From: Swaminathania salitolerans
Lineage (GTDB): Bacteria > Pseudomonadota > Alphaproteobacteria > Acetobacterales > Acetobacteraceae
Direction: 5' to 3'
Assembly: GCF_007988945.1 (NCBI RefSeq)
Contig: NZ_BJVC01000004.1
Location: forward strand, 124,001 to 188,000
Length of the DNA stretch: 64,000 nucleotides
Below are positions 1 to 64,000 of this stretch, one piece after another. The first letter of the stretch is position 1, and the number at the start of each line of letters is the position of its first letter. Position numbers and translations under genes: made by a program. The notes under the pieces are model-generated. The model had not been told where the DNA came from. It was given only the letters and a program-made list of their open reading frames with translations, and did not search any database.

Positions 1-64
1 AATCGCTGAAACGCTGCGGCGTGACGAGAATGACATCGGGAATGGCGAGACGTTCGACTTTCAT
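1..64 (-). CDS. rfbC: dTDP-4-dehydrorhamnose 3,5-epimerase, N-terminal fragment
   Basis: Third enzyme of dTDP-L-rhamnose synthesis, epimerising dTDP-4-keto-6-deoxyglucose. Only the first 21 codons lie in the window. They read [20 protein letters not shown], which matches the usual RmlC start, where the I-P-D-V-hydrophobic-P-x-R-F stretch precedes the D-x-R-G-F motif. The ATG at 64 overlaps the rfbA stop by 4 bp (ATGA), so it is translationally coupled to rfbA. The call rests on this short match plus gene order. Confidence 0.85.
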
Positions 65-984
65 GACTGACCTCCTGCCTTGCGATCGGCATGACCGTGC
101 TCCGCCAGTTCCAGGAGCATGCGACCGAGTTCGGTCTTTCCTTTCGCCCTGCCCTGGGTAACGAGCTGATCCTTGCCTATGAATCCCATCCGGTACGCGA
201 CCTCTGTCGGGGAACCGACGAGCATTCCCTGCCGGGACTGGATCGTCTGCACGAACTGGCCGGCCTGCATGAGGCTGTCGGGCATGCCGGCATCGAGCCA
301 GGCACATCCCCGGCCCAGACGATCGACCTGAAGCGACCCCTCCTCGAGATACATCTGGTTCAGATCGGTGATCTCGAGTTCGCCGCGCGGGCTCGGTTTC
401 ACCTTCTTCGCAAATTCCACGACCCGGTGATCGTAGAAATACAGACCGGTCACAGCCCAGTGGGATTCGGGTTTGCTCGGCTTCTCGACAATCCGCAGGG
501 CGCGTCCGCTCTCGTCGAAGCTGACCACACCGTATCGCTCGGGATCCCTGACCTGATAGGCGAAGACGGTCGCGCCTTCCGGACGCACGGCAGCGGCCCG
601 GAGCAGCACGCTCAGATGCTCCGAGAAGATCAGGTTGTCACCCAGGGCAAGGGCGCAGGGTGCGCCGTCGATCCAGTCCTCGGCGATCAGGAAGGCCTGC
701 GCCAGACCGTCCGGAGAGGGCTGCTCCCGATAGGCGAACGAAACGCCGAACTGGGAGCCGTCCCCGAGAAGCCGCTTGAACTGGGGCATGTCGTGCGGGG
801 TCGTGATGATCATGATCTCCCTGATCCCCGCCAGCATCAGCGTCGTCAGGGGGTAATAGATCATCGGCTTGTCATAAACCGGAAGCAGCTGCTTCGAGGT
901 TGCAAGCGTCATGGGATACAGACGCGTTCCCGAACCGCCTGCGAGAAGAATGCCCTTCATGGGTTTGTCCGCCGCGGTGCTCAT
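61..984 (-). CDS. rfbA: Glucose-1-phosphate thymidylyltransferase
   Basis: Makes dTDP-glucose from dTTP and glucose-1-phosphate, the first step of the dTDP-L-rhamnose pathway for O-antigen or exopolysaccharide. The 307-residue protein begins [20 protein letters not shown]; the nucleotide-binding GGSGTRLYP motif is at residues 16-24, followed by [15 protein letters not shown], both diagnostic of RmlA. A longer frame opens upstream at 1038, but the ATG at 984 is preferred. It places the signature at the expected distance and overlaps the rfbB stop by 4 bp. Length is normal for the family. It lies in the run rfbB-rfbA-rfbC. Confidence 0.97.
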
Positions 985-2042
985 GCCTTCGTTCCCAGTC
1001 TCTGGCCGGTGTAGCGCCGGGCACGGATGCCCTCCCACCAGCCACGATTATCCAGATACCATTGTACGGTCCGGCGGATGCCGGTTTCGAAATCGTGCTT
1101 CGCTTTCCAGTCGAGCGCCTGCTCGGCGTGGCTCGGATCGATCTCGTAGCGGAAATCGTGACCGGGACGATCCGTGACGAACCGGATGAGGCGCTCGCGC
1201 GGACCCGCCGGATCGGGAGACAATTCATCGAGCACGCTGCAGATCGTCTTCACCACGTCCAGATTGGTACGGGGCTGACGGGCGCCGATCGCATAGGTCT
1301 CGCCGGGCACGCCGCGCTCGACCGCACGCACCAGCGCCTCGGCATGATCCTCGACGAAGAGCCAGTCCCGGATGTTCTCGCCCTTGCCGTAGACGGGAAG
1401 TTCCTTGCCCTCGAGCGCATTGATGGTCACCAGGGGAATCAGCTTTTCGGGGAAATGCCAGACACCGTAGTTATTCGTCGTATTCGTGACGAAGGTCGGC
1501 AATCCGTAGGTATGGTACCAGGCGCGCACGAGATGATCAGAGGCCGCCTTGGATGCGGAATAGGGGCTGCGCGGATCGTATGGCGTGGTTTCGGTGAATG
1601 GCGGATCGTCCAGCTCCAGATGCCCGAATACCTCGTCCGTCGAGATATGATGGAAGCGGAATGCGCGCTGCGCTTCCGGGGAAAGCGTCTGCCAGTAACG
1701 CCGCGCCGCCTCGAGCAGGGCGTAGGTTCCGGTCACATTGGTCTCGACGAACACGCCCGGTCCGTCGATCGAACGATCGACATGACTCTCCGCCGCGAGA
1801 TGCATGACCGCATCGGGACGGAACGACTCGAAAAGCGTCTGCAATTCGACGCCGTTGACGATATTGACCGGAGCGTGACGATAACGGGGATCGGAGGCAA
1901 CTTCGGCAACAGTCTCTTCGGAAGCGGCATAGGTCATGCAATCGACGTTCAGCACGCTATGCGTCGTATGACGGATCAGATGCCGGACCACGGCAGATCC
2001 GATGAAGCCGCAGCCACCAGTCAACAATATTCGCATCTTCAC
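981..2042 (-). CDS. rfbB: dTDP-glucose 4,6-dehydratase
   Basis: Extended SDR enzyme that converts dTDP-glucose to dTDP-4-keto-6-deoxyglucose with bound NAD. The 353-residue protein has the Rossmann TGGCGFIGS motif at residues 8-16, a STDEVFG motif near residue 140 and the catalytic Y-x3-K in [13 protein letters not shown]. The start may be 2042 or the ATG two codons later (2036), since both leave the Rossmann motif intact. It is the first gene of the rhamnose run and is coupled to rfbA by an ATGA overlap. The next 196 bases upstream carry no gene before the tRNA. Confidence 0.97.
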
Positions 2043-2238
2043 TCTCAGTCGCAGGAATTCGATACAGAGGGGCCGTCGATCGCTCCCCTCGGAGAAAAGC
2101 GATTACACTTTATCGACGAGCGGCGAAAAGGCAATATATGCGACAAGTCACGTGAGGATATTCAGGCTTTCGAACTATTGCCTGCTTTCCACTCGAACGC
2201 GGTGTCCTCTACGGTGACTTTACACTGCAGGAGTTCCG

Positions 2239-2314
2239 TGGTGGAGCTGAGGGGAATCGAACCCCTGACCTCCTCATTGCGAACGAGGCGCTCTCCCATC
2301 TGAGCTACAGCCCC
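2239..2314 (-). tRNA. tRNA-Ala (anticodon CGC)
   Basis: The minus strand folds as a 76-nt cloverleaf. The acceptor GGGGCTG pairs with CAGCTCC (one G-U), the D-arm contains AGCTCAGATGGGAGAGC, the T-arm contains GGTTCGATTCC, and the 3' CCA is encoded (complement of 2239-2241). The anticodon loop TTCGCAA gives CGC, reading the alanine codon GCG. Stem and loop lengths are all standard. Confidence 0.96.
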
Positions 2315-2472
2315 ACGGATGGGCGGCAAGCTACACGCTCAGGATACAAAGTCAAGATTGTTCCTGCGCGTGGGACGCAGCATAATCGGATGCCTGTCGT
2401 CTCTCCGGTTGTCACAGAGCGCTTCCGACCCTATTGGTCCCGTCCTCACCCCCCAAAAGACAGAGAACCGCC

Positions 2473-2772
2473 TTGCTCATTCTCCTCCTCTACAAGATCG
2501 TGATGATGCTGATCCAGCTCTTCACATGGGCACTGATCCTGTCATGCCTGATGAGCATGCTGCTGGCCTTCGGCGTTCTCGATCCCCGCAACCGGATCAT
2601 CTATAATATCGCGGTCTTTCTCAATCGCGTGACCGAACCCGTCCTGGCGCCCGTGCGATCGATGCTTCCCCAGTTCGGCGCCATGGATTTCAGCCCGCTC
2701 GTGGTTCTCCTCGTCATACAGTTCCTGCTCGTTCCCGCCCTGAACCGCCTGCTTCTGTACTCGCTGCACTGA
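2473..2772 (+). CDS. YggT family integral membrane protein
   Basis: Small inner-membrane protein with two hydrophobic blocks separated by the typical YggT segment. Visible are an N-terminal membrane helix ([20 protein letters not shown]), a central [18 protein letters not shown] motif (the conserved TEPxLxPxR signature), and a second helix ([15 protein letters not shown]). The family has been linked to osmotic shock tolerance and to cell division or FtsH quality control, but the biochemical role is unclear. The start is uncertain: TTG 2473, GTG 2500 and ATG 2503 are all in frame and none has a clear ribosome-binding site. TTG 2473 gives a normal length of about 99 residues. Confidence 0.88.
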
Positions 2773-2837
2773 GACCCTCGCACGGGGCGCCCTGCGCTGG
2801 ACCACGCGCCCTTGCAGGAACACCGCCGACAGGATCC

Positions 2838-3626
2838 TCAGTCGGCGACGTCGCTGTATTCCTGCCAGCCGAGCCTGGCCGAGAGCTGGGACGCCGCATT
2901 GCGCAGCTGGGGGGCGAGCATCCGCATCCGCACGAGCGGCAATTCGGCGGCCGACGCGGTCACACTGATCGCAGCGACGATTCCCCCCGAAGCGTCCCGG
3001 ACCGGGGCTGCGACGCAATGGATGCCGATCTCGTCATCTTCCAGATCGAAGACGCATTCCGTCGCGCGATAGGCGCGCATCCGGTTGATCCATGCCGGAA
3101 GGCCGGACGGCACATGACGATAGCTCGCACGGTAGAGGCGCGCCCAATCCGTCTCCATCTCATCCAGAAGCAGCGCCCGCCCGGTGGCGCTGCGGGCGAG
3201 AGGGATGTACTGTCCGGTTCTGGACCGCAAGGCGAGCGGCTTTCTGCCCTCGACACGCATGAGATAGACCGCATGTCCGTCCGACCGTACCCCGAGATGC
3301 ACCATCTCGCCCGTCACGTCGCGCAGACCCTGCAGGATCGGCGCGGCCAGAGCGAGCATCGGCGAGGCATTCTGCGCCTGCGAGGTCAGGGAGGTAAGCT
3401 TCTCGCCCAGACCGTAGCGTCCCATCGATTTGAGCCGCAGCCAGCCCTGCTGAAGCAGAGCCGCCGTCAGACGCTGGGTCGTGCTGCGCGTACACCCGAT
3501 CTCGAGAGACAATTCGGACAGGGTGTCCACACCAGCCCTGACTGCAAGGATGATCGAAAGCCCGCGCCCGAGCGTCTGAGTGCCCTGAGGCCAGTCCTTG
3601 TCCGAATATGCCACATTCCGCTCCAT
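2838..3626 (-). CDS. IclR-family transcriptional regulator
   Basis: Predicted DNA-binding regulator. Residues from about 15 to 75 form a winged helix-turn-helix (LGRGLSIILAVRAGVDTLSE, then IGCTRSTTQRLTAALLQQGW). The rest is the IclR effector-binding domain, with LRSRTGQYIPLARSATGRAL and the late DDEIGIHCVAAPVRDASGGI stretch typical of the family. The start chosen is the ATG at 3626 (MERNVAYSD); a frame opening at 3656 would add 10 basic residues. It is transcribed in the same direction as the glutaminyl cyclase gene 190 bp upstream. No neighbouring catabolic genes reveal an effector. Confidence 0.9.
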   Translation of the reverse strand: MERNVAYSDKDWPQGTQTLGRGLSIILAVRAGVDTLSELSLEIGCTRSTTQRLTAALLQQGWLRLKSMGRYGLGEKLTSLTSQAQNASPMLALAAPILQGLRDVTGEMVHLGVRSDGHAVYLMRVEGRKPLALRSRTGQYIPLARSATGRALLLDEMETDWARLYRASYRHVPSGLPAWINRMRAYRATECVFDLEDDEIGIHCVAAPVRDASGGIVAAISVTASAAELPLVRMRMLAPQLRNAASQLSARLGWQEYSDVAD

Positions 3627-3815
3627 CTGATTCGAACGGCGTCCCCGGAACGGCACTGACCCTGTCGCGTCGAACCCGGAGTTTTCACCTAAGCTTGTCG
3701 CGGGTATAGCAAAGCCGGAGCATCGGTTTCGTTACAATTGAAGATTATTCCCCGTCGGTTAGTCAAATCTGTGTAATCAAGACTTGCTAAGTTCTCATTT
3801 CCCGACGAAGAACAT

Positions 3816-4619
3816 TCAATATCGAGGGCGTTCGATCTGGTAAAGATGCTGCCAGTATTTTCCTGTGACATAAAGCCTGTCATGCACCGCGTCGTATGCA
3901 ATTCCGTTTGCCACGGCATCGGTGTCGGTCGCGGCGATATCCTCCTCGAGTTCCGTCAGATCCAGCCAGCCCCTGACATGCCCAGTCAGGGGATCGATCC
4001 GCGCGATATCGGGCGTGAGCCATATATTGGCGTAGATTTCTCCGCGAACGAATTCGAGTTCGTTGAGATGCGACACGGGCTCACCGTTCGCCGTCACGCA
4101 GATCTCCCCTCTCTGCCCGAGCGTGTCGGGATCGAGGCGACGCAGACATGAGGTTCCGTCGGACATGAAGAGATCCCGATCGTCATGGGTGAGCCCCCAT
4201 CCCTGGCCGCTATAGGTGAAGCTGCCGAAGCGCGAGAGGCCGGGATAATGCCAGAGAAAGCCTCGTCCGCTCTTCCATGTCAGGCTGATTACCTTGTCGT
4301 GCCAGTCCGCGATCCCTTCGCCGAAGACGCCATCGGGCAGCCTGGCCTGCGCGCGCACCTCTCCGGTCGCAGGATCGACCTTGCGTATGACCGAGCGTCC
4401 GGAAAAACCCGTGCTCTCCCACAGAAAGCCGTCACGATAGAACAGCCCTTCGGTAAAGGCGGACGGATCGTGCGGAAAGACGGCCAGCACATGGACCGGC
4501 TCGACCGGAATATCCTCACCGGTTTGCCCCTCCGCCCGGGCGTGACCGGTTCCGGCCGGGAAGCCGGCAAGCATCATGGCCAGGAGAAACCGCCTTGCCC
4601 TCGAAAAGAACTGCGTCAT
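3816..4619 (-). CDS. Exported glutaminyl-peptide cyclotransferase (plant-type)
   Basis: Likely converts N-terminal glutamine of exported peptides to pyroglutamate. The sequence fits the five-bladed beta-propeller QC family known from plants, Zymomonas, Xanthomonas and Myxococcus. Conserved pieces are FPHDPSAFTEGLFYRDGFLW, ESTGFSGRSVIRKVD, FGEGIADW, YSGQGWGLTHD, LNELEFVRGEIYANIW and ANGIAYDAVHDRLYVTGKYW. The start at 4619 gives MTQFFSRARRFLLAMMLAGF, a typical signal peptide ending near AGTGHARA, so it is probably periplasmic. A longer frame from 4682 would bury the signal. Monocistronic by spacing. Confidence 0.92.
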   Translation of the reverse strand: MTQFFSRARRFLLAMMLAGFPAGTGHARAEGQTGEDIPVEPVHVLAVFPHDPSAFTEGLFYRDGFLWESTGFSGRSVIRKVDPATGEVRAQARLPDGVFGEGIADWHDKVISLTWKSGRGFLWHYPGLSRFGSFTYSGQGWGLTHDDRDLFMSDGTSCLRRLDPDTLGQRGEICVTANGEPVSHLNELEFVRGEIYANIWLTPDIARIDPLTGHVRGWLDLTELEEDIAATDTDAVANGIAYDAVHDRLYVTGKYWQHLYQIERPRY

Positions 4620-4734
4620 GCACCCGTGATGTACAGAAGAGACGCCGGTCAGGCTACCCGCACGCGATCGTGCCGGAACCATCCCGCCAACACCGCAGCG
4701 TCAGCGAGGTGGGGCCGGGGCGCCGGTACGGTAT

Positions 4735-5406
4735 TCAGACCCCGTAGATCGAGACGAAAGCCTGTCCGATCCGGCCGGCCACGAAGCGGATCTCCCTGTC
4801 GGACGTATCGACCGGCAGCTCGAAACGTTTTCTCTGGACGAGCCGCGTCTGGCAGAGCGCCATGAACTGCTCGGCAGCGAAAACGGGGTCCTCCGTCGCG
4901 ATCGCGCCCCTGCCGATCCAGTGCTCGATCCACTCCGTCATGATGCTGAGCGTGCGCCCGAAACCGTGGCGCCAGAAAATATCGGCCAGATCGGGGAAAT
5001 GCGGTGCCTCGGAAACGATGATCCGATAGAGTCTCAGGGGACCCGGCTCGAGAAGCACCCGTATGAACTGCTCGGCGAGAGCGCCGAAGGCCTCCGCACA
5101 GCGCGCGGCGCTCATCTCCGTCTTCTGCAGGGCCGGAGCGAGCTTGTCGCGGCTGAGGTCCTCGATCACGGCGCCGAAGAGCGCCGCCTTGTTCTCGAAA
5201 TGATTGTAGAGCGTGCCCTTGGATACCCGGGCCTTGCAGGCAATCTGGGACATGGATGCCCCTTCATAGCCACGCTCGAGGAAAACGGCCTCCGCCCCGT
5301 CGAGGATCTGCCGTCTCTTGGCGCTGCCGGAGCCGCTTTCGTCTCCGGCTCCGCTCTTGTGATCCCGGTCCGCGTGGTCGTCTTCAGCTCTCGCGTCCCT
5401 CGTCAT
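4735..5406 (-). CDS. TetR/AcrR-family transcriptional regulator
   Basis: 223-residue repressor-type protein. A charged Ser/Gly-rich N-terminal tail of about 30 residues precedes a standard TetR helix-turn-helix ([20 protein letters not shown], then [20 protein letters not shown]). The C-terminal ligand domain ([20 protein letters not shown]) resembles the AefR-like group. It is divergent from the fructose-bisphosphate aldolase gene across a 260-bp gap with no other gene. Its target is not evident from context. Confidence 0.92.
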
Positions 5407-5666
5407 CGCGCCATCCTCCCCATATCGTCGCCATTCTCTTCCTCTCGCCGTCAGGAAAGAAGAGATCGCCTTTTTCCTGCAGGGGGTGGACTGGCAGAAA
5501 CTGACCGAACGGGTCGATCAGCGCAAGGCCTAACTTCCGGACGCCGCTTTCCTTCAAAGCTGCAATGTGGATGACTTCAATGTGTCCATGAAGGGTCTAG
5601 GCAGTTCGGGGGCAGATGACGATAAAATGGACGTGACAACCCGATATCAGTCAGAATGAGAGTTCT

Positions 5667-6776
5667 ATGACCAAAACAAGCCCGAACGTTTCGAGCCATG
5701 GCCGGACCTTGCCCCCGGGAGTTGTCACAGGTGATGATTATCTCACCCTGATCGATGCCTGCAAGGCGGGCGGATATGCCCTCCCCGCCGTCAATGTGGT
5801 CGGTACCGACAGCGTCAACGCGGTGCTCGAGGCGGCCGCCAGGAACAAGTCCGACGTCATCGTCCAGTGTTCGAATGGCGGCGCCCGGTTCTATGCGGGA
5901 GAAGGCCTGGCAGACCAGCACAAGGCGCGGGTTCTGGGTGCCGCAGCGATGGCACGCCATGTCCACATGCTCGCGAAGGAATACGGTATCTGCGTGATCC
6001 TCCACACGGATCATGCCGACCGCAAGCTCATTCCCTGGATCGAGGGATTGCTGGATCTGAGCGAGGAAGAAGTCCGGGCCGGTCGTCCGCCGCTCTTCTC
6101 GTCGCATATGATCGATCTCTCCGCCGAGCCGCTCGAGGACAATCTCGCGGAATGCGCCCGTCTCCTGCCCCGGATGGAGAAGCTCGGAATCAGCCTCGAG
6201 ATCGAACTCGGCGTGACGGGCGGCGAGGAGGACGGCGTCGGCCACGATCTCGAAGACCATGAGGACAATGCCCATCTCTATACCCAGCCCGAGGATGTTC
6301 TCCTGGCCTGGAACAAGCTTTCCCCGCTCGGTCACGTGACGGTGGCAGCCTCTTTCGGCAATGTCCACGGCGTCTACAAACCGGGCAACGTACAGCTCCG
6401 TCCCGAGATCCTGCTGCATTCGCAGGAGCATGTGGCGAAGGAACTCGGCCTCGGTCCCAAGCCGCTCAGTCTCGTCTTCCACGGCGGCTCCGGCTCCGAG
6501 AAGGACAAGATCACCGCCGCGGTATCCTATGGCGTCTTCAAGATGAATATCGATACCGACGTCCAGTTCGCCTTCGCGAACGGTATCGGTCAGTACGTTC
6601 TCGATCATCCGAAGGCCTTCCTCCATCAGATCGACCCCGAGACGGATGCTCCCTACAAGAAGCTCTACGATCCGCGCAAATGGCTCCGGGTCGGCGAAGA
6701 GAGCATCGCGACCCGCCTCGAGGAGGCCTTCCGGGATCTCGGCTCCCGGGGCCGATCGATCGCGCAAGGGGACTGA
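5667..6776 (+). CDS. fbaA: Class II fructose-bisphosphate aldolase
   Basis: Zinc-dependent cleavage of fructose-1,6-bisphosphate to DHAP and glyceraldehyde-3-phosphate in glycolysis and gluconeogenesis. The 369-residue length is typical of the E. coli FbaA subtype. Visible motifs are ALPAVNVVGTDSVNAVLEAA, the metal-binding HTDHADRKLIPW stretch, ELGVTGGEEDGVG, GNVHGVYKPGNVQL and the HGGSGSEKDK phosphate loop. The start ATG at 5667 lies a few bases after a purine run. A small ABM-domain gene follows 5 bp downstream and is probably co-transcribed. Confidence 0.96.
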   Translation: MTKTSPNVSSHGRTLPPGVVTGDDYLTLIDACKAGGYALPAVNVVGTDSVNAVLEAAARNKSDVIVQCSNGGARFYAGEGLADQHKARVLGAAAMARHVHMLAKEYGICVILHTDHADRKLIPWIEGLLDLSEEEVRAGRPPLFSSHMIDLSAEPLEDNLAECARLLPRMEKLGISLEIELGVTGGEEDGVGHDLEDHEDNAHLYTQPEDVLLAWNKLSPLGHVTVAASFGNVHGVYKPGNVQLRPEILLHSQEHVAKELGLGPKPLSLVFHGGSGSEKDKITAAVSYGVFKMNIDTDVQFAFANGIGQYVLDHPKAFLHQIDPETDAPYKKLYDPRKWLRVGEESIATRLEEAFRDLGSRGRSIAQGD

Positions 6777-6781
6777 GAGCG

Positions 6782-7090
6782 GTGAGCTGCGAGATCGTGC
6801 GGGCCTTCACGGTCCTGCCGAGCCAGATCGAGACCTTCGAGTCGACCTATGGACCAGAGGGTCCATGGGCGCGGCTCTACCGCAACGTCCGCGATTATCG
6901 CGGCACCAGACTGATTGCCGATATGGCCAAGCGCGGCGACTATATCGCCATAGACGAATGGTCTTCCCACGAGGCGTGGCTCGCCTTCCAGAACGATCAT
7001 CCCGATGCCTTCGCCGCGCTCGATGCGGCCTGTTCGCCCCTGCTGCAGACCATGACGTTCATCGGTGCCTTCCGCGTCGTTTCGCCCTGA
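6782..7090 (+). CDS. Antibiotic biosynthesis monooxygenase (ABM) domain protein
   Basis: 102-residue protein starting at GTG 6782 (MSCEIVRAFTVLPSQIETFE), 5 bp after the aldolase stop. The pattern fits a single dimeric alpha-beta-barrel ABM domain: a first strand, an E-x-F helix, RDYRGTRLIADMAKRGDYIA, then IDEWSSHEAWLAFQNDHPDA, a close match to the family's W-x-S-x-x-A-W core. Such proteins are small oxygenases or heme or quinol binders; the substrate is unknown. Its placement suggests co-expression with the aldolase. Confidence 0.72.
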   Translation: MSCEIVRAFTVLPSQIETFESTYGPEGPWARLYRNVRDYRGTRLIADMAKRGDYIAIDEWSSHEAWLAFQNDHPDAFAALDAACSPLLQTMTFIGAFRVVSP

Positions 7091-7176
7091 GACGGCAGCG
7101 CGCGCTCGGGCAGCGCCCCGACGATCGCGGGGAGGCGGACGCGAAAACGACTGCATCGGGAAAAGCTTAAAATATT

Positions 7177-7286
7177 GGACCCAGCATGTAGAAAATCCTT
7201 GCATCTGCAAGGCAGGGTCTTTAATCGGGCGGCCTTGGCCCAAGGGGGCATGTTGCCCAACAGGCTGTCTACTGGTTTAGGGGTAC
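7177..7286 (+). promoter_or_regulatory. Candidate structured mRNA leader of speH
   Basis: The 110 bases before speH contain three consecutive hairpins. GGACCC (7177-7182) pairs with GGGTCT (7215-7220) around an inner hairpin CCTTGC/GCAAGG (7197-7212). Next come CCTTG/CAAGG (7233-7245) and GGGCA/TGCCC (7246-7258). A ribosome-binding AGGGG (7279-7283) follows. It could be a regulatory leader for polyamine synthesis. I recognise no described riboswitch class in it and infer function only from structure and position. Confidence 0.35.
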
Positions 7287-7289
7287 GTG

Positions 7290-7766
7290 ATGAACGCACT
7301 TGCTCAACTGGGGATGGTATCGGAACTCCCGAGAGATAACCAGACTGTCGCATCGAACGCATCTCATGAAGAGGTGTGCAAGGACTACTTCATCGAGCGG
7401 GATGGTGAACGCTTTGCCGGTCATCATCTGTTGATCGATTTCTGGGATGCCACGAATCTGGACGATCCCGCAGCAATCGATGCAACGCTTTGCGAAGCCG
7501 CGGTTACCGCAGGGGCAACAATCCTGCATAGCCATTTTCACCATTTCACGCCCAATGCCGGCGTGTCCGGTGTGATCGTTCTGGCCGAGAGCCACATCTC
7601 GATCCACACCTGGCCCGAGCGCAATTTCGCGGCGGTGGATGTGTTCATGTGCGGTGCCTGCGATCCGAATCTGACGATTCCGGTCATGCAGCGCCTGTTC
7701 CAGGCCGGTCGCGTCGTTTCGGAGGAAGTCCGCCGCGGTCGCGAGCCGATTGCATCGGCAGGCTGA
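7290..7766 (+). CDS. speH: S-adenosylmethionine decarboxylase proenzyme
   Basis: Produces decarboxylated SAM, the aminopropyl donor for spermidine. The proenzyme self-cleaves to form a pyruvoyl cofactor. The motif AESHISIHTWPE holds the expected cleavage serine, with the downstream FMCGACDPN cysteine region and the FAGHHLLIDFW N-terminal strand. At 158 residues it is slightly longer than bacterial SpeH because of an N-terminal extension of about 40 residues. The ATG at 7290 is favoured over the adjacent GTG 7287 because the AGGGG at 7279-7283 sits at a better distance. speE follows after an intrinsic terminator. Confidence 0.95.
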   Translation: MNALAQLGMVSELPRDNQTVASNASHEEVCKDYFIERDGERFAGHHLLIDFWDATNLDDPAAIDATLCEAAVTAGATILHSHFHHFTPNAGVSGVIVLAESHISIHTWPERNFAAVDVFMCGACDPNLTIPVMQRLFQAGRVVSEEVRRGREPIASAG

Positions 7767-7796
7767 ACACGTCATAGGCTGCATGTCGTGCAGACC

Positions 7797-7827
7797 AAGG
7801 CCGGGCCCGTCGCCCGGCCTTTTTTTT
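7797..7827 (+). terminator. Rho-independent terminator between speH and speE
   Basis: A perfect 10-bp GC-rich stem, AAGGCCGGGC (7797-7806) against GCCCGGCCTT (7812-7821), with a 5-nt loop, runs into a run of eight T (7820-7827). This is a textbook intrinsic terminator only 24 bp before the speE start. speE must therefore be expressed by read-through or from a promoter very close by. Confidence 0.93.
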
Positions 7828-7851
7828 GATGAATTGGGGAAAGGCCGTCTC

Positions 7852-8724
7852 ATGTCCGAATCCTGGATCAACGAAACTCTCTATCCCGACTGGGGTCAAC
7901 GCTTCCGTGTCACCCGGGAGCTGGCGCGCGTAAAAAGCGATTTCCAGGACATCGTCGTGTTCGAAAGCGATTTCCACGGCCGTGTCCTCGTGCTCGATGG
8001 CGTCATCCAGATCACGGAACGCGACGAATTCGTCTATCAGGAAATGCTCACCCATGTGCCGCTCCTGACCCATCCCGATGCGCGGCGCGTGCTGATCATC
8101 GGCGCTGGCGATGGCGGCGTGCTCCGGCGCGTGCTTGAACACAAGACGGTCGAGAAGGCCGTCATGGTCGAGATCGACGGTGCCGTCATCGAGCTTTCGA
8201 AGCAGTATCTGCCCGATATCGCGGGGGATGCCTGGAACGATCCGCGCGCCGAGGTCATCGTGGGCGACGGAATCGATTACGTCGCCAAGGCGGAAGACGG
8301 TGCCTTCGACGTCATCATCGTCGACTCGACCGATCCCATCGGGGTGGGCGAGGTGCTCTTCACCGATGCGTTCTACAAGGATTGTGCCCGGATCCTCTCC
8401 GCGCAGGGTCTGATCGTGAACCAGTGCGGCGTGCCGTTCATGCAGGCGGACGAACTGCGCGAGACCAGCGCCCGACGCGCCAGTTTCTTCCCCCACGTCT
8501 CGGCCTATGTCGCAGCCGTGCCGACCTATGTCGGGGGCTTCATGACCCTGGGCGTCGCCGCAAAGGGCGTCGATCCCACCCGTCAGACCGTGGAAGACGT
8601 CCGCGCCCGCGCCGAAGCAGCGGGTATTCTCGGAACGACCCGCTACTGGACGCCGGAAATCCATGTCGGGGCGTTCAACCTGCCGCCCTATATCGCCGAG
8701 AACCTGCCCGGTCAGGCAGGCTGA
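7852..8724 (+). CDS. speE: Spermidine synthase
   Basis: Aminopropyltransferase making spermidine from putrescine and decarboxylated SAM. The ATG at 7852 gives MSESWINETLYPDWGQRFRV, the normal SpeE start; an earlier in-frame start at 7750 would overlap speH and its terminator. Signature pieces are the IIGAGDGGVLRRVLEH nucleotide loop, the VEIDGAVIELSKQYLP acidic strand, and IIVDSTDPIGVGEVLF with the catalytic aspartate. Length is 290 residues, normal for the family. The stop codon lies within an inverted repeat (8707-8729, CCCGGTCA/TGACCGGG). Confidence 0.96.
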   Translation: MSESWINETLYPDWGQRFRVTRELARVKSDFQDIVVFESDFHGRVLVLDGVIQITERDEFVYQEMLTHVPLLTHPDARRVLIIGAGDGGVLRRVLEHKTVEKAVMVEIDGAVIELSKQYLPDIAGDAWNDPRAEVIVGDGIDYVAKAEDGAFDVIIVDSTDPIGVGEVLFTDAFYKDCARILSAQGLIVNQCGVPFMQADELRETSARRASFFPHVSAYVAAVPTYVGGFMTLGVAAKGVDPTRQTVEDVRARAEAAGILGTTRYWTPEIHVGAFNLPPYIAENLPGQAG

Positions 8725-8742
8725 CCGGGCTGCCCCCCTAGG

Positions 8743-8796
8743 GATATCGTTTCTCTGGGGGAATATCGTTCCCCTGGGGGGTTATCCTTCCCGGGG
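8743..8796. repeat. Degenerate 19-bp tandem repeat in speE/DUF885 spacer
   Basis: Three adjacent units share the pattern R-ATATCGTTYCYCTGGGGG. They lie at 8743-8761, 8762-8780 and 8781-8796, the last truncated and more diverged. The array sits between two convergent genes and is not coding. Confidence 0.6.
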
Positions 8797-8816
8797 AGAC
8801 GGCTCTCTCCCCGGGA
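8789..8816. terminator. Bidirectional terminator-like hairpin
   Basis: A perfect 11-bp inverted repeat, TCCCGGGGAGA (8789-8799) and TCTCCCCGGGA (8806-8816), with a 6-nt loop lies between the convergent speE and DUF885 genes. There is no T-run on either side, so it could block 3' exonucleases or pause polymerase rather than act as a classic intrinsic terminator. Confidence 0.5.
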
Positions 8817-8828
8817 GGACCGGCCGCG

Positions 8829-10664
8829 CTATTTCTGCGCCTTGACGGCGGCAATCCAGGCATCGACACGATCGCCAAGGAGCGTGAGCGGCATCGCGCC
8901 GCCGGACAGGATGACATCGTGGAATTTCCGGATGTCGAAACGATCGCCCAGCGCCGTCTTCGCCTTTTCCCTGAGACGCAGGATCGTCTGCTGACCCAGC
9001 ATGTAGCCGAGCGCCTGAGCGGGCCAGGCGATATAGCGATCGGTTTCGGCCTGCATATCCGGCTCGCTCGTCGGCGGATGGGCATGGAAGAAATCGATCA
9101 TCTGCTGACGGGTCCAGTGCAGATCGTGAACACCGGTATCGAGAACGAGACGATCGGCGCGCAGAAGTTCGCCGTTCAGCCGTCCGTAATCGCTGTACAG
9201 ATCCTTGTAGAAACCGAGCTCCTTGCCCAGGCCTTCGGCATAGAGCGCCCAGCCCTCGATATAGGCATTATAGAATCCCTGCTGTCGAAACGGGGGCAAA
9301 GGCAGGGATTGCGCCGTCGAGATCTGGAAATGATGCCCCGGAACGCCCTCGTGATAGGCCGTATCCTCGATGGTGTAGAGATCGCGTTTCGCGAAATCTC
9401 CCGTATTGACGAAAACGATCCCCGGTCTGGAACCGTCCGGCGTTCCCTGATGATATTCCGCGCCCGCAGCCTCGGCCTCGCGATAGCGTTCGACCGGCCT
9501 CACCTCGAGCTTCGTGGTGGGAATCCTGTCGAAATCCTTCGTCAGCGCAGGCCACATCTGGTCGATGTAATGACGGTAGAGGTCGACGATCTGCGCCCGT
9601 GAGGTCGCATAGAGCTTCGGATCCTTCGCGACCGAGCCCCGCAAGGCGGCAAGATCGCTGAAGCCCAGACGATGCGCGATCTCCGTCATCTGCGCCTCGA
9701 TCCGTGCCACCTGCGCCAGCCCGAGCGCATGGATCTCCGACGGGCTCATCGTGGTGGTGGTCAGCGTGCGGATATCGTAGCGATAGAGCGCGTCGCCGCC
9801 AGGCAGCGCCCATACGCCCTCCTCGGTCCGGCCATGGGCGATGTAGCCCTGCTTCATGAAGGCGGCGAGACGCCGGTAGGCGGGCCGTACGTCATGATCG
9901 ATGGCAGCGACGATCTCCTTGCGCAGACGTGCCCGATCCGCTTGCGGAACCGAAGCGGGAAACTGCGTCACAGGCTCGCCGAACGGGCTTTTCTCTCCGG
10001 CGGGAGCGGCGATCTGCTCGATCTGCTTCTCTGCCTTCTCCAGCAGGAAACGCGGTGGCATGAGGCCGTCTTTCTCGCCCTGCCGTGCAAGCGCGATGAT
10101 CTGCGCGATAACGCGGGGAACGGCCCGCAGGCGTGCGAGATAATCCTCGTATTGTCTGGTCGTTGCGAACGGAATGCTCGAGACGAAACCCGGAAGCTGA
10201 AGCTGGACGCCGTTCATCTGATCGATGGGCATCTCGTAGGTCCGCAGGCGTATTCCCTCCAGATCATCCTCAAGCTGCTGGATCATCATCGCCCGGCTGA
10301 TCCGGCGCTGCTCGTCGAGCGAAGCCGGGTCGAACGCCTGGAATTTCTTCAGGAACCGGGTGAGATCGGAGACGGATGCCCGGATATGGGCGAGGGAATA
10401 ATCGGTCCAGCGATCATTGTAGCGATAATCCCCGATCGATGTCGCAAGCTCGGGGCTGTTCCTCAGCGTGTATTGCCATTGCGCATCGAGAAGCCGGTCG
10501 AAAGCCGCCGCTTCCGGACCGGGGCGCTCCGCCCCGGCGGCCGGCGGCGAGGAAGACGACGGATCCGCAGCCCAGGCCGCGTGACCGAGAAGCAGACTAC
10601 CAAGCCCGATCAGGGCCAGTTGGGGAAGACGGGAATGGGGGCGGCCCGGGCGGCTCTTGGACAT
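8829..10664 (-). CDS. Exported DUF885 family putative metallopeptidase
   Basis: 611-residue protein with a signal peptide (basic start, then LPQLALIGLGSLLLGHAAWA, cleaved about residue 32), so probably periplasmic. The body matches the DUF885 family. The metallopeptidase-like motif YHEGVPGHHFQ (HE-x4-H) is followed about 35 residues later by a second acidic motif, EGWALYAEGLGKELGF. The late ALGYMLGQQTILRLREKAK stretch is also typical. Family members are assumed to be zinc carboxypeptidase-like enzymes; the substrate is unknown. It is convergent with speE, and the RND outer-membrane gene lies 43 bp upstream in the same direction. Confidence 0.85.
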   Translation of the reverse strand: MSKSRPGRPHSRLPQLALIGLGSLLLGHAAWAADPSSSSPPAAGAERPGPEAAAFDRLLDAQWQYTLRNSPELATSIGDYRYNDRWTDYSLAHIRASVSDLTRFLKKFQAFDPASLDEQRRISRAMMIQQLEDDLEGIRLRTYEMPIDQMNGVQLQLPGFVSSIPFATTRQYEDYLARLRAVPRVIAQIIALARQGEKDGLMPPRFLLEKAEKQIEQIAAPAGEKSPFGEPVTQFPASVPQADRARLRKEIVAAIDHDVRPAYRRLAAFMKQGYIAHGRTEEGVWALPGGDALYRYDIRTLTTTTMSPSEIHALGLAQVARIEAQMTEIAHRLGFSDLAALRGSVAKDPKLYATSRAQIVDLYRHYIDQMWPALTKDFDRIPTTKLEVRPVERYREAEAAGAEYHQGTPDGSRPGIVFVNTGDFAKRDLYTIEDTAYHEGVPGHHFQISTAQSLPLPPFRQQGFYNAYIEGWALYAEGLGKELGFYKDLYSDYGRLNGELLRADRLVLDTGVHDLHWTRQQMIDFFHAHPPTSEPDMQAETDRYIAWPAQALGYMLGQQTILRLREKAKTALGDRFDIRKFHDVILSGGAMPLTLLGDRVDAWIAAVKAQK

Positions 10665-10707
10665 CGGATCTCCTGTATCGCAGCGGACTGATGGCGATCC
10701 GAACCGG

Positions 10708-12207
10708 TCAGAACGCCGCGTGCCAGTCTGTGCCGGGAATCTTCATACCCGTATCGTTACGATGCCACCACCCACCTCCGAGCGCCTGGAAGAGAGCGAC
10801 GCTGTCCGTGAAGCGCGTCGCTTTCGCCTGGATGAGGGAGAGACGCGCCTCGAGCTCGATCTGGACCGCCGCCTGGAGAAGAACGGGCGAGATATCGCCA
10901 TAGGACATCTGCCTCTGGGAGATTGCCAGACTGCGGATTGCCGCATCCTCATTCGCCGCGCTTATCGTCAGCCCGTCCGAATCCTCCTGCAGGGCGTGAA
11001 GCGTATCGGCCACGTTCTGCATCGAGGTCAGAACCGTGTTCCTGTATTGCTCGGTCGCCGCAAGCAGGTTCGCGCGGGCCTCGCGCTCGAGATGCATCAG
11101 CTCGAATCCCTGGAAGATGGGCTGAGCGACCATGGCCCCGATCGTCCAGTTGCCGTAACCGGGCGTGAAGAACTGGCTCATGGCATTGATCGCCTGACCG
11201 GGGGTCGCGGAAAGCTGGACGTTCGGCAGACGGTTGGCGATGGCCACGCCAACCTGGGCGCTCGTACTGTGCATCTGCGATTCCGCCGCCCGGATATCGG
11301 GACGCTGCTCCAGCAGGGCAGTCGGAAGACTGACGGGCAGCGCGCCCGGAAGCCTGTAGGCGTCGAGAGGGATCTCCGGCAGTCTTTCCTGCGGCGTGGT
11401 GCCGATCAGCGCCGCGATCTGGTCATGCGCCTGCTCCGCCTGGAGACGCAGGGGAGGCAAGGTGGCCTGAGCCTGGGTCATCGCCGCTTTCTGGGCCAGA
11501 AGCTGGGCTTCCGAGATATCGCCGAGACGATATTGCTTCTCCATCACCGCAAGCAGCTTCTGCTGATTGGCGACGATCTCGTCCGTCGCCCGGATCTGTT
11601 CGTTCAGGCTCGACTGCGTGATCAGCGCCACGATCAGCGTGTTGATCAGCGTGTTCGTCGTTGCCACGAGTTCGAAACGCTGGAGCTCCGCCTGGGCCGC
11701 CTGGGACTCGACCTGACGCCGCAATCCGCCCCAGAGATCGGGTTGATACGAGATATTGAGCTGAAGCGTGTGCAGATTGTAGAGATAGGCGTTGTTTCCC
11801 GGCACGGGTGAGAGCGCCTGCGACGTCTTGTTCCGTGTCGGATTGAAAGAGGCCGAGATGCTGGGCAGGAGGGGCGCACCCGCGACCCGCGTCTGCTCAT
11901 AAGCCGCCTTGAGCGCCGCCTGGGACGATTTCAGCGACGGGTTGTTCCTGAGCGCGCGCGTCACCAGTGCATCGAGCTGGGGAACGCCGAAGGCGGTCCA
12001 CCACTCTCCGGACAGATCGGCGCCGGGCACGAGAGCCTGACGCGCTCCTGCCGCGAAGCCGCCGGGCGTACCGTGGATTTCTCCCGGCAATGCGTCGCTC
12101 TGATATCCCGCTTTCTGCAGAAGGGCCGGACGATGATAATCCGGCCCGATGGCGCAGCCGCCGAGAAGGGAAAGCACCAGAAGACCGATCGGAGCGGAAC
12201 GCTTCAT
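10708..12207 (-). CDS. NodT-family RND outer-membrane factor lipoprotein
   Basis: TolC-like channel that completes a tripartite efflux pump across the outer membrane. Its lipoprotein signal MKRSAPIGLLVLSLLGGCAI has the lipobox LLGGC. It is followed by GPDYHRP, the usual NodT start, and two repeated outer-membrane efflux domains (ARALRNNPSLKSSQAALKAA and LEQRPDIRAAESQMHSTSAQ). The 499-residue length is normal. Its ATG at 12207 overlaps the stop of the RND pump gene by 4 bp, so the two are coupled. It is the third gene of the pump operon. Confidence 0.94.
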   Translation of the reverse strand: MKRSAPIGLLVLSLLGGCAIGPDYHRPALLQKAGYQSDALPGEIHGTPGGFAAGARQALVPGADLSGEWWTAFGVPQLDALVTRALRNNPSLKSSQAALKAAYEQTRVAGAPLLPSISASFNPTRNKTSQALSPVPGNNAYLYNLHTLQLNISYQPDLWGGLRRQVESQAAQAELQRFELVATTNTLINTLIVALITQSSLNEQIRATDEIVANQQKLLAVMEKQYRLGDISEAQLLAQKAAMTQAQATLPPLRLQAEQAHDQIAALIGTTPQERLPEIPLDAYRLPGALPVSLPTALLEQRPDIRAAESQMHSTSAQVGVAIANRLPNVQLSATPGQAINAMSQFFTPGYGNWTIGAMVAQPIFQGFELMHLEREARANLLAATEQYRNTVLTSMQNVADTLHALQEDSDGLTISAANEDAAIRSLAISQRQMSYGDISPVLLQAAVQIELEARLSLIQAKATRFTDSVALFQALGGGWWHRNDTGMKIPGTDWHAAF

Positions 12208-15200
12208 GACACGGCTCCCGAACGGCGCGCGCGCCGTCGCTCGATATGATGCTCGAGCTCGAAGAAGAAGACGGGCAGGACGAACAGCGTGAGCAAGGTG
12301 GCAATGCCCAGACCGCCCACCACCACGGTTGCCAGGCCGCGCTGGACATCCGTCCCCACTCCGGTGGCCAATGCGGCAGGCAACATGCCCGCGCTGGCGA
12401 CGGTCGCCGTCATCAGCACCGGGCGGAAACGCTCTGCAGCACCGGCAAGCACGGAATCATGAATGCTCTGTCCCGAGCGGTGATGGCGGTTGATGGCCGC
12501 GATCATGATGATGCCGTTCTGCACCGCCACGCCGAAAAGCGCGATGAACCCGACGGCCGTCGCGATATTGAGCGTCTCACCGCGCAGGTGCAGCGCGATC
12601 AGCCCCCCCAGAGTGGCAAGCGGAACGACGCTCAGAACGAGCACGGCGTGACGGAACGTGCCGAACTCCATGAAAAGCAGAAGCAGCATGACCGAGAACA
12701 TGACGAGGAGTGCCACGCCCAGACGCGCCTGGGCGCGCTGCTCCTGTTCGAAGCTTCCGGCCCATTGCAGACGATAGCGGCGCGGATCGAAATGGACCTG
12801 TTCGGCGATACGCTTCCGGGCATCTTCCAGATATTGGGAGAGCGGCCGCTGACCATTATCGACCCGGATCGTGATCTGTCTTTCGCCCATCTCATGAGCG
12901 ATGTTGCTCTCTCCCATATGCAGTCCGACATCCGCCACTTCCGAAAGCGGGATCGGAGCGCCATCGCTCGAGCGCAGAGGGAGCGCCCGGATCGAGGCGA
13001 GATCCTGCAGGTCGCGGGTCCCGACGCGCAGGGTCGCGTTATAGACGCGATCCTCGACATAGACCTGCGTGATGGCCGCATCGCCGATGGCGTTCTGGAC
13101 GACCGTGCCGATATCGGACACGCTGATGCCATAGCGTGCCGCCTCTTCCCGCTTGGGCGTGATCATGAGCTGCGGAATCTGGGGCTCCTGGAAGATCGAT
13201 GCATCGGCCGTGCCGGGAACCTCATGCAGGATGCCGACGATCTGGCGCCCGATGCGCCGCAGCTCATGAAAATCGCTGCCGTAAACGCGCAGGACGAGCG
13301 GGGAATGGGCGCCGCCCACCAGATCGTTCATACCGTCCTGGATCGGCTGGCTGATGCCGAAACTGATCCCGGGAATACGCGAGAGCCTCTCGCGCAGACG
13401 GCCGATGAACTCGGCCTTGGTCTCGCCGCTGCGCCACTGATCGTAGGGCTTGAGGCCGACAGGCATTTCGATATGCGAGAACGTCCATGGATCGGTGCCC
13501 TCGTCATTGCGGCCGAGCTGGGTGATGGCATAGGAGGTTTCGGGAAACTCCCTCACGGCCGAACGTATCTCCCCTGCCATACGACTTCCCTGATCGAGGG
13601 AAATGCCGGTCGGCAGCTGTACCTGGAGCCAGAGCGCACCCTCATCGAGATCGGGCAGGAACTCGCGCCCGACCGTCGCCCCCAGCACGACCACACAGAC
13701 CAGGGCCGCCGCCCCGCCCAGAAAGGTGACGAGCGGTCGCGCGAGCATATGGGTCAGCCCCCGCTCATAGGCCCGATGCAGGGCCTCGAGCGGGCGGTTG
13801 TGCCAGATCCGGCGCGGCTTGTGCAAAGCGAGATAGCTGAGTGTGGGGATGAGACAGAGCGCGCAGGCCAGAGCGCCCAGCAGCGCGAAGCTGACCGTAT
13901 AGGCCATGGGACGGAACAGCTTGCCCTCGCTGCCCTCGAACGCGAAGAGCGGAGAATAGGCGACGATGATGATGAGCGTGGAGGAGAAGATCGAACGTCC
14001 CGCGATCCGGGCGACGCCCAGCACCTCGGTTGCCGTAAGGGTCGATCCGGGCGCCTGCTCGCGCAATCGCAGGATCGCCTCGGTAATGACGATCGCACCG
14101 TCGACGATGACACCGAAATCGATGGCGCCGAGCGAGAAAAGATTGGCCGCCATGCCGAAGAAATGCATGAGGACGAAAACGGTCGCGAGCGCGAGCGGGA
14201 TGGTGACCGCCGTGACCAGGGCACTGCGCGGACTTCCCAGAAAAAGCGTGAGGATGACGAGGACGAGCCCCACCCCCTCGACCATGGTTTCGCCCACCTT
14301 GTGCGTCGTGGCCTTCACCAGATTGTCGCGATCGATATAGGGGACGAGACGGACATTGAGCGGTTTGAGCCGATCCTGAAGCAGCTCGACCGTATGATGC
14401 ACGTTATCGAGCACCACGGAGGGGTTGGCCCCCGAGAGCATGGTCACGATCCCTTCGATCGTATCCGGATTGTTGTCCTTGCCGAGAATGCCCTCGCGGA
14501 TCTGGTGACCGAACTGGATCTGTCCGAGATCGCCGAGCAGGACGGGCGTGCCGTTATGCTGGGCGACCACGATATGCTTCATGTCGTCCAGCGTATGGAT
14601 CATGCCGACGCCGCGCACGATATAGGATTGCTCGCCGCGCGTGATCCGCCCGCCCGCCGCATTGGCGTTGTTGTTCCTGATGGCATTGACCACGTCATCG
14701 GTGCTCAATCCGAAGCGGAGCAGGGCGTCGGGCCGGAGCACGAGCTGGTATTCGCGTGTCAGACCGCCGAAATTATTGACGTTGACGATGCCCGGCACGC
14801 GCTGGAGCGTTGGAATCACGATCCAGCGCTGGACATCGGAAAGCTGCATCAGATCCATCGAATCCGATTCCAGCGTGTAGCGATAGATCTCCCCCGCCGG
14901 TCCCGTGATCGGACCGAGCTGGGGCGTTACGCCATCGGGCATGCTCGCCGTTCCGAGAAGCTCCAGCACGAGCTGGCGGGCCGTGAACACATCGACACCA
15001 TCATGAAAGATGAGCGTGATGAGCGACAGACCGAACGTGCTGCTCGACCGGCTCTCCGTGACGCCCGGCACTGCGGCCAGCGCACGCTCGAGCGGCACGG
15101 TGACCTGTTGTTCCATCTCCTCTGCCGCAAGCCCGGAGACCTGTGTCGTGATCTGAACGTTCACCGCGCCCAGATCCGGATAGGCCTCGACCGGCAGAAC

Positions 15201-15362
15201 GCGCCAGGCATAGCCCCCGGCGAGGGCCAGAAAGACCGCGCAGATGAAAACGATATGACGGCGCGCGAAGCACCAGGAAATAAGAGTCGCTATCACGGGT
15301 CGGAGGGCTCTTGTCGTTGGCGCTGAAGGATCAGTCGTTGTCGTTGAGGAGAATTGCGCCAC
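12204..15362 (-). CDS. Heavy-metal-type (CzcA/CusA) RND efflux pump
   Basis: 1052-residue inner-membrane proton antiporter of the RND superfamily. The fourth transmembrane helix carries DFGVIVDGAIVITEA, the D-D-E proton-relay signature of the heavy-metal (HME) RND branch. It also has LPVEAYPDLGAVNVQITTQV and the AEEMEQQVTVPLERAL porter-domain start, both typical of CzcA/CusA. The substrate is probably a divalent or monovalent metal ion, but which one cannot be told. The ATG at 15362 lies 32 bp inside the membrane-fusion gene and 4 bp overlaps the next gene, so all three are one operon. Confidence 0.92.
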   Translation of the reverse strand: MAQFSSTTTTDPSAPTTRALRPVIATLISWCFARRHIVFICAVFLALAGGYAWRVLPVEAYPDLGAVNVQITTQVSGLAAEEMEQQVTVPLERALAAVPGVTESRSSSTFGLSLITLIFHDGVDVFTARQLVLELLGTASMPDGVTPQLGPITGPAGEIYRYTLESDSMDLMQLSDVQRWIVIPTLQRVPGIVNVNNFGGLTREYQLVLRPDALLRFGLSTDDVVNAIRNNNANAAGGRITRGEQSYIVRGVGMIHTLDDMKHIVVAQHNGTPVLLGDLGQIQFGHQIREGILGKDNNPDTIEGIVTMLSGANPSVVLDNVHHTVELLQDRLKPLNVRLVPYIDRDNLVKATTHKVGETMVEGVGLVLVILTLFLGSPRSALVTAVTIPLALATVFVLMHFFGMAANLFSLGAIDFGVIVDGAIVITEAILRLREQAPGSTLTATEVLGVARIAGRSIFSSTLIIIVAYSPLFAFEGSEGKLFRPMAYTVSFALLGALACALCLIPTLSYLALHKPRRIWHNRPLEALHRAYERGLTHMLARPLVTFLGGAAALVCVVVLGATVGREFLPDLDEGALWLQVQLPTGISLDQGSRMAGEIRSAVREFPETSYAITQLGRNDEGTDPWTFSHIEMPVGLKPYDQWRSGETKAEFIGRLRERLSRIPGISFGISQPIQDGMNDLVGGAHSPLVLRVYGSDFHELRRIGRQIVGILHEVPGTADASIFQEPQIPQLMITPKREEAARYGISVSDIGTVVQNAIGDAAITQVYVEDRVYNATLRVGTRDLQDLASIRALPLRSSDGAPIPLSEVADVGLHMGESNIAHEMGERQITIRVDNGQRPLSQYLEDARKRIAEQVHFDPRRYRLQWAGSFEQEQRAQARLGVALLVMFSVMLLLLFMEFGTFRHAVLVLSVVPLATLGGLIALHLRGETLNIATAVGFIALFGVAVQNGIIMIAAINRHHRSGQSIHDSVLAGAAERFRPVLMTATVASAGMLPAALATGVGTDVQRGLATVVVGGLGIATLLTLFVLPVFFFELEHHIERRRARRSGAVS

Positions 15363-16500
15363 GGGTCACGACCCGCTCTCCGGCTTTCAGGCCGGTGAGC
15401 ACGCGCACGTTTTCTCCCTCGTCGTAGCTGACCGTGATCGCGCGGCGCTGGAAATGACGCGGTGCCCCCTCCTGGACGAACACGCTCAGACGATCGTTGT
15501 TCATGAGAAGCGCCGTCTTGGGGATCATGATCATCGGCGGCTGGGGAACCGCGATCTCGGCATCGGCAAACATGTTGGGCCGCAGATCGAACGCGGCATT
15601 GTCGCAAAGCATATGGGCAACGACCCGGCGCGTATCGGCATGAAGCGCCGGATCGATGGAAGAGACGGTGCCGGAACACACACGCCCCGGAATGGCAGGG
15701 ATCCGCACGGTCATGCTCTGGCCGGTCCGCACGAGCGCGGATGTGTCCTCCGGAAGGGCCGCATCGATCTGAAGACGGGAAATATCGAGAATGACGGCCT
15801 GAACGGCGGTGGGATCGGTAATGTTGACCCCCTCGGCCAGGGAGGTGCTGGCGACCAGTCCGTCGACCGGCGCGAGGAGATGCACCATGCCCTCTCCGTC
15901 CCGATCCGTACGGCTGTTGAGCGATTCCAGACGTCTCTCGGCGCGCTGGCGTTCGGCCTGAGCCTGGGCGAGATCGTTCAGGGCCGCGTCCAGATCCTTC
16001 TGCGCGTTCCCCCCGATGGAGAGCACGTCACGTGCCCGGCGCACGACCCGCTCCTGATAGGTCACCTGTGCACGGGCCTTGACCAGATCGGCATAGGCCT
16101 GATCGAGATCGCCCGAGGCGAGCACGGCAAGGACATCGCCTTTCCTGACGCTCTGGCCCGGCTGGAGATCCGTCCTGATCACTCGTCCCGTAACCGGCGT
16201 GAGGATGGGATAGCTCCGCCGCGGCTCGGCCTGGACCGTCGCCGGAACCCGGAGTCCATGCGCAAGAACGCTGGCCTCGACCGGCTGCACATGCAGACGC
16301 GCCATGAGAGGCGCCCCTTCTGCAACGACGATGGTGCTTCCCTCACGGGTGAATTGCGGATGCGCGGAGTCGTCCTGCGGGCCGTGCCGCAACCGCAGGA
16401 CCGCAAGGACAACGCCCAGAGCGACAAGAACGAGCAGAACGGCAACGGCCGGACGACGGGTCACGGCGCCGGGCATGAGTCTGGGCATGAGTCTGGGCAT
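15331..16500 (-). CDS. RND membrane fusion protein (CzcB/CusB-like)
   Basis: 389-residue periplasmic adaptor of the metal RND pump. One N-terminal helix (AVAVLLVLVALGVVLAVLRL) precedes the barrel-sandwich half-motif ILTPVTGRVIRTDLQPGQSV. A helical hairpin (YADLVKARAQVTYQERVVRR) and the second half-motif HLLAPVDGLVASTSLAEGVN follow. The start is ambiguous: three in-frame ATGs (16500, 16488, 16476) occur in a 12-bp tandem repeat encoding MPRLMPRLMPG. First gene of the operon, downstream of a predicted palindromic promoter. Confidence 0.9.
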   Translation of the reverse strand: MPRLMPRLMPGAVTRRPAVAVLLVLVALGVVLAVLRLRHGPQDDSAHPQFTREGSTIVVAEGAPLMARLHVQPVEASVLAHGLRVPATVQAEPRRSYPILTPVTGRVIRTDLQPGQSVRKGDVLAVLASGDLDQAYADLVKARAQVTYQERVVRRARDVLSIGGNAQKDLDAALNDLAQAQAERQRAERRLESLNSRTDRDGEGMVHLLAPVDGLVASTSLAEGVNITDPTAVQAVILDISRLQIDAALPEDTSALVRTGQSMTVRIPAIPGRVCSGTVSSIDPALHADTRRVVAHMLCDNAAFDLRPNMFADAEIAVPQPPMIMIPKTALLMNNDRLSVFVQEGAPRHFQRRAITVSYDEGENVRVLTGLKAGERVVTRGAILLNDND

Positions 16501-16506
16501 GGGCGG
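16471..16506. repeat. 12-bp tandem repeat spanning the start of the adaptor gene
   Basis: GGGCATGAGTCT occurs at 16471-16482 and 16483-16494, and a diverged third unit GGGCATGGGCGG at 16495-16506. On the minus strand each unit supplies an ATG, so unit number changes the length of the protein N-terminus. Confidence 0.85.
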
Positions 16507-16637
16507 ACAAGGCCGTCAGGAAAGCGCATCGGGCGTTCGGCTCCGGGATATGAAATCAGTGATGTCACGACTGAAGAGAATACGGACCCGGTTCGCAAGA
16601 ACGCAGCGATACGGCCCGACCCGCCTTCTAATAGGGA

Positions 16638-16683
16638 TTCGTAACGAACGATGCATGATAATTTCATGTCATGCATCGGGCAA
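16638..16683 (-). promoter_or_regulatory. Predicted promoter and operator of the metal RND operon
   Basis: On the minus strand, TTGCCC (16678-16683) and TATCAT (16655-16660) are separated by exactly 17 bp, a good sigma-70-type promoter. A perfect 9-bp inverted repeat, GATGCATGA (16650-16658) and TCATGCATC (16669-16677), fills the spacer and -10 element. A second palindrome, TTCGTAACGAA (16638-16648), sits just downstream near the expected start site. This placement is typical of MerR-type activators or repressors, but no regulator gene is adjacent. Confidence 0.6.
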
Positions 16684-16811
16684 TGTCCGACATATGAGGC
16701 CTGGGCACGAACCGACAGACGATCTGACAGAAGGGCCGATCCGCGACCGGATCCATGACATGTCCCGCCCTTGCCCCGCCCTGTGCGGATCGGGGGCAGG
16801 CATGAGGAGGC

Positions 16812-18140
16812 TCAGAGCGCCGTGTTGGCCGTCGATCCCGATACGGGGTCTCCGATCGTCCTCAGGGAACGCGGTCTCACCGGTCCCCCAAGGACATGAC
16901 CGATCGGGGTCAGCGCCTCTATGTGGTCGCAGAAGATCTTGAACACGGCGAGCATGGGAACGGAGAGGAAGGCCCCTCCTATTCCCCACATCCAGTCCCA
17001 GAAAAGCAGGGAGGCCATGACCAGAACCGGATTGAGCGTGAATCTCTTGGCGAGAAGCATCGGCGTGATCGTCTCGCCTTCCATGATGTGGATGCAGAGA
17101 TAGATCGCGGGAGGAAGCAGCGCCAGAAGGAAGGATGGAAAGCTGATCAGCGCCACACAGAAATACACCACCACGCCTGTCAGCGGACCGATGATCGGGA
17201 CGTAATTCAGCAGGAAGGCCAGCACCCCCCAGAGAAGGGGGTTGGGCATGCCCGTCAGCCAGCACTGAAGCAGATTGAGCAGCCCCACGAGCAGATTCAT
17301 GATGGTGATCGTCGCCAGATAGAGCGAGACGTTCCGCTCGATCTGGGTCGTGATCTGCACCAGGCGTCTCTTGTCCGAATAGGTCGGCATGATCTCGACG
17401 ATCCGGCGCAACAGGCTGTCTCCCTCGGTCATCAGGAAGAACAGCATGAGCAGCATGGTGAAGAGCTCCCCCATGAAGGCCCGCGTGCCGACGAGAACGG
17501 ACGACCCCCAGAGCCTCAGCGTCTCGGCGCTGTTGGAGGCGGAGGAAGAGGCCGCCGCCGCGGCGCTCACATGATGATGGCTGCTGCTCGAAACCAGGGA
17601 GATCACCCGGTAATAGCCGCGCTGGAGCGATTCGATCGGTCCCTGGAGAAAGGCGAGCTTGTCCTGCAAGGCCGGAAGGCTTTGCGGAACCTTCGTGAGC
17701 CAGGCTGCGGCCGGCACGGAAATGGCGGTGCCTATGCCGGCGACGATCACGAACATCGCGATGATCAGCAACAGGGCGGCGATCGGTTTCGGCAGCCGCA
17801 ACCGCCCATGGAGAAACCTCATGGGCGCGATCATCAGCAGATTGACGACCATGGCGAAGACGAAAGGCAGGACGATATCGGCGGCGCAATTGAGGGTATA
17901 GAAAAGCGCCAGAAGCGTGATGATCAGCACGCAGACATCGCGCAGGCTCAGACTGTGACGCAGCATCGCCTTGCGGATGATGCCGGCCTGGCCGGCATCC
18001 GGCTGGGCGGCATCGCCCTTCCTGCGCTCTCCTCCCGCAACCGGAGGGGGCACGACATGCGCCTTTTCTCTCCCGTCACGGTCGGCAGGGTCTGCAGACT
18101 CCGGGAGGGCGGTGTCCTGGGCCGGGGACGTGCCTGACAT
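16812..18140 (-). CDS. AI-2E family (PerM-like) permease
   Basis: 442-residue membrane protein with about eight hydrophobic segments. Features are an N-terminal soluble tail of about 60 residues, two paired helices (VCVLIITLLALFYTLNCAAD and VLPFVFAMVVNLLMIAPMRF), a periplasmic loop, and the conserved late helices GVLAFLLNYVPIIGPLTGVV and LLALLPPAIYLCIHIMEGET ending in GGAFLSVPMLAVFK. The first half of the loop contains an unusual Ser/His/Ala run near residue 190. The family includes AI-2 exporters and sodium/proton antiporters; the substrate here is unknown. Divergent from pqqA. Confidence 0.9.
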   Translation of the reverse strand: MSGTSPAQDTALPESADPADRDGREKAHVVPPPVAGGERRKGDAAQPDAGQAGIIRKAMLRHSLSLRDVCVLIITLLALFYTLNCAADIVLPFVFAMVVNLLMIAPMRFLHGRLRLPKPIAALLLIIAMFVIVAGIGTAISVPAAAWLTKVPQSLPALQDKLAFLQGPIESLQRGYYRVISLVSSSSHHHVSAAAAASSSASNSAETLRLWGSSVLVGTRAFMGELFTMLLMLFFLMTEGDSLLRRIVEIMPTYSDKRRLVQITTQIERNVSLYLATITIMNLLVGLLNLLQCWLTGMPNPLLWGVLAFLLNYVPIIGPLTGVVVYFCVALISFPSFLLALLPPAIYLCIHIMEGETITPMLLAKRFTLNPVLVMASLLFWDWMWGIGGAFLSVPMLAVFKIFCDHIEALTPIGHVLGGPVRPRSLRTIGDPVSGSTANTAL

Positions 18141-18237
18141 GTCGGGCTGTTCTTTCCTGCAATGGCGAATGCGGCGGCATCGGGTGTCAGAAGCCTTGTA
18201 AGCCGTTCAACAGCTCCGGATCACGAATGTTGCCCTC

Positions 18238-18309
18238 AACGTGAGGCACGTTACATTTAATTGGGTTGAATCCTTTTTCCTTGCAACCCATTTTCGGTTT
18301 CTGTCGTAT
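18238..18309 (+). promoter_or_regulatory. Predicted pqqA promoter region with inverted repeats
   Basis: TTGCAA (18281-18286) and TCGTAT (18304-18309) lie 17 bp apart, a plausible promoter ending about 45 bp before pqqA. Upstream are two inverted repeats, AACGTG-AGG-CACGTT (18238-18252) and TGGGTTG/CAACCCA (18262-18268 and 18284-18290). The second overlaps the -35 element and could be an operator. The AAGGAT before the pqqA ATG is its ribosome-binding site. Confidence 0.45.
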
Positions 18310-18353
18310 GACACCTGCAGCTCTCTGCAGCCTTCTCGTTCAAGGATATCATC

Positions 18354-18434
18354 ATGGCCTGGAATACCCCGAAAATCACCGAGATCCCGCTTGGCGCCGA
18401 GATCAACTCCTATGTTTGCGGCCAGAAGAAGTAA
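18354..18434 (+). CDS. pqqA: PQQ precursor peptide PqqA
   Basis: Ribosomal precursor of the cofactor pyrroloquinoline quinone. The 26-residue peptide begins MAWNTPKITEIPLGAEINSY and ends VCGQKK. The glutamate (residue 16) and tyrosine (residue 20) that PqqE cross-links are present at the expected E-x3-Y spacing. A ribosome-binding site AAGGAT lies 7-8 bases upstream. It is followed at once by a 38-nt perfect palindrome and then pqqB, as expected for a precursor needed in excess over the processing enzymes. Confidence 0.98.
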   Translation: MAWNTPKITEIPLGAEINSYVCGQKK

Positions 18435-18453
18435 GCGCTTCTTCCCGTCCTGT

Positions 18454-18491
18454 AACGACAACAGCCGCACCCGGGTGCGGCTGTTGTCGTT
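18454..18491 (+). terminator. Palindromic attenuator between pqqA and pqqB
   Basis: Positions 18454-18472 and 18473-18491 are perfect 19-base complements, centred on CCC|GGG, with arms starting AACGACAACAGCC. The T-run after the hairpin is short (TTT then C). It probably terminates only part of the transcripts, giving high pqqA and lower pqqBCDE. It could also stabilise the 3' end of a short pqqA mRNA. Confidence 0.85.
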
Positions 18492-18515
18492 TCTGACAGA
18501 CCCCGGACCGTCCCC

Positions 18516-19427
18516 ATGCTCGATATTCTCGTTCTTGGCAGCGCCGCAGGTGGAGGTTTCCCTCAGTGGAACTCCAACGCGCCCGGTTGTCGCGCAGCCC
18601 GGGAGGGCAGGATCCCCGCGCGCACCCAGACCTCCCTTGCGGTCAGCGGAGATGGGCAGCGCTGGTTCCTGCTCAATGCCGCGCCCGATCTGAGGGCCCA
18701 GATCCTTGCCAATCCGCCCCTGCACGCCCGCGACGCGCTGCGCTCGACACCCATCCAGGGCGTTCTGCTCACCAATGGAGAGATCGACTCCGTCACAGGC
18801 CTTCTGACCCTGCGCGAGCGGGAAGCCTTCACGCTATGGGCCACGCGCGCAACCCATGCCCAGCTCGATGCCAATCCGATCTTCGAGGCCGTCAACCGCG
18901 AGATCGTACCGCGTCTGACGCTCGAGACCGGGATCTCCTTCTCCCTGCCGAACAAGGACGGAACACCGTCCGGCCTGACCGTGACCGCCTTCGACGTGCC
19001 CGGCAAGGCGCCGCTTTATGCCGAGCATCTGCCGAGCCGGGAAGGCGAGACGATCGGCCTCGATATCGGCGACGGAACGCGACGTATGGTCTTTCTGCCC
19101 GCCTGCGCCGAGCTGACCCCGCCGATCCTCGAGCGCATAGGAAGCGCGGATGCCCTGTTCATGGAAGGGACGCTCTGGCGCGACGACGAGATGATCCGTG
19201 CCGGTCTCAGCCCCAAGACAGGCTTGCGCATGGGTCACATATCCCTCTCGGGTCCCGGCGGGAGTCTCGAAACCCTCACCGATGCCCCGCCCCATCGCGT
19301 CTTCATCCATATCAACAACTCGAACCCGATCCTTCTTCCGGGTTCTCCCGAGCGCAGCGCGGTCGAGGCGGCAGGCTGGTCTGTCGGCGAGGACGGCATG
19401 CGCCTGACACTAGGAGCGGTTTCATGA
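18516..19427 (+). CDS. pqqB: PQQ biosynthesis protein PqqB
   Basis: 303-residue metallo-beta-lactamase-fold protein acting as an oxygenase in PQQ maturation. The N-terminal MLDILVLGSAAGGGFPQWNS and the FLLNAAPDLRAQI, LTNGEIDSVTGLLTLRE and LFMEGTLWRDDEM stretches are the PqqB signatures. Length is normal. Its stop overlaps the pqqC start (ATGA at 19424), so the genes are translationally coupled. Confidence 0.98.
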   Translation: MLDILVLGSAAGGGFPQWNSNAPGCRAAREGRIPARTQTSLAVSGDGQRWFLLNAAPDLRAQILANPPLHARDALRSTPIQGVLLTNGEIDSVTGLLTLREREAFTLWATRATHAQLDANPIFEAVNREIVPRLTLETGISFSLPNKDGTPSGLTVTAFDVPGKAPLYAEHLPSREGETIGLDIGDGTRRMVFLPACAELTPPILERIGSADALFMEGTLWRDDEMIRAGLSPKTGLRMGHISLSGPGGSLETLTDAPPHRVFIHINNSNPILLPGSPERSAVEAAGWSVGEDGMRLTLGAVS

Positions 19428-20170
19428 CGGTTCTCTCTCCCGATGCCCTCGAGGCGAGATTGCGCGAGATCGGCGCCGAGCGATATCACAACCGTCATCC
19501 GTTCCATCGCGCCCTTCATGACGGCGCCCTGAACCGGATGCAGGTTCAGGCCTGGGCGCTCAACCGGTATTATTATCAGGCGTCCATACCGGTGAAGGAT
19601 GCGACCCTCCTCGCGCGCCTGCCGACGGCGGAGCTGCGTCGCGAGTGGCGGCGACGCCTGGAGGATCACGATGGCGACGCCCCCGGTACGGGCGGTATCG
19701 CGCGCTGGCTGAAGCTGACGGATGGACTCGGTCTGTCACGACGCTATGTCGAGAGCCTCGAAGGCATGCTGCCCGCCACGGGTTTCGCTGTGGAAGCCTA
19801 TGTCCATTTCGTGGGAGAGCGTTCGGTTCTGGCCGCGATCGCCTCTTCGCTGACAGAGCTGTTCTCGCCAACGATCATCAGCGAACGCGTCTCCGGAATG
19901 TTGCGTCATTACAATTTCATCTCGGAAGAGACGCTGGCCTATTTCGCACCGCGTCTGACCCAGGCACCGCGCGATTCCGACTTCGCCCTTGCCTATGTCA
20001 GGGCAAATGCCCGGACGCCCGAACAGCAGAAGGAGGTCATCGACGCGCTCCTGTTCAAGTGCAATGTCCTGTGGTCCATGCTGGACGCGCTCCAGCACGT
20101 CTATATGGAAGGCCACCCCGCCCCGGGGGCATTCCGGGGCGACGGGACGCCAGGGGCATTCAGCGCTTGA
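19424..20170 (+). CDS. pqqC: Pyrroloquinoline-quinone synthase PqqC
   Basis: Cofactorless oxidase performing the final ring closure and eight-electron oxidation to PQQ. The 248-residue protein shows HNRHPFHRALHDGALNRMQV, QAWALNRYYYQASIPVKDAT, GLSRRYVESLEGMLPATGFA, VDAYVHF-like VEAYVHFVGERSVLAAIASS and FKCNVLWSMLDALQHVYME, all standard for PqqC. The start ATG at 19424 is inside the pqqB stop overlap. A longer frame open from 18566 is the out-of-frame reading of pqqB and not real coding. Confidence 0.98.
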   Translation: MTVLSPDALEARLREIGAERYHNRHPFHRALHDGALNRMQVQAWALNRYYYQASIPVKDATLLARLPTAELRREWRRRLEDHDGDAPGTGGIARWLKLTDGLGLSRRYVESLEGMLPATGFAVEAYVHFVGERSVLAAIASSLTELFSPTIISERVSGMLRHYNFISEETLAYFAPRLTQAPRDSDFALAYVRANARTPEQQKEVIDALLFKCNVLWSMLDALQHVYMEGHPAPGAFRGDGTPGAFSA

Positions 20171-20442
20171 GCATCGCGGAAGACAGCATTCCCGGATTCA
20201 CGCGCGGCCATCGCCTGCAGCAGGATCGCGTGCGCGATGTCTGGCTCATCCAGGCGCCGGAGAAGGCCTTCATCGCCGATCCGGTCGCAGCCGCCATTCT
20301 GCGTCTGGTGGACGGAAAGCGCTCGCTCGGCACGATCATCGATCTTCTGGCCGAGACCTATCAGGCCCCTCGGGACCGGATTGCCGCCGACGTGAAGACG
20401 CTTGTCGCCTCCCTTGCGGAACAGAAAATCCTGTCGCCATGA
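20167..20442 (+). CDS. pqqD: PQQ biosynthesis chaperone PqqD
   Basis: 91-residue peptide chaperone that binds PqqA and presents it to PqqE. The start is TTG at 20167, overlapping the pqqC TGA stop by 4 bp. The protein reads [20 protein letters not shown], then [20 protein letters not shown] and [18 protein letters not shown], the conserved PqqD core. It is short and easy to miss because the frame is open upstream within pqqC. Confidence 0.96.
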
Positions 20443-20452
20443 GGCCGGTATC

Positions 20453-21553
20453 ATGACCCGCTTTCCCCCTCCGATGAGTCTGCTGGCCGAGCTGACCCAT
20501 CGCTGCCCGCTCGCCTGCCCGTATTGTTCGAACCCGCTTTCGCTCGATCGCCGCCAGTCGGAGCTGGAAACGCAGGACTGGGTGCGCATCCTCGAGGAAG
20601 CTGCCGCCCTCGGTGTGCTCCAGGTGCATTTCTCCGGGGGGGAACCCATGGCGCGGGCCGATCTTCCCGCGCTGGTGCACCATGCCAGCAGCCTCAATCT
20701 CTACACCAATCTGATCACCTCGGGCGTGTTGATCACGCAAGCCACTCTCGCGGCTCTGGACGAGGCCGGTCTCGATCACATCCAGCTCTCCTTTCAGGAC
20801 GTGACCGAGACAGGTGCGGAGCGGATCGGCGGCCTGCGCGGCGCCCAGGAGCGAAAGCTCGCGGCGGCGCGTCTGATCCGGGCCAGGGGCCTGCCGCTGA
20901 CCCTGAATTTCGTCATCCACCGGGAAAATGCCGACCGGGTGGCCCAGATGCTGGATCTCGCCCATGAGCTCGGCGCCGGACGGGTGGAGATCGCCCATAC
21001 GCAATATTATGGCTGGGGCCTGAAGAACCGCGATCTGCTCATGCCCTCGGCAGCGCAGCTCGACGCCGCGACCGACGCCGTCGTGAAGGCGCGGGCGCGT
21101 TTCGGGAACAGCCTGGCCATCGACTATGTCACCCCCGATTATCACGCGGACCAGCCGAAACCCTGCATGGGGGGATGGGGACAGCGTTTTCTCAACGTCA
21201 CACCCTCGGGCAAGGTACTGCCCTGCCACGCCGCCGAAACCATTCCCGACGTGACGTTCCCGAATGTCATGGAGCATGCCCTCGGTGAGATCTGGCAGGA
21301 CTCCGCTCTGTTCAATCTCTTTCGCGGCACGGCATGGATGCCGGAACCCTGTCAGTCCTGCGCGCTGAAGGAAATCGACTGGGGCGGCTGCCGCTGTCAG
21401 GCTCTGGCCCTGACCGGCGATGCGCGTGCCACCGATCCGGTCTGCGCACGTTCCGACCGTCACGAGGTCGTCGTCGCGGCCGCAGAAGCCGGGCATGACG
21501 GCGATTTCGCCTATCGACGCTTTACCGGAACGGGCCGGAACGAGACGGGGTAA
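20453..21553 (+). CDS. pqqE: PqqA peptide cyclase PqqE (radical SAM)
   Basis: Radical-SAM enzyme that forms the Glu-Tyr carbon-carbon cross-link in PqqA. The start at 20453 gives [20 protein letters not shown] and the iron-sulfur motif C-x3-C-x2-C (cysteines 18, 22, 25). The C-terminal SPASM domain has its cysteine cluster in [20 protein letters not shown]. The 366-residue length is normal. A frame opening at 20402 would overlap pqqD and is not preferred. Confidence 0.97.
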
Positions 21554-21585
21554 TACAGAGCCGGGACAGCAAGGAAACAGACACC

Positions 21586-22455
21586 ATGAGAACCACGATC
21601 GTCTCCGCCAGGGATCTCGCCTCCCATCCCTCATGGCGTATCTTCGATTGCTCCCACGATCTGGCCGATCCCGAAGCGGGTCGCGCCGCCTATCTCTCGG
21701 GCCATATCCCCGGAGCGCTCCATGCGAGGATGGAAACCGCCCTGTCCGGCCCCCGCACGGGGGAAAACGGACGCAATCCCCTGCCGGATCCGCGGGTTTT
21801 CGCGCAATGGGTTGCTGAGACCGGGGTCGGTCCGGACGATCAGGTCGTCTGCTACGACCGTTCGGGCGGAATAGCGGCGGCCCGTCTCTGGTGGATGCTG
21901 CGCTGGATCGGTCATGACGCCGTTGCGGTGCTCGATGGCGGCCTCACGGCGTGGCAGGCCGCAACCCTGCCCCTCACCGCCGAAACTCCCTTATCGTCAT
22001 CCGGGTCGTCATACGGATCGGCGCCCGCCCCTGCGTCCGGATCGCTGAGGCTCGACCTGCGTCCCGATGTCGCGGTCGATCGCCATTTCATCGCCGCCCG
22101 TCTGGGCAGCGACGAGATACGCATCGTCGATGCCCGCAATGCGGAGCGTTTCCGTGGCGTGAACGAGACCCTCGATCCGCGCGGCGGTCACATTCCGGGC
22201 GCGCTCAACCGTCCTTACGCACATAATCTCACGCCGGAAGGTCTCTTCAAGCCACCCGGTCTCCTGCGCGAGGAATGGCTCGGGATTCTCGGCCCCTGTC
22301 GCCCCGACGCCCTGATCGCGAGTTGCGGATCGGGCTTAAGCGCCTGTCATAACCTGCTTGCCCTCGAGATCGCCGGGCTGCACGGGGCGCGGCTCTATGC
22401 CGGTTCATGGAGCGAATGGAGCGCCCTGCCCGATCTGCCGGTCGAGGCCGGATGA
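21586..22455 (+). CDS. sseA: 3-mercaptopyruvate/thiosulfate sulfurtransferase
   Basis: 289-residue tandem-rhodanese protein. The first, inactive rhodanese domain spans about residues 1-140 (AAYLSGHIPGALHARMETAL). The second contains IVDARNAERFRGVNETLDPR and the catalytic loop CGSGLSACH, close to the CGSG-T/S-A form typical of 3-mercaptopyruvate sulfurtransferases. It begins 32 bp after pqqE in the same direction, so it may be part of the pqq transcript. Any link to PQQ synthesis is only inference. Confidence 0.9.
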   Translation: MRTTIVSARDLASHPSWRIFDCSHDLADPEAGRAAYLSGHIPGALHARMETALSGPRTGENGRNPLPDPRVFAQWVAETGVGPDDQVVCYDRSGGIAAARLWWMLRWIGHDAVAVLDGGLTAWQAATLPLTAETPLSSSGSSYGSAPAPASGSLRLDLRPDVAVDRHFIAARLGSDEIRIVDARNAERFRGVNETLDPRGGHIPGALNRPYAHNLTPEGLFKPPGLLREEWLGILGPCRPDALIASCGSGLSACHNLLALEIAGLHGARLYAGSWSEWSALPDLPVEAG

Positions 22456-22562
22456 TCCCGGGCGGGGCAAGGCGATAAAAAATGGTCCATCGGGAAAAAA
22501 TGCGCCCTCGGGCCATTTCTTCCGTTTCCCGATCCCGCGAGACAGGGCAGGATCGTCGGGAC

Positions 22563-23960
22563 ATGTCCCCGACTTCCCTATCTCCCGGCACGCCTTCCCC
22601 GGATGCGACGGACCCGCAGGAGCCTGCGCCCAAGGTCAATCTTTCAGCCACACGGCCCGCACGCTTCGTTCATGGCAGCATCATGCGTCATGTCGTGGTC
22701 ATGGCAGGGACGGGTGCGATCGGACTCATGGCCGTTTTCGCGGTCGATCTGCTGAATTTCTGGTATATCTCCCATCTGCACGATCCGGCCCTGACCGCTG
22801 CGATGGGGTTCGCTGCGGCGCTCGGTTATGTCCAGGTCGCCGTCTCCATCGGCATGACCATCGGTCTGGGCGCCATTATCGGCCGGCTCGTCGGGGCGAG
22901 ACGCACCATCAGGGCACGACGCTTCGCCTCGGCATTCATGGTCGTCATGGTCGCGGTCGCTGCCGTGCTCGGCTGCCTGACGGCCGTTCTGGCCACGCGT
23001 CTCCTGACATTGCTGGGTGCGTCAGGCGAGGCGCTCGCACAGGCCGCCGGCTTCCTGCATATCGTCTCGCCCGCTTTGCCGCTCGTCTGTTTCGGCATGG
23101 CACAATCGGCGCTGCTGCGCTCCGTGGGCGATGCACGACGCTCCATGCAGGTCACGCTCGTAGGGGCCGTGATATCCGCCATACTCGATCCGATCCTGAT
23201 CTTCGGCCTGCATCTCGGACTTACGGGTGCGGCCATCAGCACGCTCGTGTCGCGCAGCGCGGTCGTGCTTTTCGGCTTTGTCAGCCTGCGCGGTCATCAC
23301 ATGCTCGAGCGGCCGCGACTCTGGGCGCTGGCACCGGCAACACGCCAGATCGGCGCGGTCGCTCTTCCTGCGATCGCCACCAATCTGGCCACGCCCGTCG
23401 GAGGGTTGTTCACCACCCATTTCATGGCGCGGTTCGGGCTGGAGGCAATCTCGGGCCAGGCCACGATCGACCGGATCGTTCCCGTGGCCTTCGCCTTCGT
23501 CTTCGCCCTGACCGGATCGGTCGGCCCCATCATGTCGCAGAATCTCGGAGCGGGCCGCAAGGATCGTGTGCGGGAGGCTCTTTACGCCTCGCTCAAACTG
23601 ACCGGGCTGTGCGTTCTCGCGACATGGGTCTTTCTTGCTGCCTTCCATGTGCCCATTCTGCATCTCTTTGCCGCCAAGGGCGTGGCCATACGCATCGTTA
23701 CCCTGTTCTGCTGCTGGCTGGTGGCGAGCTATTTCTTCGTCGGTCTTCTCTTCGTGTCGAACACGGCCTTCAACAATCTCGGTCATCCCCTCTATTCGAC
23801 CGGATTCAACTGGGGCCGCGCCACGCTGGGCACGATCCCCTTCGTCTGGATCGGGTCCCATTACGGACCCATCGGCATTCTCGTCGGTCAGTCGCTCGGG
23901 GTCGTCATTTTCGGCACCTGCGCTGCGCTCACGGCTTTCCGGGTCATTCGCCGGATCTGA
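22563..23960 (+). CDS. MATE-family multidrug exporter
   Basis: Twelve-helix cation/drug antiporter of about 465 residues. Examples of membrane segments are RHVVVMAGTGAIGLMAVFAV, ALGYVQVAVSIGMTIGLGAI, FMVVMVAVAAVLGCLTAVLA, AFAFVFALTGSVGPIMSQNL and LFCCWLVASYFFVGLLFVSN. The SVGPIMSQNLGAGRKDRVR stretch is the usual MATE signature. The start is uncertain: the frame opens at 22482 with an AAGG 10 bp upstream, but the first 27 residues are arginine-rich and unlike MATE N-termini. It follows the sulfurtransferase by about 100 bp and may extend that transcript. Confidence 0.88.
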   Translation: MSPTSLSPGTPSPDATDPQEPAPKVNLSATRPARFVHGSIMRHVVVMAGTGAIGLMAVFAVDLLNFWYISHLHDPALTAAMGFAAALGYVQVAVSIGMTIGLGAIIGRLVGARRTIRARRFASAFMVVMVAVAAVLGCLTAVLATRLLTLLGASGEALAQAAGFLHIVSPALPLVCFGMAQSALLRSVGDARRSMQVTLVGAVISAILDPILIFGLHLGLTGAAISTLVSRSAVVLFGFVSLRGHHMLERPRLWALAPATRQIGAVALPAIATNLATPVGGLFTTHFMARFGLEAISGQATIDRIVPVAFAFVFALTGSVGPIMSQNLGAGRKDRVREALYASLKLTGLCVLATWVFLAAFHVPILHLFAAKGVAIRIVTLFCCWLVASYFFVGLLFVSNTAFNNLGHPLYSTGFNWGRATLGTIPFVWIGSHYGPIGILVGQSLGVVIFGTCAALTAFRVIRRI

Positions 23961-23984
23961 ACCCGGCTCCGTAGCCCCGTTCCG

Positions 23985-24875
23985 TCACCCGGCCTCCGCG
24001 AGCGGCAGAAACAGCTCCGTAACCGCCTCATGCCCTGCAACGTCGGGATAGAGAGCGATACGCTGGCAATAGGGCGGAAAATCGCGCGTTTCCTCACCGC
24101 TGGCCGGAAGCCAGTCGCGATAGAGATAGAGCATCCCCGCTTTCTGAGCCTCCTCGTCACCGTGGACACGCAGCACGGCACAGCGTCCCGCAGGGATGAA
24201 ACCATGCTCGATCTGCTCTCCCCGGGCCGGAATGGGCCCTGCGGTTCCCACGCAAAGATCCAGCCGGAATGCCTCGGGCGGTGTGACCTGCGGGTCGGTA
24301 TGGAAGATGTTGAAAGTGGGCGTGCGCCAGGGGGGTAATCCGCTCGCCCTGCGCCAGGCGATGAAACGCTGAACGGTCGCGCCGATCCCGGACGGGTCGC
24401 CACGATGGACCATGATCGCGACGGGTGTCGCAGCGACTTCGCGAATAGTGACGTCAGCAGGCGTAAACCGGCATTCCATGAGATCCATCCTCGTTTTGTC
24501 GAAAAGCGCGGAAACCGCGCGCAGCGCGTCCCAGTCGGGAGTCCGTCTGAACGATGATGGCGACTGCCGGAAATGACGCCTGAAGGCGCGTGCGAAAGCA
24601 TCGGGAGAACCGTAACCGGCTTCGAGCGCGATGTCTGTGATGCGCCCCTCCCTGTAAGCCAGCCGATACGCCGCCCGCTTCAGCCGGACGCTCAGGACAT
24701 AACAATGGACGGACATCCCGAAAATTGCAGTGAACTGCCGGTGGAAATGGAATTTCGAAAAGGCCGCGACCGCACTTAATGCATCGAGATCGAGGCGGCT
24801 TTCCGGATTCCGGTCGATATGCTCCAGCACACGTCGCATCCGCGTCCGGTAGGCTTCCAGCGACACAATCATCAT
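23985..24875 (-). CDS. AraC-family regulator with GyrI-like domain
   Basis: About 297 residues. The N-terminal AraC helix-turn-helix pair spans roughly residues 10-105 (LDLDALSAVAAFSKFHFHRQ, then DIALEAGYGSPDAFARAFRR). The C-terminal half is a GyrI/effector-binding domain (MDLMECRFTPADVTIREVAA, CVGTAGPIPARGEQIEHGFI), the SoxS/Rob-BmrR arrangement. The start at 24872-24875 (MMIVSLEAYRTRMR) is used. The frame opens further upstream at 25064, but that adds a low-complexity tail. Ligand and targets are unknown. It is convergent with the MATE gene, 24 bp apart. Confidence 0.9.
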   Translation of the reverse strand: MMIVSLEAYRTRMRRVLEHIDRNPESRLDLDALSAVAAFSKFHFHRQFTAIFGMSVHCYVLSVRLKRAAYRLAYREGRITDIALEAGYGSPDAFARAFRRHFRQSPSSFRRTPDWDALRAVSALFDKTRMDLMECRFTPADVTIREVAATPVAIMVHRGDPSGIGATVQRFIAWRRASGLPPWRTPTFNIFHTDPQVTPPEAFRLDLCVGTAGPIPARGEQIEHGFIPAGRCAVLRVHGDEEAQKAGMLYLYRDWLPASGEETRDFPPYCQRIALYPDVAGHEAVTELFLPLAEAG

Positions 24876-25014
24876 TCTCTTCCCCAAGACGAGACAAGAC
24901 GGGTGTCGCATGGCTGGAACCGGGGCGCTCGACCGGGATTGCGATTCAGGTCCGCACATACGGATTTTCCGCCGGCGTCCCCTCCTGCCCCGGATCGGGC
25001 AAGCCTTTTCCGCC

Positions 25015-26214
25015 CTAGCCGGGCAGGGGACGTCCGCTGACGGGCTTTTGCGGTGCAGCAACACGCTGCGTCATCAGATCCTCGAGACGTTTCACATCGA
25101 TCTTCTGCACAACGATGTTCCTGCGTTCCCCAAGGCCGGGTTCGTAACCCGGAGTCCAGGACAGGATATCGCCATAGGACCCGCTGAACTGCGTATTCAC
25201 GTCGATGAAGAGATCGGTCTTGCGCGTGACGATTCCGGGATCGAGCCAGACGCCTGCCGCAATTTCGTCCCAGAGAGGAAAGCCGGTCGGTCGCGTGCGC
25301 AAGGCGCGCGCGACAGGCGTTGCCGAAGCCGAGAGACGCTTGAGAAGGGCCGGAGTGAGTTCTGTATCGGTCGAGGGGTCCACCGGTATCATGGTGATCC
25401 TGGCCCAGGGCGCGCGCAGCACGATACTGGCCGCCTCGGGATCGAACCGTATGTTGAACTCGCGCCGTGGCGCGTTCAGGAACTCGCGGGCAAACTGATG
25501 CGCCACCTCATCGGGGCGGGTCTGGCGCGGATTGAGGCTCCCGCCCATATAGACCAGCTCTTTCGCCAGACCGGCAAATTCGGGATCGAGACGTTGCGCC
25601 AGCGCCAGATTGGTAAGCGGTCCGGTAGCGATGATCGAAACCTGATGGGGATAGCTATGCACCATCTCGATCAGGAAATCGGCTGCACGACCGGGACGCG
25701 CCTCGAGGGTCGGATTGCCCTGGGGCAGATCGGGCACGACATCCGGCCCGTGATAGGGAGGCAGGGCCTGCCGGGTCGGCTCGACCCAGTGTTTCATCCA
25801 GACGCCTTTCCAGACCAGCTTGCCATAAAGCGCCTCCCAGCGTTCGGTCTGGGCCTCGGTATTCACCAGAGGATAGGTCGCACCGCCATAGACCGGCAGA
25901 TCCGGTCGTCCGGCAATCTCCACCCCGCGCAGGGCATTGGCTGTCGCCTCCTTCTGCCACAGATCGCCCGTGACCGTCGTAACCCCCAGAACCTGAACGT
26001 CCGGCGCCTTGATCACCATCCATTGCGCAAGGGCGAAACCGTCATCGTCGAGAATGACCTTGCGCGTCCCGGCCCGGGCAGAGACGGAAGAAAGCACCAG
26101 GGCAATCGCCAGCAGAGGGATCGCCAGCCACCGGCCCGGACATGCAGGACGGATCGACCGGCAGGACCGTTCCTGCTCAGGGGATCGCCGGATACGGGGA
26201 GATCGGAGAGACAT
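25015..26214 (-). CDS. Exported inosine-uridine nucleoside hydrolase-like protein
   Basis: 399-residue protein with a long basic N-terminus and a signal helix (WLAIPLLAIALVLSSVSARA), so probably periplasmic. The fold signatures are present: VYGGATYPLVN, IATGPLTNLALAQRLDPEF, LVYMGGSLNPRQ, EFNIRFDPEAASIVLRAPW and the late PLWDEIAAGVWLDP. The usual N-terminal calcium site DxDxxxDD is replaced by VILDDDGFALAQWM (Asp 56-58), lacking the second aspartate pair, so activity may be altered. Likely releases ribose and bases from nucleosides. No nucleoside-uptake gene is adjacent. Confidence 0.85.
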   Translation of the reverse strand: MSLRSPRIRRSPEQERSCRSIRPACPGRWLAIPLLAIALVLSSVSARAGTRKVILDDDGFALAQWMVIKAPDVQVLGVTTVTGDLWQKEATANALRGVEIAGRPDLPVYGGATYPLVNTEAQTERWEALYGKLVWKGVWMKHWVEPTRQALPPYHGPDVVPDLPQGNPTLEARPGRAADFLIEMVHSYPHQVSIIATGPLTNLALAQRLDPEFAGLAKELVYMGGSLNPRQTRPDEVAHQFAREFLNAPRREFNIRFDPEAASIVLRAPWARITMIPVDPSTDTELTPALLKRLSASATPVARALRTRPTGFPLWDEIAAGVWLDPGIVTRKTDLFIDVNTQFSGSYGDILSWTPGYEPGLGERRNIVVQKIDVKRLEDLMTQRVAAPQKPVSGRPLPG

Positions 26215-26269
26215 GAAGAGACGTTTCCTTGCGCTGGGACCGGAAGCCGGACATCAGTCCGGAAGAGGG

Positions 26270-28246
26270 CTATTCTGCCATGAAGATACGCCGATAAAAA
26301 TCCAGTTCGCGCGCGAAACTGTCCTGAAGCGTTTCGCGCTGACGAAAGCCGTGGCTCTCTCCGGGATAGACATGCAGCTCCGTGCGACGACCGAGATCCT
26401 GCAGACGCTTGTGCATCGACCGGGCCTGATCGAGCGGGACCACCTTGTCCTCGTCGCCATGCAGGAAGAGAACAGGCGCCGTGATGGCGTCCACATGGGT
26501 GAGCGGCGAACGGTCGAGATAAAGCGTCTCCTGCTCGGGATAGGGGCCGATCAGACGGTCGAGATAGCGGGATTCGAATTTATGGGTGTCTTCCGCGAGA
26601 GCGCGAAGATCGGTCACGCCATAGAGCGAGCAACCGGCGGCGAAGACATCGGACCGGGCAAGGGCCATGAGAACGGTCAGGCCGCCCGCGCTGCTGCCGC
26701 GAATGACGCAGCGCGCCGGATCGACGCGGCCGCTCGCCACGACATGACGGACGCCTGCAATACAATCCTCCACATCCCTGACGCCCCACTGCCCCTCAAG
26801 CGCGGTGCGATATGCGCGACCGAACCCGGTCGATCCGCGATAATTCACGTCGAGCACGGCAAAGCCGCGGCTGGTCCACCACTGCACCTTGAAGGAAAAG
26901 GCCGTGCTCGCACGACCGGTCGGCCCGCCATGGGCCATGACCACCAGAGGCGGCTTTTCTCCGGGGGCGAGCGCATGGGTGCGGCTGCAGGGCGGATAGA
27001 ACAGGGCATGAGCCTGCCCGCCATCCGATACGGGAAACGTCAGGGCCTCGGGCCGGGCACAGTCCTGCGCATCGATTCCGGGAGGAAACGCGAAGGCGCT
27101 GCGCAGCACGGTCTCCGGGTGGCCGCGAACGATGGCCGGCGGGCGATCCGGCGGCGTATCGATCCAGGCGTACTCCTCCCGCTCCGGCAGGAACACCGGA
27201 ACCTGGGCCGGAGCGCCCAGAGAGAGATCGCGCCACGCTCCCGCCTCGAACAGACGCGTCCGTGACAATCCCTCACTCACGATCTGCGCCAGGATCCGTC
27301 CCCCGGGGAGGGGACGCAGGGAGGTCTGACCGAACACCCAGTGCGGAAAGCCGCTTTCCCCGCCCGGATCGGGAAGAAACCGGGGAATCGGGGACTCCGC
27401 AGGCCGGAAGCGACAGGGTCGCCAGATACCGGTCTCGTCCGAACTGACGAGAAGGGTCTCGTTATCCTCCCAGACCGGATCGACATAGGAAACCGCGCGA
27501 TCCGCATTGCCGAGGAGCCTCCGTTTCTCCAGCTCGGGCTCACCGTCCTTCCAGACGAGAGCGGCAGCTCCGAGACGGGTCGCATCCCAGGGCATGTCCG
27601 GATGCGACCAGGCGATCCAGCAGAGATGGCCTCCGTCGGGCGAAAGCCGGGGCGCGGCATAGAAATCGTCACCCTGCACCAGAGCGCGTTCCGTCCTCTC
27701 ATCGAGCCAGACGATCGCAGCGCGCGGCTCCCCCGGCATGCTGTGATCCTCGCAGACGGCAAAGACACCGCTCTCATCCGCAGAGAAGGAAAAATCCGCG
27801 TAACGGCATCCCTCCCGGACCGCGAGCGGAACGATACGACCGTCAGGCTCTCTCAGAAGCACCGCATTGCTGCGACGCTCGCTGAACACGACACGACCGG
27901 ACGGGGAAATGCGATAGGCCCCTCCGCCATATTCGTGAACCCGCGTGCCTATGTCGTAGGCGGGGGGAAGCAGATCGAACGGCGCATCCTCCTTTTCCTG
28001 ACAGACGAGCGCAGTGCGGCCTTTTTCGAGGGGGCGCCCCTCGAGCCAGGTGAGGCGATCTCCCTGCGCCTGGAGCTCGGACAGCGAGACGCTGCGCCCT
28101 GCCACCAGATCCGCCCCGACCCATGACGGCCAGAAACCGGGCCTCTCCGGCCCTTGAGAGCGGATACCGGAAGGCGAGCTGCCGCATGGGCTGCCGGCTG
28201 CGCCTCCATACGGGCTATCGGGCAAGCTGGATGATGGATTCGTCAT
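26270..28246 (-). CDS. S9-family (prolyl oligopeptidase type) serine peptidase
   Basis: Cytoplasmic two-domain peptidase of the acylaminoacyl-peptidase (S9C) group. An N-terminal beta-propeller region of about 400 residues precedes the alpha/beta-hydrolase domain. The catalytic serine is in IRGSSAGGLTVLMAL, the aspartate in LHGDEDKVVPLDQ and the histidine in YPGESHGFRQ. The oxyanion stretch VVMAHGGPTGRA is also visible. The start at 28246 (MTNPSSSLPDSPYGGAAGSP) is preferred over the in-frame ATG at 28309, which would reach the divergent DedA gene's start region. No signal peptide. Confidence 0.93.
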   Translation of the reverse strand: MTNPSSSLPDSPYGGAAGSPCGSSPSGIRSQGPERPGFWPSWVGADLVAGRSVSLSELQAQGDRLTWLEGRPLEKGRTALVCQEKEDAPFDLLPPAYDIGTRVHEYGGGAYRISPSGRVVFSERRSNAVLLREPDGRIVPLAVREGCRYADFSFSADESGVFAVCEDHSMPGEPRAAIVWLDERTERALVQGDDFYAAPRLSPDGGHLCWIAWSHPDMPWDATRLGAAALVWKDGEPELEKRRLLGNADRAVSYVDPVWEDNETLLVSSDETGIWRPCRFRPAESPIPRFLPDPGGESGFPHWVFGQTSLRPLPGGRILAQIVSEGLSRTRLFEAGAWRDLSLGAPAQVPVFLPEREEYAWIDTPPDRPPAIVRGHPETVLRSAFAFPPGIDAQDCARPEALTFPVSDGGQAHALFYPPCSRTHALAPGEKPPLVVMAHGGPTGRASTAFSFKVQWWTSRGFAVLDVNYRGSTGFGRAYRTALEGQWGVRDVEDCIAGVRHVVASGRVDPARCVIRGSSAGGLTVLMALARSDVFAAGCSLYGVTDLRALAEDTHKFESRYLDRLIGPYPEQETLYLDRSPLTHVDAITAPVLFLHGDEDKVVPLDQARSMHKRLQDLGRRTELHVYPGESHGFRQRETLQDSFARELDFYRRIFMAE

Positions 28247-28310
28247 GCGAATCAGGATAATCCCGCAGGATCGATCTGACGAGTTTTCCTGAGCTCCGCT
28301 TTCAGGCATC

Positions 28311-29000
28311 GTGTCGGACTCCGTTCTGTTCCGCCCGCCAAGGATACGAGCCCTGCTGGATTTTCTCGAACATCTCCTGAAGGAATATGGCTACGGCATC
28401 GTCGGTGTCGTCGTCATGCTGGAGAGTATGGGGCTTCCCCTGCCTGCCGAGAGTCTCATCATCGGCGCATCGCTCTATGCGGCCACGACCCATCATATCG
28501 AGATACGCTGGGTCGTCGTCGCTGCGGTGACCGGTGCGATCATGGGCGATAATCTGGGTTATCTGATCGGCCGGTCGATCGGATTTCGCGTCCTGCAGAA
28601 ATATGGCGCCAGGATCGGTCTCTCCACCGAACGGCTTCTTCTGGGGCGCTATCTCTTCAAACGCCATGGCGGTCTCGTGGTCTTTCTGGGGCGCTTCGTC
28701 GCCGTTTTGCGCGTCTTCGTGGCTCTGCTCGCAGGGGCGAACCACATGCCGTGGAAATCCTTTCTCTGGCATAATGCCCTGGGCGGGGTGTTCTGGGCCG
28801 GTGGCTATTCCGTAGCGACCTATTTTCTGGGCAAGGAGATCTTCAGTCTCTCCGGTCCGCTTGCGATCGGTATCGGCACGATCGTGGTGATCCTGCTCGG
28901 CGTCGCTCTGTTCTTCCTCAAGAAGAACGAGAAACGTCTGACCGAAGAGGCGCTGAAAGAAGCCGAAGCCGAGGATCATGCCGGGAGTGCGCCCGGATGA
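28311..29000 (+). CDS. DedA family (SNARE-associated) membrane protein
   Basis: 229-residue polytopic protein that probably acts in undecaprenyl-phosphate or phospholipid translocation, as shown for other DedA/UptA members. It starts at GTG 28311. Visible DedA signatures are MLESMGLPLPAESLIIGASL, GAIMGDNLGYLIGRSIGFR (the GxxxGDxxGYxxGR motif) and RFVAVLRVFVALLAGANHMP. The C-terminus ends in a soluble basic tail after the last helix. Its stop overlaps the start of the SDR gene by 4 bp (ATGA at 28997). Confidence 0.93.
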   Translation: MSDSVLFRPPRIRALLDFLEHLLKEYGYGIVGVVVMLESMGLPLPAESLIIGASLYAATTHHIEIRWVVVAAVTGAIMGDNLGYLIGRSIGFRVLQKYGARIGLSTERLLLGRYLFKRHGGLVVFLGRFVAVLRVFVALLAGANHMPWKSFLWHNALGGVFWAGGYSVATYFLGKEIFSLSGPLAIGIGTIVVILLGVALFFLKKNEKRLTEEALKEAEAEDHAGSAPG

Positions 29001-29956
29001 ACGCTCAGGGCACGGATATGAACGCCCCGCTTGCGGGACAGACGGCCATCGTGACGGGTGCGACGGGCGGGCTCGGGCTCGAAACCGCGCTCGGTCTGAC
29101 GCGACAGGGCGCGCACGTCATCGTCGCCGGGCGCAATGCGGAAAAAGGCCGTCTGGCGCTCGAGCATATCCGCGCGATCCTGCCGGAGGCACGCCTGCGT
29201 TTCGAAGGGCTGGATCTGGCCTCTCTCGCTTCTGTCGCACGTTTCGTCGAGCGACTGGAGCATGCGCCCGTGCATATTCTCGTCAATAATGCGGGCGTCA
29301 TGGCGCCAGGAAGCAGATTTGTGACGAAAGACGGCTACGAACTCCAGTTCGGCACCAATCATCTGGGTCATTTTGCCCTGACCGGTCGTCTTCTGCCGCA
29401 GCTCGTCGCCGGTGAGGCCCGTATCGTGACCGTGGCGTCTCTCGCAGCATGGAAAGGACGTATTCCTTTCGCGGATCTGAATGCGAGCGATCGCTACAGA
29501 CGGTTCGAACGCTATCGCCAGAGCAAGCTCGCCAATCTTCTGTTCAGCCTCGAGCTCGATCGTCGGGCGAAAGCGGCGGGACTACCGCTTCATGCCCGGG
29601 CCGCCCATCCCGGCTGGTCCACGAGCGCCATCATCACGAACAGCGTCTCGCTCGACCGGTCCCGCTCCGCTCTGGGGCACGGCCTCGCCTGTCTTCAGGA
29701 TCGGCTCGGCAATGCGGTATTCCGCCTTCTGGGTCAGAGCATTGCAGAAGGTGCCCGACCGATCCTCCATGCCGTGCTCTCTCCGTCTGCCAGGGATGGC
29801 GGCTATTATGGCCCCGATGGCCGGGGGGAACGCCGCGGTGAACCGACAGAGGCAAAAATCCCGCCCGTGGCGATGGGGCTTCCTTTGGCCGGGAAGCTCT
29901 GGCAGGCTTCCGAACGGATGACAGGTGTCCGCTACGACTGGGAGGCCCTTCGATGA
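28997..29956 (+). CDS. Short-chain dehydrogenase/reductase (retinol-dehydrogenase-like)
   Basis: 319-residue NAD(P)-dependent oxidoreductase. The cofactor motif TGATGGLG is at about residues 20-28, with HILVNNAGVMAPG following and the catalytic serine in IVTVASLAA. The Y-x3-K catalytic pair is in ERYRQSKLANLLFSLEL. The HPGWSTSAIITNSV segment after it is typical of the retinol dehydrogenase/WW-domain oxidoreductase-like subgroup. The substrate is unknown. Coupled to DedA at the start and to a small conserved gene at the end (ATGA at 29953). Confidence 0.93.
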   Translation: MNAQGTDMNAPLAGQTAIVTGATGGLGLETALGLTRQGAHVIVAGRNAEKGRLALEHIRAILPEARLRFEGLDLASLASVARFVERLEHAPVHILVNNAGVMAPGSRFVTKDGYELQFGTNHLGHFALTGRLLPQLVAGEARIVTVASLAAWKGRIPFADLNASDRYRRFERYRQSKLANLLFSLELDRRAKAAGLPLHARAAHPGWSTSAIITNSVSLDRSRSALGHGLACLQDRLGNAVFRLLGQSIAEGARPILHAVLSPSARDGGYYGPDGRGERRGEPTEAKIPPVAMGLPLAGKLWQASERMTGVRYDWEALR

Positions 29957-30261
29957 GCATGACATTCTCTGTTTTCAAGGAAAGCCTGGAAGACGACATT
30001 CCCCCTCACGGTCTGTCTCCCGCCCTTCTCGCCCTGTGGTGGGGCGGGCGTTCAGACTGGCCGGCCGCTCATGAAATCGTCCAGAGCCACGAACGCGACA
30101 GGGAGTGCGACTGGGTGCATGGCTGGCTGCATCGGGTCGAAGGCGATCAGGAAAATGCCCGCTACTGGTACAGGCGGGCAGGCCATACGATGGCGCATGG
30201 CGCTGTCATGGAAGAATGGCAGACCATCGTCATCAGACTTCTGAGCGGCTCCGGCTACTGA
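29953..30261 (+). CDS. Conserved small Trp-rich protein of unknown function
   Basis: 102-residue cytoplasmic protein, no signal or membrane segment. It has the pattern ALWWGGRSDWPAAHEIVQSH, then CDWVHGWLHRVEGDQENARY and WYRRAG. I recognise this as a widespread uncharacterised family with two helical repeats resembling a short TPR: G-D-W-x2-A-H-x3-Q, W-V-H-x-x-L-H-R-x-E-G-D, and A-x-Y-W-Y-x-R-A. Its start overlaps the SDR stop by 4 bp, making it the third gene of the DedA-SDR operon. Function unknown. Confidence 0.78.
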   Translation: MSMTFSVFKESLEDDIPPHGLSPALLALWWGGRSDWPAAHEIVQSHERDRECDWVHGWLHRVEGDQENARYWYRRAGHTMAHGAVMEEWQTIVIRLLSGSGY

Positions 30262-30268
30262 CCGGTCC

Positions 30269-30721
30269 TCAGTCGCCGAAGGGTCTGACGACGATCATGA
30301 TCACGATCGCGACGAGGAGAAGGGTCGGTATCTCATTGGCAATGCGAAAGAAGCGTTCGTCGTGACGACGGGCGCCCCTGGCGAAATCCCGACGCCATGA
30401 CGCGCATGCGCCGTGGAATCCGCAGAGCAGCGCCACCGATGACAGCTTGATCCACCACCATGGTGCCGACCAGGCGATCACGCCCGGAAGAGAGGCGAGC
30501 GTTCCACCCGAGAGAAGGGTCACGATCATGGCCGGGGTCATGATGGCGCGCAGGAGACGCCGCTCCATGATCTGGAATCGCGCATCCTCGGTCGAGCCGG
30601 GCACGACCTGCGTGTGATACACGAACAACCTGGGCAGATAGAAATTGCCGGCCATCCATGACGTGAAGGCCAGGATATGGACGACCTTGAGCCATCCCAG
30701 CCATGGAAGAAGAATGCTCAT
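30269..30721 (-). CDS. hemJ: Protoporphyrinogen IX oxidase HemJ
   Basis: Four-helix membrane protein oxidising protoporphyrinogen IX to protoporphyrin IX in haem synthesis. The N-terminal KVVHILAFTSWMAGNFYLPR stretch with its conserved histidine, the paired LFVYHTQV region, the WWWIKLSSVALLCGFHG helix and the RFFRIANEIPTLLLVAIVIM end are typical of HemJ (UPF0093). 150 residues is normal. Its start overlaps the HAD gene stop (ATGA at 30718), so it is last in the hemE-HAD-hemJ run. Convergent with the small Trp-rich gene. Confidence 0.93.
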   Translation of the reverse strand: MSILLPWLGWLKVVHILAFTSWMAGNFYLPRLFVYHTQVVPGSTEDARFQIMERRLLRAIMTPAMIVTLLSGGTLASLPGVIAWSAPWWWIKLSSVALLCGFHGACASWRRDFARGARRHDERFFRIANEIPTLLLVAIVIMIVVRPFGD

Positions 30722-31425
30722 CGCGTCTGACTCTCCCGGATGCCTGCAAGAAGAGGACCGAGCGCATCGAGATGCCGGATGCGCCGGAGCCCGGGCCAGG
30801 ATACCGGGGGCATCGTGTCGCTGTCACGCAGGAGGATACACGCCATTCCGGCATCGTGCGCCGCTCTGACCCCCGTATCCGAATCCTCGATCACGACGCA
30901 GCGCTCCGGCGATACGCCTTCCTCCCCTGCCGCGTGAAGGAACACGAACGGATCCGGCTTTGGCCGCATCATGTCCCGCGCAGAATGGATGCGGGAGCGA
31001 TCGAGAAATGACATCAGCCCGGTGCGCGCGAACTTCGCTTCCATTTCGGGCCAGGAGGAATTCGATCCGACCCGGATTCCGAGCCCGAGGGCGGCGACAC
31101 CGGCCAGAGCATCCCTGGCGCCCGGAATGGCGACCGCTTCACGCGCCATGAGGCTGACGAACCGGTCCTGCATGTCCTGAACGAAGCTGTCACCGAGCGC
31201 GCGGCCGCTCTCGGCCTCGAGCTCTGCCTTGACCGCACCGAGAGCCATGCCTGCGAAACGTGCTTCCGCCGCATCGTCGCTCAGGGCGATTCCCCGTTCG
31301 CGCGCGAATGACGCGATGAGACGGCAGGTCGGCCCCTCGCTGTCGATCAGCACACCGTCGCAATCGAAAATGACGAGCGCGAGCCGTCCCCGGGGAGAAA
31401 GAGCGTGAGATGCCGTGTCGTTCAT
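30718..31425 (-). CDS. HAD-superfamily hydrolase (phosphatase/beta-phosphoglucomutase-like)
   Basis: About 235 residues. Motif I is VIFDCDGVLIDSEG (the nucleophile aspartate in DxD), motif II is in RVGSNSS, motif III is MRPKPDPFVFLHAAGEEG and motif IV is VVIEDSDTGVRAAHDAGM. This is the pattern of small sugar phosphatases of subfamily I. The start at 31425 (MNDTASHALSPRGRLALVIF) is used; a frame open to 31476 would overlap hemE. It begins 10 bp after the hemE stop, between hemE and hemJ. Its substrate is unknown. Confidence 0.9.
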   Translation of the reverse strand: MNDTASHALSPRGRLALVIFDCDGVLIDSEGPTCRLIASFARERGIALSDDAAEARFAGMALGAVKAELEAESGRALGDSFVQDMQDRFVSLMAREAVAIPGARDALAGVAALGLGIRVGSNSSWPEMEAKFARTGLMSFLDRSRIHSARDMMRPKPDPFVFLHAAGEEGVSPERCVVIEDSDTGVRAAHDAGMACILLRDSDTMPPVSWPGLRRIRHLDALGPLLAGIRESQTR

Positions 31426-31435
31426 CCGGGCTCTC

Positions 31436-32491
31436 TCATCCGGGATCGCGCACGGCATCGACGAGCTGACCCACATGATCCGGCGACGTATCCGGCATCA
31501 CGCCATGACCGAGATTGAACACATGGGGTCTGCCCCGGAGCGGGTTCCTGATCCGGCGTACCTCGTCCGTGAGCGCCTGTCCGCCCGCACGCAGGATGAC
31601 CGGGTCGAGATTGCCCTGCAGGGCAAGCGTATCGGGAACGCGTTTCGCCAGCGCCGCCATATCGACGCTCGTATCGCAGGCCAGGGCATCGACGCCCGTT
31701 GCTTCGGCATATTCGATGGCCATGAGACCGGCGAGACGCGGAAAGCCGATGATGCGCGTACCGGGCCGGGCTGCACGGATCCCGGCGACGATCTCCCGGG
31801 TCGGTGCGATGACATGCCGACGGAACTGCGACGGTGGGAGAATGCCGGACCAGCTGTCGAACAGCATGACGGCATCGGCTCCGGCATCGATCTGTCCGAT
31901 GAGCATGTCGGTCGTGGTCCGGACCAGAAGGGCTATGAGATCGTCGAACAGGGCAGGATCCTGCAGTGCCATCGTCCGGGTCACGGCGAATTCGCGCGAA
32001 CTCCCCCCCTCGACCATGTAGCAGGCCACCGTGAACGGGCTTCCCGCAAAACCGAGAAGGGTGGTGCTCGCCGGCAGGTCTGTGCTCAGCCGACGCAGGG
32101 TCTCCTGGATGGGTGCCACCACCGAGGCCACCCTGTCCGGCGAAAGGGCCGCGAGCGCCTGACGGTTGCGGATCGGCTCCATGACCGGCCCGCGTCCCTC
32201 GATGAAGCGCAGATCCTGCCCCATGGCCCAGGGCAGGACCAGAATGTCGGAGAAGAGGATTGCCGCGTCCATGCCATAGCGGCGGATCGGCTGCATGGTC
32301 AGTTCGGTTGCGATGTCCGGTGTGGTACACCGCGTCAGGAAATCGGCCCTGGCCCGTTCCGCCCGGAATTCGGGAAGATAGCGCCCGGCCTGACGCATGA
32401 GCCAGACTGGCGGAGGCCAGACGGCCTCACCTGCCAGAACGCGCATCAGGGGTTTGGCCTGGGCCATACGGGGAGAAATTTCGCTATCCAT
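31436..32491 (-). CDS. hemE: Uroporphyrinogen decarboxylase
   Basis: Decarboxylates uroporphyrinogen III to coproporphyrinogen III. The 351-residue protein starts MDSEISPRMAQAKPLMRVLA at 32491; the open frame continues upstream to 32749 but that stretch is the putative origin region. Signatures are PVWLMRQAGRYLPEFRA, AAILFSDILVLPWAMG, LLGFAGSPFTVACYMVEGG and HVFNLGHGVMPDTSPDHV. It heads the run hemE-HAD-hemJ. Its promoter must lie in the 317-bp gap upstream, which is also the candidate oriC. Confidence 0.96.
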   Translation of the reverse strand: MDSEISPRMAQAKPLMRVLAGEAVWPPPVWLMRQAGRYLPEFRAERARADFLTRCTTPDIATELTMQPIRRYGMDAAILFSDILVLPWAMGQDLRFIEGRGPVMEPIRNRQALAALSPDRVASVVAPIQETLRRLSTDLPASTTLLGFAGSPFTVACYMVEGGSSREFAVTRTMALQDPALFDDLIALLVRTTTDMLIGQIDAGADAVMLFDSWSGILPPSQFRRHVIAPTREIVAGIRAARPGTRIIGFPRLAGLMAIEYAEATGVDALACDTSVDMAALAKRVPDTLALQGNLDPVILRAGGQALTDEVRRIRNPLRGRPHVFNLGHGVMPDTSPDHVGQLVDAVRDPG

Positions 32492-32808
32492 ACCGACCAA
32501 TAACCATGAAAGAAAAAAGAAAGATATCCTGTCGGATAGGTTGATCCCTGTGGATGACGGGGTACCCATCTTTCCGAAAACGTACCCCGACTTACCAACA
32601 CTGTGTACAAAGGATAAAGCCTTGCGTTTGAGGCACTTGCGTGAGTTATCCCGAAATACCCACAGAAGGCCTGTGTACAACCCACTGTTTTCCCGGGCGA
32701 AAGTACAATCCACGGTACTCGGTACCCCCGTCCCGATCCGGTCGTACAATCCCCATGTACCCCAGTACTGACGGTACTCTTCCCCCTTGTCCGAAAAGGA
32801 ACCCGATC
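32492..32808. other. Candidate chromosomal replication origin (oriC), hemE-maf gap
   Basis: Gene-free 317 bp. I see a purine/AT-rich stretch (32503-32530) and four DnaA-box-like sites against TTATCCACA. These are TCATCCACA on the minus strand (32549-32557, 8/9), TTATCCCGA (32646-32654, 7/9), ATACCCACA (32656-32664, 7/9) and a weaker minus-strand TTATCCTTT (32609-32617, 6/9). There are also 11 GTAC tetramers from 32562 to 32777. A hemE-linked origin is known in Caulobacter and other alphaproteobacteria. Function here is inference; the hemE and maf promoters must also lie in this gap. Confidence 0.55.
32562..32777. repeat. Cluster of GTAC-centred short repeats
   Basis: GTAC starts at 32562, 32582, 32605, 32675, 32703, 32715, 32722, 32744, 32757, 32765 and 32774. 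Extended copies recur: GTGTACAA at 32603 and 32673, GTACAATCC at 32703 and 32744, and ACGGTACTC at 32712 and 32771. One site would be expected in this length by chance. Spacing is irregular (7 to 70 bp). Confidence 0.9.
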
Positions 32809-33441
32809 ATGGAGTCGCATCAGACAGATCCTGCTCATGCGCGGCTTGTACTCGCCAGTGGATCCGCCGCGCGCCGGTCGCTTCTCGAGGATGCCGGGCT
32901 GACGATCGCAAGCTGCCCGGTGGATATCGACGAGGCCTCTTTTCGCGAGATGGCCCGTCGGAAAGGGACGGAGGAAGAGGCACTCGCTCTGGCGCTCGCT
33001 CATGCCAAAGCCCTAGGGTTTTTCAGGAATCACGCATTTACGAGCGCCGATTTCGTGATTGCGGCCGACCAGATCCTGTCCTGTGACGGTACCGGTTTCG
33101 ACAAGCCCGGATCACGGGCAGAAGCGCGGGACCAGCTCGCCCGTCTGAGGGGGCGTACGCATCGTCTTCACACGGCGCTCGTGCTGTACAGGGACGGAAA
33201 ATGCCTCTGGGAGCATGTCGAGACACCCTGTCTGACCATGCGCCGGTTTTCCGACGCCTTTCTGGACGCCTATCTCGCGCGGGAAGGAGACAGCGTGCTC
33301 TCCTGCGTCGGTGCCTATCGTCTCGAAGGAATGGGCGTACAGCTTTTCGAGCGCATTGCCGGGGCGCATGATGCGGTTCTCGGTCTTCCGCGACTGCCGC
33401 TGCTCTCTGTCCTGCGCGAATATGGCGTGGTGGAAAAATAG
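32809..33441 (+). CDS. maf: Maf-family nucleoside triphosphate pyrophosphatase
   Basis: 210-residue house-cleaning pyrophosphatase acting on non-canonical nucleotides; also linked to septum inhibition. It starts at ATG 32809 (MESHQTDPAHARLVLASGSA). Visible are the LASGSAARRSLLEDAGL substrate motif, the FVIAADQILSCDG catalytic loop, QLARLRGRTHRLHTAL and the SCVGAYRLEGMGVQLFERIA end. Preceded by AAAAGGAAC as ribosome-binding site. In other alphaproteobacteria maf near oriC is often followed by aroE-coaE-dnaQ; here a tRNA and an efflux operon follow instead. Confidence 0.94.
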   Translation: MESHQTDPAHARLVLASGSAARRSLLEDAGLTIASCPVDIDEASFREMARRKGTEEEALALALAHAKALGFFRNHAFTSADFVIAADQILSCDGTGFDKPGSRAEARDQLARLRGRTHRLHTALVLYRDGKCLWEHVETPCLTMRRFSDAFLDAYLAREGDSVLSCVGAYRLEGMGVQLFERIAGAHDAVLGLPRLPLLSVLREYGVVEK

Positions 33442-33523
33442 TGTTTTTTTGGGCTTGTCAGGCTGTTGGCCCCTCGCTATACCCGCGCCACCGGCCTGAC
33501 CCAAGAGGCCGGTCTGATCTGGC

Positions 33524-33599
33524 GGGGCCATAGCTCAGTTGGGAGAGCGCCTGAATGGCATTCAGGAGGTCGTCGGTTCGATTCCGATTGGCTCCACCA
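33524..33599 (+). tRNA. tRNA-Ala (anticodon GGC)
   Basis: 76-nt cloverleaf on the plus strand. The acceptor GGGGCCA pairs with TGGCTCC (one G-U), the D-arm AGCTCAGTTGGGAGAGC, anticodon stem CCTGA/TCAGG with anticodon GGC, T-arm GGTTCGATTCC, encoded CCA at 33597-33599. It reads GCC and GCT alanine codons and is very close in sequence to the tRNA-Ala(CGC) at 2239-2314, differing mainly in the anticodon arm. Confidence 0.96.
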
Positions 33600-33726
33600 A
33601 ATCCTCCGGCTTTCATCACAGGAAAACGGCGATACGCAAAGTATCGATTTTTTCTGTCTGTATAGTTGATATATAAACCACTCTTGTTCATAGTCCGGAA
33701 CCGTTTCCCAGATCCGGCGCAAGGTC

Positions 33727-34020
33727 ATGCACACGTTGAGAAGACTTTCCTCCTCTTTTCCCTCGCGAGAGGCGATCGCGCTTCTGACGATGGCGCCCGT
33801 TCTGGGCGGCTGCTCGCGCGCGCCGCTTCAGGATATCCTGGGCTCCTTCTTTCCGTCCTGGATGCTCTGCGCCTTTATCGGAACGATCGCGGCCGCCCTT
33901 CTGCGCGCGCTGCTCGGTGCGGCCGATATCCAGCAATCGGTTCCGCTTCCGATGCTGACCTATATCGCCTTCGCGACAGGTGTGACCTTTATCGTCTGGC
34001 TTTTCGTTTTCGGTCACTAG
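33727..34020 (+). CDS. ytcA: YtcA-like small lipoprotein of the MdtNOP operon
   Basis: 97-residue membrane protein. A signal-like N-terminus ends in a lipobox-like APVLGGC (cysteine at about residue 29). It is followed by two hydrophobic helices, PSWMLCAFIGTIAAALLRAL and MLTYIAFATGVTFIVWLFVF. Size, lipobox and helix layout match YtcA, which in E. coli lies beside mdtNOP. The next genes here are the MdtN, MdtO and MdtP homologues, 110 bp downstream. Function is unknown beyond this association. Confidence 0.72.
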   Translation: MHTLRRLSSSFPSREAIALLTMAPVLGGCSRAPLQDILGSFFPSWMLCAFIGTIAAALLRALLGAADIQQSVPLPMLTYIAFATGVTFIVWLFVFGH

Positions 34021-34130
34021 CCGGGCGAATGACGTTCTGCCGAAACCCCATTCAATGAGCCTCCCGGTTTCGGCCGGAGGCAGCCGGTCCGGCGCTTTGC
34101 GGTCCGGCAACGCTCAGGGAACAACCGGGC

Positions 34131-35153
34131 ATGCATGCGCTTTTCTCGCGGATCGGTGGCATCTCGATCCTGATCCTGTCTCTCGCGGCCTGTGCGATCG
34201 GCGGGTTTCTGGTGCTGGAGCGGCTCCATAGCCGACCGCGTACCGAAGATGCCTATCTCGCCGCCAACATCGTTCACATGGCGCCCGAGATAAGCGGCCG
34301 GATCGTGTCCCTGCCCATTCATGACAATGAACGCGTCGTCCGCGGTCAGATCCTGTTCGTGATCGATCCCGAACCCTACACCTACCGCGTGCAGAAGGCG
34401 CGCGCCCAGGTCCAGACGATCCAGGCGCAGATCGATATCCAGACACGTCAGGTGGAATCCCAGGTCTCTCACGCCGGGGCGGAAGCAAGCTCGGTCACGG
34501 GGGCGCGCGCGCGTCTTGCGCTCGCACGCGCAACGCAGGCGCGGCTCGCACCGCTTGAAAAACAGGGTTTCGTCACGCGGGAGGCGCTCGATCAGGCCAG
34601 AACGGAGACAAGCACAGCAGAGGCCAATCTGGCGTCCGCACAGCACGCAGCACAGGCAGCGCGCCAGGCCGTGCGCAGCGTTGCGCCGCTCCGTGCCGAT
34701 CTGGCTTCCGCCCAGGCGGTTCTGCGAGAGGCGGAACGTGATCTGCGCCTGACCACCGTGCGGGCGCCCTGTGACGGCATCGTCACGGATATGACGATCG
34801 CCGCGGGCGAATATGCGACGACCGGCAAGCCGCTCTTTACCCTCGTGGATGACGAGGCCTGGTGGGCCATCGCCAATTTCCGCGAAACGCAGCTCCCGGG
34901 GCTTTCCATAGGCCAGAAGGTGAAGGTCTTTGCCATGGCCCGGCCCGACCGGCCGATCACCGGCACGCTCGAGAGCATCAATGCCGGCGTCCTGCCCGAC
35001 GAGGGCGTAAGCGCGAACGGCCTGCCCAAGGTGCCGCGAAGCCTCAACTGGGTGCGGATCGCACAGCGTTTCCCGGTCAGGATCAGGCTGGACGACCCGC
35101 CGACGGATCTGATGCGTATCGGGGCGACGGTCGTTGTGGTCGTGATGCGATGA
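34131..35153 (+). CDS. mdtN: HlyD/MdtN-type membrane fusion protein
   Basis: 340-residue periplasmic adaptor. A single N-terminal helix (GISILILSLAACAIGGFLVL) precedes AYLAANIVHMAPEISGRIVS (first barrel-sandwich half), a coiled-coil hairpin of about residues 85-200, and the second half LTTVRAPCDGIVTDMTIAAG. The MdtN/EmrA-like WWAIANFRETQLPGLSIGQK segment follows. Its stop overlaps the FUSC gene start (ATGA at 35150). It works with the FUSC permease and outer-membrane factor downstream. Confidence 0.92.
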   Translation: MHALFSRIGGISILILSLAACAIGGFLVLERLHSRPRTEDAYLAANIVHMAPEISGRIVSLPIHDNERVVRGQILFVIDPEPYTYRVQKARAQVQTIQAQIDIQTRQVESQVSHAGAEASSVTGARARLALARATQARLAPLEKQGFVTREALDQARTETSTAEANLASAQHAAQAARQAVRSVAPLRADLASAQAVLREAERDLRLTTVRAPCDGIVTDMTIAAGEYATTGKPLFTLVDDEAWWAIANFRETQLPGLSIGQKVKVFAMARPDRPITGTLESINAGVLPDEGVSANGLPKVPRSLNWVRIAQRFPVRIRLDDPPTDLMRIGATVVVVVMR

Positions 35154-37336
35154 GAGCGGCGCGGCAGGTGCTCGAATCGCCCCTGCGGCGCGGGTACGAG
35201 ATGTCTTCGGTTCCGGCCTTCCTGATGAAGGAAATGGCATCGGTTCCGGGGCGTGCGCGAAACACGGCCCTGCTGATCGCCCAGGTGGTCGTGACGATCC
35301 TGATCGGCGAGACCTTCCGGATTCCCGATCTTCCCGTACTCGTGTTCATCTGCTTTTTTCTTTCGGGAAACGATGCCGCATCCAATACCAGCACGGCGCT
35401 GATGGCCGGGCTGGTGATCGTTGCGGGCACGGCGCTGACCATCGTGCTCCTCATGGTCAGTCTGTCCGAACCCGGACTGCGTCTCCCGCTCATGCTGTTG
35501 CTGACCCTTGCGGCGGGTTTTTTCTCCCAGGCCATGACGATGGGCGCGCTGGCCAATATCCTCCTGTTCTGGATCGTCTATATGGCGATGAATGCCGATC
35601 TTCTGGAATCGGTCGGCTACGCACTCAATGGATATGTCGGCAACACCACCGGGAGCGTCATTCCCGATGCGGCCTATCTGCCGCCCGAGGAATCGTTGCT
35701 GCATCTGCTCTTGTGGATCGGCGCGGTTTTCATGATCTCGCTTGCGATCATCGCCATCGCCAACAAACTGGCGGGGCACGACCCCCTGACCATGCTGCGC
35801 GGCGGTATCGTCGCACGGCTCGAGGCGGTTTCGCGCTTCTGCACCACCGGGGGAGAGGCGCGAGACGCGGCCACCGCCGATCTGGCGGGGCTGGCCGAAC
35901 AGGGCGTTGCCGGGCTGAGAAGCCTGTTCGATCTGAGCAGCAAGCTTCATCCCGATCTGCCGCGTCATCATCTCGGTCTTGCCATGATCCGCACGCTTGC
36001 CCGTCTGGTGATGATCATGATGGCATGGAGCCGCCTGCGTAAGCCCGGAGATGAGGCGTTTCTCCATCGTATAGGAGACGCCGTGCGCGTATTGCTGGAT
36101 CTGTGCCAGCCCGGAACAAATGCCGGAAAGGGCGCCGGATTCGACGAGACCGGGCTGCACGACTCCGCCGGACAGTTCCGGGACGATCCCGTTCTCTTTC
36201 CCCTCGCGCTCGAACTGGTGCGCTGCCTGACCGTCATCCAGGCCCTGCTGGTCAAGCCGGATCGGGCGGGCGACGCTCTCGCACCGGAAATCCGGGCCGC
36301 GACGAAAAACATCTTCAAGCCGGATGCCTTCACCAATCCGGCCTATCCGCGTGCGGCGATCCGTATCGCCCTGTCCGTCGTGATCTGTTACGCGATCACG
36401 CGTTTCACGGCGTGGCCGGGGATCCAGACCTGTGTCGTGACCTGTTTTCTCGTCTCGCTCGGCACGATCGGCGACAGCGTCCACAAGATGCTTCTCAGGA
36501 TCAGCGGCGCGCTCATCGGCGCCTTTTTCGGGATCGGAACGATCCTCGTCATCATGCCCCATCTGGTCAATGTCATGGATCTGCTGCTGGCGGTTCTGCC
36601 CGTCGCGGCTCTGGCGGGATGGGTCAAGAGCGGCAGCGAGCGGATTTCCTATGCCGGCGTGCAGATCTCCATGGCCTATTTCATGACGATCCTTCAGGGA
36701 TACGGGCCGACGCTCGACATGGAGACGGCGCGCAATCGCGTGGTCGGCATTCTGATCGGCAATGTCATCGTCTATCTGATGTCTGCCCTGCTCTGGCCGG
36801 TCAGCACCACGAATATCGCCCGACGTCATCTGACTGCTGCGGTGCGTCAGTTCGCGACGCTCCTCGCCTTGCGTCGCGCGAGACCGGACGCGCTCGTCGA
36901 TATCGCACAGGAAACGGAGCGCGAGAAATTCGGTCGGGCGATCGCCACCACGCGCACGGCACTCCAGAACGCGCCTTTCGAGGAGGAGCGCCTGCGGAAT
37001 GCGTCGGATGCGCCAGACGTCACCCCCCGCCTCGTTACGGAGATCCAGATGATCGCCATTCCTGTCGCCGTTCTTTCCGATCTCGGCCGGGATCCCACGC
37101 CCGGGGCCAAAGCGCATATCGAGGCAATGCAGACCTGGTTTTCCGGCTTTGCCGACTGGCTCGACGGGGCGCGCGATGCACGCGATCTCATGGGCGCCCT
37201 GCCTGCTGCGCCCGCTCTTCCCGACGATCCCGAGCGCGAAGCCTGGTTCGGCCTTCTGGAGTCCCGTCTGAAACGTATTCTCGACGCGTGCGCGCCTGAG
37301 GCGGAAGCGGTCGCAGAGGGAGCCGCATCGTCATGA
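35150..37336 (+). CDS. mdtO: FUSC-family MdtO-like inner-membrane efflux protein
   Basis: 728-residue inner-membrane component of an aromatic-acid or dye exporter. It has two groups of membrane helices, residues about 40-180 (LPVLVFICFFLSGNDAASNT, LPLMLLLTLAAGFFSQAMTM) and about 410-560 (AIRIALSVVICYAITRFTAW, IQTCVVTCFLVSLGTIGDSV). The second holds the conserved IQTCxxTCFxVxLG motif of the FUSC domain. A soluble C-terminal region follows. The start ATG at 35150 is inside the mdtN stop overlap. A longer frame open from 34862 is shadow of mdtN. Confidence 0.92.
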   Translation: MRAARQVLESPLRRGYEMSSVPAFLMKEMASVPGRARNTALLIAQVVVTILIGETFRIPDLPVLVFICFFLSGNDAASNTSTALMAGLVIVAGTALTIVLLMVSLSEPGLRLPLMLLLTLAAGFFSQAMTMGALANILLFWIVYMAMNADLLESVGYALNGYVGNTTGSVIPDAAYLPPEESLLHLLLWIGAVFMISLAIIAIANKLAGHDPLTMLRGGIVARLEAVSRFCTTGGEARDAATADLAGLAEQGVAGLRSLFDLSSKLHPDLPRHHLGLAMIRTLARLVMIMMAWSRLRKPGDEAFLHRIGDAVRVLLDLCQPGTNAGKGAGFDETGLHDSAGQFRDDPVLFPLALELVRCLTVIQALLVKPDRAGDALAPEIRAATKNIFKPDAFTNPAYPRAAIRIALSVVICYAITRFTAWPGIQTCVVTCFLVSLGTIGDSVHKMLLRISGALIGAFFGIGTILVIMPHLVNVMDLLLAVLPVAALAGWVKSGSERISYAGVQISMAYFMTILQGYGPTLDMETARNRVVGILIGNVIVYLMSALLWPVSTTNIARRHLTAAVRQFATLLALRRARPDALVDIAQETEREKFGRAIATTRTALQNAPFEEERLRNASDAPDVTPRLVTEIQMIAIPVAVLSDLGRDPTPGAKAHIEAMQTWFSGFADWLDGARDARDLMGALPAAPALPDDPEREAWFGLLESRLKRILDACAPEAEAVAEGAASS

Positions 37337-38970
37337 CCACCGGATACGAAGGCCCGAACACCATGCCCCGAAAAACAGATCGTCCGGCCCGTCATGGCCG
37401 GTCGCATCCTGTCTCCGTCCGGCGCGTCATGGGACCGGGCGCGATGAGGCGGATCGCACTGCTTCCGGTGGCGGGGCTTATGGCCGGATGCAACGATACG
37501 CGCGACCTTGCGCCCGGATCGTCAGATCATGCCTGGCGACCGGTGAACCGCGCCGGGCTGAGTCTGCCGCCCGATATCCGCAACCCGGCCCGGTCCGACA
37601 TTGCGGGACCGATCGTTCCCGGGAGCATCCGGGAGGGAAAGATCCTGCCGGAGGAAACCCGTCAGCCGGTAGGGCTGGCCGAGCTGATCGATTTTGCGCA
37701 GCGTAACAACCCGGAAACGCGGATCGCATGGCAACGTGCCCGTCAGGCCGCGATCGGGGTCGGTATCGCCCGTGCGGCCCTGTTGCCGCAGCTCACCCTT
37801 TCGGTGATGGGCGGATTCCAGCGCATGGCGCTTCCCTTGCCGAATTATCTCTCGAGCCGTGGCTATCTGACTTCGAACGGTGCTGCGGTCTTCCCGAAAC
37901 TGGAGCTGGAGTATCTTCTCTTCGATTTCGGGCGTACGAAGGCGCATATAGATGAGGCGCAGTTCCAGACCCTGGCCGCGAATTTCGGATTCACGGCGGT
38001 CCATCAGCAGCTGATCCTGGACGTGATCAGTGCGTATCGTGCCTATCAGGCCGCGCAGGCCATCGCCTCGGCCGCGCAGAAAGCCGTCGAGAACATGGCG
38101 CTTCTCCTGCGTGCGGCCGAAGCCCGTCGCGCTCATGGCGAAGCGACCGTGACCGATGTCGCGACAGCGCAGCGTAATCTGGCACAGGCCCGCTTCGATC
38201 TCGACAAGGCGAAGGATGGAGAGCATGCGGCGCGTCATGCCCTGCTCGAGGTCGCCGGATTGCCGGCGACCCTGTCCCTGCGCATTGCACCCATGAATGC
38301 GGCCCGGCTGCCCCGTGCCGGAAAAGACGAAATCCGTCAGCTCGTGGATCGGGCCCTGGCGTCGCGCCCCGATCTCATGGCGGATATCGCCCGGCTCCGG
38401 GCTCAGGATGCCGCCGTTGCCGGGTCCAGGGCGGCTCTGAGGCCGAAGATCTCGTTCGCCGGAACGGCGCAGGGATATCTCGGGGCGCTCAAATCCTATG
38501 GCACGGGACGGTCCGCCCCGGCTTCGGCGATTGCCCAGCCCGAAGCCGGCGTGTTCATGCAGATGAGCTGGCCGATCTATCAGGGCGGCTTGCGATCCAA
38601 CGCCATTCATATGGCCGAATCCAGACGGGACGCAGCCCGGGCGACGCTTCTCAAGGACAGGTTGCAGGTGGAGAGACAGGTGGCCGACAGCCAGGATGCG
38701 CTCGAAACCGCGCTCGTTCAGGTGAAATCGGCCCGCGTACTGAACGAGGCGGCCATCATTGCGAATGAGGGGGCGGCTCAGGCCTATCGTCATGGCGTGG
38801 GCACGATTACCGATGCTTCCAGCGCGGCGGCAGCGCTTTTCGAGGCTCAGGCCTCCCTTGCGGTCAGCATCTCCCAGGCATTCACCCGGGCTGCCTCCCT
38901 CGCACATGCGACGGGGCAGCTCGATCTGGGTGCGAACACGACACAGGAAGGAGGGGAAAACCTGCCGTGA
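37333..38970 (+). CDS. mdtP: MdtP-type outer-membrane efflux lipoprotein
   Basis: TolC-family outer-membrane factor of the MdtNOP pump, up to 545 residues. Two efflux domains are visible (LIDFAQRNNPETRIAWQRAR and ASRPDLMADIARLRAQDAAV). The lipobox is LMAGCNDT after MRRIALLPVAGLMAGC. The ATG at 37333 overlaps the mdtO stop (ATGA), but a second ATG at 37444 would start right at the lipoprotein signal, so the true start is open. The 37-residue extension is basic and unlike a signal. Confidence 0.92.
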   Translation: MTTGYEGPNTMPRKTDRPARHGRSHPVSVRRVMGPGAMRRIALLPVAGLMAGCNDTRDLAPGSSDHAWRPVNRAGLSLPPDIRNPARSDIAGPIVPGSIREGKILPEETRQPVGLAELIDFAQRNNPETRIAWQRARQAAIGVGIARAALLPQLTLSVMGGFQRMALPLPNYLSSRGYLTSNGAAVFPKLELEYLLFDFGRTKAHIDEAQFQTLAANFGFTAVHQQLILDVISAYRAYQAAQAIASAAQKAVENMALLLRAAEARRAHGEATVTDVATAQRNLAQARFDLDKAKDGEHAARHALLEVAGLPATLSLRIAPMNAARLPRAGKDEIRQLVDRALASRPDLMADIARLRAQDAAVAGSRAALRPKISFAGTAQGYLGALKSYGTGRSAPASAIAQPEAGVFMQMSWPIYQGGLRSNAIHMAESRRDAARATLLKDRLQVERQVADSQDALETALVQVKSARVLNEAAIIANEGAAQAYRHGVGTITDASSAAAALFEAQASLAVSISQAFTRAASLAHATGQLDLGANTTQEGGENLP

Positions 38971-39413
38971 CAGAGGAACCGACAGAACGCGCAACGATCG
39001 GACGCATGATCAACCTGATCGCGCGGCGATGGAGACAGAGGCTGGATGAACGGTTGCAGCCCTTCGACCTGACGGATGCGCTCTGGCTGCCGATGCTCGA
39101 GATCAAGCGTCAGGGGGGCGCGCTTCATCCCAAGGAGATCGCCGATGCGCTCCGGCTTGACAAATCGACGATGGTGCGCACCCTCCGCACTCTGGAGGAC
39201 AGGGGCTTCGTCATCAAGACGCCGGACGAAGCCGATCGCAGAGCCTATTACGTCACCCTGACCGAAGAGGGCATATCGCGACTGGATGACGTCCTGCGTC
39301 TGTCGCGTATCATCGAAGACCGCGTTCTGCGCGATATCCCGGATATCGAGCTCGGCACCCTGCGCCGCCTCCTCGGGACCATTCATGCAGTATTGGAGGA
39401 GGACGGCAGGTAA
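38967..39413 (+). CDS. MarR-family regulator of the efflux operon
   Basis: 148-residue winged-helix regulator starting at GTG 38967 (MTEEPTERATIGRMINLIAR), overlapping the mdtP stop by 4 bp. The MarR core reads LHPKEIADALRLDKSTMVRT, then LRTLEDRGFVIKTPDEADRR and AYYVTLTEEGIS (wing). Being the last gene of the same transcript as the pump, it is well placed to autoregulate export of an aromatic compound. The ligand is not known. Upstream operator sites near 33700-34130 were not clear to me. Confidence 0.92.
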   Translation: MTEEPTERATIGRMINLIARRWRQRLDERLQPFDLTDALWLPMLEIKRQGGALHPKEIADALRLDKSTMVRTLRTLEDRGFVIKTPDEADRRAYYVTLTEEGISRLDDVLRLSRIIEDRVLRDIPDIELGTLRRLLGTIHAVLEEDGR

Positions 39414-39479
39414 GACAGATCCGGGAGGGGGAAGCGATCCGGATGGTTCGTGCCAGATCGCTCCGCCTCGTGCTTTCGG

Positions 39480-40649
39480 TCAGACCGTTGCCAGAATTTC
39501 GCCGAGCGCGGCGAGGGTGAGGCGGATCTTGTGGGGTTCGGCATTGTAGCCCATGGCACCGATGCGCCAGATCTTCCCGGCCAGAGGACCGAAGGCCGTG
39601 CCAATCTCGATCTGGTATTCCTCACGCATCCGCGTGCGGACGCGTTCGCCATCGACGCCCTCCGGAACATAGACGCCTGTGACATTGGTCATGCGATACG
39701 CATCCTGCCCGTACAGGGTCAGGCCGAGGGCGCGAAGACCGTCGGTCATTGCACGGCCGGCCGCTTCATGGCGGGCGAAGCGGTTCTCCAGCCCCTCCTC
39801 CAGAGCGATCCGCGCGCATTCCCGGGCGGCATAGAGCATGGAGGTCGCCTCGGTGTGATGATTGAGCCGCTTTTCGGACCAGTAATCCATGATCATCGCC
39901 AGATCGAAATAGTTCGACCGGATGAAAGGCCGGGTTCCGTCGTGAATATCGTCCCGGCGGATGCCGCTCTCCACCTTGCGGCGCGAGAAGATGAATTCGG
40001 CCGCACGATCCGAAACGGTGATGGGGGCGCTTCCGGGCGGACCGCCCATGCATTTCTGCAATCCGGCAGAAACGATGTCGATCCCCCATTCATCGGTGCG
40101 AACGGCCATACCGCCGAGTGTCGCCGTCGCATCCACATAGGACAGGGCGCCGTATTTCCGGCAGAGCGCACCGACCCCCTCGAGGGGCTGGGCGGTCGTG
40201 GTGGAGGTATCGCCGTGAATGGCGGCGAAAACGGCGGGACGGTGTTCGGCCAGGGCGGATTCGATCTGTTCCAGAGACGCGACCTGACCCCATTCGAGAT
40301 CGATCGAGGCAATCTCGGCGCCCAGACGCTCGGCGATTTCTCCCAGAAGCATGCCGAACCGCCCCGAGCGGATGAGCAGGACCTTGGCCCCCGGTTCGAT
40401 CAGCGATGTGAGCGCGGCCTCGATACCGGCGCGGGCAGAGCCGTCGATGAGAAAGGTCCAGCGATTTCCGGTCATGAAAACCTGACGATACAGGGCCATC
40501 GTCTGGTTCATGTAATCGGTCATTTCCGGGTCGAACTGCCCGAGCATGTCCGCCCCCATGGTGCGCAGGACACGGGGATGAACGTTGATGGGCCCCGGCC
40601 CCATCAGGAGGCGCTGCGGGGGATCGATCTCGCCAAAAAAGCTGTTCAC
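39480..40649 (-). CDS. Class V aminotransferase, likely ureidoglycine-glyoxylate aminotransferase
   Basis: 389-residue PLP enzyme starting at GTG 40649 (MNSFFGEIDPPQRLLMGPGP). The start overlaps the hydrolase stop by 4 bp. Features are LLMGPGPINVHPRVLRTMGA, TFLIDGSARAGIEAALTSLI, and the PLP-lysine region VSAGLQKCMGGPPGSAPITV. With allantoate amidohydrolase directly upstream, this matches the Bacillus PucG/Klebsiella HpxJ pair that channels ureidoglycine nitrogen to glycine. A serine- or alanine-glyoxylate aminotransferase is the alternative. The frame is open beyond the GTG to 41381 only by chance. Confidence 0.82.
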   Translation of the reverse strand: MNSFFGEIDPPQRLLMGPGPINVHPRVLRTMGADMLGQFDPEMTDYMNQTMALYRQVFMTGNRWTFLIDGSARAGIEAALTSLIEPGAKVLLIRSGRFGMLLGEIAERLGAEIASIDLEWGQVASLEQIESALAEHRPAVFAAIHGDTSTTTAQPLEGVGALCRKYGALSYVDATATLGGMAVRTDEWGIDIVSAGLQKCMGGPPGSAPITVSDRAAEFIFSRRKVESGIRRDDIHDGTRPFIRSNYFDLAMIMDYWSEKRLNHHTEATSMLYAARECARIALEEGLENRFARHEAAGRAMTDGLRALGLTLYGQDAYRMTNVTGVYVPEGVDGERVRTRMREEYQIEIGTAFGPLAGKIWRIGAMGYNAEPHKIRLTLAALGEILATV

Positions 40650-41896
40650 CGGTCTTCTCCAAATTTCTCGATAACTCTGGTCAGCGTATCGAAGGCGGCC
40701 TCGACATCGGAGACCGTCACGGATTCCGCCGGGTTGTGACTGATCCCGCCAGCACAGCGTATGAAGAGCATGGACATGGGCGCGCATCGGGCCATGACCA
40801 TCGCGTCGTGCCCGGCCTGGCTGAGCAAAAGCGGTGGCTCTTCCCCGGTCGTCTCGACGATCGCCTCTCCCAGCATTCTGTTCAGGGTCTCGTCGCACAG
40901 GGCACCCTGGAGATCCTGGATCCGTTCGACCTGAACGGTGACCTGGCGTTTTCGGGACAGCGCGTCGAGCATGGAACGGATTTCCCCGGCAGCCGCCTCC
41001 CTCGCCCCGGGAGTTACGGCACGGATATCCATGGTCATGACCACCTGACCCGGCACCACATTGGGCGCACCGTTCTCGACCTGGAGAACGCCGACCGTCG
41101 TCACGAGGTCGTCCGGACCCGCGGCACCGACGGCCTCGATCGAGACGATCGCCTCCGCAGCGGCAGCGAGGGCATCCCGGCGCTCTCCCATCGCCGTGCC
41201 CGCATGATCGGCAAGACCGGTGAAGGTGACGCGATAGCGGTATTGCGAGGCGATACCGCGAACGAGACCCAGAGGACGTGCGGCCCGTTCGAGATGCGGC
41301 GCCTGTTCGATATGAGCCTCGAGATAGGCAAGGACATTCTGTCTGCGGGCTGTCCCGAAGCGTTGCACCGAAAGCCCCCAATCGGCCAGTGCGCGATGCA
41401 GCGTGATACCTTCGCTGTCACGGATGGTATCGTCGATCTCCTGTTCGAGACCGGCCGCCGAGCGGGACCCCATCATGTAGGTCGAGAAACGCGACCCTTC
41501 CTCATCTCCGAAACCGATGACCTCGATCGCGAACGGAAAACGGCGGCCTTGCGCATGGAAAAAGGCGACGGTCTCGATACCGAGCATCACCCCCAGCATT
41601 CCGTCATAGCGCCCTCCGTCGCGAACGCTGTCGACATGAGAGCCGAGCAACAGGACAGGCGCATCCGCAGGGATCCCGGCGTAATGACCGACGATATTGC
41701 CCACCGCGTCGATCTCGACGCTCATCCCGGCTTCATCCATCCATTGCGCGATGCATCCCAGCGTCGCGTGATGGGCAGGGCCGAGATAGGGCCGGAACAG
41801 CCCGTCTTTCTGGTCGCTGTACGGGGGGACGCCCAGCGCGTCGCAGCGGGCTTTCGCCCGGGCACCATGTATCGGATTATCCGTCGCTTCGGTCAT
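40646..41896 (-). CDS. Allantoate amidohydrolase (M20/Zn-dependent)
   Basis: 416-residue binuclear-metal amidohydrolase. Starts MTEATDNPIHGARAKARCDA at 41896; the frame extends to 41932. Visible are LLLGSHVDSVRDGGRYDGML (first metal ligand histidine and bridging aspartate), GFGDEEGSRFSTYMMGSRS (second ligand acid pair), AHIEQAPHLERAARPLGLV, and the late LLLSQAGHDAMVMARCAPMS histidine. These place it in the hydantoinase/carbamoylase M20 branch with AllC/HpxK. It converts allantoate to ureidoglycine, which its downstream partner then transaminates. Confidence 0.85.
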   Translation of the reverse strand: MTEATDNPIHGARAKARCDALGVPPYSDQKDGLFRPYLGPAHHATLGCIAQWMDEAGMSVEIDAVGNIVGHYAGIPADAPVLLLGSHVDSVRDGGRYDGMLGVMLGIETVAFFHAQGRRFPFAIEVIGFGDEEGSRFSTYMMGSRSAAGLEQEIDDTIRDSEGITLHRALADWGLSVQRFGTARRQNVLAYLEAHIEQAPHLERAARPLGLVRGIASQYRYRVTFTGLADHAGTAMGERRDALAAAAEAIVSIEAVGAAGPDDLVTTVGVLQVENGAPNVVPGQVVMTMDIRAVTPGAREAAAGEIRSMLDALSRKRQVTVQVERIQDLQGALCDETLNRMLGEAIVETTGEEPPLLLSQAGHDAMVMARCAPMSMLFIRCAGGISHNPAESVTVSDVEAAFDTLTRVIEKFGEDR

Positions 41897-42250
41897 GTAT
41901 ACAAGCATGTCCCAACATGGCCCGAATGACAATCGAAAGCTGTCTCCTTACCTCGCCGAAACACGAAAAACGGGCGGAAGGGAAAGCAGGGGGCGGGAAA
42001 CCGTGCAGGATCCGGGTAAAAGAGCCCTGAGACAGAGATGTCGAAGATCTCGAATCCGGAAAATAGAGGCATAGACTCTCGAAACCCGTAATATTAGAAA
42101 AACCGGAAGAGAAACGAATCGCGTGAAGGAGCGGTATCCGTTTCCCGGCTTGATTGCCGGAAAGAGGAGATTGCGCCTTCCTGTCGCCGGGATGCGACCC
42201 GCGCTTTTTTTCCGGATCGATCGAAACACAGGAAGAGGAGTTCAAGCGCC
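41897..42250. other. Divergent intergenic region with no recognised gene
   Basis: 354 bp between allantoate amidohydrolase (minus) and the MATE gene (plus). It must carry both promoters, but I see no strong -35/-10 pair, terminator or repeat. A small imperfect hairpin around CCGGC-TTGATT-GCCGG (near 42150-42165) and a purine-rich GGAAGAGGAG (about 42231-42240), the MATE ribosome-binding site, are the only notable features. It is less GC-rich than its flanks. Confidence 0.6.
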
Positions 42251-43711
42251 ATGCGTGACCTGACGCAGGGATCGGTTGCGCGGCTGCTTGTCGGCATGGC
42301 CGGGTTCATCGGCTTCGGGCTGATCGTGCAGACGCTTTACGTTCTGGTCGATCTCTATTTCGTATCCCAGCTCGGCGGTCGGGCTGTGGCCGGTGTGGCT
42401 GCTGGCGGAAGCGTGCTCTTCTGCGCCATGGCGCTCAGCCAGATCATCTCGGTCGGGGCCCTGTCCCTCATCGCACAGGCGATCGGCGCCAGGGAGATGG
42501 GGCGGACCCAGACCCTGTTCGAGCAGACGCTCGGCATGAGCGTGCTCGCCTGTCTCCTCACGATCGTCGGGATCCGGACGGCCGGAGACGGTTTCGTGAC
42601 GTTGCTTTCTGCGGATGAGGAGACGGCGCAGGCGGCACGCCGGTATCTGTTTGCCCTCATGCCCTCCCTCGCGCTCCTCTTTCCGAATGCGGCGCTCGGT
42701 GCTGCATTGCGGGCCGGGGGAGTGGTCGGCGTGCCGATGCTGATCCAGTCCGCAACGGTTCTTCTCAATGCCGGTCTGGCGCCGGTTCTCGTCATGGGGT
42801 GGGGAACGGGTCATTCATACGGTGTGGCGGGTGCGGGCTATGCGAGCTCGATCGCAGTCGCGCTCGGGTCTCTTTTCCTCGTCGCTCTGCTCGGACGGCT
42901 CGCGCCGCAATTCCGGCTTCGTCTCGCGATGCCTCGCCTGTCCGTATGGCGTCAGATCGTCTCGATCGGCCTGCCGGCTTCGGCCGAGTTCTTCGTCATG
43001 TTCCTGATCTCGGGCTGCGCCTACTGGGCACTCCGCCGTTTCGGTGCCGATGCCCAGGCCGGGTTCGGCATAGGATCGCGGGTGATGCAGGCGGTTTTCC
43101 TGCCCGCCATGGCCCTCGCCTTTGCTGCAACGCCGATCGCAGCGCAGAGTGTCGGGGCCGGTCAGGTCGATCGCGTGCGACAGGTCTTTCGTGTGGCAGC
43201 CCTGTCAGGGGGTGCCATCATGCTGGCTTTGAGCGCGCTTTGTCATCTGCGCCCGGAGCTGATGATCGAATTCTTCACGGACAAGCCCCAGGTTCTCGGA
43301 TACGCGACCGGATATCTGCGTATCGTGTCCTGGAACTTCGTTGCCGTAGGACTGGTCTTTACCTGTTCGGCCCTGTTCCAGGGATTGGGCAACACCGTTC
43401 CGGCACTGATCAGCACGGCGAGTCGTCTGGTGACATTCGTCCTGCCGATAGGTCTCCTCGCCAGATGGCCCGGCACCCGTATTGAGGATTACTGGCACGT
43501 CTCGAACGTTTCGGCCGTCATACAGGCAGGACTGAGTCTCGTGCTGTTGAGACGGGCTCTGGGCCGGCTGGGGAAACGGGGACCTGCTCCCGGCCGCGAG
43601 GGGGATGTGCCCCCCGCAGAATACCTGGGAGAGTCCTTGGACGAGCCCCCGGGAGAGCTCCCGTCCGAAAACGGACGGGGGCTGGCGTCTCAGGCTTCGA
43701 GTGCTGCCTGA
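42251..43711 (+). CDS. MATE-family multidrug exporter
   Basis: 486-residue cation/drug antiporter with 12 predicted helices (VGMAGFIGFGLIVQTLYVLV, LAMPRLSVWRQIVSIGLPAS). The family signatures are QTLYVLVDLYFVSQLGGRAV at the N-terminus and FAATPIAAQSVGAGQVDRVR in the second half. After the last helix a C-terminal tail of about 50 polar residues is rich in Pro and Glu (GREGDVPPAEYLGESLDEPP). The tail overlaps the 3' end of etfA by 22 bp and contains a CCGTCCG-AAAA-CGGACGG hairpin (43661-43678). Confidence 0.9.
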   Translation: MRDLTQGSVARLLVGMAGFIGFGLIVQTLYVLVDLYFVSQLGGRAVAGVAAGGSVLFCAMALSQIISVGALSLIAQAIGAREMGRTQTLFEQTLGMSVLACLLTIVGIRTAGDGFVTLLSADEETAQAARRYLFALMPSLALLFPNAALGAALRAGGVVGVPMLIQSATVLLNAGLAPVLVMGWGTGHSYGVAGAGYASSIAVALGSLFLVALLGRLAPQFRLRLAMPRLSVWRQIVSIGLPASAEFFVMFLISGCAYWALRRFGADAQAGFGIGSRVMQAVFLPAMALAFAATPIAAQSVGAGQVDRVRQVFRVAALSGGAIMLALSALCHLRPELMIEFFTDKPQVLGYATGYLRIVSWNFVAVGLVFTCSALFQGLGNTVPALISTASRLVTFVLPIGLLARWPGTRIEDYWHVSNVSAVIQAGLSLVLLRRALGRLGKRGPAPGREGDVPPAEYLGESLDEPPGELPSENGRGLASQASSAA

Positions 43712-44607
43712 AGCTGGGGCAGAACCTCGAACAGATCGCCCACGAGACCGTAATCGGCCACACCGAAGATCGGGGCCTCGGGGTCCATGTTGATGGCCAC
43801 GATCACGCGGCTGTCCTTCATGCCTGCCAGATGCTGGATGGCCCCCGAGAGACCGACGGCGATATAGAGATCGGGCGCGACGATCTTGCCGGTCTGCCCG
43901 ACCTGCATCTCGTTCGGGGCAAAACCCGCATCGACCGCAGCCCGAGAGGCACCGATCGCGGCCCCCAGCCTGTCGGCGATGGGCTCGAGCAGTTTGAAGT
44001 TCTCGGCGTCCTTCAGGCCTCGCCCACCCGAAATCACGACGCGCGCCGTTTCCAGCTCGGGACGATCGGAATGGGTGAGCGCGATCCCGACGAAGCGCGC
44101 ATCGGGTATCTCGACCGCAGCGGAAACGGACTCGATCGGTGCCGATGCCGTCTCGCCCAGCTTCGCCGCCTCGAAATTCGCATTGCGGACGGTCAGCACC
44201 TTGATCGCATCGCGTGAACGGACCGTCGCCAGCGCGTTTCCTGCATAGATGGGACGGACGAAGGTATCGGCATCGATGATTTCGATCACTTCGGTGATCG
44301 GCTGGACATCCAGCAGTCCGGCCGCACGGGGCAGGATATTCTTGCCATAGGCGGTCGCGGCGGAAACGATATGGTCGTACTGCGCGGCACGGTCGGCGAT
44401 CAGCGCAGCGATGCACTCGGCCAGAGGCGGCGTCGAGTCTGCGTGAAGCACGCGCGTGATGCCCTCGATCCGGGCGGCTTCCTGCGCGCCTTCGGCGCCG
44501 ACGAGCAGAACGTCCACCGCGCCGAAAACGCGGGCTGCGGCAACGGCAGAGAGGCTGGCTTTCTTGATGGATGCGCCTTCAGCCTCGATCAGAACCAGAG
44601 TCGTCAT
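43690..44607 (-). CDS. etfA: Electron transfer flavoprotein alpha subunit
   Basis: 305-residue FAD-binding subunit that takes electrons from acyl-CoA and other dehydrogenases and passes them to ETF-QO. The C-terminal FAD domain shows [60 protein letters not shown] and [20 protein letters not shown], the classic EtfA signature run. It starts 2 bp from the etfB stop. The run etfQO-etfB-etfA is complete here. Its 3' end overlaps the MATE gene on the other strand. Confidence 0.97.
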
Positions 44608-44609
44608 GT

Positions 44610-45359
44610 TCAGATCACCTTCGCTTCATCGCGCAGCTTGCCGACCAGCTCGGCCGCGCTTGCCACCTTGATACCCGCCTTGCGCACGGGCGGCTCGATC
44701 ACGGTCACCGTCTCGAGACGCGGGGCGAGATCGACACCCAGCGTATCGGCAGCGATGGTTTCGAGCGGCTTCTTTTTTGCCTTCATGATGTTGGGCATGG
44801 TGGCATAGCGCGGCTCGTTCAGGCGCAGATCGGTCGTGACCACGGCCGGAAGAGCCAGATCGACGGTTTCGAGGCCGCCATCGGCTTCGCGCGTGACGGT
44901 GATGCGTCCGTTCTCGACGGAAACCGCACTTGCGAACGTACCCTGCGGCCAGTCGAGACGGGCGGCAAGGATCTGGCCCGTCGCATTCATGTCGTCGTCG
45001 ATCGCCTGCTTGCCCATGATGACCAGACCGGGATTCTCGCGATCCACGATGGTCTTGAGCAGTTTGGCCACGGCCAGAGGCTCGAGCGCGGCCTCGGTCT
45101 GCACGAGAATGGCACGATCTGCCCCCATGGCCATGGCGGTACGCAGGACGGGCTGCGCCTCGGCCACGCCGATCGTTACCACGACGATCTCGGAGGCTGC
45201 GCCTTTCTCGCGGAGCCTGACGGCCTCCTCGACTGCGATTTCGTCGAACGGATTCATCGACATCTTGACGCCTTGCGTCTCGACGCCGCTGTTATCGGCC
45301 TTGACGCGGGGCTTGACGTTGTAATCCACCACCCGCTTGACCGGGACCACTATCTTCAT
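44610..45359 (-). CDS. etfB: Electron transfer flavoprotein beta subunit
   Basis: 249-residue AMP-binding subunit of ETF. The start at 45359 gives [20 protein letters not shown], the standard EtfB start; an in-frame start at 45398 would add 13 residues. Other signature pieces are [40 protein letters not shown] and [20 protein letters not shown]. It precedes etfA by 2 bp and follows ETF-QO after 58 bp. Confidence 0.97.
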
Positions 45360-45417
45360 CTGTCTCTCGCCGATCCTGGAAATGTCGACAGGGTTCATAC
45401 CCTATCGCAATGCAAAA

Positions 45418-47061
45418 TCACATACCGACAGGGTAATTCGGCCCCCCGCCGCCCTCGGGCACGCACCATTCGATGTTCTGGGTGGGGTCCTTGATGTCGC
45501 AGGTCTTGCAATGCACGCAGTTCTGCGCGTTGATCCGCAGGTGCATTTCCTTGTCCGCCTCGACAGCCTCATAGACCCCGGCCGGGCAATAACGGCTCTC
45601 GGGAGAGCGGTAGAGTCCCCAGTTGACGGCATTCCAGAGAGAAGGATCGCGCAGTTTCAGGTGAACGGGCTGATCCTCCTCGTGATTGGTGGCCGAGAGG
45701 AAAACGGACGAGTTCAGATCGAAGGTCAGCTTCCCGTCCGGCTTCGGATAGGCGATGGGCTTCGTCTCGTTCGCGGGTTTGAGCGCGTCGTGATCGGTAT
45801 GGCGCATATGGAGCGTCCAGGGCGCACGACCGCGGAAGATGACGCTGTCGATCCCGGCATAAAGCGCGCCCAGTCTGGTGCCCCAGCGGGCAAAGGCGGG
45901 CCGGATATTGCGTGCCTCGAACAGTTCCCTGAACAGCCAGGAACCCTTGAACCGCCGCGTATAGCTCGTGGCCTTGTCCGGCCCTTCGGAGCCGAGCGCT
46001 TCCGCGACGGCTTCCGCCGCCAGCATCCCGGATTTCATGGCCGTATGCGTGCCCTTTATCTTGGGCATGTTCAGGAAGCCCGCGGAATCCCCCGCGAGAA
46101 CCCCACCGGGAAAGGAGAGCCGCGGGAGAGACTGAAGCCCCCCTTCTGACAGCGCCCGGGCGCCGTAGATCAGACGGCGACCGCCCTCGAGATGTTTCGC
46201 GAATTCGGGATGGGTCTTGACGCGCTGCATCTCCTGGAACGGCGAGAGCCAGCTATTGTCGTAATCGAGCCCGGTCACGAAGCCGTAGGAGACGAGATTC
46301 TCGCCGAAATGATAGAGCCAGGCGCCGCCATAGGTACCGTTGTCGAGCGGCCAGCCGAAGCTGTGCTGAACGAAACCCGGTCTGTGGTTCTCTGCCGGTA
46401 TTTCCCAGACTTCCTTGATGCCCAGACCGTAGGTCTGCGGATCGACGCCCTGACGCAGGTCGAAATGTTTCATCACGCGCTGGCTGACGGAGCCGCGCGC
46501 GCCCTCGCTCAGAATGGTCTGTCTTGCGCGCAGGATCATGCCGGGCGCGAAATTCGGCCCATGTTCGCCCGTGCGCGTGACGCCCATATCGCCGGTAATC
46601 ACGCCGCAGAGGCGGCCGTTCTCGATGAAGGGCTCGGCAGCGGCGAAGCCGGGATAGATCTCGATTCCCATCTCCTCGGCCTGCGCCCCGAGCCAGCGAC
46701 AGAGCGCGCCGAGAGACACGACATAATTGCCGTGATTGGCCATGGCGGGCATGAGACGATCGATGAAGGGGATGGAGAAACCGCGCTTCCCGGTGAGGAA
46801 GAGAATCTTTTCTCCGGTGACGGGCGTGTTCAGCGGCGCATTGCGCTCGCGCCAGTCGGGCAGGAGTTCGGCGAGCGCACGCGGCTCGATGACCGCGCCG
46901 GAAACGATATGCGCGCCGATCTCGCTGCCTTTTTCCACAAGACAGATCGTTGCGTCAGGCAGGAGCTGGCGCAGGCGGATCGCCGCGGACAGGCCGGCTG
47001 GGCCACCGCCGACGATCAGCACGTCGAATTCCATTTCCTCGCGTTCGATTTCCGTGCTCAT
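45418..47061 (-). CDS. Electron transfer flavoprotein-ubiquinone oxidoreductase
   Basis: 547-residue membrane-associated flavo-iron-sulfur protein passing electrons from ETF to ubiquinone. The FAD Rossmann motif is DVLIVGGGPAGLSAAIRLRQ, with the second flavin region GGVLAGDSAGFLNMPKIKGT. The C-terminal [4Fe-4S] cluster cysteines are in NAQNCVHCKTCDIKDPTQNI and EWCVPEGGG. Length and domain order are normal. Begins 23 bp after the trmB stop and continues into etfB and etfA. Confidence 0.97.
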   Translation of the reverse strand: MSTEIEREEMEFDVLIVGGGPAGLSAAIRLRQLLPDATICLVEKGSEIGAHIVSGAVIEPRALAELLPDWRERNAPLNTPVTGEKILFLTGKRGFSIPFIDRLMPAMANHGNYVVSLGALCRWLGAQAEEMGIEIYPGFAAAEPFIENGRLCGVITGDMGVTRTGEHGPNFAPGMILRARQTILSEGARGSVSQRVMKHFDLRQGVDPQTYGLGIKEVWEIPAENHRPGFVQHSFGWPLDNGTYGGAWLYHFGENLVSYGFVTGLDYDNSWLSPFQEMQRVKTHPEFAKHLEGGRRLIYGARALSEGGLQSLPRLSFPGGVLAGDSAGFLNMPKIKGTHTAMKSGMLAAEAVAEALGSEGPDKATSYTRRFKGSWLFRELFEARNIRPAFARWGTRLGALYAGIDSVIFRGRAPWTLHMRHTDHDALKPANETKPIAYPKPDGKLTFDLNSSVFLSATNHEEDQPVHLKLRDPSLWNAVNWGLYRSPESRYCPAGVYEAVEADKEMHLRINAQNCVHCKTCDIKDPTQNIEWCVPEGGGGPNYPVGM

Positions 47062-47084
47062 TCGGGCTCCGATCGATCTTGGGA

Positions 47085-47858
47085 TCAGCCAGCGCGCCGC
47101 GTGAACGTCCAGTAGAACGGTACGCGGCCCTCGCGATAGGCCTTGGCTTCATAGCGTGTGGGCGACCAGCCCACGGGACGTTCGCCCCTGACAGGGGGCG
47201 GTGCGTCGAAGAGATCCTGGGCGCCCATGATCTCGAACACCCAGTCCTGATAGACCGGATGATCGCTGGCGACGCGCCAGAGGGCGCCCGGCTTCAGCAG
47301 GCGGGCCAGTTCACGGATGTTTTCCGGGTGGATGAAGCGCCGCTTGGCGTGACGCGCTTTCGGCCATGGATCGGGAAACATCAGATAGGCGCGATCGAGG
47401 CAGCCATCGGGCAGCGCCTTGAGAAGCTGACGCGCATCGTCCGGCCAGATACGGAAATGATCCGGCGGCTGAACCGTCTCTTCTTCCCCTTCCGGCACGA
47501 GGCGCGACATCAGGGAGCAAAGCCCGTTCTCGAATACCTCGGAGGCGATATAGCCGATCTCCGGGTTGCGTCGTGCCTGATCGAGCGCATGCTCGCCACC
47601 GCCGAACCCGATCTCGAGCCAGACGCCCTGGACGGGCGCGCCGGTAAAGGCGGCCTGCGGGGTGGCGGCCTGGTCGGGATTCAGGCGGAATCTTGGCAGC
47701 GCCTCATCGAGAAGGCGCTGCTGGCGGGCACGCAGGGGATGCCCGCGCTGGCGGCCGTAAAGCCGCTCAGGCTGGGATTTGAGTGCAGTGTCGGACAGGA
47801 TGGGCCTCAGCGATTCAGGGCGCTGTGCAGACCCGGAACCAGATCCGTCTGCTCCCAC
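47085..47858 (-). CDS. trmB: tRNA (guanine-N7-)-methyltransferase
   Basis: Makes m7G46 in tRNA. Signature stretches are [20 protein letters not shown] (SAM-binding) and [20 protein letters not shown], followed by [20 protein letters not shown]. The frame opens at GTG 47858, 52 bp inside the metK 3' end, giving 257 residues; no ATG, GTG or TTG lies between there and the conserved region, so a CTG start near 47798 is the only later option. Either way it is tightly coupled to metK. Confidence 0.94.
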
Positions 47859-48994
47859 GTGAAATTGTCCAGAGCCGGATCGGGCACGCGGCCGAAATGG
47901 CCATAGGCCGAGCTCGGCACATAGATCGGACGGTTCAGGCGCAGATGCTTGCGGATGCCGCGCGGCGACAGATCGACCATCTCGTTCAGCAGCTTGCCGA
48001 GACGCGCTTCGTCGATATCCTTGCCCGTGCCGTCGAGATCGACATAGACCGAAAGCGGCTTGGAGACGCCGATGGCATAGCTGAGCTGGATGGTGCAGCG
48101 ATCAGCCAGACCGGCAGCGACCACGTTCTTGGCCAGATAACGTGCGGCATAGGCTGCCGAACGGTCCACCTTGGTGGGGTCCTTGCCCGAGAAGGCGCCG
48201 CCGCCATGAGGTGCCGCACCGCCATAGGTGTCGACGATGATCTTGCGACCGGTCAGGCCCGCATCGCCATCGGGACCGCCGATCACGAAGTTACCCGTCG
48301 GATTGACGTAGAATTCCTCTTCCGGGCACATCCAGCCTTCGGGCAGGATATCGCGGACCACTTCGCGCAGCATTTCGCGAATGGTGTTCTGGCGCATGCC
48401 TTCGATATGCTGCGTCGAGATCACGACCGAGGTTGCGCCAACGGGCTTGCCATCGACATAGCGCAGCGTGACCTGGCTTTTCGCGTCCGGCAGCAGGCCG
48501 ACGCCCAGAGCATGGCCGCTCTTGCGGTAGTCACGAACCTTCTCGAGGATCGACTGCGCATAGAAGAGCGGGGCCGGCATGAGATGTTCGGTCTCGCGGG
48601 TGGCGAAGCCGAACATGATGCCCTGATCGCCCGCGCCTTCGTCCTTTTCGCCCGCGCTATCCACACCGACGGCGATGTCGGCGGATTGTGCATGGAGGAG
48701 CGAGGTGATCTCGGCGGTCTTCCAGGAGAAACCGTCCTGATCGTATCCGATATCCCTGATGGCGTCGCGCGCGCGCTCGATCAGCAGCTCCGGTGTGACC
48801 GATACAGGACCGCGAACCTCGCCGGCCAGAACGACACGATTGGTCGTGCAGAGCGTTTCGCACGCAACACGGGCTTCCGGATCGGCCTCGAGATAGGCGT
48901 CGAGGACCGTATCGCTGATACGATCGGACACCTTGTCCGGGTGACCTTCAGAAACGGATTCCGATGTGAAGAGAAAATCGCCGTAGTTACGCAC
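47807..48994 (-). CDS. metK: S-adenosylmethionine synthase
   Basis: Makes SAM from methionine and ATP. 395 residues, starting [20 protein letters not shown] at 48994. Signatures are [12 protein letters not shown], the [15 protein letters not shown] loop, [20 protein letters not shown] and the C-terminal [13 protein letters not shown] stretch. It heads a probable run metK-trmB-etfQO-etfB-etfA. A SAM supply next to tRNA methylation is sensible; the window also has SAM users speH and PqqE. No SAM riboswitch was recognised in the short leader. Confidence 0.97.
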
Positions 48995-49077
48995 TCAGGG
49001 ACCTCGCAGGGAATGAGTGAAAGAATAAGGCAGCGGACGCGCGACAGCCTGCGCCCGTACCGCAAGAGAGGGTCGTC

Positions 49078-49105
49078 CTTAGAGGCAAGATACGGCGAGG
49101 GTCAA
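49078..49105 (-). promoter_or_regulatory. Possible metK promoter
   Basis: On the minus strand TTGACC (49100-49105) is followed after 16 bp by TCTAAG (49078-49083), a fair -35 and a weak -10. It lies just past the dapB stop and about 85-110 bp before metK. The spacing is slightly short, so this is a tentative call. Confidence 0.35.
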
Positions 49106-49112
49106 GAGTTTG

Positions 49113-49880
49113 TTATGATTTAGGCGCCTGGCTCCCGAAGACCATCGCCATGTCGTAGAGCCCCGCCGATCGGCCGTACAGCCAGTAAGCCGCCTTGAGC
49201 GCTCCTTGCGCGAAGACCCGCCTGTCGAAGGCGCGATGCGACAAGGTGATCTGCTCGGTATCCGATGTCAGGATCAGGCTGTGCTCTCCCACGATCTGTC
49301 CCGCGCGCAGGGAGGCGAACCCGATCGCGCCCTCGCCGCGCAGCCCCGAGCGATCGGTCTCGGCGATCCCGGCCAGGGCGGCACCGCGCCCGCGCGCCAC
49401 ATGCTCGCCAATGGCCAGAGCCGTGCCGGAAGGGGCGTCGCGTTTCTGGCGGTGATGGGTTTCCAGGATCTCGGCATCGTATTCGCTTGCGGGCAGGGCT
49501 GCGCCGAGCTGACGGGCCAGATCGAGCATCATGGTCAGACCCGGCGCGAAATTGGCGGCGCGAAGCACGGGAATGACTGCCGAGGCCCGTTCGATCGCGT
49601 CTTCGGCAGCGGCATCGAACCCGGTCGTGCCGATCACCCAGGCACAACCCGCACTGCTGAATGCCCGGGCATTGGCACAGGTGGCATCCGGGCTGCTGAC
49701 ATCGATCACGACATCGCTGCACGCTGCGAGTTCGGACGGATCCGTCACGATGCGGCGCGATGGATCGGCCTTGCGGGCCAGACCGCCCGAGAGAATACCG
49801 GGAGCTGAGGCCGTGTTTTCGAGCTCGGCCGCACAGAGCGCGCCGAGGCGGCCTGTGATGCCCGCAATACCGATGCGCAT
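49113..49880 (-). CDS. dapB: 4-hydroxy-tetrahydrodipicolinate reductase
   Basis: Lysine/diaminopimelate pathway enzyme. The 255-residue protein starts MRIGIAGITGRLGALCAAEL, with the nucleotide-binding GITGRLG. The catalytic stretch ILETHHRQKRDAPSGTALAI holds the conserved HH and the K-x2-P-S-G-T-A motif. Also visible is IGTTGFD. It begins 4 bp after the dnaJ stop and is probably translated from the heat-shock transcript. Confidence 0.96.
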   Translation of the reverse strand: MRIGIAGITGRLGALCAAELENTASAPGILSGGLARKADPSRRIVTDPSELAACSDVVIDVSSPDATCANARAFSSAGCAWVIGTTGFDAAAEDAIERASAVIPVLRAANFAPGLTMMLDLARQLGAALPASEYDAEILETHHRQKRDAPSGTALAIGEHVARGRGAALAGIAETDRSGLRGEGAIGFASLRAGQIVGEHSLILTSDTEQITLSHRAFDRRVFAQGALKAAYWLYGRSAGLYDMAMVFGSQAPKS

Positions 49881-49884
49881 CCTG

Positions 49885-51030
49885 TCATTTCCCTTCGAAG
49901 AAGTCGCGGACCTTGGCGAAGAAGCCGGTATGTTCGGGATTGGCCTTTTCCTGATCCTGCGCCTCTCCCGCCTCCGTCTCGAACTCCTCCAGAAGCTCCT
50001 TCTGGCGCTTGCTCAGATGATGCGGCGTTTCCACGGCGACCTGGATATACATGTCGCCACGGGCACTCGAGCGCAGAACCGAGAAGCCCCGACCGCGCAG
50101 ACGGAAATTCTCGCCGGTCTGGGTCCCCGCGGGGATCCTGACCTTGGCCCGGCTGCTATCGATGACCGGAACCTCGATCTCCGTTCCCAGAGCGGCCTGG
50201 GTCATGCGCAGCGGCACACGGCAATAGATATTGGCGCCGTCACGCTGGAAGATCTCGCTGCTGCCGACTGCGACATGAACATAGAGGTCGCCCGGTTGTA
50301 CGCCATTGCCGCCCGCTTCGCCCTCACCCGTGACGCGGATACGGGTGCCGTCCTCCACCCCGGCCGGAATGGCGATATCGAGGGTGCGGGTCTGTTCCGT
50401 CGTGCCCGAACCGCGGCACGTCTTGCACGGATTGCGCACGACCTTGCCCGAGCCGTGACAGGTCGGACAGGGACGTTCGACCAGAAAGAATCCCTGCTGG
50501 GCGCGAACCGCGCCCGCACCGTGACAGGTCGGGCAGGTCGTGTCGCCGGGGTTGCTCTCCGCCGAACCCGAACCGTGGCAGTCCTCGCAGGTGACGCGCG
50601 TACGGATCTCGACCGGCTTCTTCACGCCGGTGAACGCCTCGCTCAGGGAGATCTCGACCTGGACCTGGATGTCATTGCCCGTGCGACGGCGCCCGCCACC
50701 GCGGCGGCCGCCCATCATGTCGCCGAACATCTCGAAGATATCGTCGAGTCCCCCGCCGCCGAAGCCACCGAAGCCGCCGCCCATGCCGCCCATGCCGCCA
50801 TTCTCGAAGGCAGCATGACCGAAGCGGTCATAGGCGGCACGTTTCTGCTCGTCCTTCAGGACGTCATATGCCTCGTTGATCTCCTTGAACTTGTGCTCTG
50901 CCGTTTCATCCCCCGGATTGCGGTCGGGATGATAGCGCATCGCCTGCTTGCGATAGGCTTTCTTGAGTTCGTCGGCAGAGGCGGTCCGGGAGACTTCGAG
51001 AACGGCGTAGAAATCGATTTTGGTGGCCAT
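49885..51030 (-). CDS. dnaJ: Chaperone protein DnaJ
   Basis: 381-residue class I J-protein. The J domain carries RYHPDRNPGDE with the HPD motif. A Gly/Phe-rich region of about residues 75-100 (GGMGGMGGGFGGFGGGGLDD) is followed by four zinc-binding CxxCxGxG-type repeats (CEDCHGSG, CPTCHGAG, CPTCHGSG, CKTCRGSG). The C-terminal client-binding domain follows. Stimulates DnaK ATPase. It comes after dnaK with a 231-bp repeat-rich spacer and precedes dapB by 4 bp. Confidence 0.98.
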   Translation of the reverse strand: MATKIDFYAVLEVSRTASADELKKAYRKQAMRYHPDRNPGDETAEHKFKEINEAYDVLKDEQKRAAYDRFGHAAFENGGMGGMGGGFGGFGGGGLDDIFEMFGDMMGGRRGGGRRRTGNDIQVQVEISLSEAFTGVKKPVEIRTRVTCEDCHGSGSAESNPGDTTCPTCHGAGAVRAQQGFFLVERPCPTCHGSGKVVRNPCKTCRGSGTTEQTRTLDIAIPAGVEDGTRIRVTGEGEAGGNGVQPGDLYVHVAVGSSEIFQRDGANIYCRVPLRMTQAALGTEIEVPVIDSSRAKVRIPAGTQTGENFRLRGRGFSVLRSSARGDMYIQVAVETPHHLSKRQKELLEEFETEAGEAQDQEKANPEHTGFFAKVRDFFEGK

Positions 51031-51040
51031 GGGAGTCCTC

Positions 51041-51099
51041 GTCAGGAGATCCGGGGTCAGGAGATCCGGAGTCTGGAGATTCGGGGGTCAGGATGGGGG
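51041..51099. repeat. 15-bp tandem repeats in the dnaJ leader
   Basis: GTCAGGAGATCCGGG (51041-51055) and GTCAGGAGATCCGGA (51056-51070) are near-identical. They are followed by GTCTGGAGATTCGGG (51071-51085) and a partial unit GTCAGGATGGGGG (51087-51099). The array begins 11 bp upstream of the dnaJ ATG (51030, minus strand) and so lies in its 5' untranslated region. Confidence 0.9.
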
Positions 51100-51121
51100 T
51101 GCCACGCGCCGTCGCCACTGA

Positions 51122-51160
51122 CGGGCGGGTAAGGTTCGGGCGGGTAAGGTTCGGGCGAGC
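51122..51160. repeat. Second 15-bp tandem repeat between dnaK and dnaJ
   Basis: CGGGCGGGTAAGGTT occurs twice in tandem (51122-51136 and 51137-51151), followed by a partial third, CGGGCGAGC, to 51160. The sequence is unrelated to the array at 51041-51099 but has the same period. Confidence 0.88.
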
Positions 51161-51177
51161 GGAGCAGAACGGCGAAA

Positions 51178-51207
51178 CGCCCGCCCTTCCCTGAGGAAGG
51201 ACGGGCG
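51178..51207 (-). terminator. Attenuator-like hairpin between dnaK and dnaJ
   Basis: A 13-bp stem with one mismatch (51178-51190 pairing with 51195-51207, core CGCCCG and CCTTCC/GGAAGG) and a CTGA loop. On the minus strand it ends in TTTCGCC, a minimal T-tract, so it is likely to reduce read-through from dnaK into dnaJ. A second hairpin lies at 51230-51249 closer to the dnaK stop. Confidence 0.65.
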
Positions 51208-51229
51208 CCACGAGCAATCAGCCTCGGGA

Positions 51230-51249
51230 AGGGGCGGGAGACCGCCCCT
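51230..51249 (-). terminator. GC-rich hairpin after dnaK
   Basis: GGGGCGG (51231-51237) and CCGCCCC (51242-51248), extended by A230-T249, form a strong stem with a GAGA loop 13 bp past the dnaK stop. No T-run follows. Together with the next hairpin it would shield the dnaK 3' end. Confidence 0.55.
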
Positions 51250-51261
51250 GCCTTCGGGAGA

Positions 51262-53166
<1,905 letters not shown>

Positions 53167-53298
53167 GTTCCGGTCCTTTCAGCGGCGTGGTCCGGCCCAT
53201 TCAGGCACCGGTCAACGCCCTCGTTTTCTGGAATCCTGCCCCGTCAAGGGACTGGTTTACCTGTAAAATCTAGGAGGCCTTCAGGTCGGTTTCAACCC

Positions 53299-53901
53299 TC
53301 ATTCGCCCGCTTTGTTTCCGCCCTTGGCAACCACGACCATGGCGGGCTTGAGCAGACGTCCGTGCAGGGTCCAGGTCGGCGTCCAGGCCTGCATCACGGT
53401 GCCGTCGGCATGGTCGTCGCTGGGCTGCTCCGCCATGGCCTGATGCAGGTTGGCGTCGAAGGCCTGGCCGACCGGATGCTGGCAGGTGATGCCGTTTCGC
53501 TCGAGAATGCCGAGGAACGAACGCTCGGTGCTTTCGAAGCCCTCGCGCAGCTTTCCGATCAGGCTGTCTTCCGTATCGCTTTTCGCGGGCAGGGAGGCGA
53601 GACCGCGCTGCAGGTTCTCGGCCGCCTCGACGACATCCTTGGCGAATTTCTGAACGGCGTACTGACGGGCATCCTCGACCTCGCGCTTGGAGCGGGTGCG
53701 GAGATTCTGCATCTCTGCCTCGGCGCGCATCCACTTGTCGCGGAATTCGGCGACCTGGGCCTCGAGCTCGGCGATACGGGCTTCGGGGGATTCATGGCCG
53801 TCCGTCCGATGGCTTTCCGTATCCTGCCCGTTTCCTGTCTGCTCCGCTTCCTTGCCCGACATGTCGGCCTGTTCGGCGTGCAGCTCTTGTTCTGTTGTCA
53901 T
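53299..53901 (-). CDS. grpE: Nucleotide exchange factor GrpE
   Basis: 200-residue DnaK exchange factor. Start at 53901 (MTTEQELHAEQADMSGKEAE) is chosen because the upstream open frame to 54162 is low-complexity. A coiled-coil of about residues 40-110 contains RIAELEAQVAEFRDKWMRAE and AEMQNLRTRSKREVEDARQY, then the beta-domain with GQAFDANLHQAMAEQPSDDH and LLKPAMVVVAKGG. It comes first in grpE-dnaK-dnaJ. hrcA, the repressor often next to grpE, is absent here, so regulation is more likely by RpoH. Confidence 0.95.
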   Translation of the reverse strand: MTTEQELHAEQADMSGKEAEQTGNGQDTESHRTDGHESPEARIAELEAQVAEFRDKWMRAEAEMQNLRTRSKREVEDARQYAVQKFAKDVVEAAENLQRGLASLPAKSDTEDSLIGKLREGFESTERSFLGILERNGITCQHPVGQAFDANLHQAMAEQPSDDHADGTVMQAWTPTWTLHGRLLKPAMVVVAKGGNKAGE

Positions 53902-54164
53902 CGTGGTCGCAACCTCGGAATTCTGGCCCGGTCTGGACCGGGCGGCTGACGGTCGGCTTCCGGCGCGCTCCCCCTGTGCGGGGCGAGTAGAACTGCCAGA
54001 AGCCACGAAACGCGAACGGCAGAGCATCTGGGAGTGCCCCACCGTTTTGAGCCGCCCCGTCTTGGGCGCGGCTTCGTGGTAGGATATAGGTGGCAGTCCC
54101 AAGCCATATGCCAACCCCCCCTGAATTGGCAACAGGCAGAAATTGACAGGCGGATGCATCACTC

Positions 54165-54878
54165 ATGGAGATGACCAAGCACACAATCGCCCTGGTGGAC
54201 GACGATCGCAACATCCTCACTTCGGTGCAGATGACGCTCGAGGCCGAGGGGTTCGTGGTGCATACCTATACGGATGGCGAGGCCGCGCTCCAGGGTATCC
54301 AGGCGCGTCCCGTCAGTCTTGCGGTGCTCGACATAAAGATGCCGCGCATGGACGGAATGGAGCTGCTCCAGCGTCTGCGCGCCCGGTCGTCCCTGCCGGT
54401 CATCTTCCTCTCCTCCAAGGACGAGGAGCTCGACCAGCTCATGGGGCTGAGGCTGGGCGCAGACGACTACATCACCAAGCCTTTCTCGCAGCGCCTGCTT
54501 CTCGAGCGCATCCGTGCCCTTCTGCGTCGTCAGGATGCCAGCCGGGCCGAAGTCAGCGGCGCCGCCGGTACGGGGGCGGCGATCGTGCGCGGCAGCCTGA
54601 CGCTCGACGAGACCCGTCATCAATGTCTGTGGGCGGGGCAGGACATCATGCTGACCGTTACGGAATTCCTGCTGGTCAAGGCGCTGGCCCTGCGTCCGGG
54701 AATGGTGAAATCGCGCGATCAGCTCATCGATGCGGCCTATGGCGAGAACATCTATGTCGACGATCGCACCATCGACAGCCATATCAAGCGCGTGCGCAAG
54801 AAATTCCGGCAGGTGGATGACAGTTTCAACCAGATCGAGACACTGTACGGCATAGGGTATCGTTACAAGGAAGACTGA
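54165..54878 (+). CDS. chvI: ChvI-type response regulator (OmpR family)
   Basis: 237-residue regulator. Receiver domain with [20 protein letters not shown], the phospho-acceptor in [20 protein letters not shown], and [20 protein letters not shown] leading to [19 protein letters not shown]. This is the characteristic ChvI sequence. The C-terminal winged-helix domain contains [20 protein letters not shown]. chvG follows 6 bp after the stop. ChvGI senses low pH or envelope stress in other alphaproteobacteria, which would suit an acid-producing bacterium. The start may be 54165 or 54171. Confidence 0.95.
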
Positions 54879-54884
54879 ACGGCC

Positions 54885-56684
54885 ATGCCGCAGCCCGAAC
54901 CCTATGGAAGGCCGTCCCGGCGGGGGGCACCGGGCACGGTCTCGCGCCTGATGCGCCGGTTGCGCAGGCGCTCGCTGCGCCATCGCGACATCATGGCGCT
55001 GGAAGCCGGACGCGAGAACGAGCCGTCGCGGCGCTTCCGCCTGCCGCGTTTCGCCTCGCCGCTCATGAGGCGGATCTTCCTGCTCAATACGCTGCCTCTC
55101 GCCATTCTCGCAGTCACGCTCCTGTTTCTCAACGATTTCCAGAACAGCCTGCTCGAGACCGATGTGAACGCCCTGCGTGAGCAGGCGCATATCTATGCAG
55201 CGGCCATGGGCCAGATCGCCGTGGTGCGCGATCCCGCCCGGCATCCGCTGCCCGGTGCGGAATTCATGCTGGATGCCGCCCAGGCCCGGCCTCTTCTCCT
55301 GCGTCTTACGGAACCGAGTCCGAATGTCCGTGCCCGGCTCGTCGGACCGGACGGGACATTGGTGGCCGACAGCATGAACGAGGCGGCTCTCGTCAGACGC
55401 GGAAAGAGAAACGTGCAGTCGGGCGCCGGAGAGCCCGCGCCCCCGCCCCGCTGGGAGCCGCCGCGCAATAACGGCATCGAGATCGCTTATGAATGGCTTC
55501 TCTCGCTTCTCCCGCTTTCGTCCCGGGAGGGAATCGTGACGCTCGACACGCAGGACAATCCTCCGCCCCTGCGTTCGGCCGGCGAGTATCGCGGTGTCGA
55601 GGCGGCGCCCTATATCCGCCGTACCCCCGATCATCAGCTCGTCATCACCGTGGCAGAGCCCGTAACCCATGACGGTCAGACCGTGGGGATCATCCAGCTC
55701 ACGCGGCAGGCACAGGAAGTCGATCGATCGCTTTTCGCGGTCCGGTCCTCGATCCTCTCGCTCTTTCTTGCGGCGATGGTGATCACGATGCTTCTGTCAT
55801 GGTATCTCTCCCTGACCATCGCGCGCCCCCTGCTGCGGCTTGCGGTGGCCTCGCATGACATGCGCGATGTTTCCGGACGTGCGGATACCGTGCCGGAAGC
55901 GCTGCTGGTACGTCGGGACGAGATCGGCGTGCTGGCCCGCGCGCTCAGGGGGAGCGTGCTGGCCCTCTGGGCGCGCATGGACGCCATCGAGCGTTTTGCG
56001 GCCGATGTCAGCCACGAGATCAAGAACCCGCTTTCCTCCATACGCTCCGCCATAGAGACCCTGCCGCGGATCGAGAACCGGGAGCGCCAGACCCGTCTTC
56101 TCGGGATCATCAACAACGATGTGCGCCGTCTGGATCGTCTGATTACCGATATTGCCGATGCGAGCCGTATCGATGCCGAGCTTTCCCGCACGCGATCCGA
56201 GCCGGTCGCCGTCGGGATGCTGCTCTCGATCCTGACGGAGATGCACCAGACCACGCGCAAACCCGAGGATGCCGTTCTCGTTCTGGACGATACCCATGAC
56301 GACGCGACTCACCCCTTGCGCGTCCTGGCCGTGGAGGATCGTCTCGTTCAGGTCCTGCGCAACCTGATCGGCAATGCGATTTCCTTCTCGCCTCCGCGCG
56401 GCAGGATCGTGCTCTTCATGGCGCCGCAGGACCGGCAGGTGAAGATCACCGTCAGCGACGAGGGACCGGGTATTCCGCCCCTCAAGCTGGAGGACATATT
56501 CGACCGGTTCTACTCCGAGCGACCCCAGACAGAGAATTTCGGCCAGCATTCGGGGCTGGGTCTGGCGATCAGCCGACAGATCGTCGAGGCCCTTCACGGA
56601 ACGCTCTATGCGGAGAACCGTCACGACGATGCGGGCCGGGTGATCGGCGCGCGTTTCGTTATCCTGCTGCCGCGCGCGCTCTAG
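54885..56684 (+). CDS. chvG: ChvG-type sensor histidine kinase
   Basis: 599-residue inner-membrane kinase. A cytoplasmic N-terminus of about 60 residues leads to a first helix (IFLLNTLPLAILAVTLLFLN), then a periplasmic sensor of about residues 85-280, a second helix (SLFLAAMVITMLLSWYLSLT) and HAMP. The H-box histidine is in FAADVSHEIKNPLSSIRSAI. The N-box is VLRNLIGNAISFSPP, the G-box DEGPGIPP and LGLAISRQIVEALHG. Partner of ChvI. In many relatives hprK and ptsIIA follow chvG, but here the next gene is unrelated. Confidence 0.95.
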   Translation: MPQPEPYGRPSRRGAPGTVSRLMRRLRRRSLRHRDIMALEAGRENEPSRRFRLPRFASPLMRRIFLLNTLPLAILAVTLLFLNDFQNSLLETDVNALREQAHIYAAAMGQIAVVRDPARHPLPGAEFMLDAAQARPLLLRLTEPSPNVRARLVGPDGTLVADSMNEAALVRRGKRNVQSGAGEPAPPPRWEPPRNNGIEIAYEWLLSLLPLSSREGIVTLDTQDNPPPLRSAGEYRGVEAAPYIRRTPDHQLVITVAEPVTHDGQTVGIIQLTRQAQEVDRSLFAVRSSILSLFLAAMVITMLLSWYLSLTIARPLLRLAVASHDMRDVSGRADTVPEALLVRRDEIGVLARALRGSVLALWARMDAIERFAADVSHEIKNPLSSIRSAIETLPRIENRERQTRLLGIINNDVRRLDRLITDIADASRIDAELSRTRSEPVAVGMLLSILTEMHQTTRKPEDAVLVLDDTHDDATHPLRVLAVEDRLVQVLRNLIGNAISFSPPRGRIVLFMAPQDRQVKITVSDEGPGIPPLKLEDIFDRFYSERPQTENFGQHSGLGLAISRQIVEALHGTLYAENRHDDAGRVIGARFVILLPRAL

Positions 56685-56817
56685 GCTCGGGCGCGTCGGT
56701 TTGCCGCCCCGCGAGCGCAGATCCGGCGCTCCGGACCGGGCATGCCGCGCATCGGTCGATACGGGCCCGGCATGCCTTGCCCGCGCTTCGCCTTTCCTTT
56801 TCCGGTCATGCGTGAAG

Positions 56818-57177
56818 TCAGAACCGGGCGAGGCGGGTCTGGCCTGCCGCCTTGCGTCGCGCCAGCACGTCGCGCATCTGCGCCACGCCGTTTTCATAGG
56901 AGGCCTGCGCGCATTCCTCCACCTCCGCGGCGCGGCGGTCGCTCGCGCCCAGCTGCGCCTCGCACAGAGCTTCGGCTTTCTCGCGGAGGGTATCGGCGAT
57001 GCGGTTCCACTCCCGGTCGGAGTCGAGATTGACATGCGAGATATCGATCCGGGCATTGTCGGGCGTGCCGGGCTGCGCCTGCACGGTTTCGAGCCGGGCC
57101 GCATCGGCATGAGCCGGGGTGACGGTCAGGGCGACAAGGCTGGCGGCGGTGACGAGCGTCTTGGTTACAACGAACAT
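56818..57177 (-). CDS. UrcA-family small exported protein
   Basis: 119-residue protein with signal peptide (MFVVTKTLVTAASLVALTVT, cleaved after PAHA at about residue 24). The mature part matches the UrcA pattern: RIDISHVNLDSDREWNRIAD, then ALCEAQLGASD and VEECAQASYENGVAQM, with the two conserved cysteines likely in a disulfide. The start at 57177 is preferred over 57264 because it opens the signal. Function is unknown. Divergent from the LpxO-like hydroxylase. Confidence 0.8.
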   Translation of the reverse strand: MFVVTKTLVTAASLVALTVTPAHADAARLETVQAQPGTPDNARIDISHVNLDSDREWNRIADTLREKAEALCEAQLGASDRRAAEVEECAQASYENGVAQMRDVLARRKAAGQTRLARF

Positions 57178-57494
57178 GATGCAATCTCCGGGCTGACCGG
57201 AAGGCCCCATGCCTCCCCGGTCGAGACACTCCATGCAAGAAGCGTGCCAAACCCGTATTTTCATTGCTGGGAGAGAATATTTTTCCAGAAACCCTGAAAG
57301 AGAAAGAAACTTATCCCATAAGATATGGATAATCGGCCATTCGATGGCGTTTTTCGCCAGTTTTCCTGCAAGGTCTGCGCTCGATATCCGGGAGGCGCCG
57401 CCGGGATTGCGATCGGCGGTCCGGAGCGGTCTTGAAAAAACGATCGCAGCGGATCAGTGTCCTCCTGTTACAGATCGATTACAGGGGGCCTGAC
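57178..57494. promoter_or_regulatory. Divergent intergenic region with a TTATCC inverted repeat
   Basis: 317 bp between the UrcA-like gene (minus) and the hydroxylase (plus). It is less GC-rich than its surroundings. The only clear structure is an inverted repeat TTATCC (57311-57316) and GGATAA (57327-57332) with a 10-bp spacer, in the middle of an A-rich stretch. This may be an operator for one of the divergent promoters. Nothing else recognised. Confidence 0.4.
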
Positions 57495-58316
57495 GTGGAT
57501 TATCTGGGCAAGAGAGTGGTGGATCACGGGCGCAAGCTGCCCTTCCTCAACAAGTCGCTCTATCAGATCGGCAAGGATCTCCGGCCCTCAATCGACCGTT
57601 TCATCGCCCGCAACTCGCTCATTCCGAATACGGCGCTCGTCGATACGCGGTATTTTCCCTGGATCCGCATGCTCGAGCGGAACTGGGAAACCATCCGGGA
57701 CGAGGCGCTTCGTATCCGGGCGGAAGATATCCCGTCTCTGGGAGAGATCTCGCGCGAGCACGGACGTATTGCCGGGGACCGACGGTGGAAATCCTTCTTT
57801 TTCGAGGGATACGGCTATCGTCGCGAGGAGAACCGTCAGCGCGCGCCGAAGACGACGGCCCTTCTGGACCGGATTCCGGGTCTGGTGACGGCGAGCTTCT
57901 CGGTGCTCGAAGCCGGATGTCACATCCCCCGTCATGTCGGCATGACCAAGGGAACGCTCGTCTATCATCTCGGTCTCAGCATCCCGAGGAACAGGGAAGC
58001 CTGTCATATCAATATCGAGACCGAGGCCGGGCTGCACGTCCATAGCTGGAGCGATGGCGGGTCCCTGCTGTTCGACGACACCTATAATCACGAGGTCTGG
58101 AACGATACGGACGAGGATCGCTACATCCTTCTGGTCCAGATGCAGCGTCCCTGCCGCAAGGCAGCGCGCAGGCTCCTGCGTTTCTTCCTGTTCTGCGTGC
58201 GTCATTCACGCTTCGTTCAGGAGATCAAGAAGCGTCTGGACCGGATGCCGACCGGTAATGACGCAGCCCCTGCGCCGGGGACCCCTGCTTCGGTAACCCC
58301 TGCTTCAGGGGCGTAG
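57495..58316 (+). CDS. LpxO-like aspartyl/asparaginyl beta-hydroxylase
   Basis: About 273 residues. The core is the Fe(II)/2-oxoglutarate hydroxylase domain: GCHIPRHVGMTKGTLVYHLG, then CHINIETEAGLHVHSWSDGG, DDTYNHEVWNDTDEDRYILL and VQMQRPC, holding the metal-binding histidines. GTG 57495 preceded by an AGGGGG site is the preferred start; the frame opens at TTG 57432. The relatives include LpxO (2-hydroxylation of lipid A acyl chains), which would modify the outer membrane; it might instead act on another substrate. The C-terminus ends in a low-complexity Pro/Ala tail. Confidence 0.82.
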   Translation: MDYLGKRVVDHGRKLPFLNKSLYQIGKDLRPSIDRFIARNSLIPNTALVDTRYFPWIRMLERNWETIRDEALRIRAEDIPSLGEISREHGRIAGDRRWKSFFFEGYGYRREENRQRAPKTTALLDRIPGLVTASFSVLEAGCHIPRHVGMTKGTLVYHLGLSIPRNREACHINIETEAGLHVHSWSDGGSLLFDDTYNHEVWNDTDEDRYILLVQMQRPCRKAARRLLRFFLFCVRHSRFVQEIKKRLDRMPTGNDAAPAPGTPASVTPASGA

Positions 58317-58344
58317 AAAACCGGGATGAGCGCGCCTTGGGCGG

Positions 58345-58842
58345 TCAGCGTGTCTGGCGCCATTGCCGGGCCTGGAGCACGACACTGTAGCTGACGAGCG
58401 CGAAGAGCACGGCAGCCGCGATCCCGCCGAGAACCGTCATCGAGACGGGGAGATGGAAAAGATAGGTCGGATCGTCGCAGGGTTTGGCGGGACGCAACGG
58501 CATATGGGCCATGCGCTCGCTGAAGCTTCCGCCATGAAAGACAGGCGCGTGACAGGACGGGAGCGGACTCTGCCACCATTTGCGTTCGACGCCGTTATGG
58601 AGGCCGGCAAGCATGACGGCGGCGGCGAGCGCCGGGAGAGACAGAACCGTCGCCCAGAAGCCGATCATCCCCGGAACCAGCAGGGCAATGACGCCGAGCA
58701 CGCCGACGATACGCCAGGGGGTGCGTTCGATGAGGCAGAGCTCACAGGGCGCATAGCCCAGAACATGTTCCGCCCACCATGCGATTCCGAGTGCGGCCAT
58801 ACCGGCGAGAAACAGCGATCCACCGGTCAGTCTTGTAATCAT
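58345..58842 (-). CDS. dsbB: Disulfide bond formation protein DsbB
   Basis: 165-residue inner-membrane quinone reductase that reoxidises periplasmic DsbA. The periplasmic redox cysteines are visible in APCELCLIERTPW and in PLPSCHAP with the later KPCDDPTYLFHL. Four hydrophobic helices (GGSLFLAGMAALGIAWWAEH, VGVLGVIALLVPGMIGFWAT, LALAAAVMLAGLH-like, VSMTVLGGIAAAVLFALVSY). Its start overlaps the otsA stop by 4 bp (ATGA at 58839), so it is co-transcribed with otsBA. No dsbA in the window. Confidence 0.9.
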   Translation of the reverse strand: MITRLTGGSLFLAGMAALGIAWWAEHVLGYAPCELCLIERTPWRIVGVLGVIALLVPGMIGFWATVLSLPALAAAVMLAGLHNGVERKWWQSPLPSCHAPVFHGGSFSERMAHMPLRPAKPCDDPTYLFHLPVSMTVLGGIAAAVLFALVSYSVVLQARQWRQTR

Positions 58843-60182
58843 TCCCGTCTTTCGGTCTCTCTCAGCATTTCGAGGAACGTATCGGCCCAGTTGGCTGCCG
58901 TATTCTGGGTCACGTCCTTGTGCAGAGCCTGCCAGCGCCTCTGTCTTTCTTCAAGGCTCATCGTGATTCCGGCATGGATCGCATCGGCGATCCCTTCGGA
59001 ATCGTAGGGATTGACCATGAGCGCCTGTTCCATCTCCGGAGCGGCACCTGCGAGCGAGGACAGGATGAGCGCACCGGGATCGGCCTCGTCCTGAGCGGCG
59101 ACGAATTCCTTCGCCACGAGATTCATGCCGTCGCGCAGGGGCGTCACGAGCGCGACATCCGCGATCCGGTGAAAGCCGGCAAGGAGCTCGCGCGAGACCG
59201 ACTGGGTCAGATAGCGTATGGGCGACCAGTCGAAATTGCCATGCATGGCGTTGATATGTCCGGCCATCTCGTCGAGCTGGCGACGCAGGTCGCGGTAGCT
59301 CGCGACCCCGGCGCGTGACACCGGCGTGATCTGCAAGAGGACCGTCTCGCCCTTGTGCTGGGGATAACGGTTCAGGAAGGCCTCGTAGCCATGGATACGC
59401 TCGGGAATTCCTTTCGAATAATCGAGGCGGTCCACACCCAGGATCAGCTTTCGCCCGCGCAGCGAGGCATGGAGGCGCTGCACCTCCGGCATGAGGACGT
59501 TCCTGCTGGCCTGTTCGCTGAATTCGACCGGATCGATCCCGATCGGGAAATGGGCCGCGCGATTGGGGAGGCCGTTCGCCGCGAAACAGCCATCCATGTT
59601 GCGGGCATCTTCTTCGGTCTGCACCCCGATGAGATCGTAGGCCGCCATCTCGCGCAGCATTTCCTCGGCGCAGGGCAACACGCGGGTGACGCTCCAGGGC
59701 GGGAACGGGATGTGCAGAAAGAAGCCGATCTTGGCCTTGACGCCGCGTCGCCTCAGCTTCGCCCCGAGCGGGAAGAGATGATAGTCATGAATCCAGATCG
59801 TGTCGTCCTCGCGGAGGAGCGGGACGAGCTGGTCGGCGAACATGGCGTTGACTTCGCGGTAGACCTGATAATCCGTCCGACGATAATCGATGATCCCTAT
59901 GCGGTAATGGCAGAGCGGCCAGAGGAGACCGTTGGAGAAATTCTCGTAGAAATGCTCGTACTGGCTGCGCGTGAGATCGATCGTCGCATAGGTGCAGCTT
60001 TCATGCGTGTCGCATCTGGGCGTCTGGTCTTTCGTCTGGCTGGCATGACGACCGGACCATCCGAACCAGAGGCTTTCCGTACCGCGCACGGCATCGCGCA
60101 CACCGACCGCGAGACCGCCCGCGGGCTGACTGCGTTCCCGCGGGGCGGGAACGCGGTTCGAAACGACGACGAGGCGTCCCAT
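58839..60182 (-). CDS. otsA: Trehalose-6-phosphate synthase
   Basis: 447-residue GT-B glycosyltransferase joining UDP-glucose and glucose-6-phosphate. Starts MGRLVVVSNRVPAPRERSQP. Signatures are the sugar-binding IWIHDYHLFPLGAKLRRRGV, GFFLHIPFPPWSVTRVLPCA, GVDRLDYSKGIPERIHGYEA and TPLRDGMNLVAKEFVAAQDE. It begins one base after the otsB stop. Trehalose made here would protect against osmotic and acid stress. Confidence 0.97.
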   Translation of the reverse strand: MGRLVVVSNRVPAPRERSQPAGGLAVGVRDAVRGTESLWFGWSGRHASQTKDQTPRCDTHESCTYATIDLTRSQYEHFYENFSNGLLWPLCHYRIGIIDYRRTDYQVYREVNAMFADQLVPLLREDDTIWIHDYHLFPLGAKLRRRGVKAKIGFFLHIPFPPWSVTRVLPCAEEMLREMAAYDLIGVQTEEDARNMDGCFAANGLPNRAAHFPIGIDPVEFSEQASRNVLMPEVQRLHASLRGRKLILGVDRLDYSKGIPERIHGYEAFLNRYPQHKGETVLLQITPVSRAGVASYRDLRRQLDEMAGHINAMHGNFDWSPIRYLTQSVSRELLAGFHRIADVALVTPLRDGMNLVAKEFVAAQDEADPGALILSSLAGAAPEMEQALMVNPYDSEGIADAIHAGITMSLEERQRRWQALHKDVTQNTAANWADTFLEMLRETERRE

Positions 60183-60941
60183 TCAGCTCTGCTCCCCGTA
60201 ACCTGCGAGAAAAGCGCGAAATGCATGGGCGGTCGGAAAATCGTCGGGAATGAGATAGCCCTGTCCGCCCATGGCCCGTGCGGCTTCGACCCCGTCCCGG
60301 TCGGTCACGTCATCGCCGACGAAAACGGGAATGCGTCCCCTGAAAGGAGGCGCCTGCATCAGAGCTTCGACCGCCTTGCCCTTGTGAACCCCTGCGAGCC
60401 TGATTTCCCAGGCCATCTTGGAAGGATGGATCTCGAACCTGTCCTGACCCGACAGCCAGGCAAGGATCTCCTGCTCGAATACGGGTCCGGCCTCCGGATG
60501 GCTCCGGTAATGCAGCACGAGACCCGCCTGCTTGCGTTCGAGGGCACAGCCCGCAAACCGGGCGACGAGCGTTTCGGCCCGGTCGATCCACGGCTCGGGC
60601 AAGGGGGTCGTCATCATCGGTTCCGTCGGGGCATCGGGGCTGCGACGCAGGGTCAGGCCATGCTCACCGGCGATTGCGGTCGGCACATGAGGCAGGAAAT
60701 GATCGATCTGCGCGATGGGTCTGCCGGTGACGATGGCCAGAGCGCCGCCGCAGAGCGTTCTGATCCGGGTCAGGGTCTCGACAAGACCCTCTTCCACCTT
60801 CACCGAGGCCGGGGTGGGGGCGATATCGACGAGCGTTCCGTCGAAATCGAGCAGGAACGCCGCGCGATCCGGCGGGGGAAACGCCGGAGCGGGAAGGGGA
60901 AGATCGGGCCTGTCCGGCTCGGCGGGAGAGGGGGTTGTCAT
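60183..60941 (-). CDS. otsB: Trehalose-6-phosphate phosphatase
   Basis: 252-residue HAD phosphatase releasing trehalose. Start at 60941 (MTTPSPAEPDRPDLPLPAPA). The nucleophile motif is FLLDFDGTLVDIAPTPASVK, the second motif LAIVTGRPIAQIDHFLP, the IAGEHGL loop, and the FVGDDVTDRDGVEAARAMGG metal motif. The frame extends to 61490 through repetitive sequence but that is not coding. It is directly upstream of otsA. Confidence 0.95.
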   Translation of the reverse strand: MTTPSPAEPDRPDLPLPAPAFPPPDRAAFLLDFDGTLVDIAPTPASVKVEEGLVETLTRIRTLCGGALAIVTGRPIAQIDHFLPHVPTAIAGEHGLTLRRSPDAPTEPMMTTPLPEPWIDRAETLVARFAGCALERKQAGLVLHYRSHPEAGPVFEQEILAWLSGQDRFEIHPSKMAWEIRLAGVHKGKAVEALMQAPPFRGRIPVFVGDDVTDRDGVEAARAMGGQGYLIPDDFPTAHAFRAFLAGYGEQS

Positions 60942-61130
60942 GATCCTGATAACTTCCTCATTGATACGCGGTTGCACCGAACCCGGGGGAACATCCGCGT
61001 TATCGCCCGCAAATCTGATCAGAATATGGTCGTATGTCGAAAGATGTTTCCCCGGAGGAAGGGAGGCAAGGCGGCCTCCCGGCTCTCCGGCCTTCCGGCC
61101 GGAAACGACGCGGGAGGATCGGCGCAACAA

Positions 61131-61172
61131 GGTCGAAGCCGATGGGTCGAAGCTGCGGGGTCGAAGCTGCGG
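61131..61172. repeat. 14-bp tandem repeat at the 3' end of the DUF2155 gene
   Basis: GGTCGAAGCTGCGG occurs twice in tandem (61145-61158, 61159-61172), preceded by a diverged unit GGTCGAAGCCGATG (61131-61144). It ends two bases before the DUF2155 stop codon. A perfect 6-bp hairpin CCGGCC-TTCC-GGCCGG lies nearby at 61087-61102. Confidence 0.85.
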
Positions 61173-61174
61173 GG

Positions 61175-61873
61175 TCAGCGGGACGGAGCGGCTTGCGGGG
61201 GAGGGAGCGGGGTCGCGCCATTGCCCGAGAAAGGCGTGAGCTGGGTCGGGCCGCCTCCGGACGCGGTGCTGGAAGGGCGGCCATAAGGCGGGGCGGAAGA
61301 GGCAGGCGGGACGGGCTGGTCGCCCAGCGGGGCGAGGCGGGTCGGGCCGGTCGCGCTGTCCGATCCGCCCGGGCGATCGTCCAGATCGCCGGGCTGGTTC
61401 TGTTCGCCCTGGGGGGGCGAGGCCGTCAGGACCGGAACGACCGGCTTGGGCAGGGGGGCCAGAGCCGGGTCGGTCTTCGGACCCGCGCATCCCATGACGT
61501 TGATGCCGTATAGCGGGCTGCGAAAGGTGGAGAGAGAGGGCTCTTCGGCGAGGATCCAGCCCGTCCAGGCCGATTCCGGCTCGGAATCGTCGGTCGTGCT
61601 GAGGAGCACGGCCGCATTGCGCGGCAGCGTTTCCGGGCGATCGACGCAGCGGGTCACGCGCAGATGCAGCGAATGATAGTGTGCCTCGCCGCCAGCGGGG
61701 ATCGTCAGGGTCTCGACGGTCGAATCCGTGCGGTTCAGGATCTGGATGACGGCCTCGCCGCGCCCTTGCCAGAGATCGGCGGCATACATGACGGGCGGAG
61801 CCACCGCCTCGGCGCCCGAAGCGGGCGCGCTCAGGACGAGGGCGAGAAACGGCGTCCAGGCGAGGCGTTTCAT
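61175..61873 (-). CDS. DUF2155-family exported protein
   Basis: 232 residues. A signal peptide (MKRLAWTPFLALVLSAPASG) is followed by AADLWQGRGEAVIQILNRTD, then VLLSTTDDSEPESAWTGWIL and SPLYGINVMGCAGPK, typical of DUF2155 proteins with the late cysteine. The C-terminal third is Pro/Gly-rich (VPPASSAPPYGRPSSTASGG). In alphaproteobacteria DUF2155 genes commonly follow mlaD, as here, suggesting a role in envelope homeostasis; the function is not known. Its start overlaps the upstream small gene by 4 bp. Confidence 0.85.
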   Translation of the reverse strand: MKRLAWTPFLALVLSAPASGAEAVAPPVMYAADLWQGRGEAVIQILNRTDSTVETLTIPAGGEAHYHSLHLRVTRCVDRPETLPRNAAVLLSTTDDSEPESAWTGWILAEEPSLSTFRSPLYGINVMGCAGPKTDPALAPLPKPVVPVLTASPPQGEQNQPGDLDDRPGGSDSATGPTRLAPLGDQPVPPASSAPPYGRPSSTASGGGPTQLTPFSGNGATPLPPPQAAPSR

Positions 61874-62076
61874 GTCTTGAGTCCTTTCAATGCGTCGATC
61901 ATCTGCCTCAGATGATGGCGCATGACTTCCGGATCCACGCCCATCAGGAGGGCATCCTCATAGACATCCTGAAGGGTCTGTCTCAGTTCGGCATCGTTTT
62001 CGCGCAGAACCTTGAGCTTCTCGACGCAGGAAACGGGGTTGCCGTCGCGATCGGTCCAGGGGATCGATCCGGTCAC
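61870..62076 (-). CDS. Small conserved hypothetical protein between mlaD and DUF2155
   Basis: 68-residue soluble protein (MTGSIPWTDRDGNPVSCVEK). Helical after residue 20 (KVLRENDAELRQTLQDVYED, then ALLMGVDPEVMRHHLRQMID). No signal or membrane segment. It overlaps both neighbours by 4 bp (62073 and 61870), which strongly supports it being translated in the mlaD-DUF2155 operon. Function unknown. Confidence 0.78.
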   Translation of the reverse strand: MTGSIPWTDRDGNPVSCVEKLKVLRENDAELRQTLQDVYEDALLMGVDPEVMRHHLRQMIDALKGLKT

Positions 62077-62573
62077 GGGGTGCTCGCCTTCCGGCTCTTG
62101 TCGAGAGAATCCGTAACCGAGAAGATGAACTTGCTCAGAAGCTGCTCGAGGCTGATGGAGCCCTGTGTCTGGGTGACCATGCTGCCCGGTTTCAGGTCCT
62201 TCTCGTCGCCACCCGGAGAAAGGGCGATGTATTTTCCGCCGAGCAGACTGTCCGATGTCACGATGGCCGCGCTATCCGTCGGCAGGGCAATCCCGTCACG
62301 CACGGTGAAGGCGACTTCGGCGCGGTAATTTCCGGGATCGACGGATTCCGATGTCACATGGCCGACGGTGATCCCCGCCAGGCGGACATCCGATCCGACC
62401 GAAAGCCCGTCGATCTGATCGAAGACGGCGTGCAGCGTATAGCCGTCGCTGCCGCCCTGATGCCGTCCGAGCACCGCAAGTGCCAGAAGAGCGGCCAGAA
62501 GGGCCAGAACGAGAAAGCCGGTCATCAGCTCGACGAGGTCGCGACGGGGTCGCACGCCGGATAGTGAAGGCAT
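62073..62573 (-). CDS. mlaD: Outer-membrane lipid asymmetry protein MlaD
   Basis: 166-residue MCE-domain protein anchored by one N-terminal helix (LVELMTGFLVLALLAALLAL). The MCE core reads YTLHAVFDQIDGLSVGSDVR, then LAGITVGHVTSESVDPGNYR and SDSLLGGKYIALSPGGDEKD. Part of the Mla phospholipid retrograde transport complex; mlaE and mlaF are not within the window. First gene of the run mlaD-small orf-DUF2155. In some relatives an NDUFA12-like gene precedes mlaD, but none is seen here. Confidence 0.92.
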   Translation of the reverse strand: MPSLSGVRPRRDLVELMTGFLVLALLAALLALAVLGRHQGGSDGYTLHAVFDQIDGLSVGSDVRLAGITVGHVTSESVDPGNYRAEVAFTVRDGIALPTDSAAIVTSDSLLGGKYIALSPGGDEKDLKPGSMVTQTQGSISLEQLLSKFIFSVTDSLDKSRKASTP

Positions 62574-62894
62574 GAGGCTTTGGTCCTGGTTTGATGGGCC
62601 CGAAAAGGATGACGCCCTTCAGTCCTACAGGCTTCGTCCGTCAGCGTCCATCGTCCGGATGGCGCCTCCCGCGCCCTCTTGCCTGCCGGGCACCGGGAGC
62701 GCCCTCCGGGAGACGCGACGTTTCCGGCACAGGGAGCAATTCGGGACGGAGCGATTTCCGGGGCGGAGCGAAGCACGGGGGAGGCGGGCCGGGAAACGTT
62801 ATCCACCATATCCCCATTTTACGGACCATTATCCCCGCCTGGCCTTGCCGAATTCCCCTTTCCGGTCGGGCGGCGCGTATCTAGATTCACAGAC
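62574..62894. other. Divergent intergenic region with TTATCC sites, no gene
   Basis: 321 bp between mlaD (minus) and the ribonucleotide-reductase-like frame (plus). Frames on both strands here are short and low-complexity. It carries TTATCCACC (62799-62807, 8/9 to a DnaA box) and TTATCCCCG (62829-62837, 7/9), both on the plus strand. Promoters for both genes must lie here but were not clear. Confidence 0.45.
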
Positions 62895-64000
62895 ATGACA
62901 ATGCTTCTCCAGTGGAACGGGGTACGGATGCGCACCGCTCAGGTCGCCGCCGATCCTGACGATCTCGCCCTGCGGGCCGTGACCCTCCCTGTGACCTGGG
63001 AGGACGAGGCTGCGGCGGCGCTGGTGCAGCTCGCCCCCGGAACAGGGCCTGTGCGTCTCTCCACGGAGGCGGGGCGCTGGCTCGATCGTCTCGATCGTCT
63101 CCCTCCCCTTTCCGGGGAGACGAGCCCGATCCGTCTCGGTCCGGCGCTTGCCGGGGGGCTGCTCCGGCAGGAGCTCGCCCCGCAACAGGGGCTGTGGCAG
63201 GGGCAGATCGACCGGCGCGCGGGGTTCGTGCTCAATCTTGCTGCCTTCGTGGATGAAGGCGCGTTCTCCGGCGCGGCGCTCGTGCAATGCATGCGAATGG
63301 CCTGTGCGGCTTTGCGCAGGCTCCATGCCGTCGATGGCCCCATGCTCAACGGGGAGCTTCCCCTGTTCGACACGCCGGCTGCGAGCGCGCCGGAGCCTGA
63401 GGCACAGGGTGGCCAGACTCCGGGTGGCCAGACTCCGGGTAGCCAGACGCTGGACGGCCATGCTCCGGACGGCCAGGTGCCGGGCGGTCCTGCGGGGATC
63501 GTCCTGCTGACGAATCTCGATTGCTGCCTTGCGCTCATGGGGCTGGATTACGACAGCGAGGATGGACGCGATGCCGCGTGCTATCTGTCCTGGCTCGTGA
63601 CCTCTCTGGCCCGTCAGGGTGCGGGGCCTGTGCCGCTTCCGCCGGTTTCCTGCCCCATACCCGGCCTGGAGACGACCGGACGTCAGATCCGGGACGAAAT
63701 GGAAGACGCCCTTCCCGATCTGCCCAATCGCGCCCTGATCGAGACGGGGTTCTCCCGGCCCGGCCCGATCGATGCGCTTCTCGGGGTCGAAGCCTGCGGA
63801 CTTGCGCCGATCTTCTCGCCTCTCAGACCCGACGGCAAGCTGCGGGTGAGTGCGCTGGCCCGCATCGCACGGCGCGGGCTGACGATCGAGGCGGCTCTGG
63901 CGGCCTCCGTACTCGGCGAGACGCCGCTCCCGCAACCCGGCCCCGACGCCCATCTGCGTATGCATCGCGCCCTCACGGGATTTGTCGATCGTATGCCCGC
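62895..64000 (+). CDS. Ribonucleotide-reductase-like protein (class II related), partial
   Basis: Open frame running off the window, at least 368 codons, starting ATG 62895 (MTMLLQWNGVRMRTAQVAAD). Two stretches resemble the class II (B12) reductase barrel: RRAGFVLNLAAFVDEGAFSG and GIVLLTNLDCCLALMGLDYD followed by SEDGRDAACYLSWLVTSLAR (compare the reductase LGLPYDSDEGRALA region). The usual N-terminal ATP cone and the active-site cysteine motif are not visible. I infer a degenerate or specialised relative, not a working reductase. A 15-bp repeat array interrupts it at 63408-63482. Confidence 0.55.
   Translation, partial: MTMLLQWNGVRMRTAQVAADPDDLALRAVTLPVTWEDEAAAALVQLAPGTGPVRLSTEAGRWLDRLDRLPPLSGETSPIRLGPALAGGLLRQELAPQQGLWQGQIDRRAGFVLNLAAFVDEGAFSGAALVQCMRMACAALRRLHAVDGPMLNGELPLFDTPAASAPEPEAQGGQTPGGQTPGSQTLDGHAPDGQVPGGPAGIVLLTNLDCCLALMGLDYDSEDGRDAACYLSWLVTSLARQGAGPVPLPPVSCPIPGLETTGRQIRDEMEDALPDLPNRALIETGFSRPGPIDALLGVEACGLAPIFSPLRPDGKLRVSALARIARRGLTIEAALAASVLGETPLPQPGPDAHLRMHRALTGFVDRMP
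63408..63482 (+). repeat. 15-bp coding tandem repeat in the reductase-like gene
   Basis: Five units of 15 bp with consensus GGTGGCCAGACTCCG start at 63408, 63423, 63438, 63453 and 63468; the last three are diverged. In frame they encode GGQTP-type pentapeptides (GGQTPGGQTPGSQTLDGHAP). They sit between the two reductase-like blocks. Confidence 0.92.

Follow-up and report, generated by a model that had tools for sequence, protein, structure and literature searches.

A conserved GTAC array at the hemE-linked chromosome origin of acetic acid bacteria as probable methylation sites of an orphan methyltransferase

We report that the gene-free gap between hemE and maf in the analysed window (a stretch of 64,000 nucleotides, G000:C4:124001-188000, from a genome of 2.92 Mb in 9 contigs) holds the chromosome origin and a dense array of GTAC tetramers; that the gap is oriC and that its array is conserved is, taken jointly, virtually certain. 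We consider it likely that this array supplies the methylation sites of an orphan methyltransferase, and that the two would form a methylation switch analogous to the Dam/SeqA/GATC system, albeit assembled from different parts.

The hemE-linked origin and its GTAC array

The gap directly adjoins hemE, as expected of an alphaproteobacterial hemE-linked origin, and the HemE protein of this genome is 81-83% identical to that of Asaia, which makes its bearer an Asaia-like acetic acid bacterium (AAB). The features of the locus are listed below; hemE upstream regions were compared from 110 loci, and the conservation given for each GTAC refers to a site alignment of 26 diverse AAB origins.

31436-32491, minus strand: hemE (uroporphyrinogen decarboxylase; Pfam URO-D, E 3.6e-112), left flank of the origin
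32492-32808, unstranded: oriC region, gene-free 317-bp gap with the GTAC array (GC skew minimum, conservation, anatomy)
32500-32545, unstranded: AT-rich candidate unwinding element beside hemE, with a T/C-rich run kept on the hemE strand (AT content, alignment)
32549-32557, minus strand: DnaA-box-like TCATCCACA adjoining the AT-rich element; CCACAG core kept in most AAB
32562-32565, unstranded: GTAC site 1 (GGGTACCCC, adjoining the DnaA box), 26/26 AAB; in basal enzyme-positive genomes, usually the one GTAC still present
32582-32585, unstranded: GTAC site 2 (GGGGTAC), 26/26 AAB
32602-32610, minus strand: DnaA-box-like TTGTACACA containing GTAC site 3 (32605-32608), GTAC in 24/26
32672-32680, minus strand: DnaA-box-like TTGTACACA containing GTAC site 4 (32675-32678), GTAC in 26/26
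32703-32706, unstranded: GTAC site 5, aligned in 6/26
32715-32725, unstranded: GTAC sites 6 and 7 (GTACCGAGTAC, hemE strand), 23/26 and 22/26
32744-32768, unstranded: GTAC sites 8, 9 and 10 (GTACTGGGGTACATGGGGATTGTAC block, hemE strand), 22/26, 25/26 and 19/26
32774-32777, unstranded: GTAC site 11, aligned in 5/26
32809-33441, plus strand: maf (Pfam Maf, E 7.7e-44), right flank of the origin

Beyond maf the window continues with an efflux-type operon (33441-39000; HlyD-like, FUSC-like and TolC-like proteins, named from sequence only), and aroE-coaE-dnaQ, the usual genes after maf expected from other alphaproteobacteria, do not lie 3' of it in the window.

An earlier note on this DNA had singled out the gap as a candidate oriC, with an AT-rich segment by hemE, DnaA-box-like sites (one 8/9, two 7/9) and 11 GTAC in 216 bp, and had suggested that GC skew and the conservation of the GTAC sites in relatives be checked; the features it described are confirmed by our results, and both checks came out in its favour. 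On the gap's own contig the GC skew passes from negative to positive (block-permutation p < 1 in 2,000); in 1-kb bins its cumulative minimum falls at ~162 kb, the gap itself lying at 156.5 kb. In the complete genome of a relative, G024, samples of the skew gave -0.090 at 1.785 Mb and +0.113 at 1.870 Mb; it is positive from ~1.872-1.873 Mb and the array lies at 1.8743 Mb, which places the sign change within ~2 kb of the array. The skew minimum of G045, sampled at low resolution, falls roughly 0.1 Mb or less from hemE. The segment at 32500-32530 is 74% AT, as against 37% for the window. The DnaA-box-like sites of the gap comprise TCATCCACA (8/9), the two copies of TTGTACACA (7/9 to TTATCCACA; 8/9 to TTATNCACA, from which it is one base apart) and weaker ones, while a perfect TTATCCACA occurs as a single copy in 2 of 28 array origins and is otherwise absent from them. 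High-affinity DnaA boxes with a G as their third base are known from actinomycetes (TTGTCCACA; PMC4285127).

The skew minimum and the conserved origin anatomy, along with the hemE-linked origins known from Caulobacter and Rickettsia (PMC1914354), hence support the assignment of the gap as oriC. Like those origins, it lies beside hemE and has DnaA-box-like sites and an AT-rich element, and the genome carries a CcrM gene; unlike them, it has a dense GTAC array in place of a CtrA site, and the COG1806 gene is absent between hemE and maf. A CtrA-type origin was considered and rejected, and the gap is not classified as CtrA-controlled, because the TTAA-N7-TTAA site was found neither in the gap nor in any of the 28 array origins.

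The exact count in the 317-bp gap is 11 GTAC, with the first base at 32562 and the last at 32777, making it the commonest tetramer there. Dinucleotide-preserving shuffles of the gap yielded a mean of 1.98 and a maximum of 7, none of the 20,000 reaching 11. Elsewhere on the 274.6-kb contig the densest 216-bp stretch holds 4, and across the whole genome 11 GTAC triples were found, seven inside the gap and the other four isolated. The cluster in the gap is the sole one of its kind in the genome. Conservation is confined to the 4-bp palindrome: among the window's 11 sites each position of GTAC carries 2 bits, whereas the flanks are nearly empty of information (~0.1 bit, with a range of 0.03-0.36 bits per position). 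That GTAC alone is specified is what one would predict of a methylation target that is a 4-bp palindrome. The recurring longer forms pointed out in the earlier note do exist as words but do not extend to a longer motif, and a longer transcription factor motif around GTAC was rejected on the same grounds.

The orphan methyltransferase and its predicted specificity

The window genome codes for three methyltransferases, namely CcrM (beside rnhB), a 982-aa enzyme and a 292-aa enzyme, the last of which is the candidate for acting on the array:

G000:C1:798280-799155, outside the window, after mltA: orphan methyltransferase, 292 aa (PF01555, N6_N4_Mtase)

With its near-invariant TSPPYN and DPFxGTGT motifs, it is a beta-class SPPY-type N6_N4_Mtase, as M.RsaI-type enzymes are, and its best solved relative is a cytosine-N4 methyltransferase. 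The orthologues share 55-83% identity and always occur beside tim44/mltA, in the order secB-tim44-mltA-enzyme-smr; no endonuclease gene was seen next to the enzyme in 13 neighbourhoods. In G009 the gene is found ~6 kb from hemE. Away from Acetobacteraceae chromosomes, nothing beyond ~31% identity was recovered outside the family among 385 members of the class. CcrM was also considered as the enzyme of the array and rejected: its target, GANTC, is not enriched, with 2.9 occurrences per 409 bp in origins that carry the array and 3.3 in enzyme-negative ones.

Beyond Acetobacteraceae, the closest relative is encoded by a metagenomic phage (50% identity), followed by one on a Paracoccus plasmid (49%) and by cyanophage enzymes at 43-45%. 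In the cyanophages ACG-2014j and Syn19 the gene preceding the methyltransferase is annotated by the depositors as the R.RsaI endonuclease, and Syn2 displays the same pair, unannotated; RsaI cuts GTAC. These gene pairs are compact, spanning 2008-3286 of L370 (Synechococcus phage ACG-2014j) and 1474-2774 of L374 (cyanophage Syn2), and the phage gene annotated as R.RsaI matched no family in Pfam, NCBIfam or PHROGs. In a tree that does not include M.RsaI itself, the AAB enzymes cluster with the phage methyltransferases beside R.RsaI-annotated genes (99/98), and CcrM and the relatives at ~30% fall outside this group. M.RsaI has been assigned m4C at GTAC (PMC6256690), and orphan m4C GTAC enzymes are described as persistent in some archaea (PMC10609329). 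Given the phage pairs and these two precedents, we strongly infer GTAC specificity and an m4C mark for the AAB enzyme, and GTAC would thus be, with high probability, its substrate.

The AAB enzymes resemble M.RsaI and the phage pairs in methyltransferase subfamily, with 43-45% identity to cyanophage enzymes of which two are paired with R.RsaI-annotated genes, but differ from the RsaI systems in that they have no endonuclease gene beside them, are vertically inherited at a fixed locus and have their target clustered at oriC. By description, they are also comparable to the archaeal enzymes HG10 and HG18, which are orphan, lineage-persistent and directed at GTAC with an m4C mark (predicted in the case of the AAB enzyme); no origin array like that of AAB is described for HG10 and HG18 in the part of PMC10609329 consulted. 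For AAB, a literature search covering GTAC, methylomes and oriC returned nothing.

Conservation, displacement and joint loss of array and enzyme

The array is conserved across the 26 diverse AAB origins, which have 6-15 GTAC each. Three of the window's 11 sites are kept in all 26, one in 25 and one in 24; a further four are aligned in 19-23 of these origins and the remaining two in 5-6. No copies of the array were found on plasmids by blastn.

In Bombella and Saccharibacter there is no array between hemE and maf. Instead, the origin-core pattern gives one match per genome, away from hemE, in eight of nine Bombella/Saccharibacter-type genomes, the ninth (G088) having a second, weaker match. In the Bombella genome G031 the array is located at C21:59534-59742 (L260 = G031:C21:50001-70000), ~26 kb from hemE. 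It adjoins a gene for a GMC-type oxidoreductase there, near rho, and moved arrays were likewise seen in G082-G088 and G094. The array therefore moves INDEPENDENTLY of hemE and maf, and the shift in the Bombella/Saccharibacter-type genomes was probably a single local rearrangement.

METHYLTRANSFERASE, the orphan SPPY-type enzyme, tracks the array across Acetobacteraceae. In 85 genomes, with moved arrays scored as present, 37 have both enzyme and array, 35 have neither and 13 have the enzyme without the array; the converse, an array in a genome lacking the enzyme, does not occur. The comparison yields three independent phylogenetic pairs, and all informative ones point in the same direction (p 0.25); the co-occurrence is mostly shared descent. 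The 13 enzyme-positive genomes lack the array at hemE, a part of them having been searched for a moved array, and most keep 1-4 GTAC there, usually by the DnaA box on the unwinding side (GGGTACCCCGTTATCCACAGG). This retention suggests a simple ancestral GTAC state that would have been expanded later in AAB. A GTAC is also retained at the conserved DnaA-box position in the enzyme-negative L028, L102 and L111. Two further enzyme-negative origins, L096 and L101 (from MAGs, close to G016), have 3-4 GTAC, a pattern that may reflect assembly gaps or recent loss of the enzyme.

Two genomes, G338 (100% complete) and G028 (98% complete), have neither enzyme nor array. At their enzyme locus secB-tim44-smr is intact, and mltA and the enzyme gene are gone. 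As the HemE tree alone does not place them firmly (AU p 0.39), we built a concatenated tree, in which they are sister to Bombella within AAB (100/99) and the AU test rejects topologies that keep them apart from the enzyme-positive AAB (p 5e-142). The joint loss of enzyme and array is a single event common to these sister lineages, and mltA was lost along with them. Presence of mltA alone does not go with the array: G015 and Belnapia have mltA and neither the enzyme nor the array. The hemE-maf gap of G338 (L327/L368) contains ten perfect TTATCCACA boxes in about 210 bp and no GTAC, and that of G028 has two perfect TTATCCACA boxes and one GTAC. G338, an AAB without the methyltransferase, thus has an unusually dense DnaA array.

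A proposed methylation switch and its alternatives

GATC is over-represented at the E. coli oriC, and origin control by clustered methylation sites has been described for the few proteobacteria with Dam and SeqA (PMC4285127). We posit that in AAB the orphan enzyme would methylate N4 of the GTAC cytosine in each strand, so that replication of the origin would leave its 11 sites hemimethylated until the enzyme acts again. As the GTAC sites lie inside or beside DnaA-box-like sites and by the unwinding element, their methylation state would alter the binding of DnaA or of a putative reader protein, and the mark could thereby license or delay re-initiation, directly via DnaA or via the reader, as Dam/SeqA/GATC does in E. 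coli. Methylation would probably affect initiation, and sequestration of the SeqA kind is put forward more tentatively.

The parallel with E. coli extends to an orphan methyltransferase that co-occurs with the array and to a 4-bp palindromic, putatively methylated target strongly enriched at oriC and overlapping or adjoining DnaA sites. The two differ in that the target is GTAC rather than GATC, and the enzyme an SPPY-type member of the N6_N4_Mtase family (PF01555), with m4C as the predicted mark, rather than Dam, which makes m6A. Moreover, the organisms belong to different classes of Proteobacteria. The AAB system is thus, by analogy, one that would work like Dam/SeqA/GATC, but, since site and enzyme differ and no SeqA counterpart is named, it is not a member of it. 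We lean, by a small degree, towards the broader proposal that AAB evolved an independent m4C-based control of initiation, comprising the orphan RsaI-type enzyme, the GTAC array of oriC and a putative reader, which would have converged on Dam/SeqA/GATC and, upon loss of the enzyme, given way to a plain array of DnaA boxes.

The earlier note had suggested a binding array for an origin regulator, which was right in spirit, although the evidence favours sites of the orphan methyltransferase over those of a conventional protein. An origin-binding protein that contacts the GTAC sites directly, with the methyltransferase merely co-inherited, would account for an array that is both conserved and confined to the origin, and it draws some strength from the predominance of shared descent in the co-occurrence and from GTAC methylation being a prediction. 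However, recognition of 4 bp with no information in the flanks typifies methylation sites and would be unusual in a binding protein, the array was lost jointly with the enzyme, and the enzyme's phage relatives are linked to genes annotated as R.RsaI, a GTAC endonuclease; hence, we regard direct binding as unlikely. Likewise improbable is that the GTAC sites are lineage-specific DnaA sites and the array a DnaA array. The two conserved TTGTACACA are indeed 8/9 boxes, TTGTCCACA is of high affinity in actinomycetes (PMC4285127), and array origins are nearly devoid of the perfect TTATCCACA that is present ten times in the enzyme-less G338; nevertheless, most GTACs (GGGGTAC, GAGTAC, AGTACTG) do not look like DnaA boxes, no GTAC lies within the conserved TCATCCACA, and the flanks are not kept as those of a 9-mer would be.

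The earlier note had also entertained haem- or metal-responsive control of hemE and maf through the array. Such an operator has the position between two divergent genes in its favour, but it is excluded as a practical matter, its probability being negligible, because the array is displaced in Bombella (~26 kb, with none left between the two genes) and Saccharibacter; the array also marks the skew switch. Chance, a local bias in sequence or a recent duplication is an equally negligible explanation of the array: a few longer words do occur twice in the gap, but the shuffles never reproduced the count and the positions are kept across AAB genera.

If the proposed methylation switch is real, the logic of clustered methylation at origins can evolve anew with a different site, enzyme and, probably, mark (m4C); persistent orphan m4C enzymes would gain a concrete role, and G338 and G028 would represent a natural loss experiment. 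The origin is now marked in bacteria of industrial interest (vinegar, cellulose, vitamin C and bee-gut strains), which is useful for plasmid and genome engineering. Finally, in the enzyme-negative G044 (L341) the 409 bp upstream of hemE contain ten GATC, which could be a Dam-like origin array of a different Acetobacteraceae lineage.
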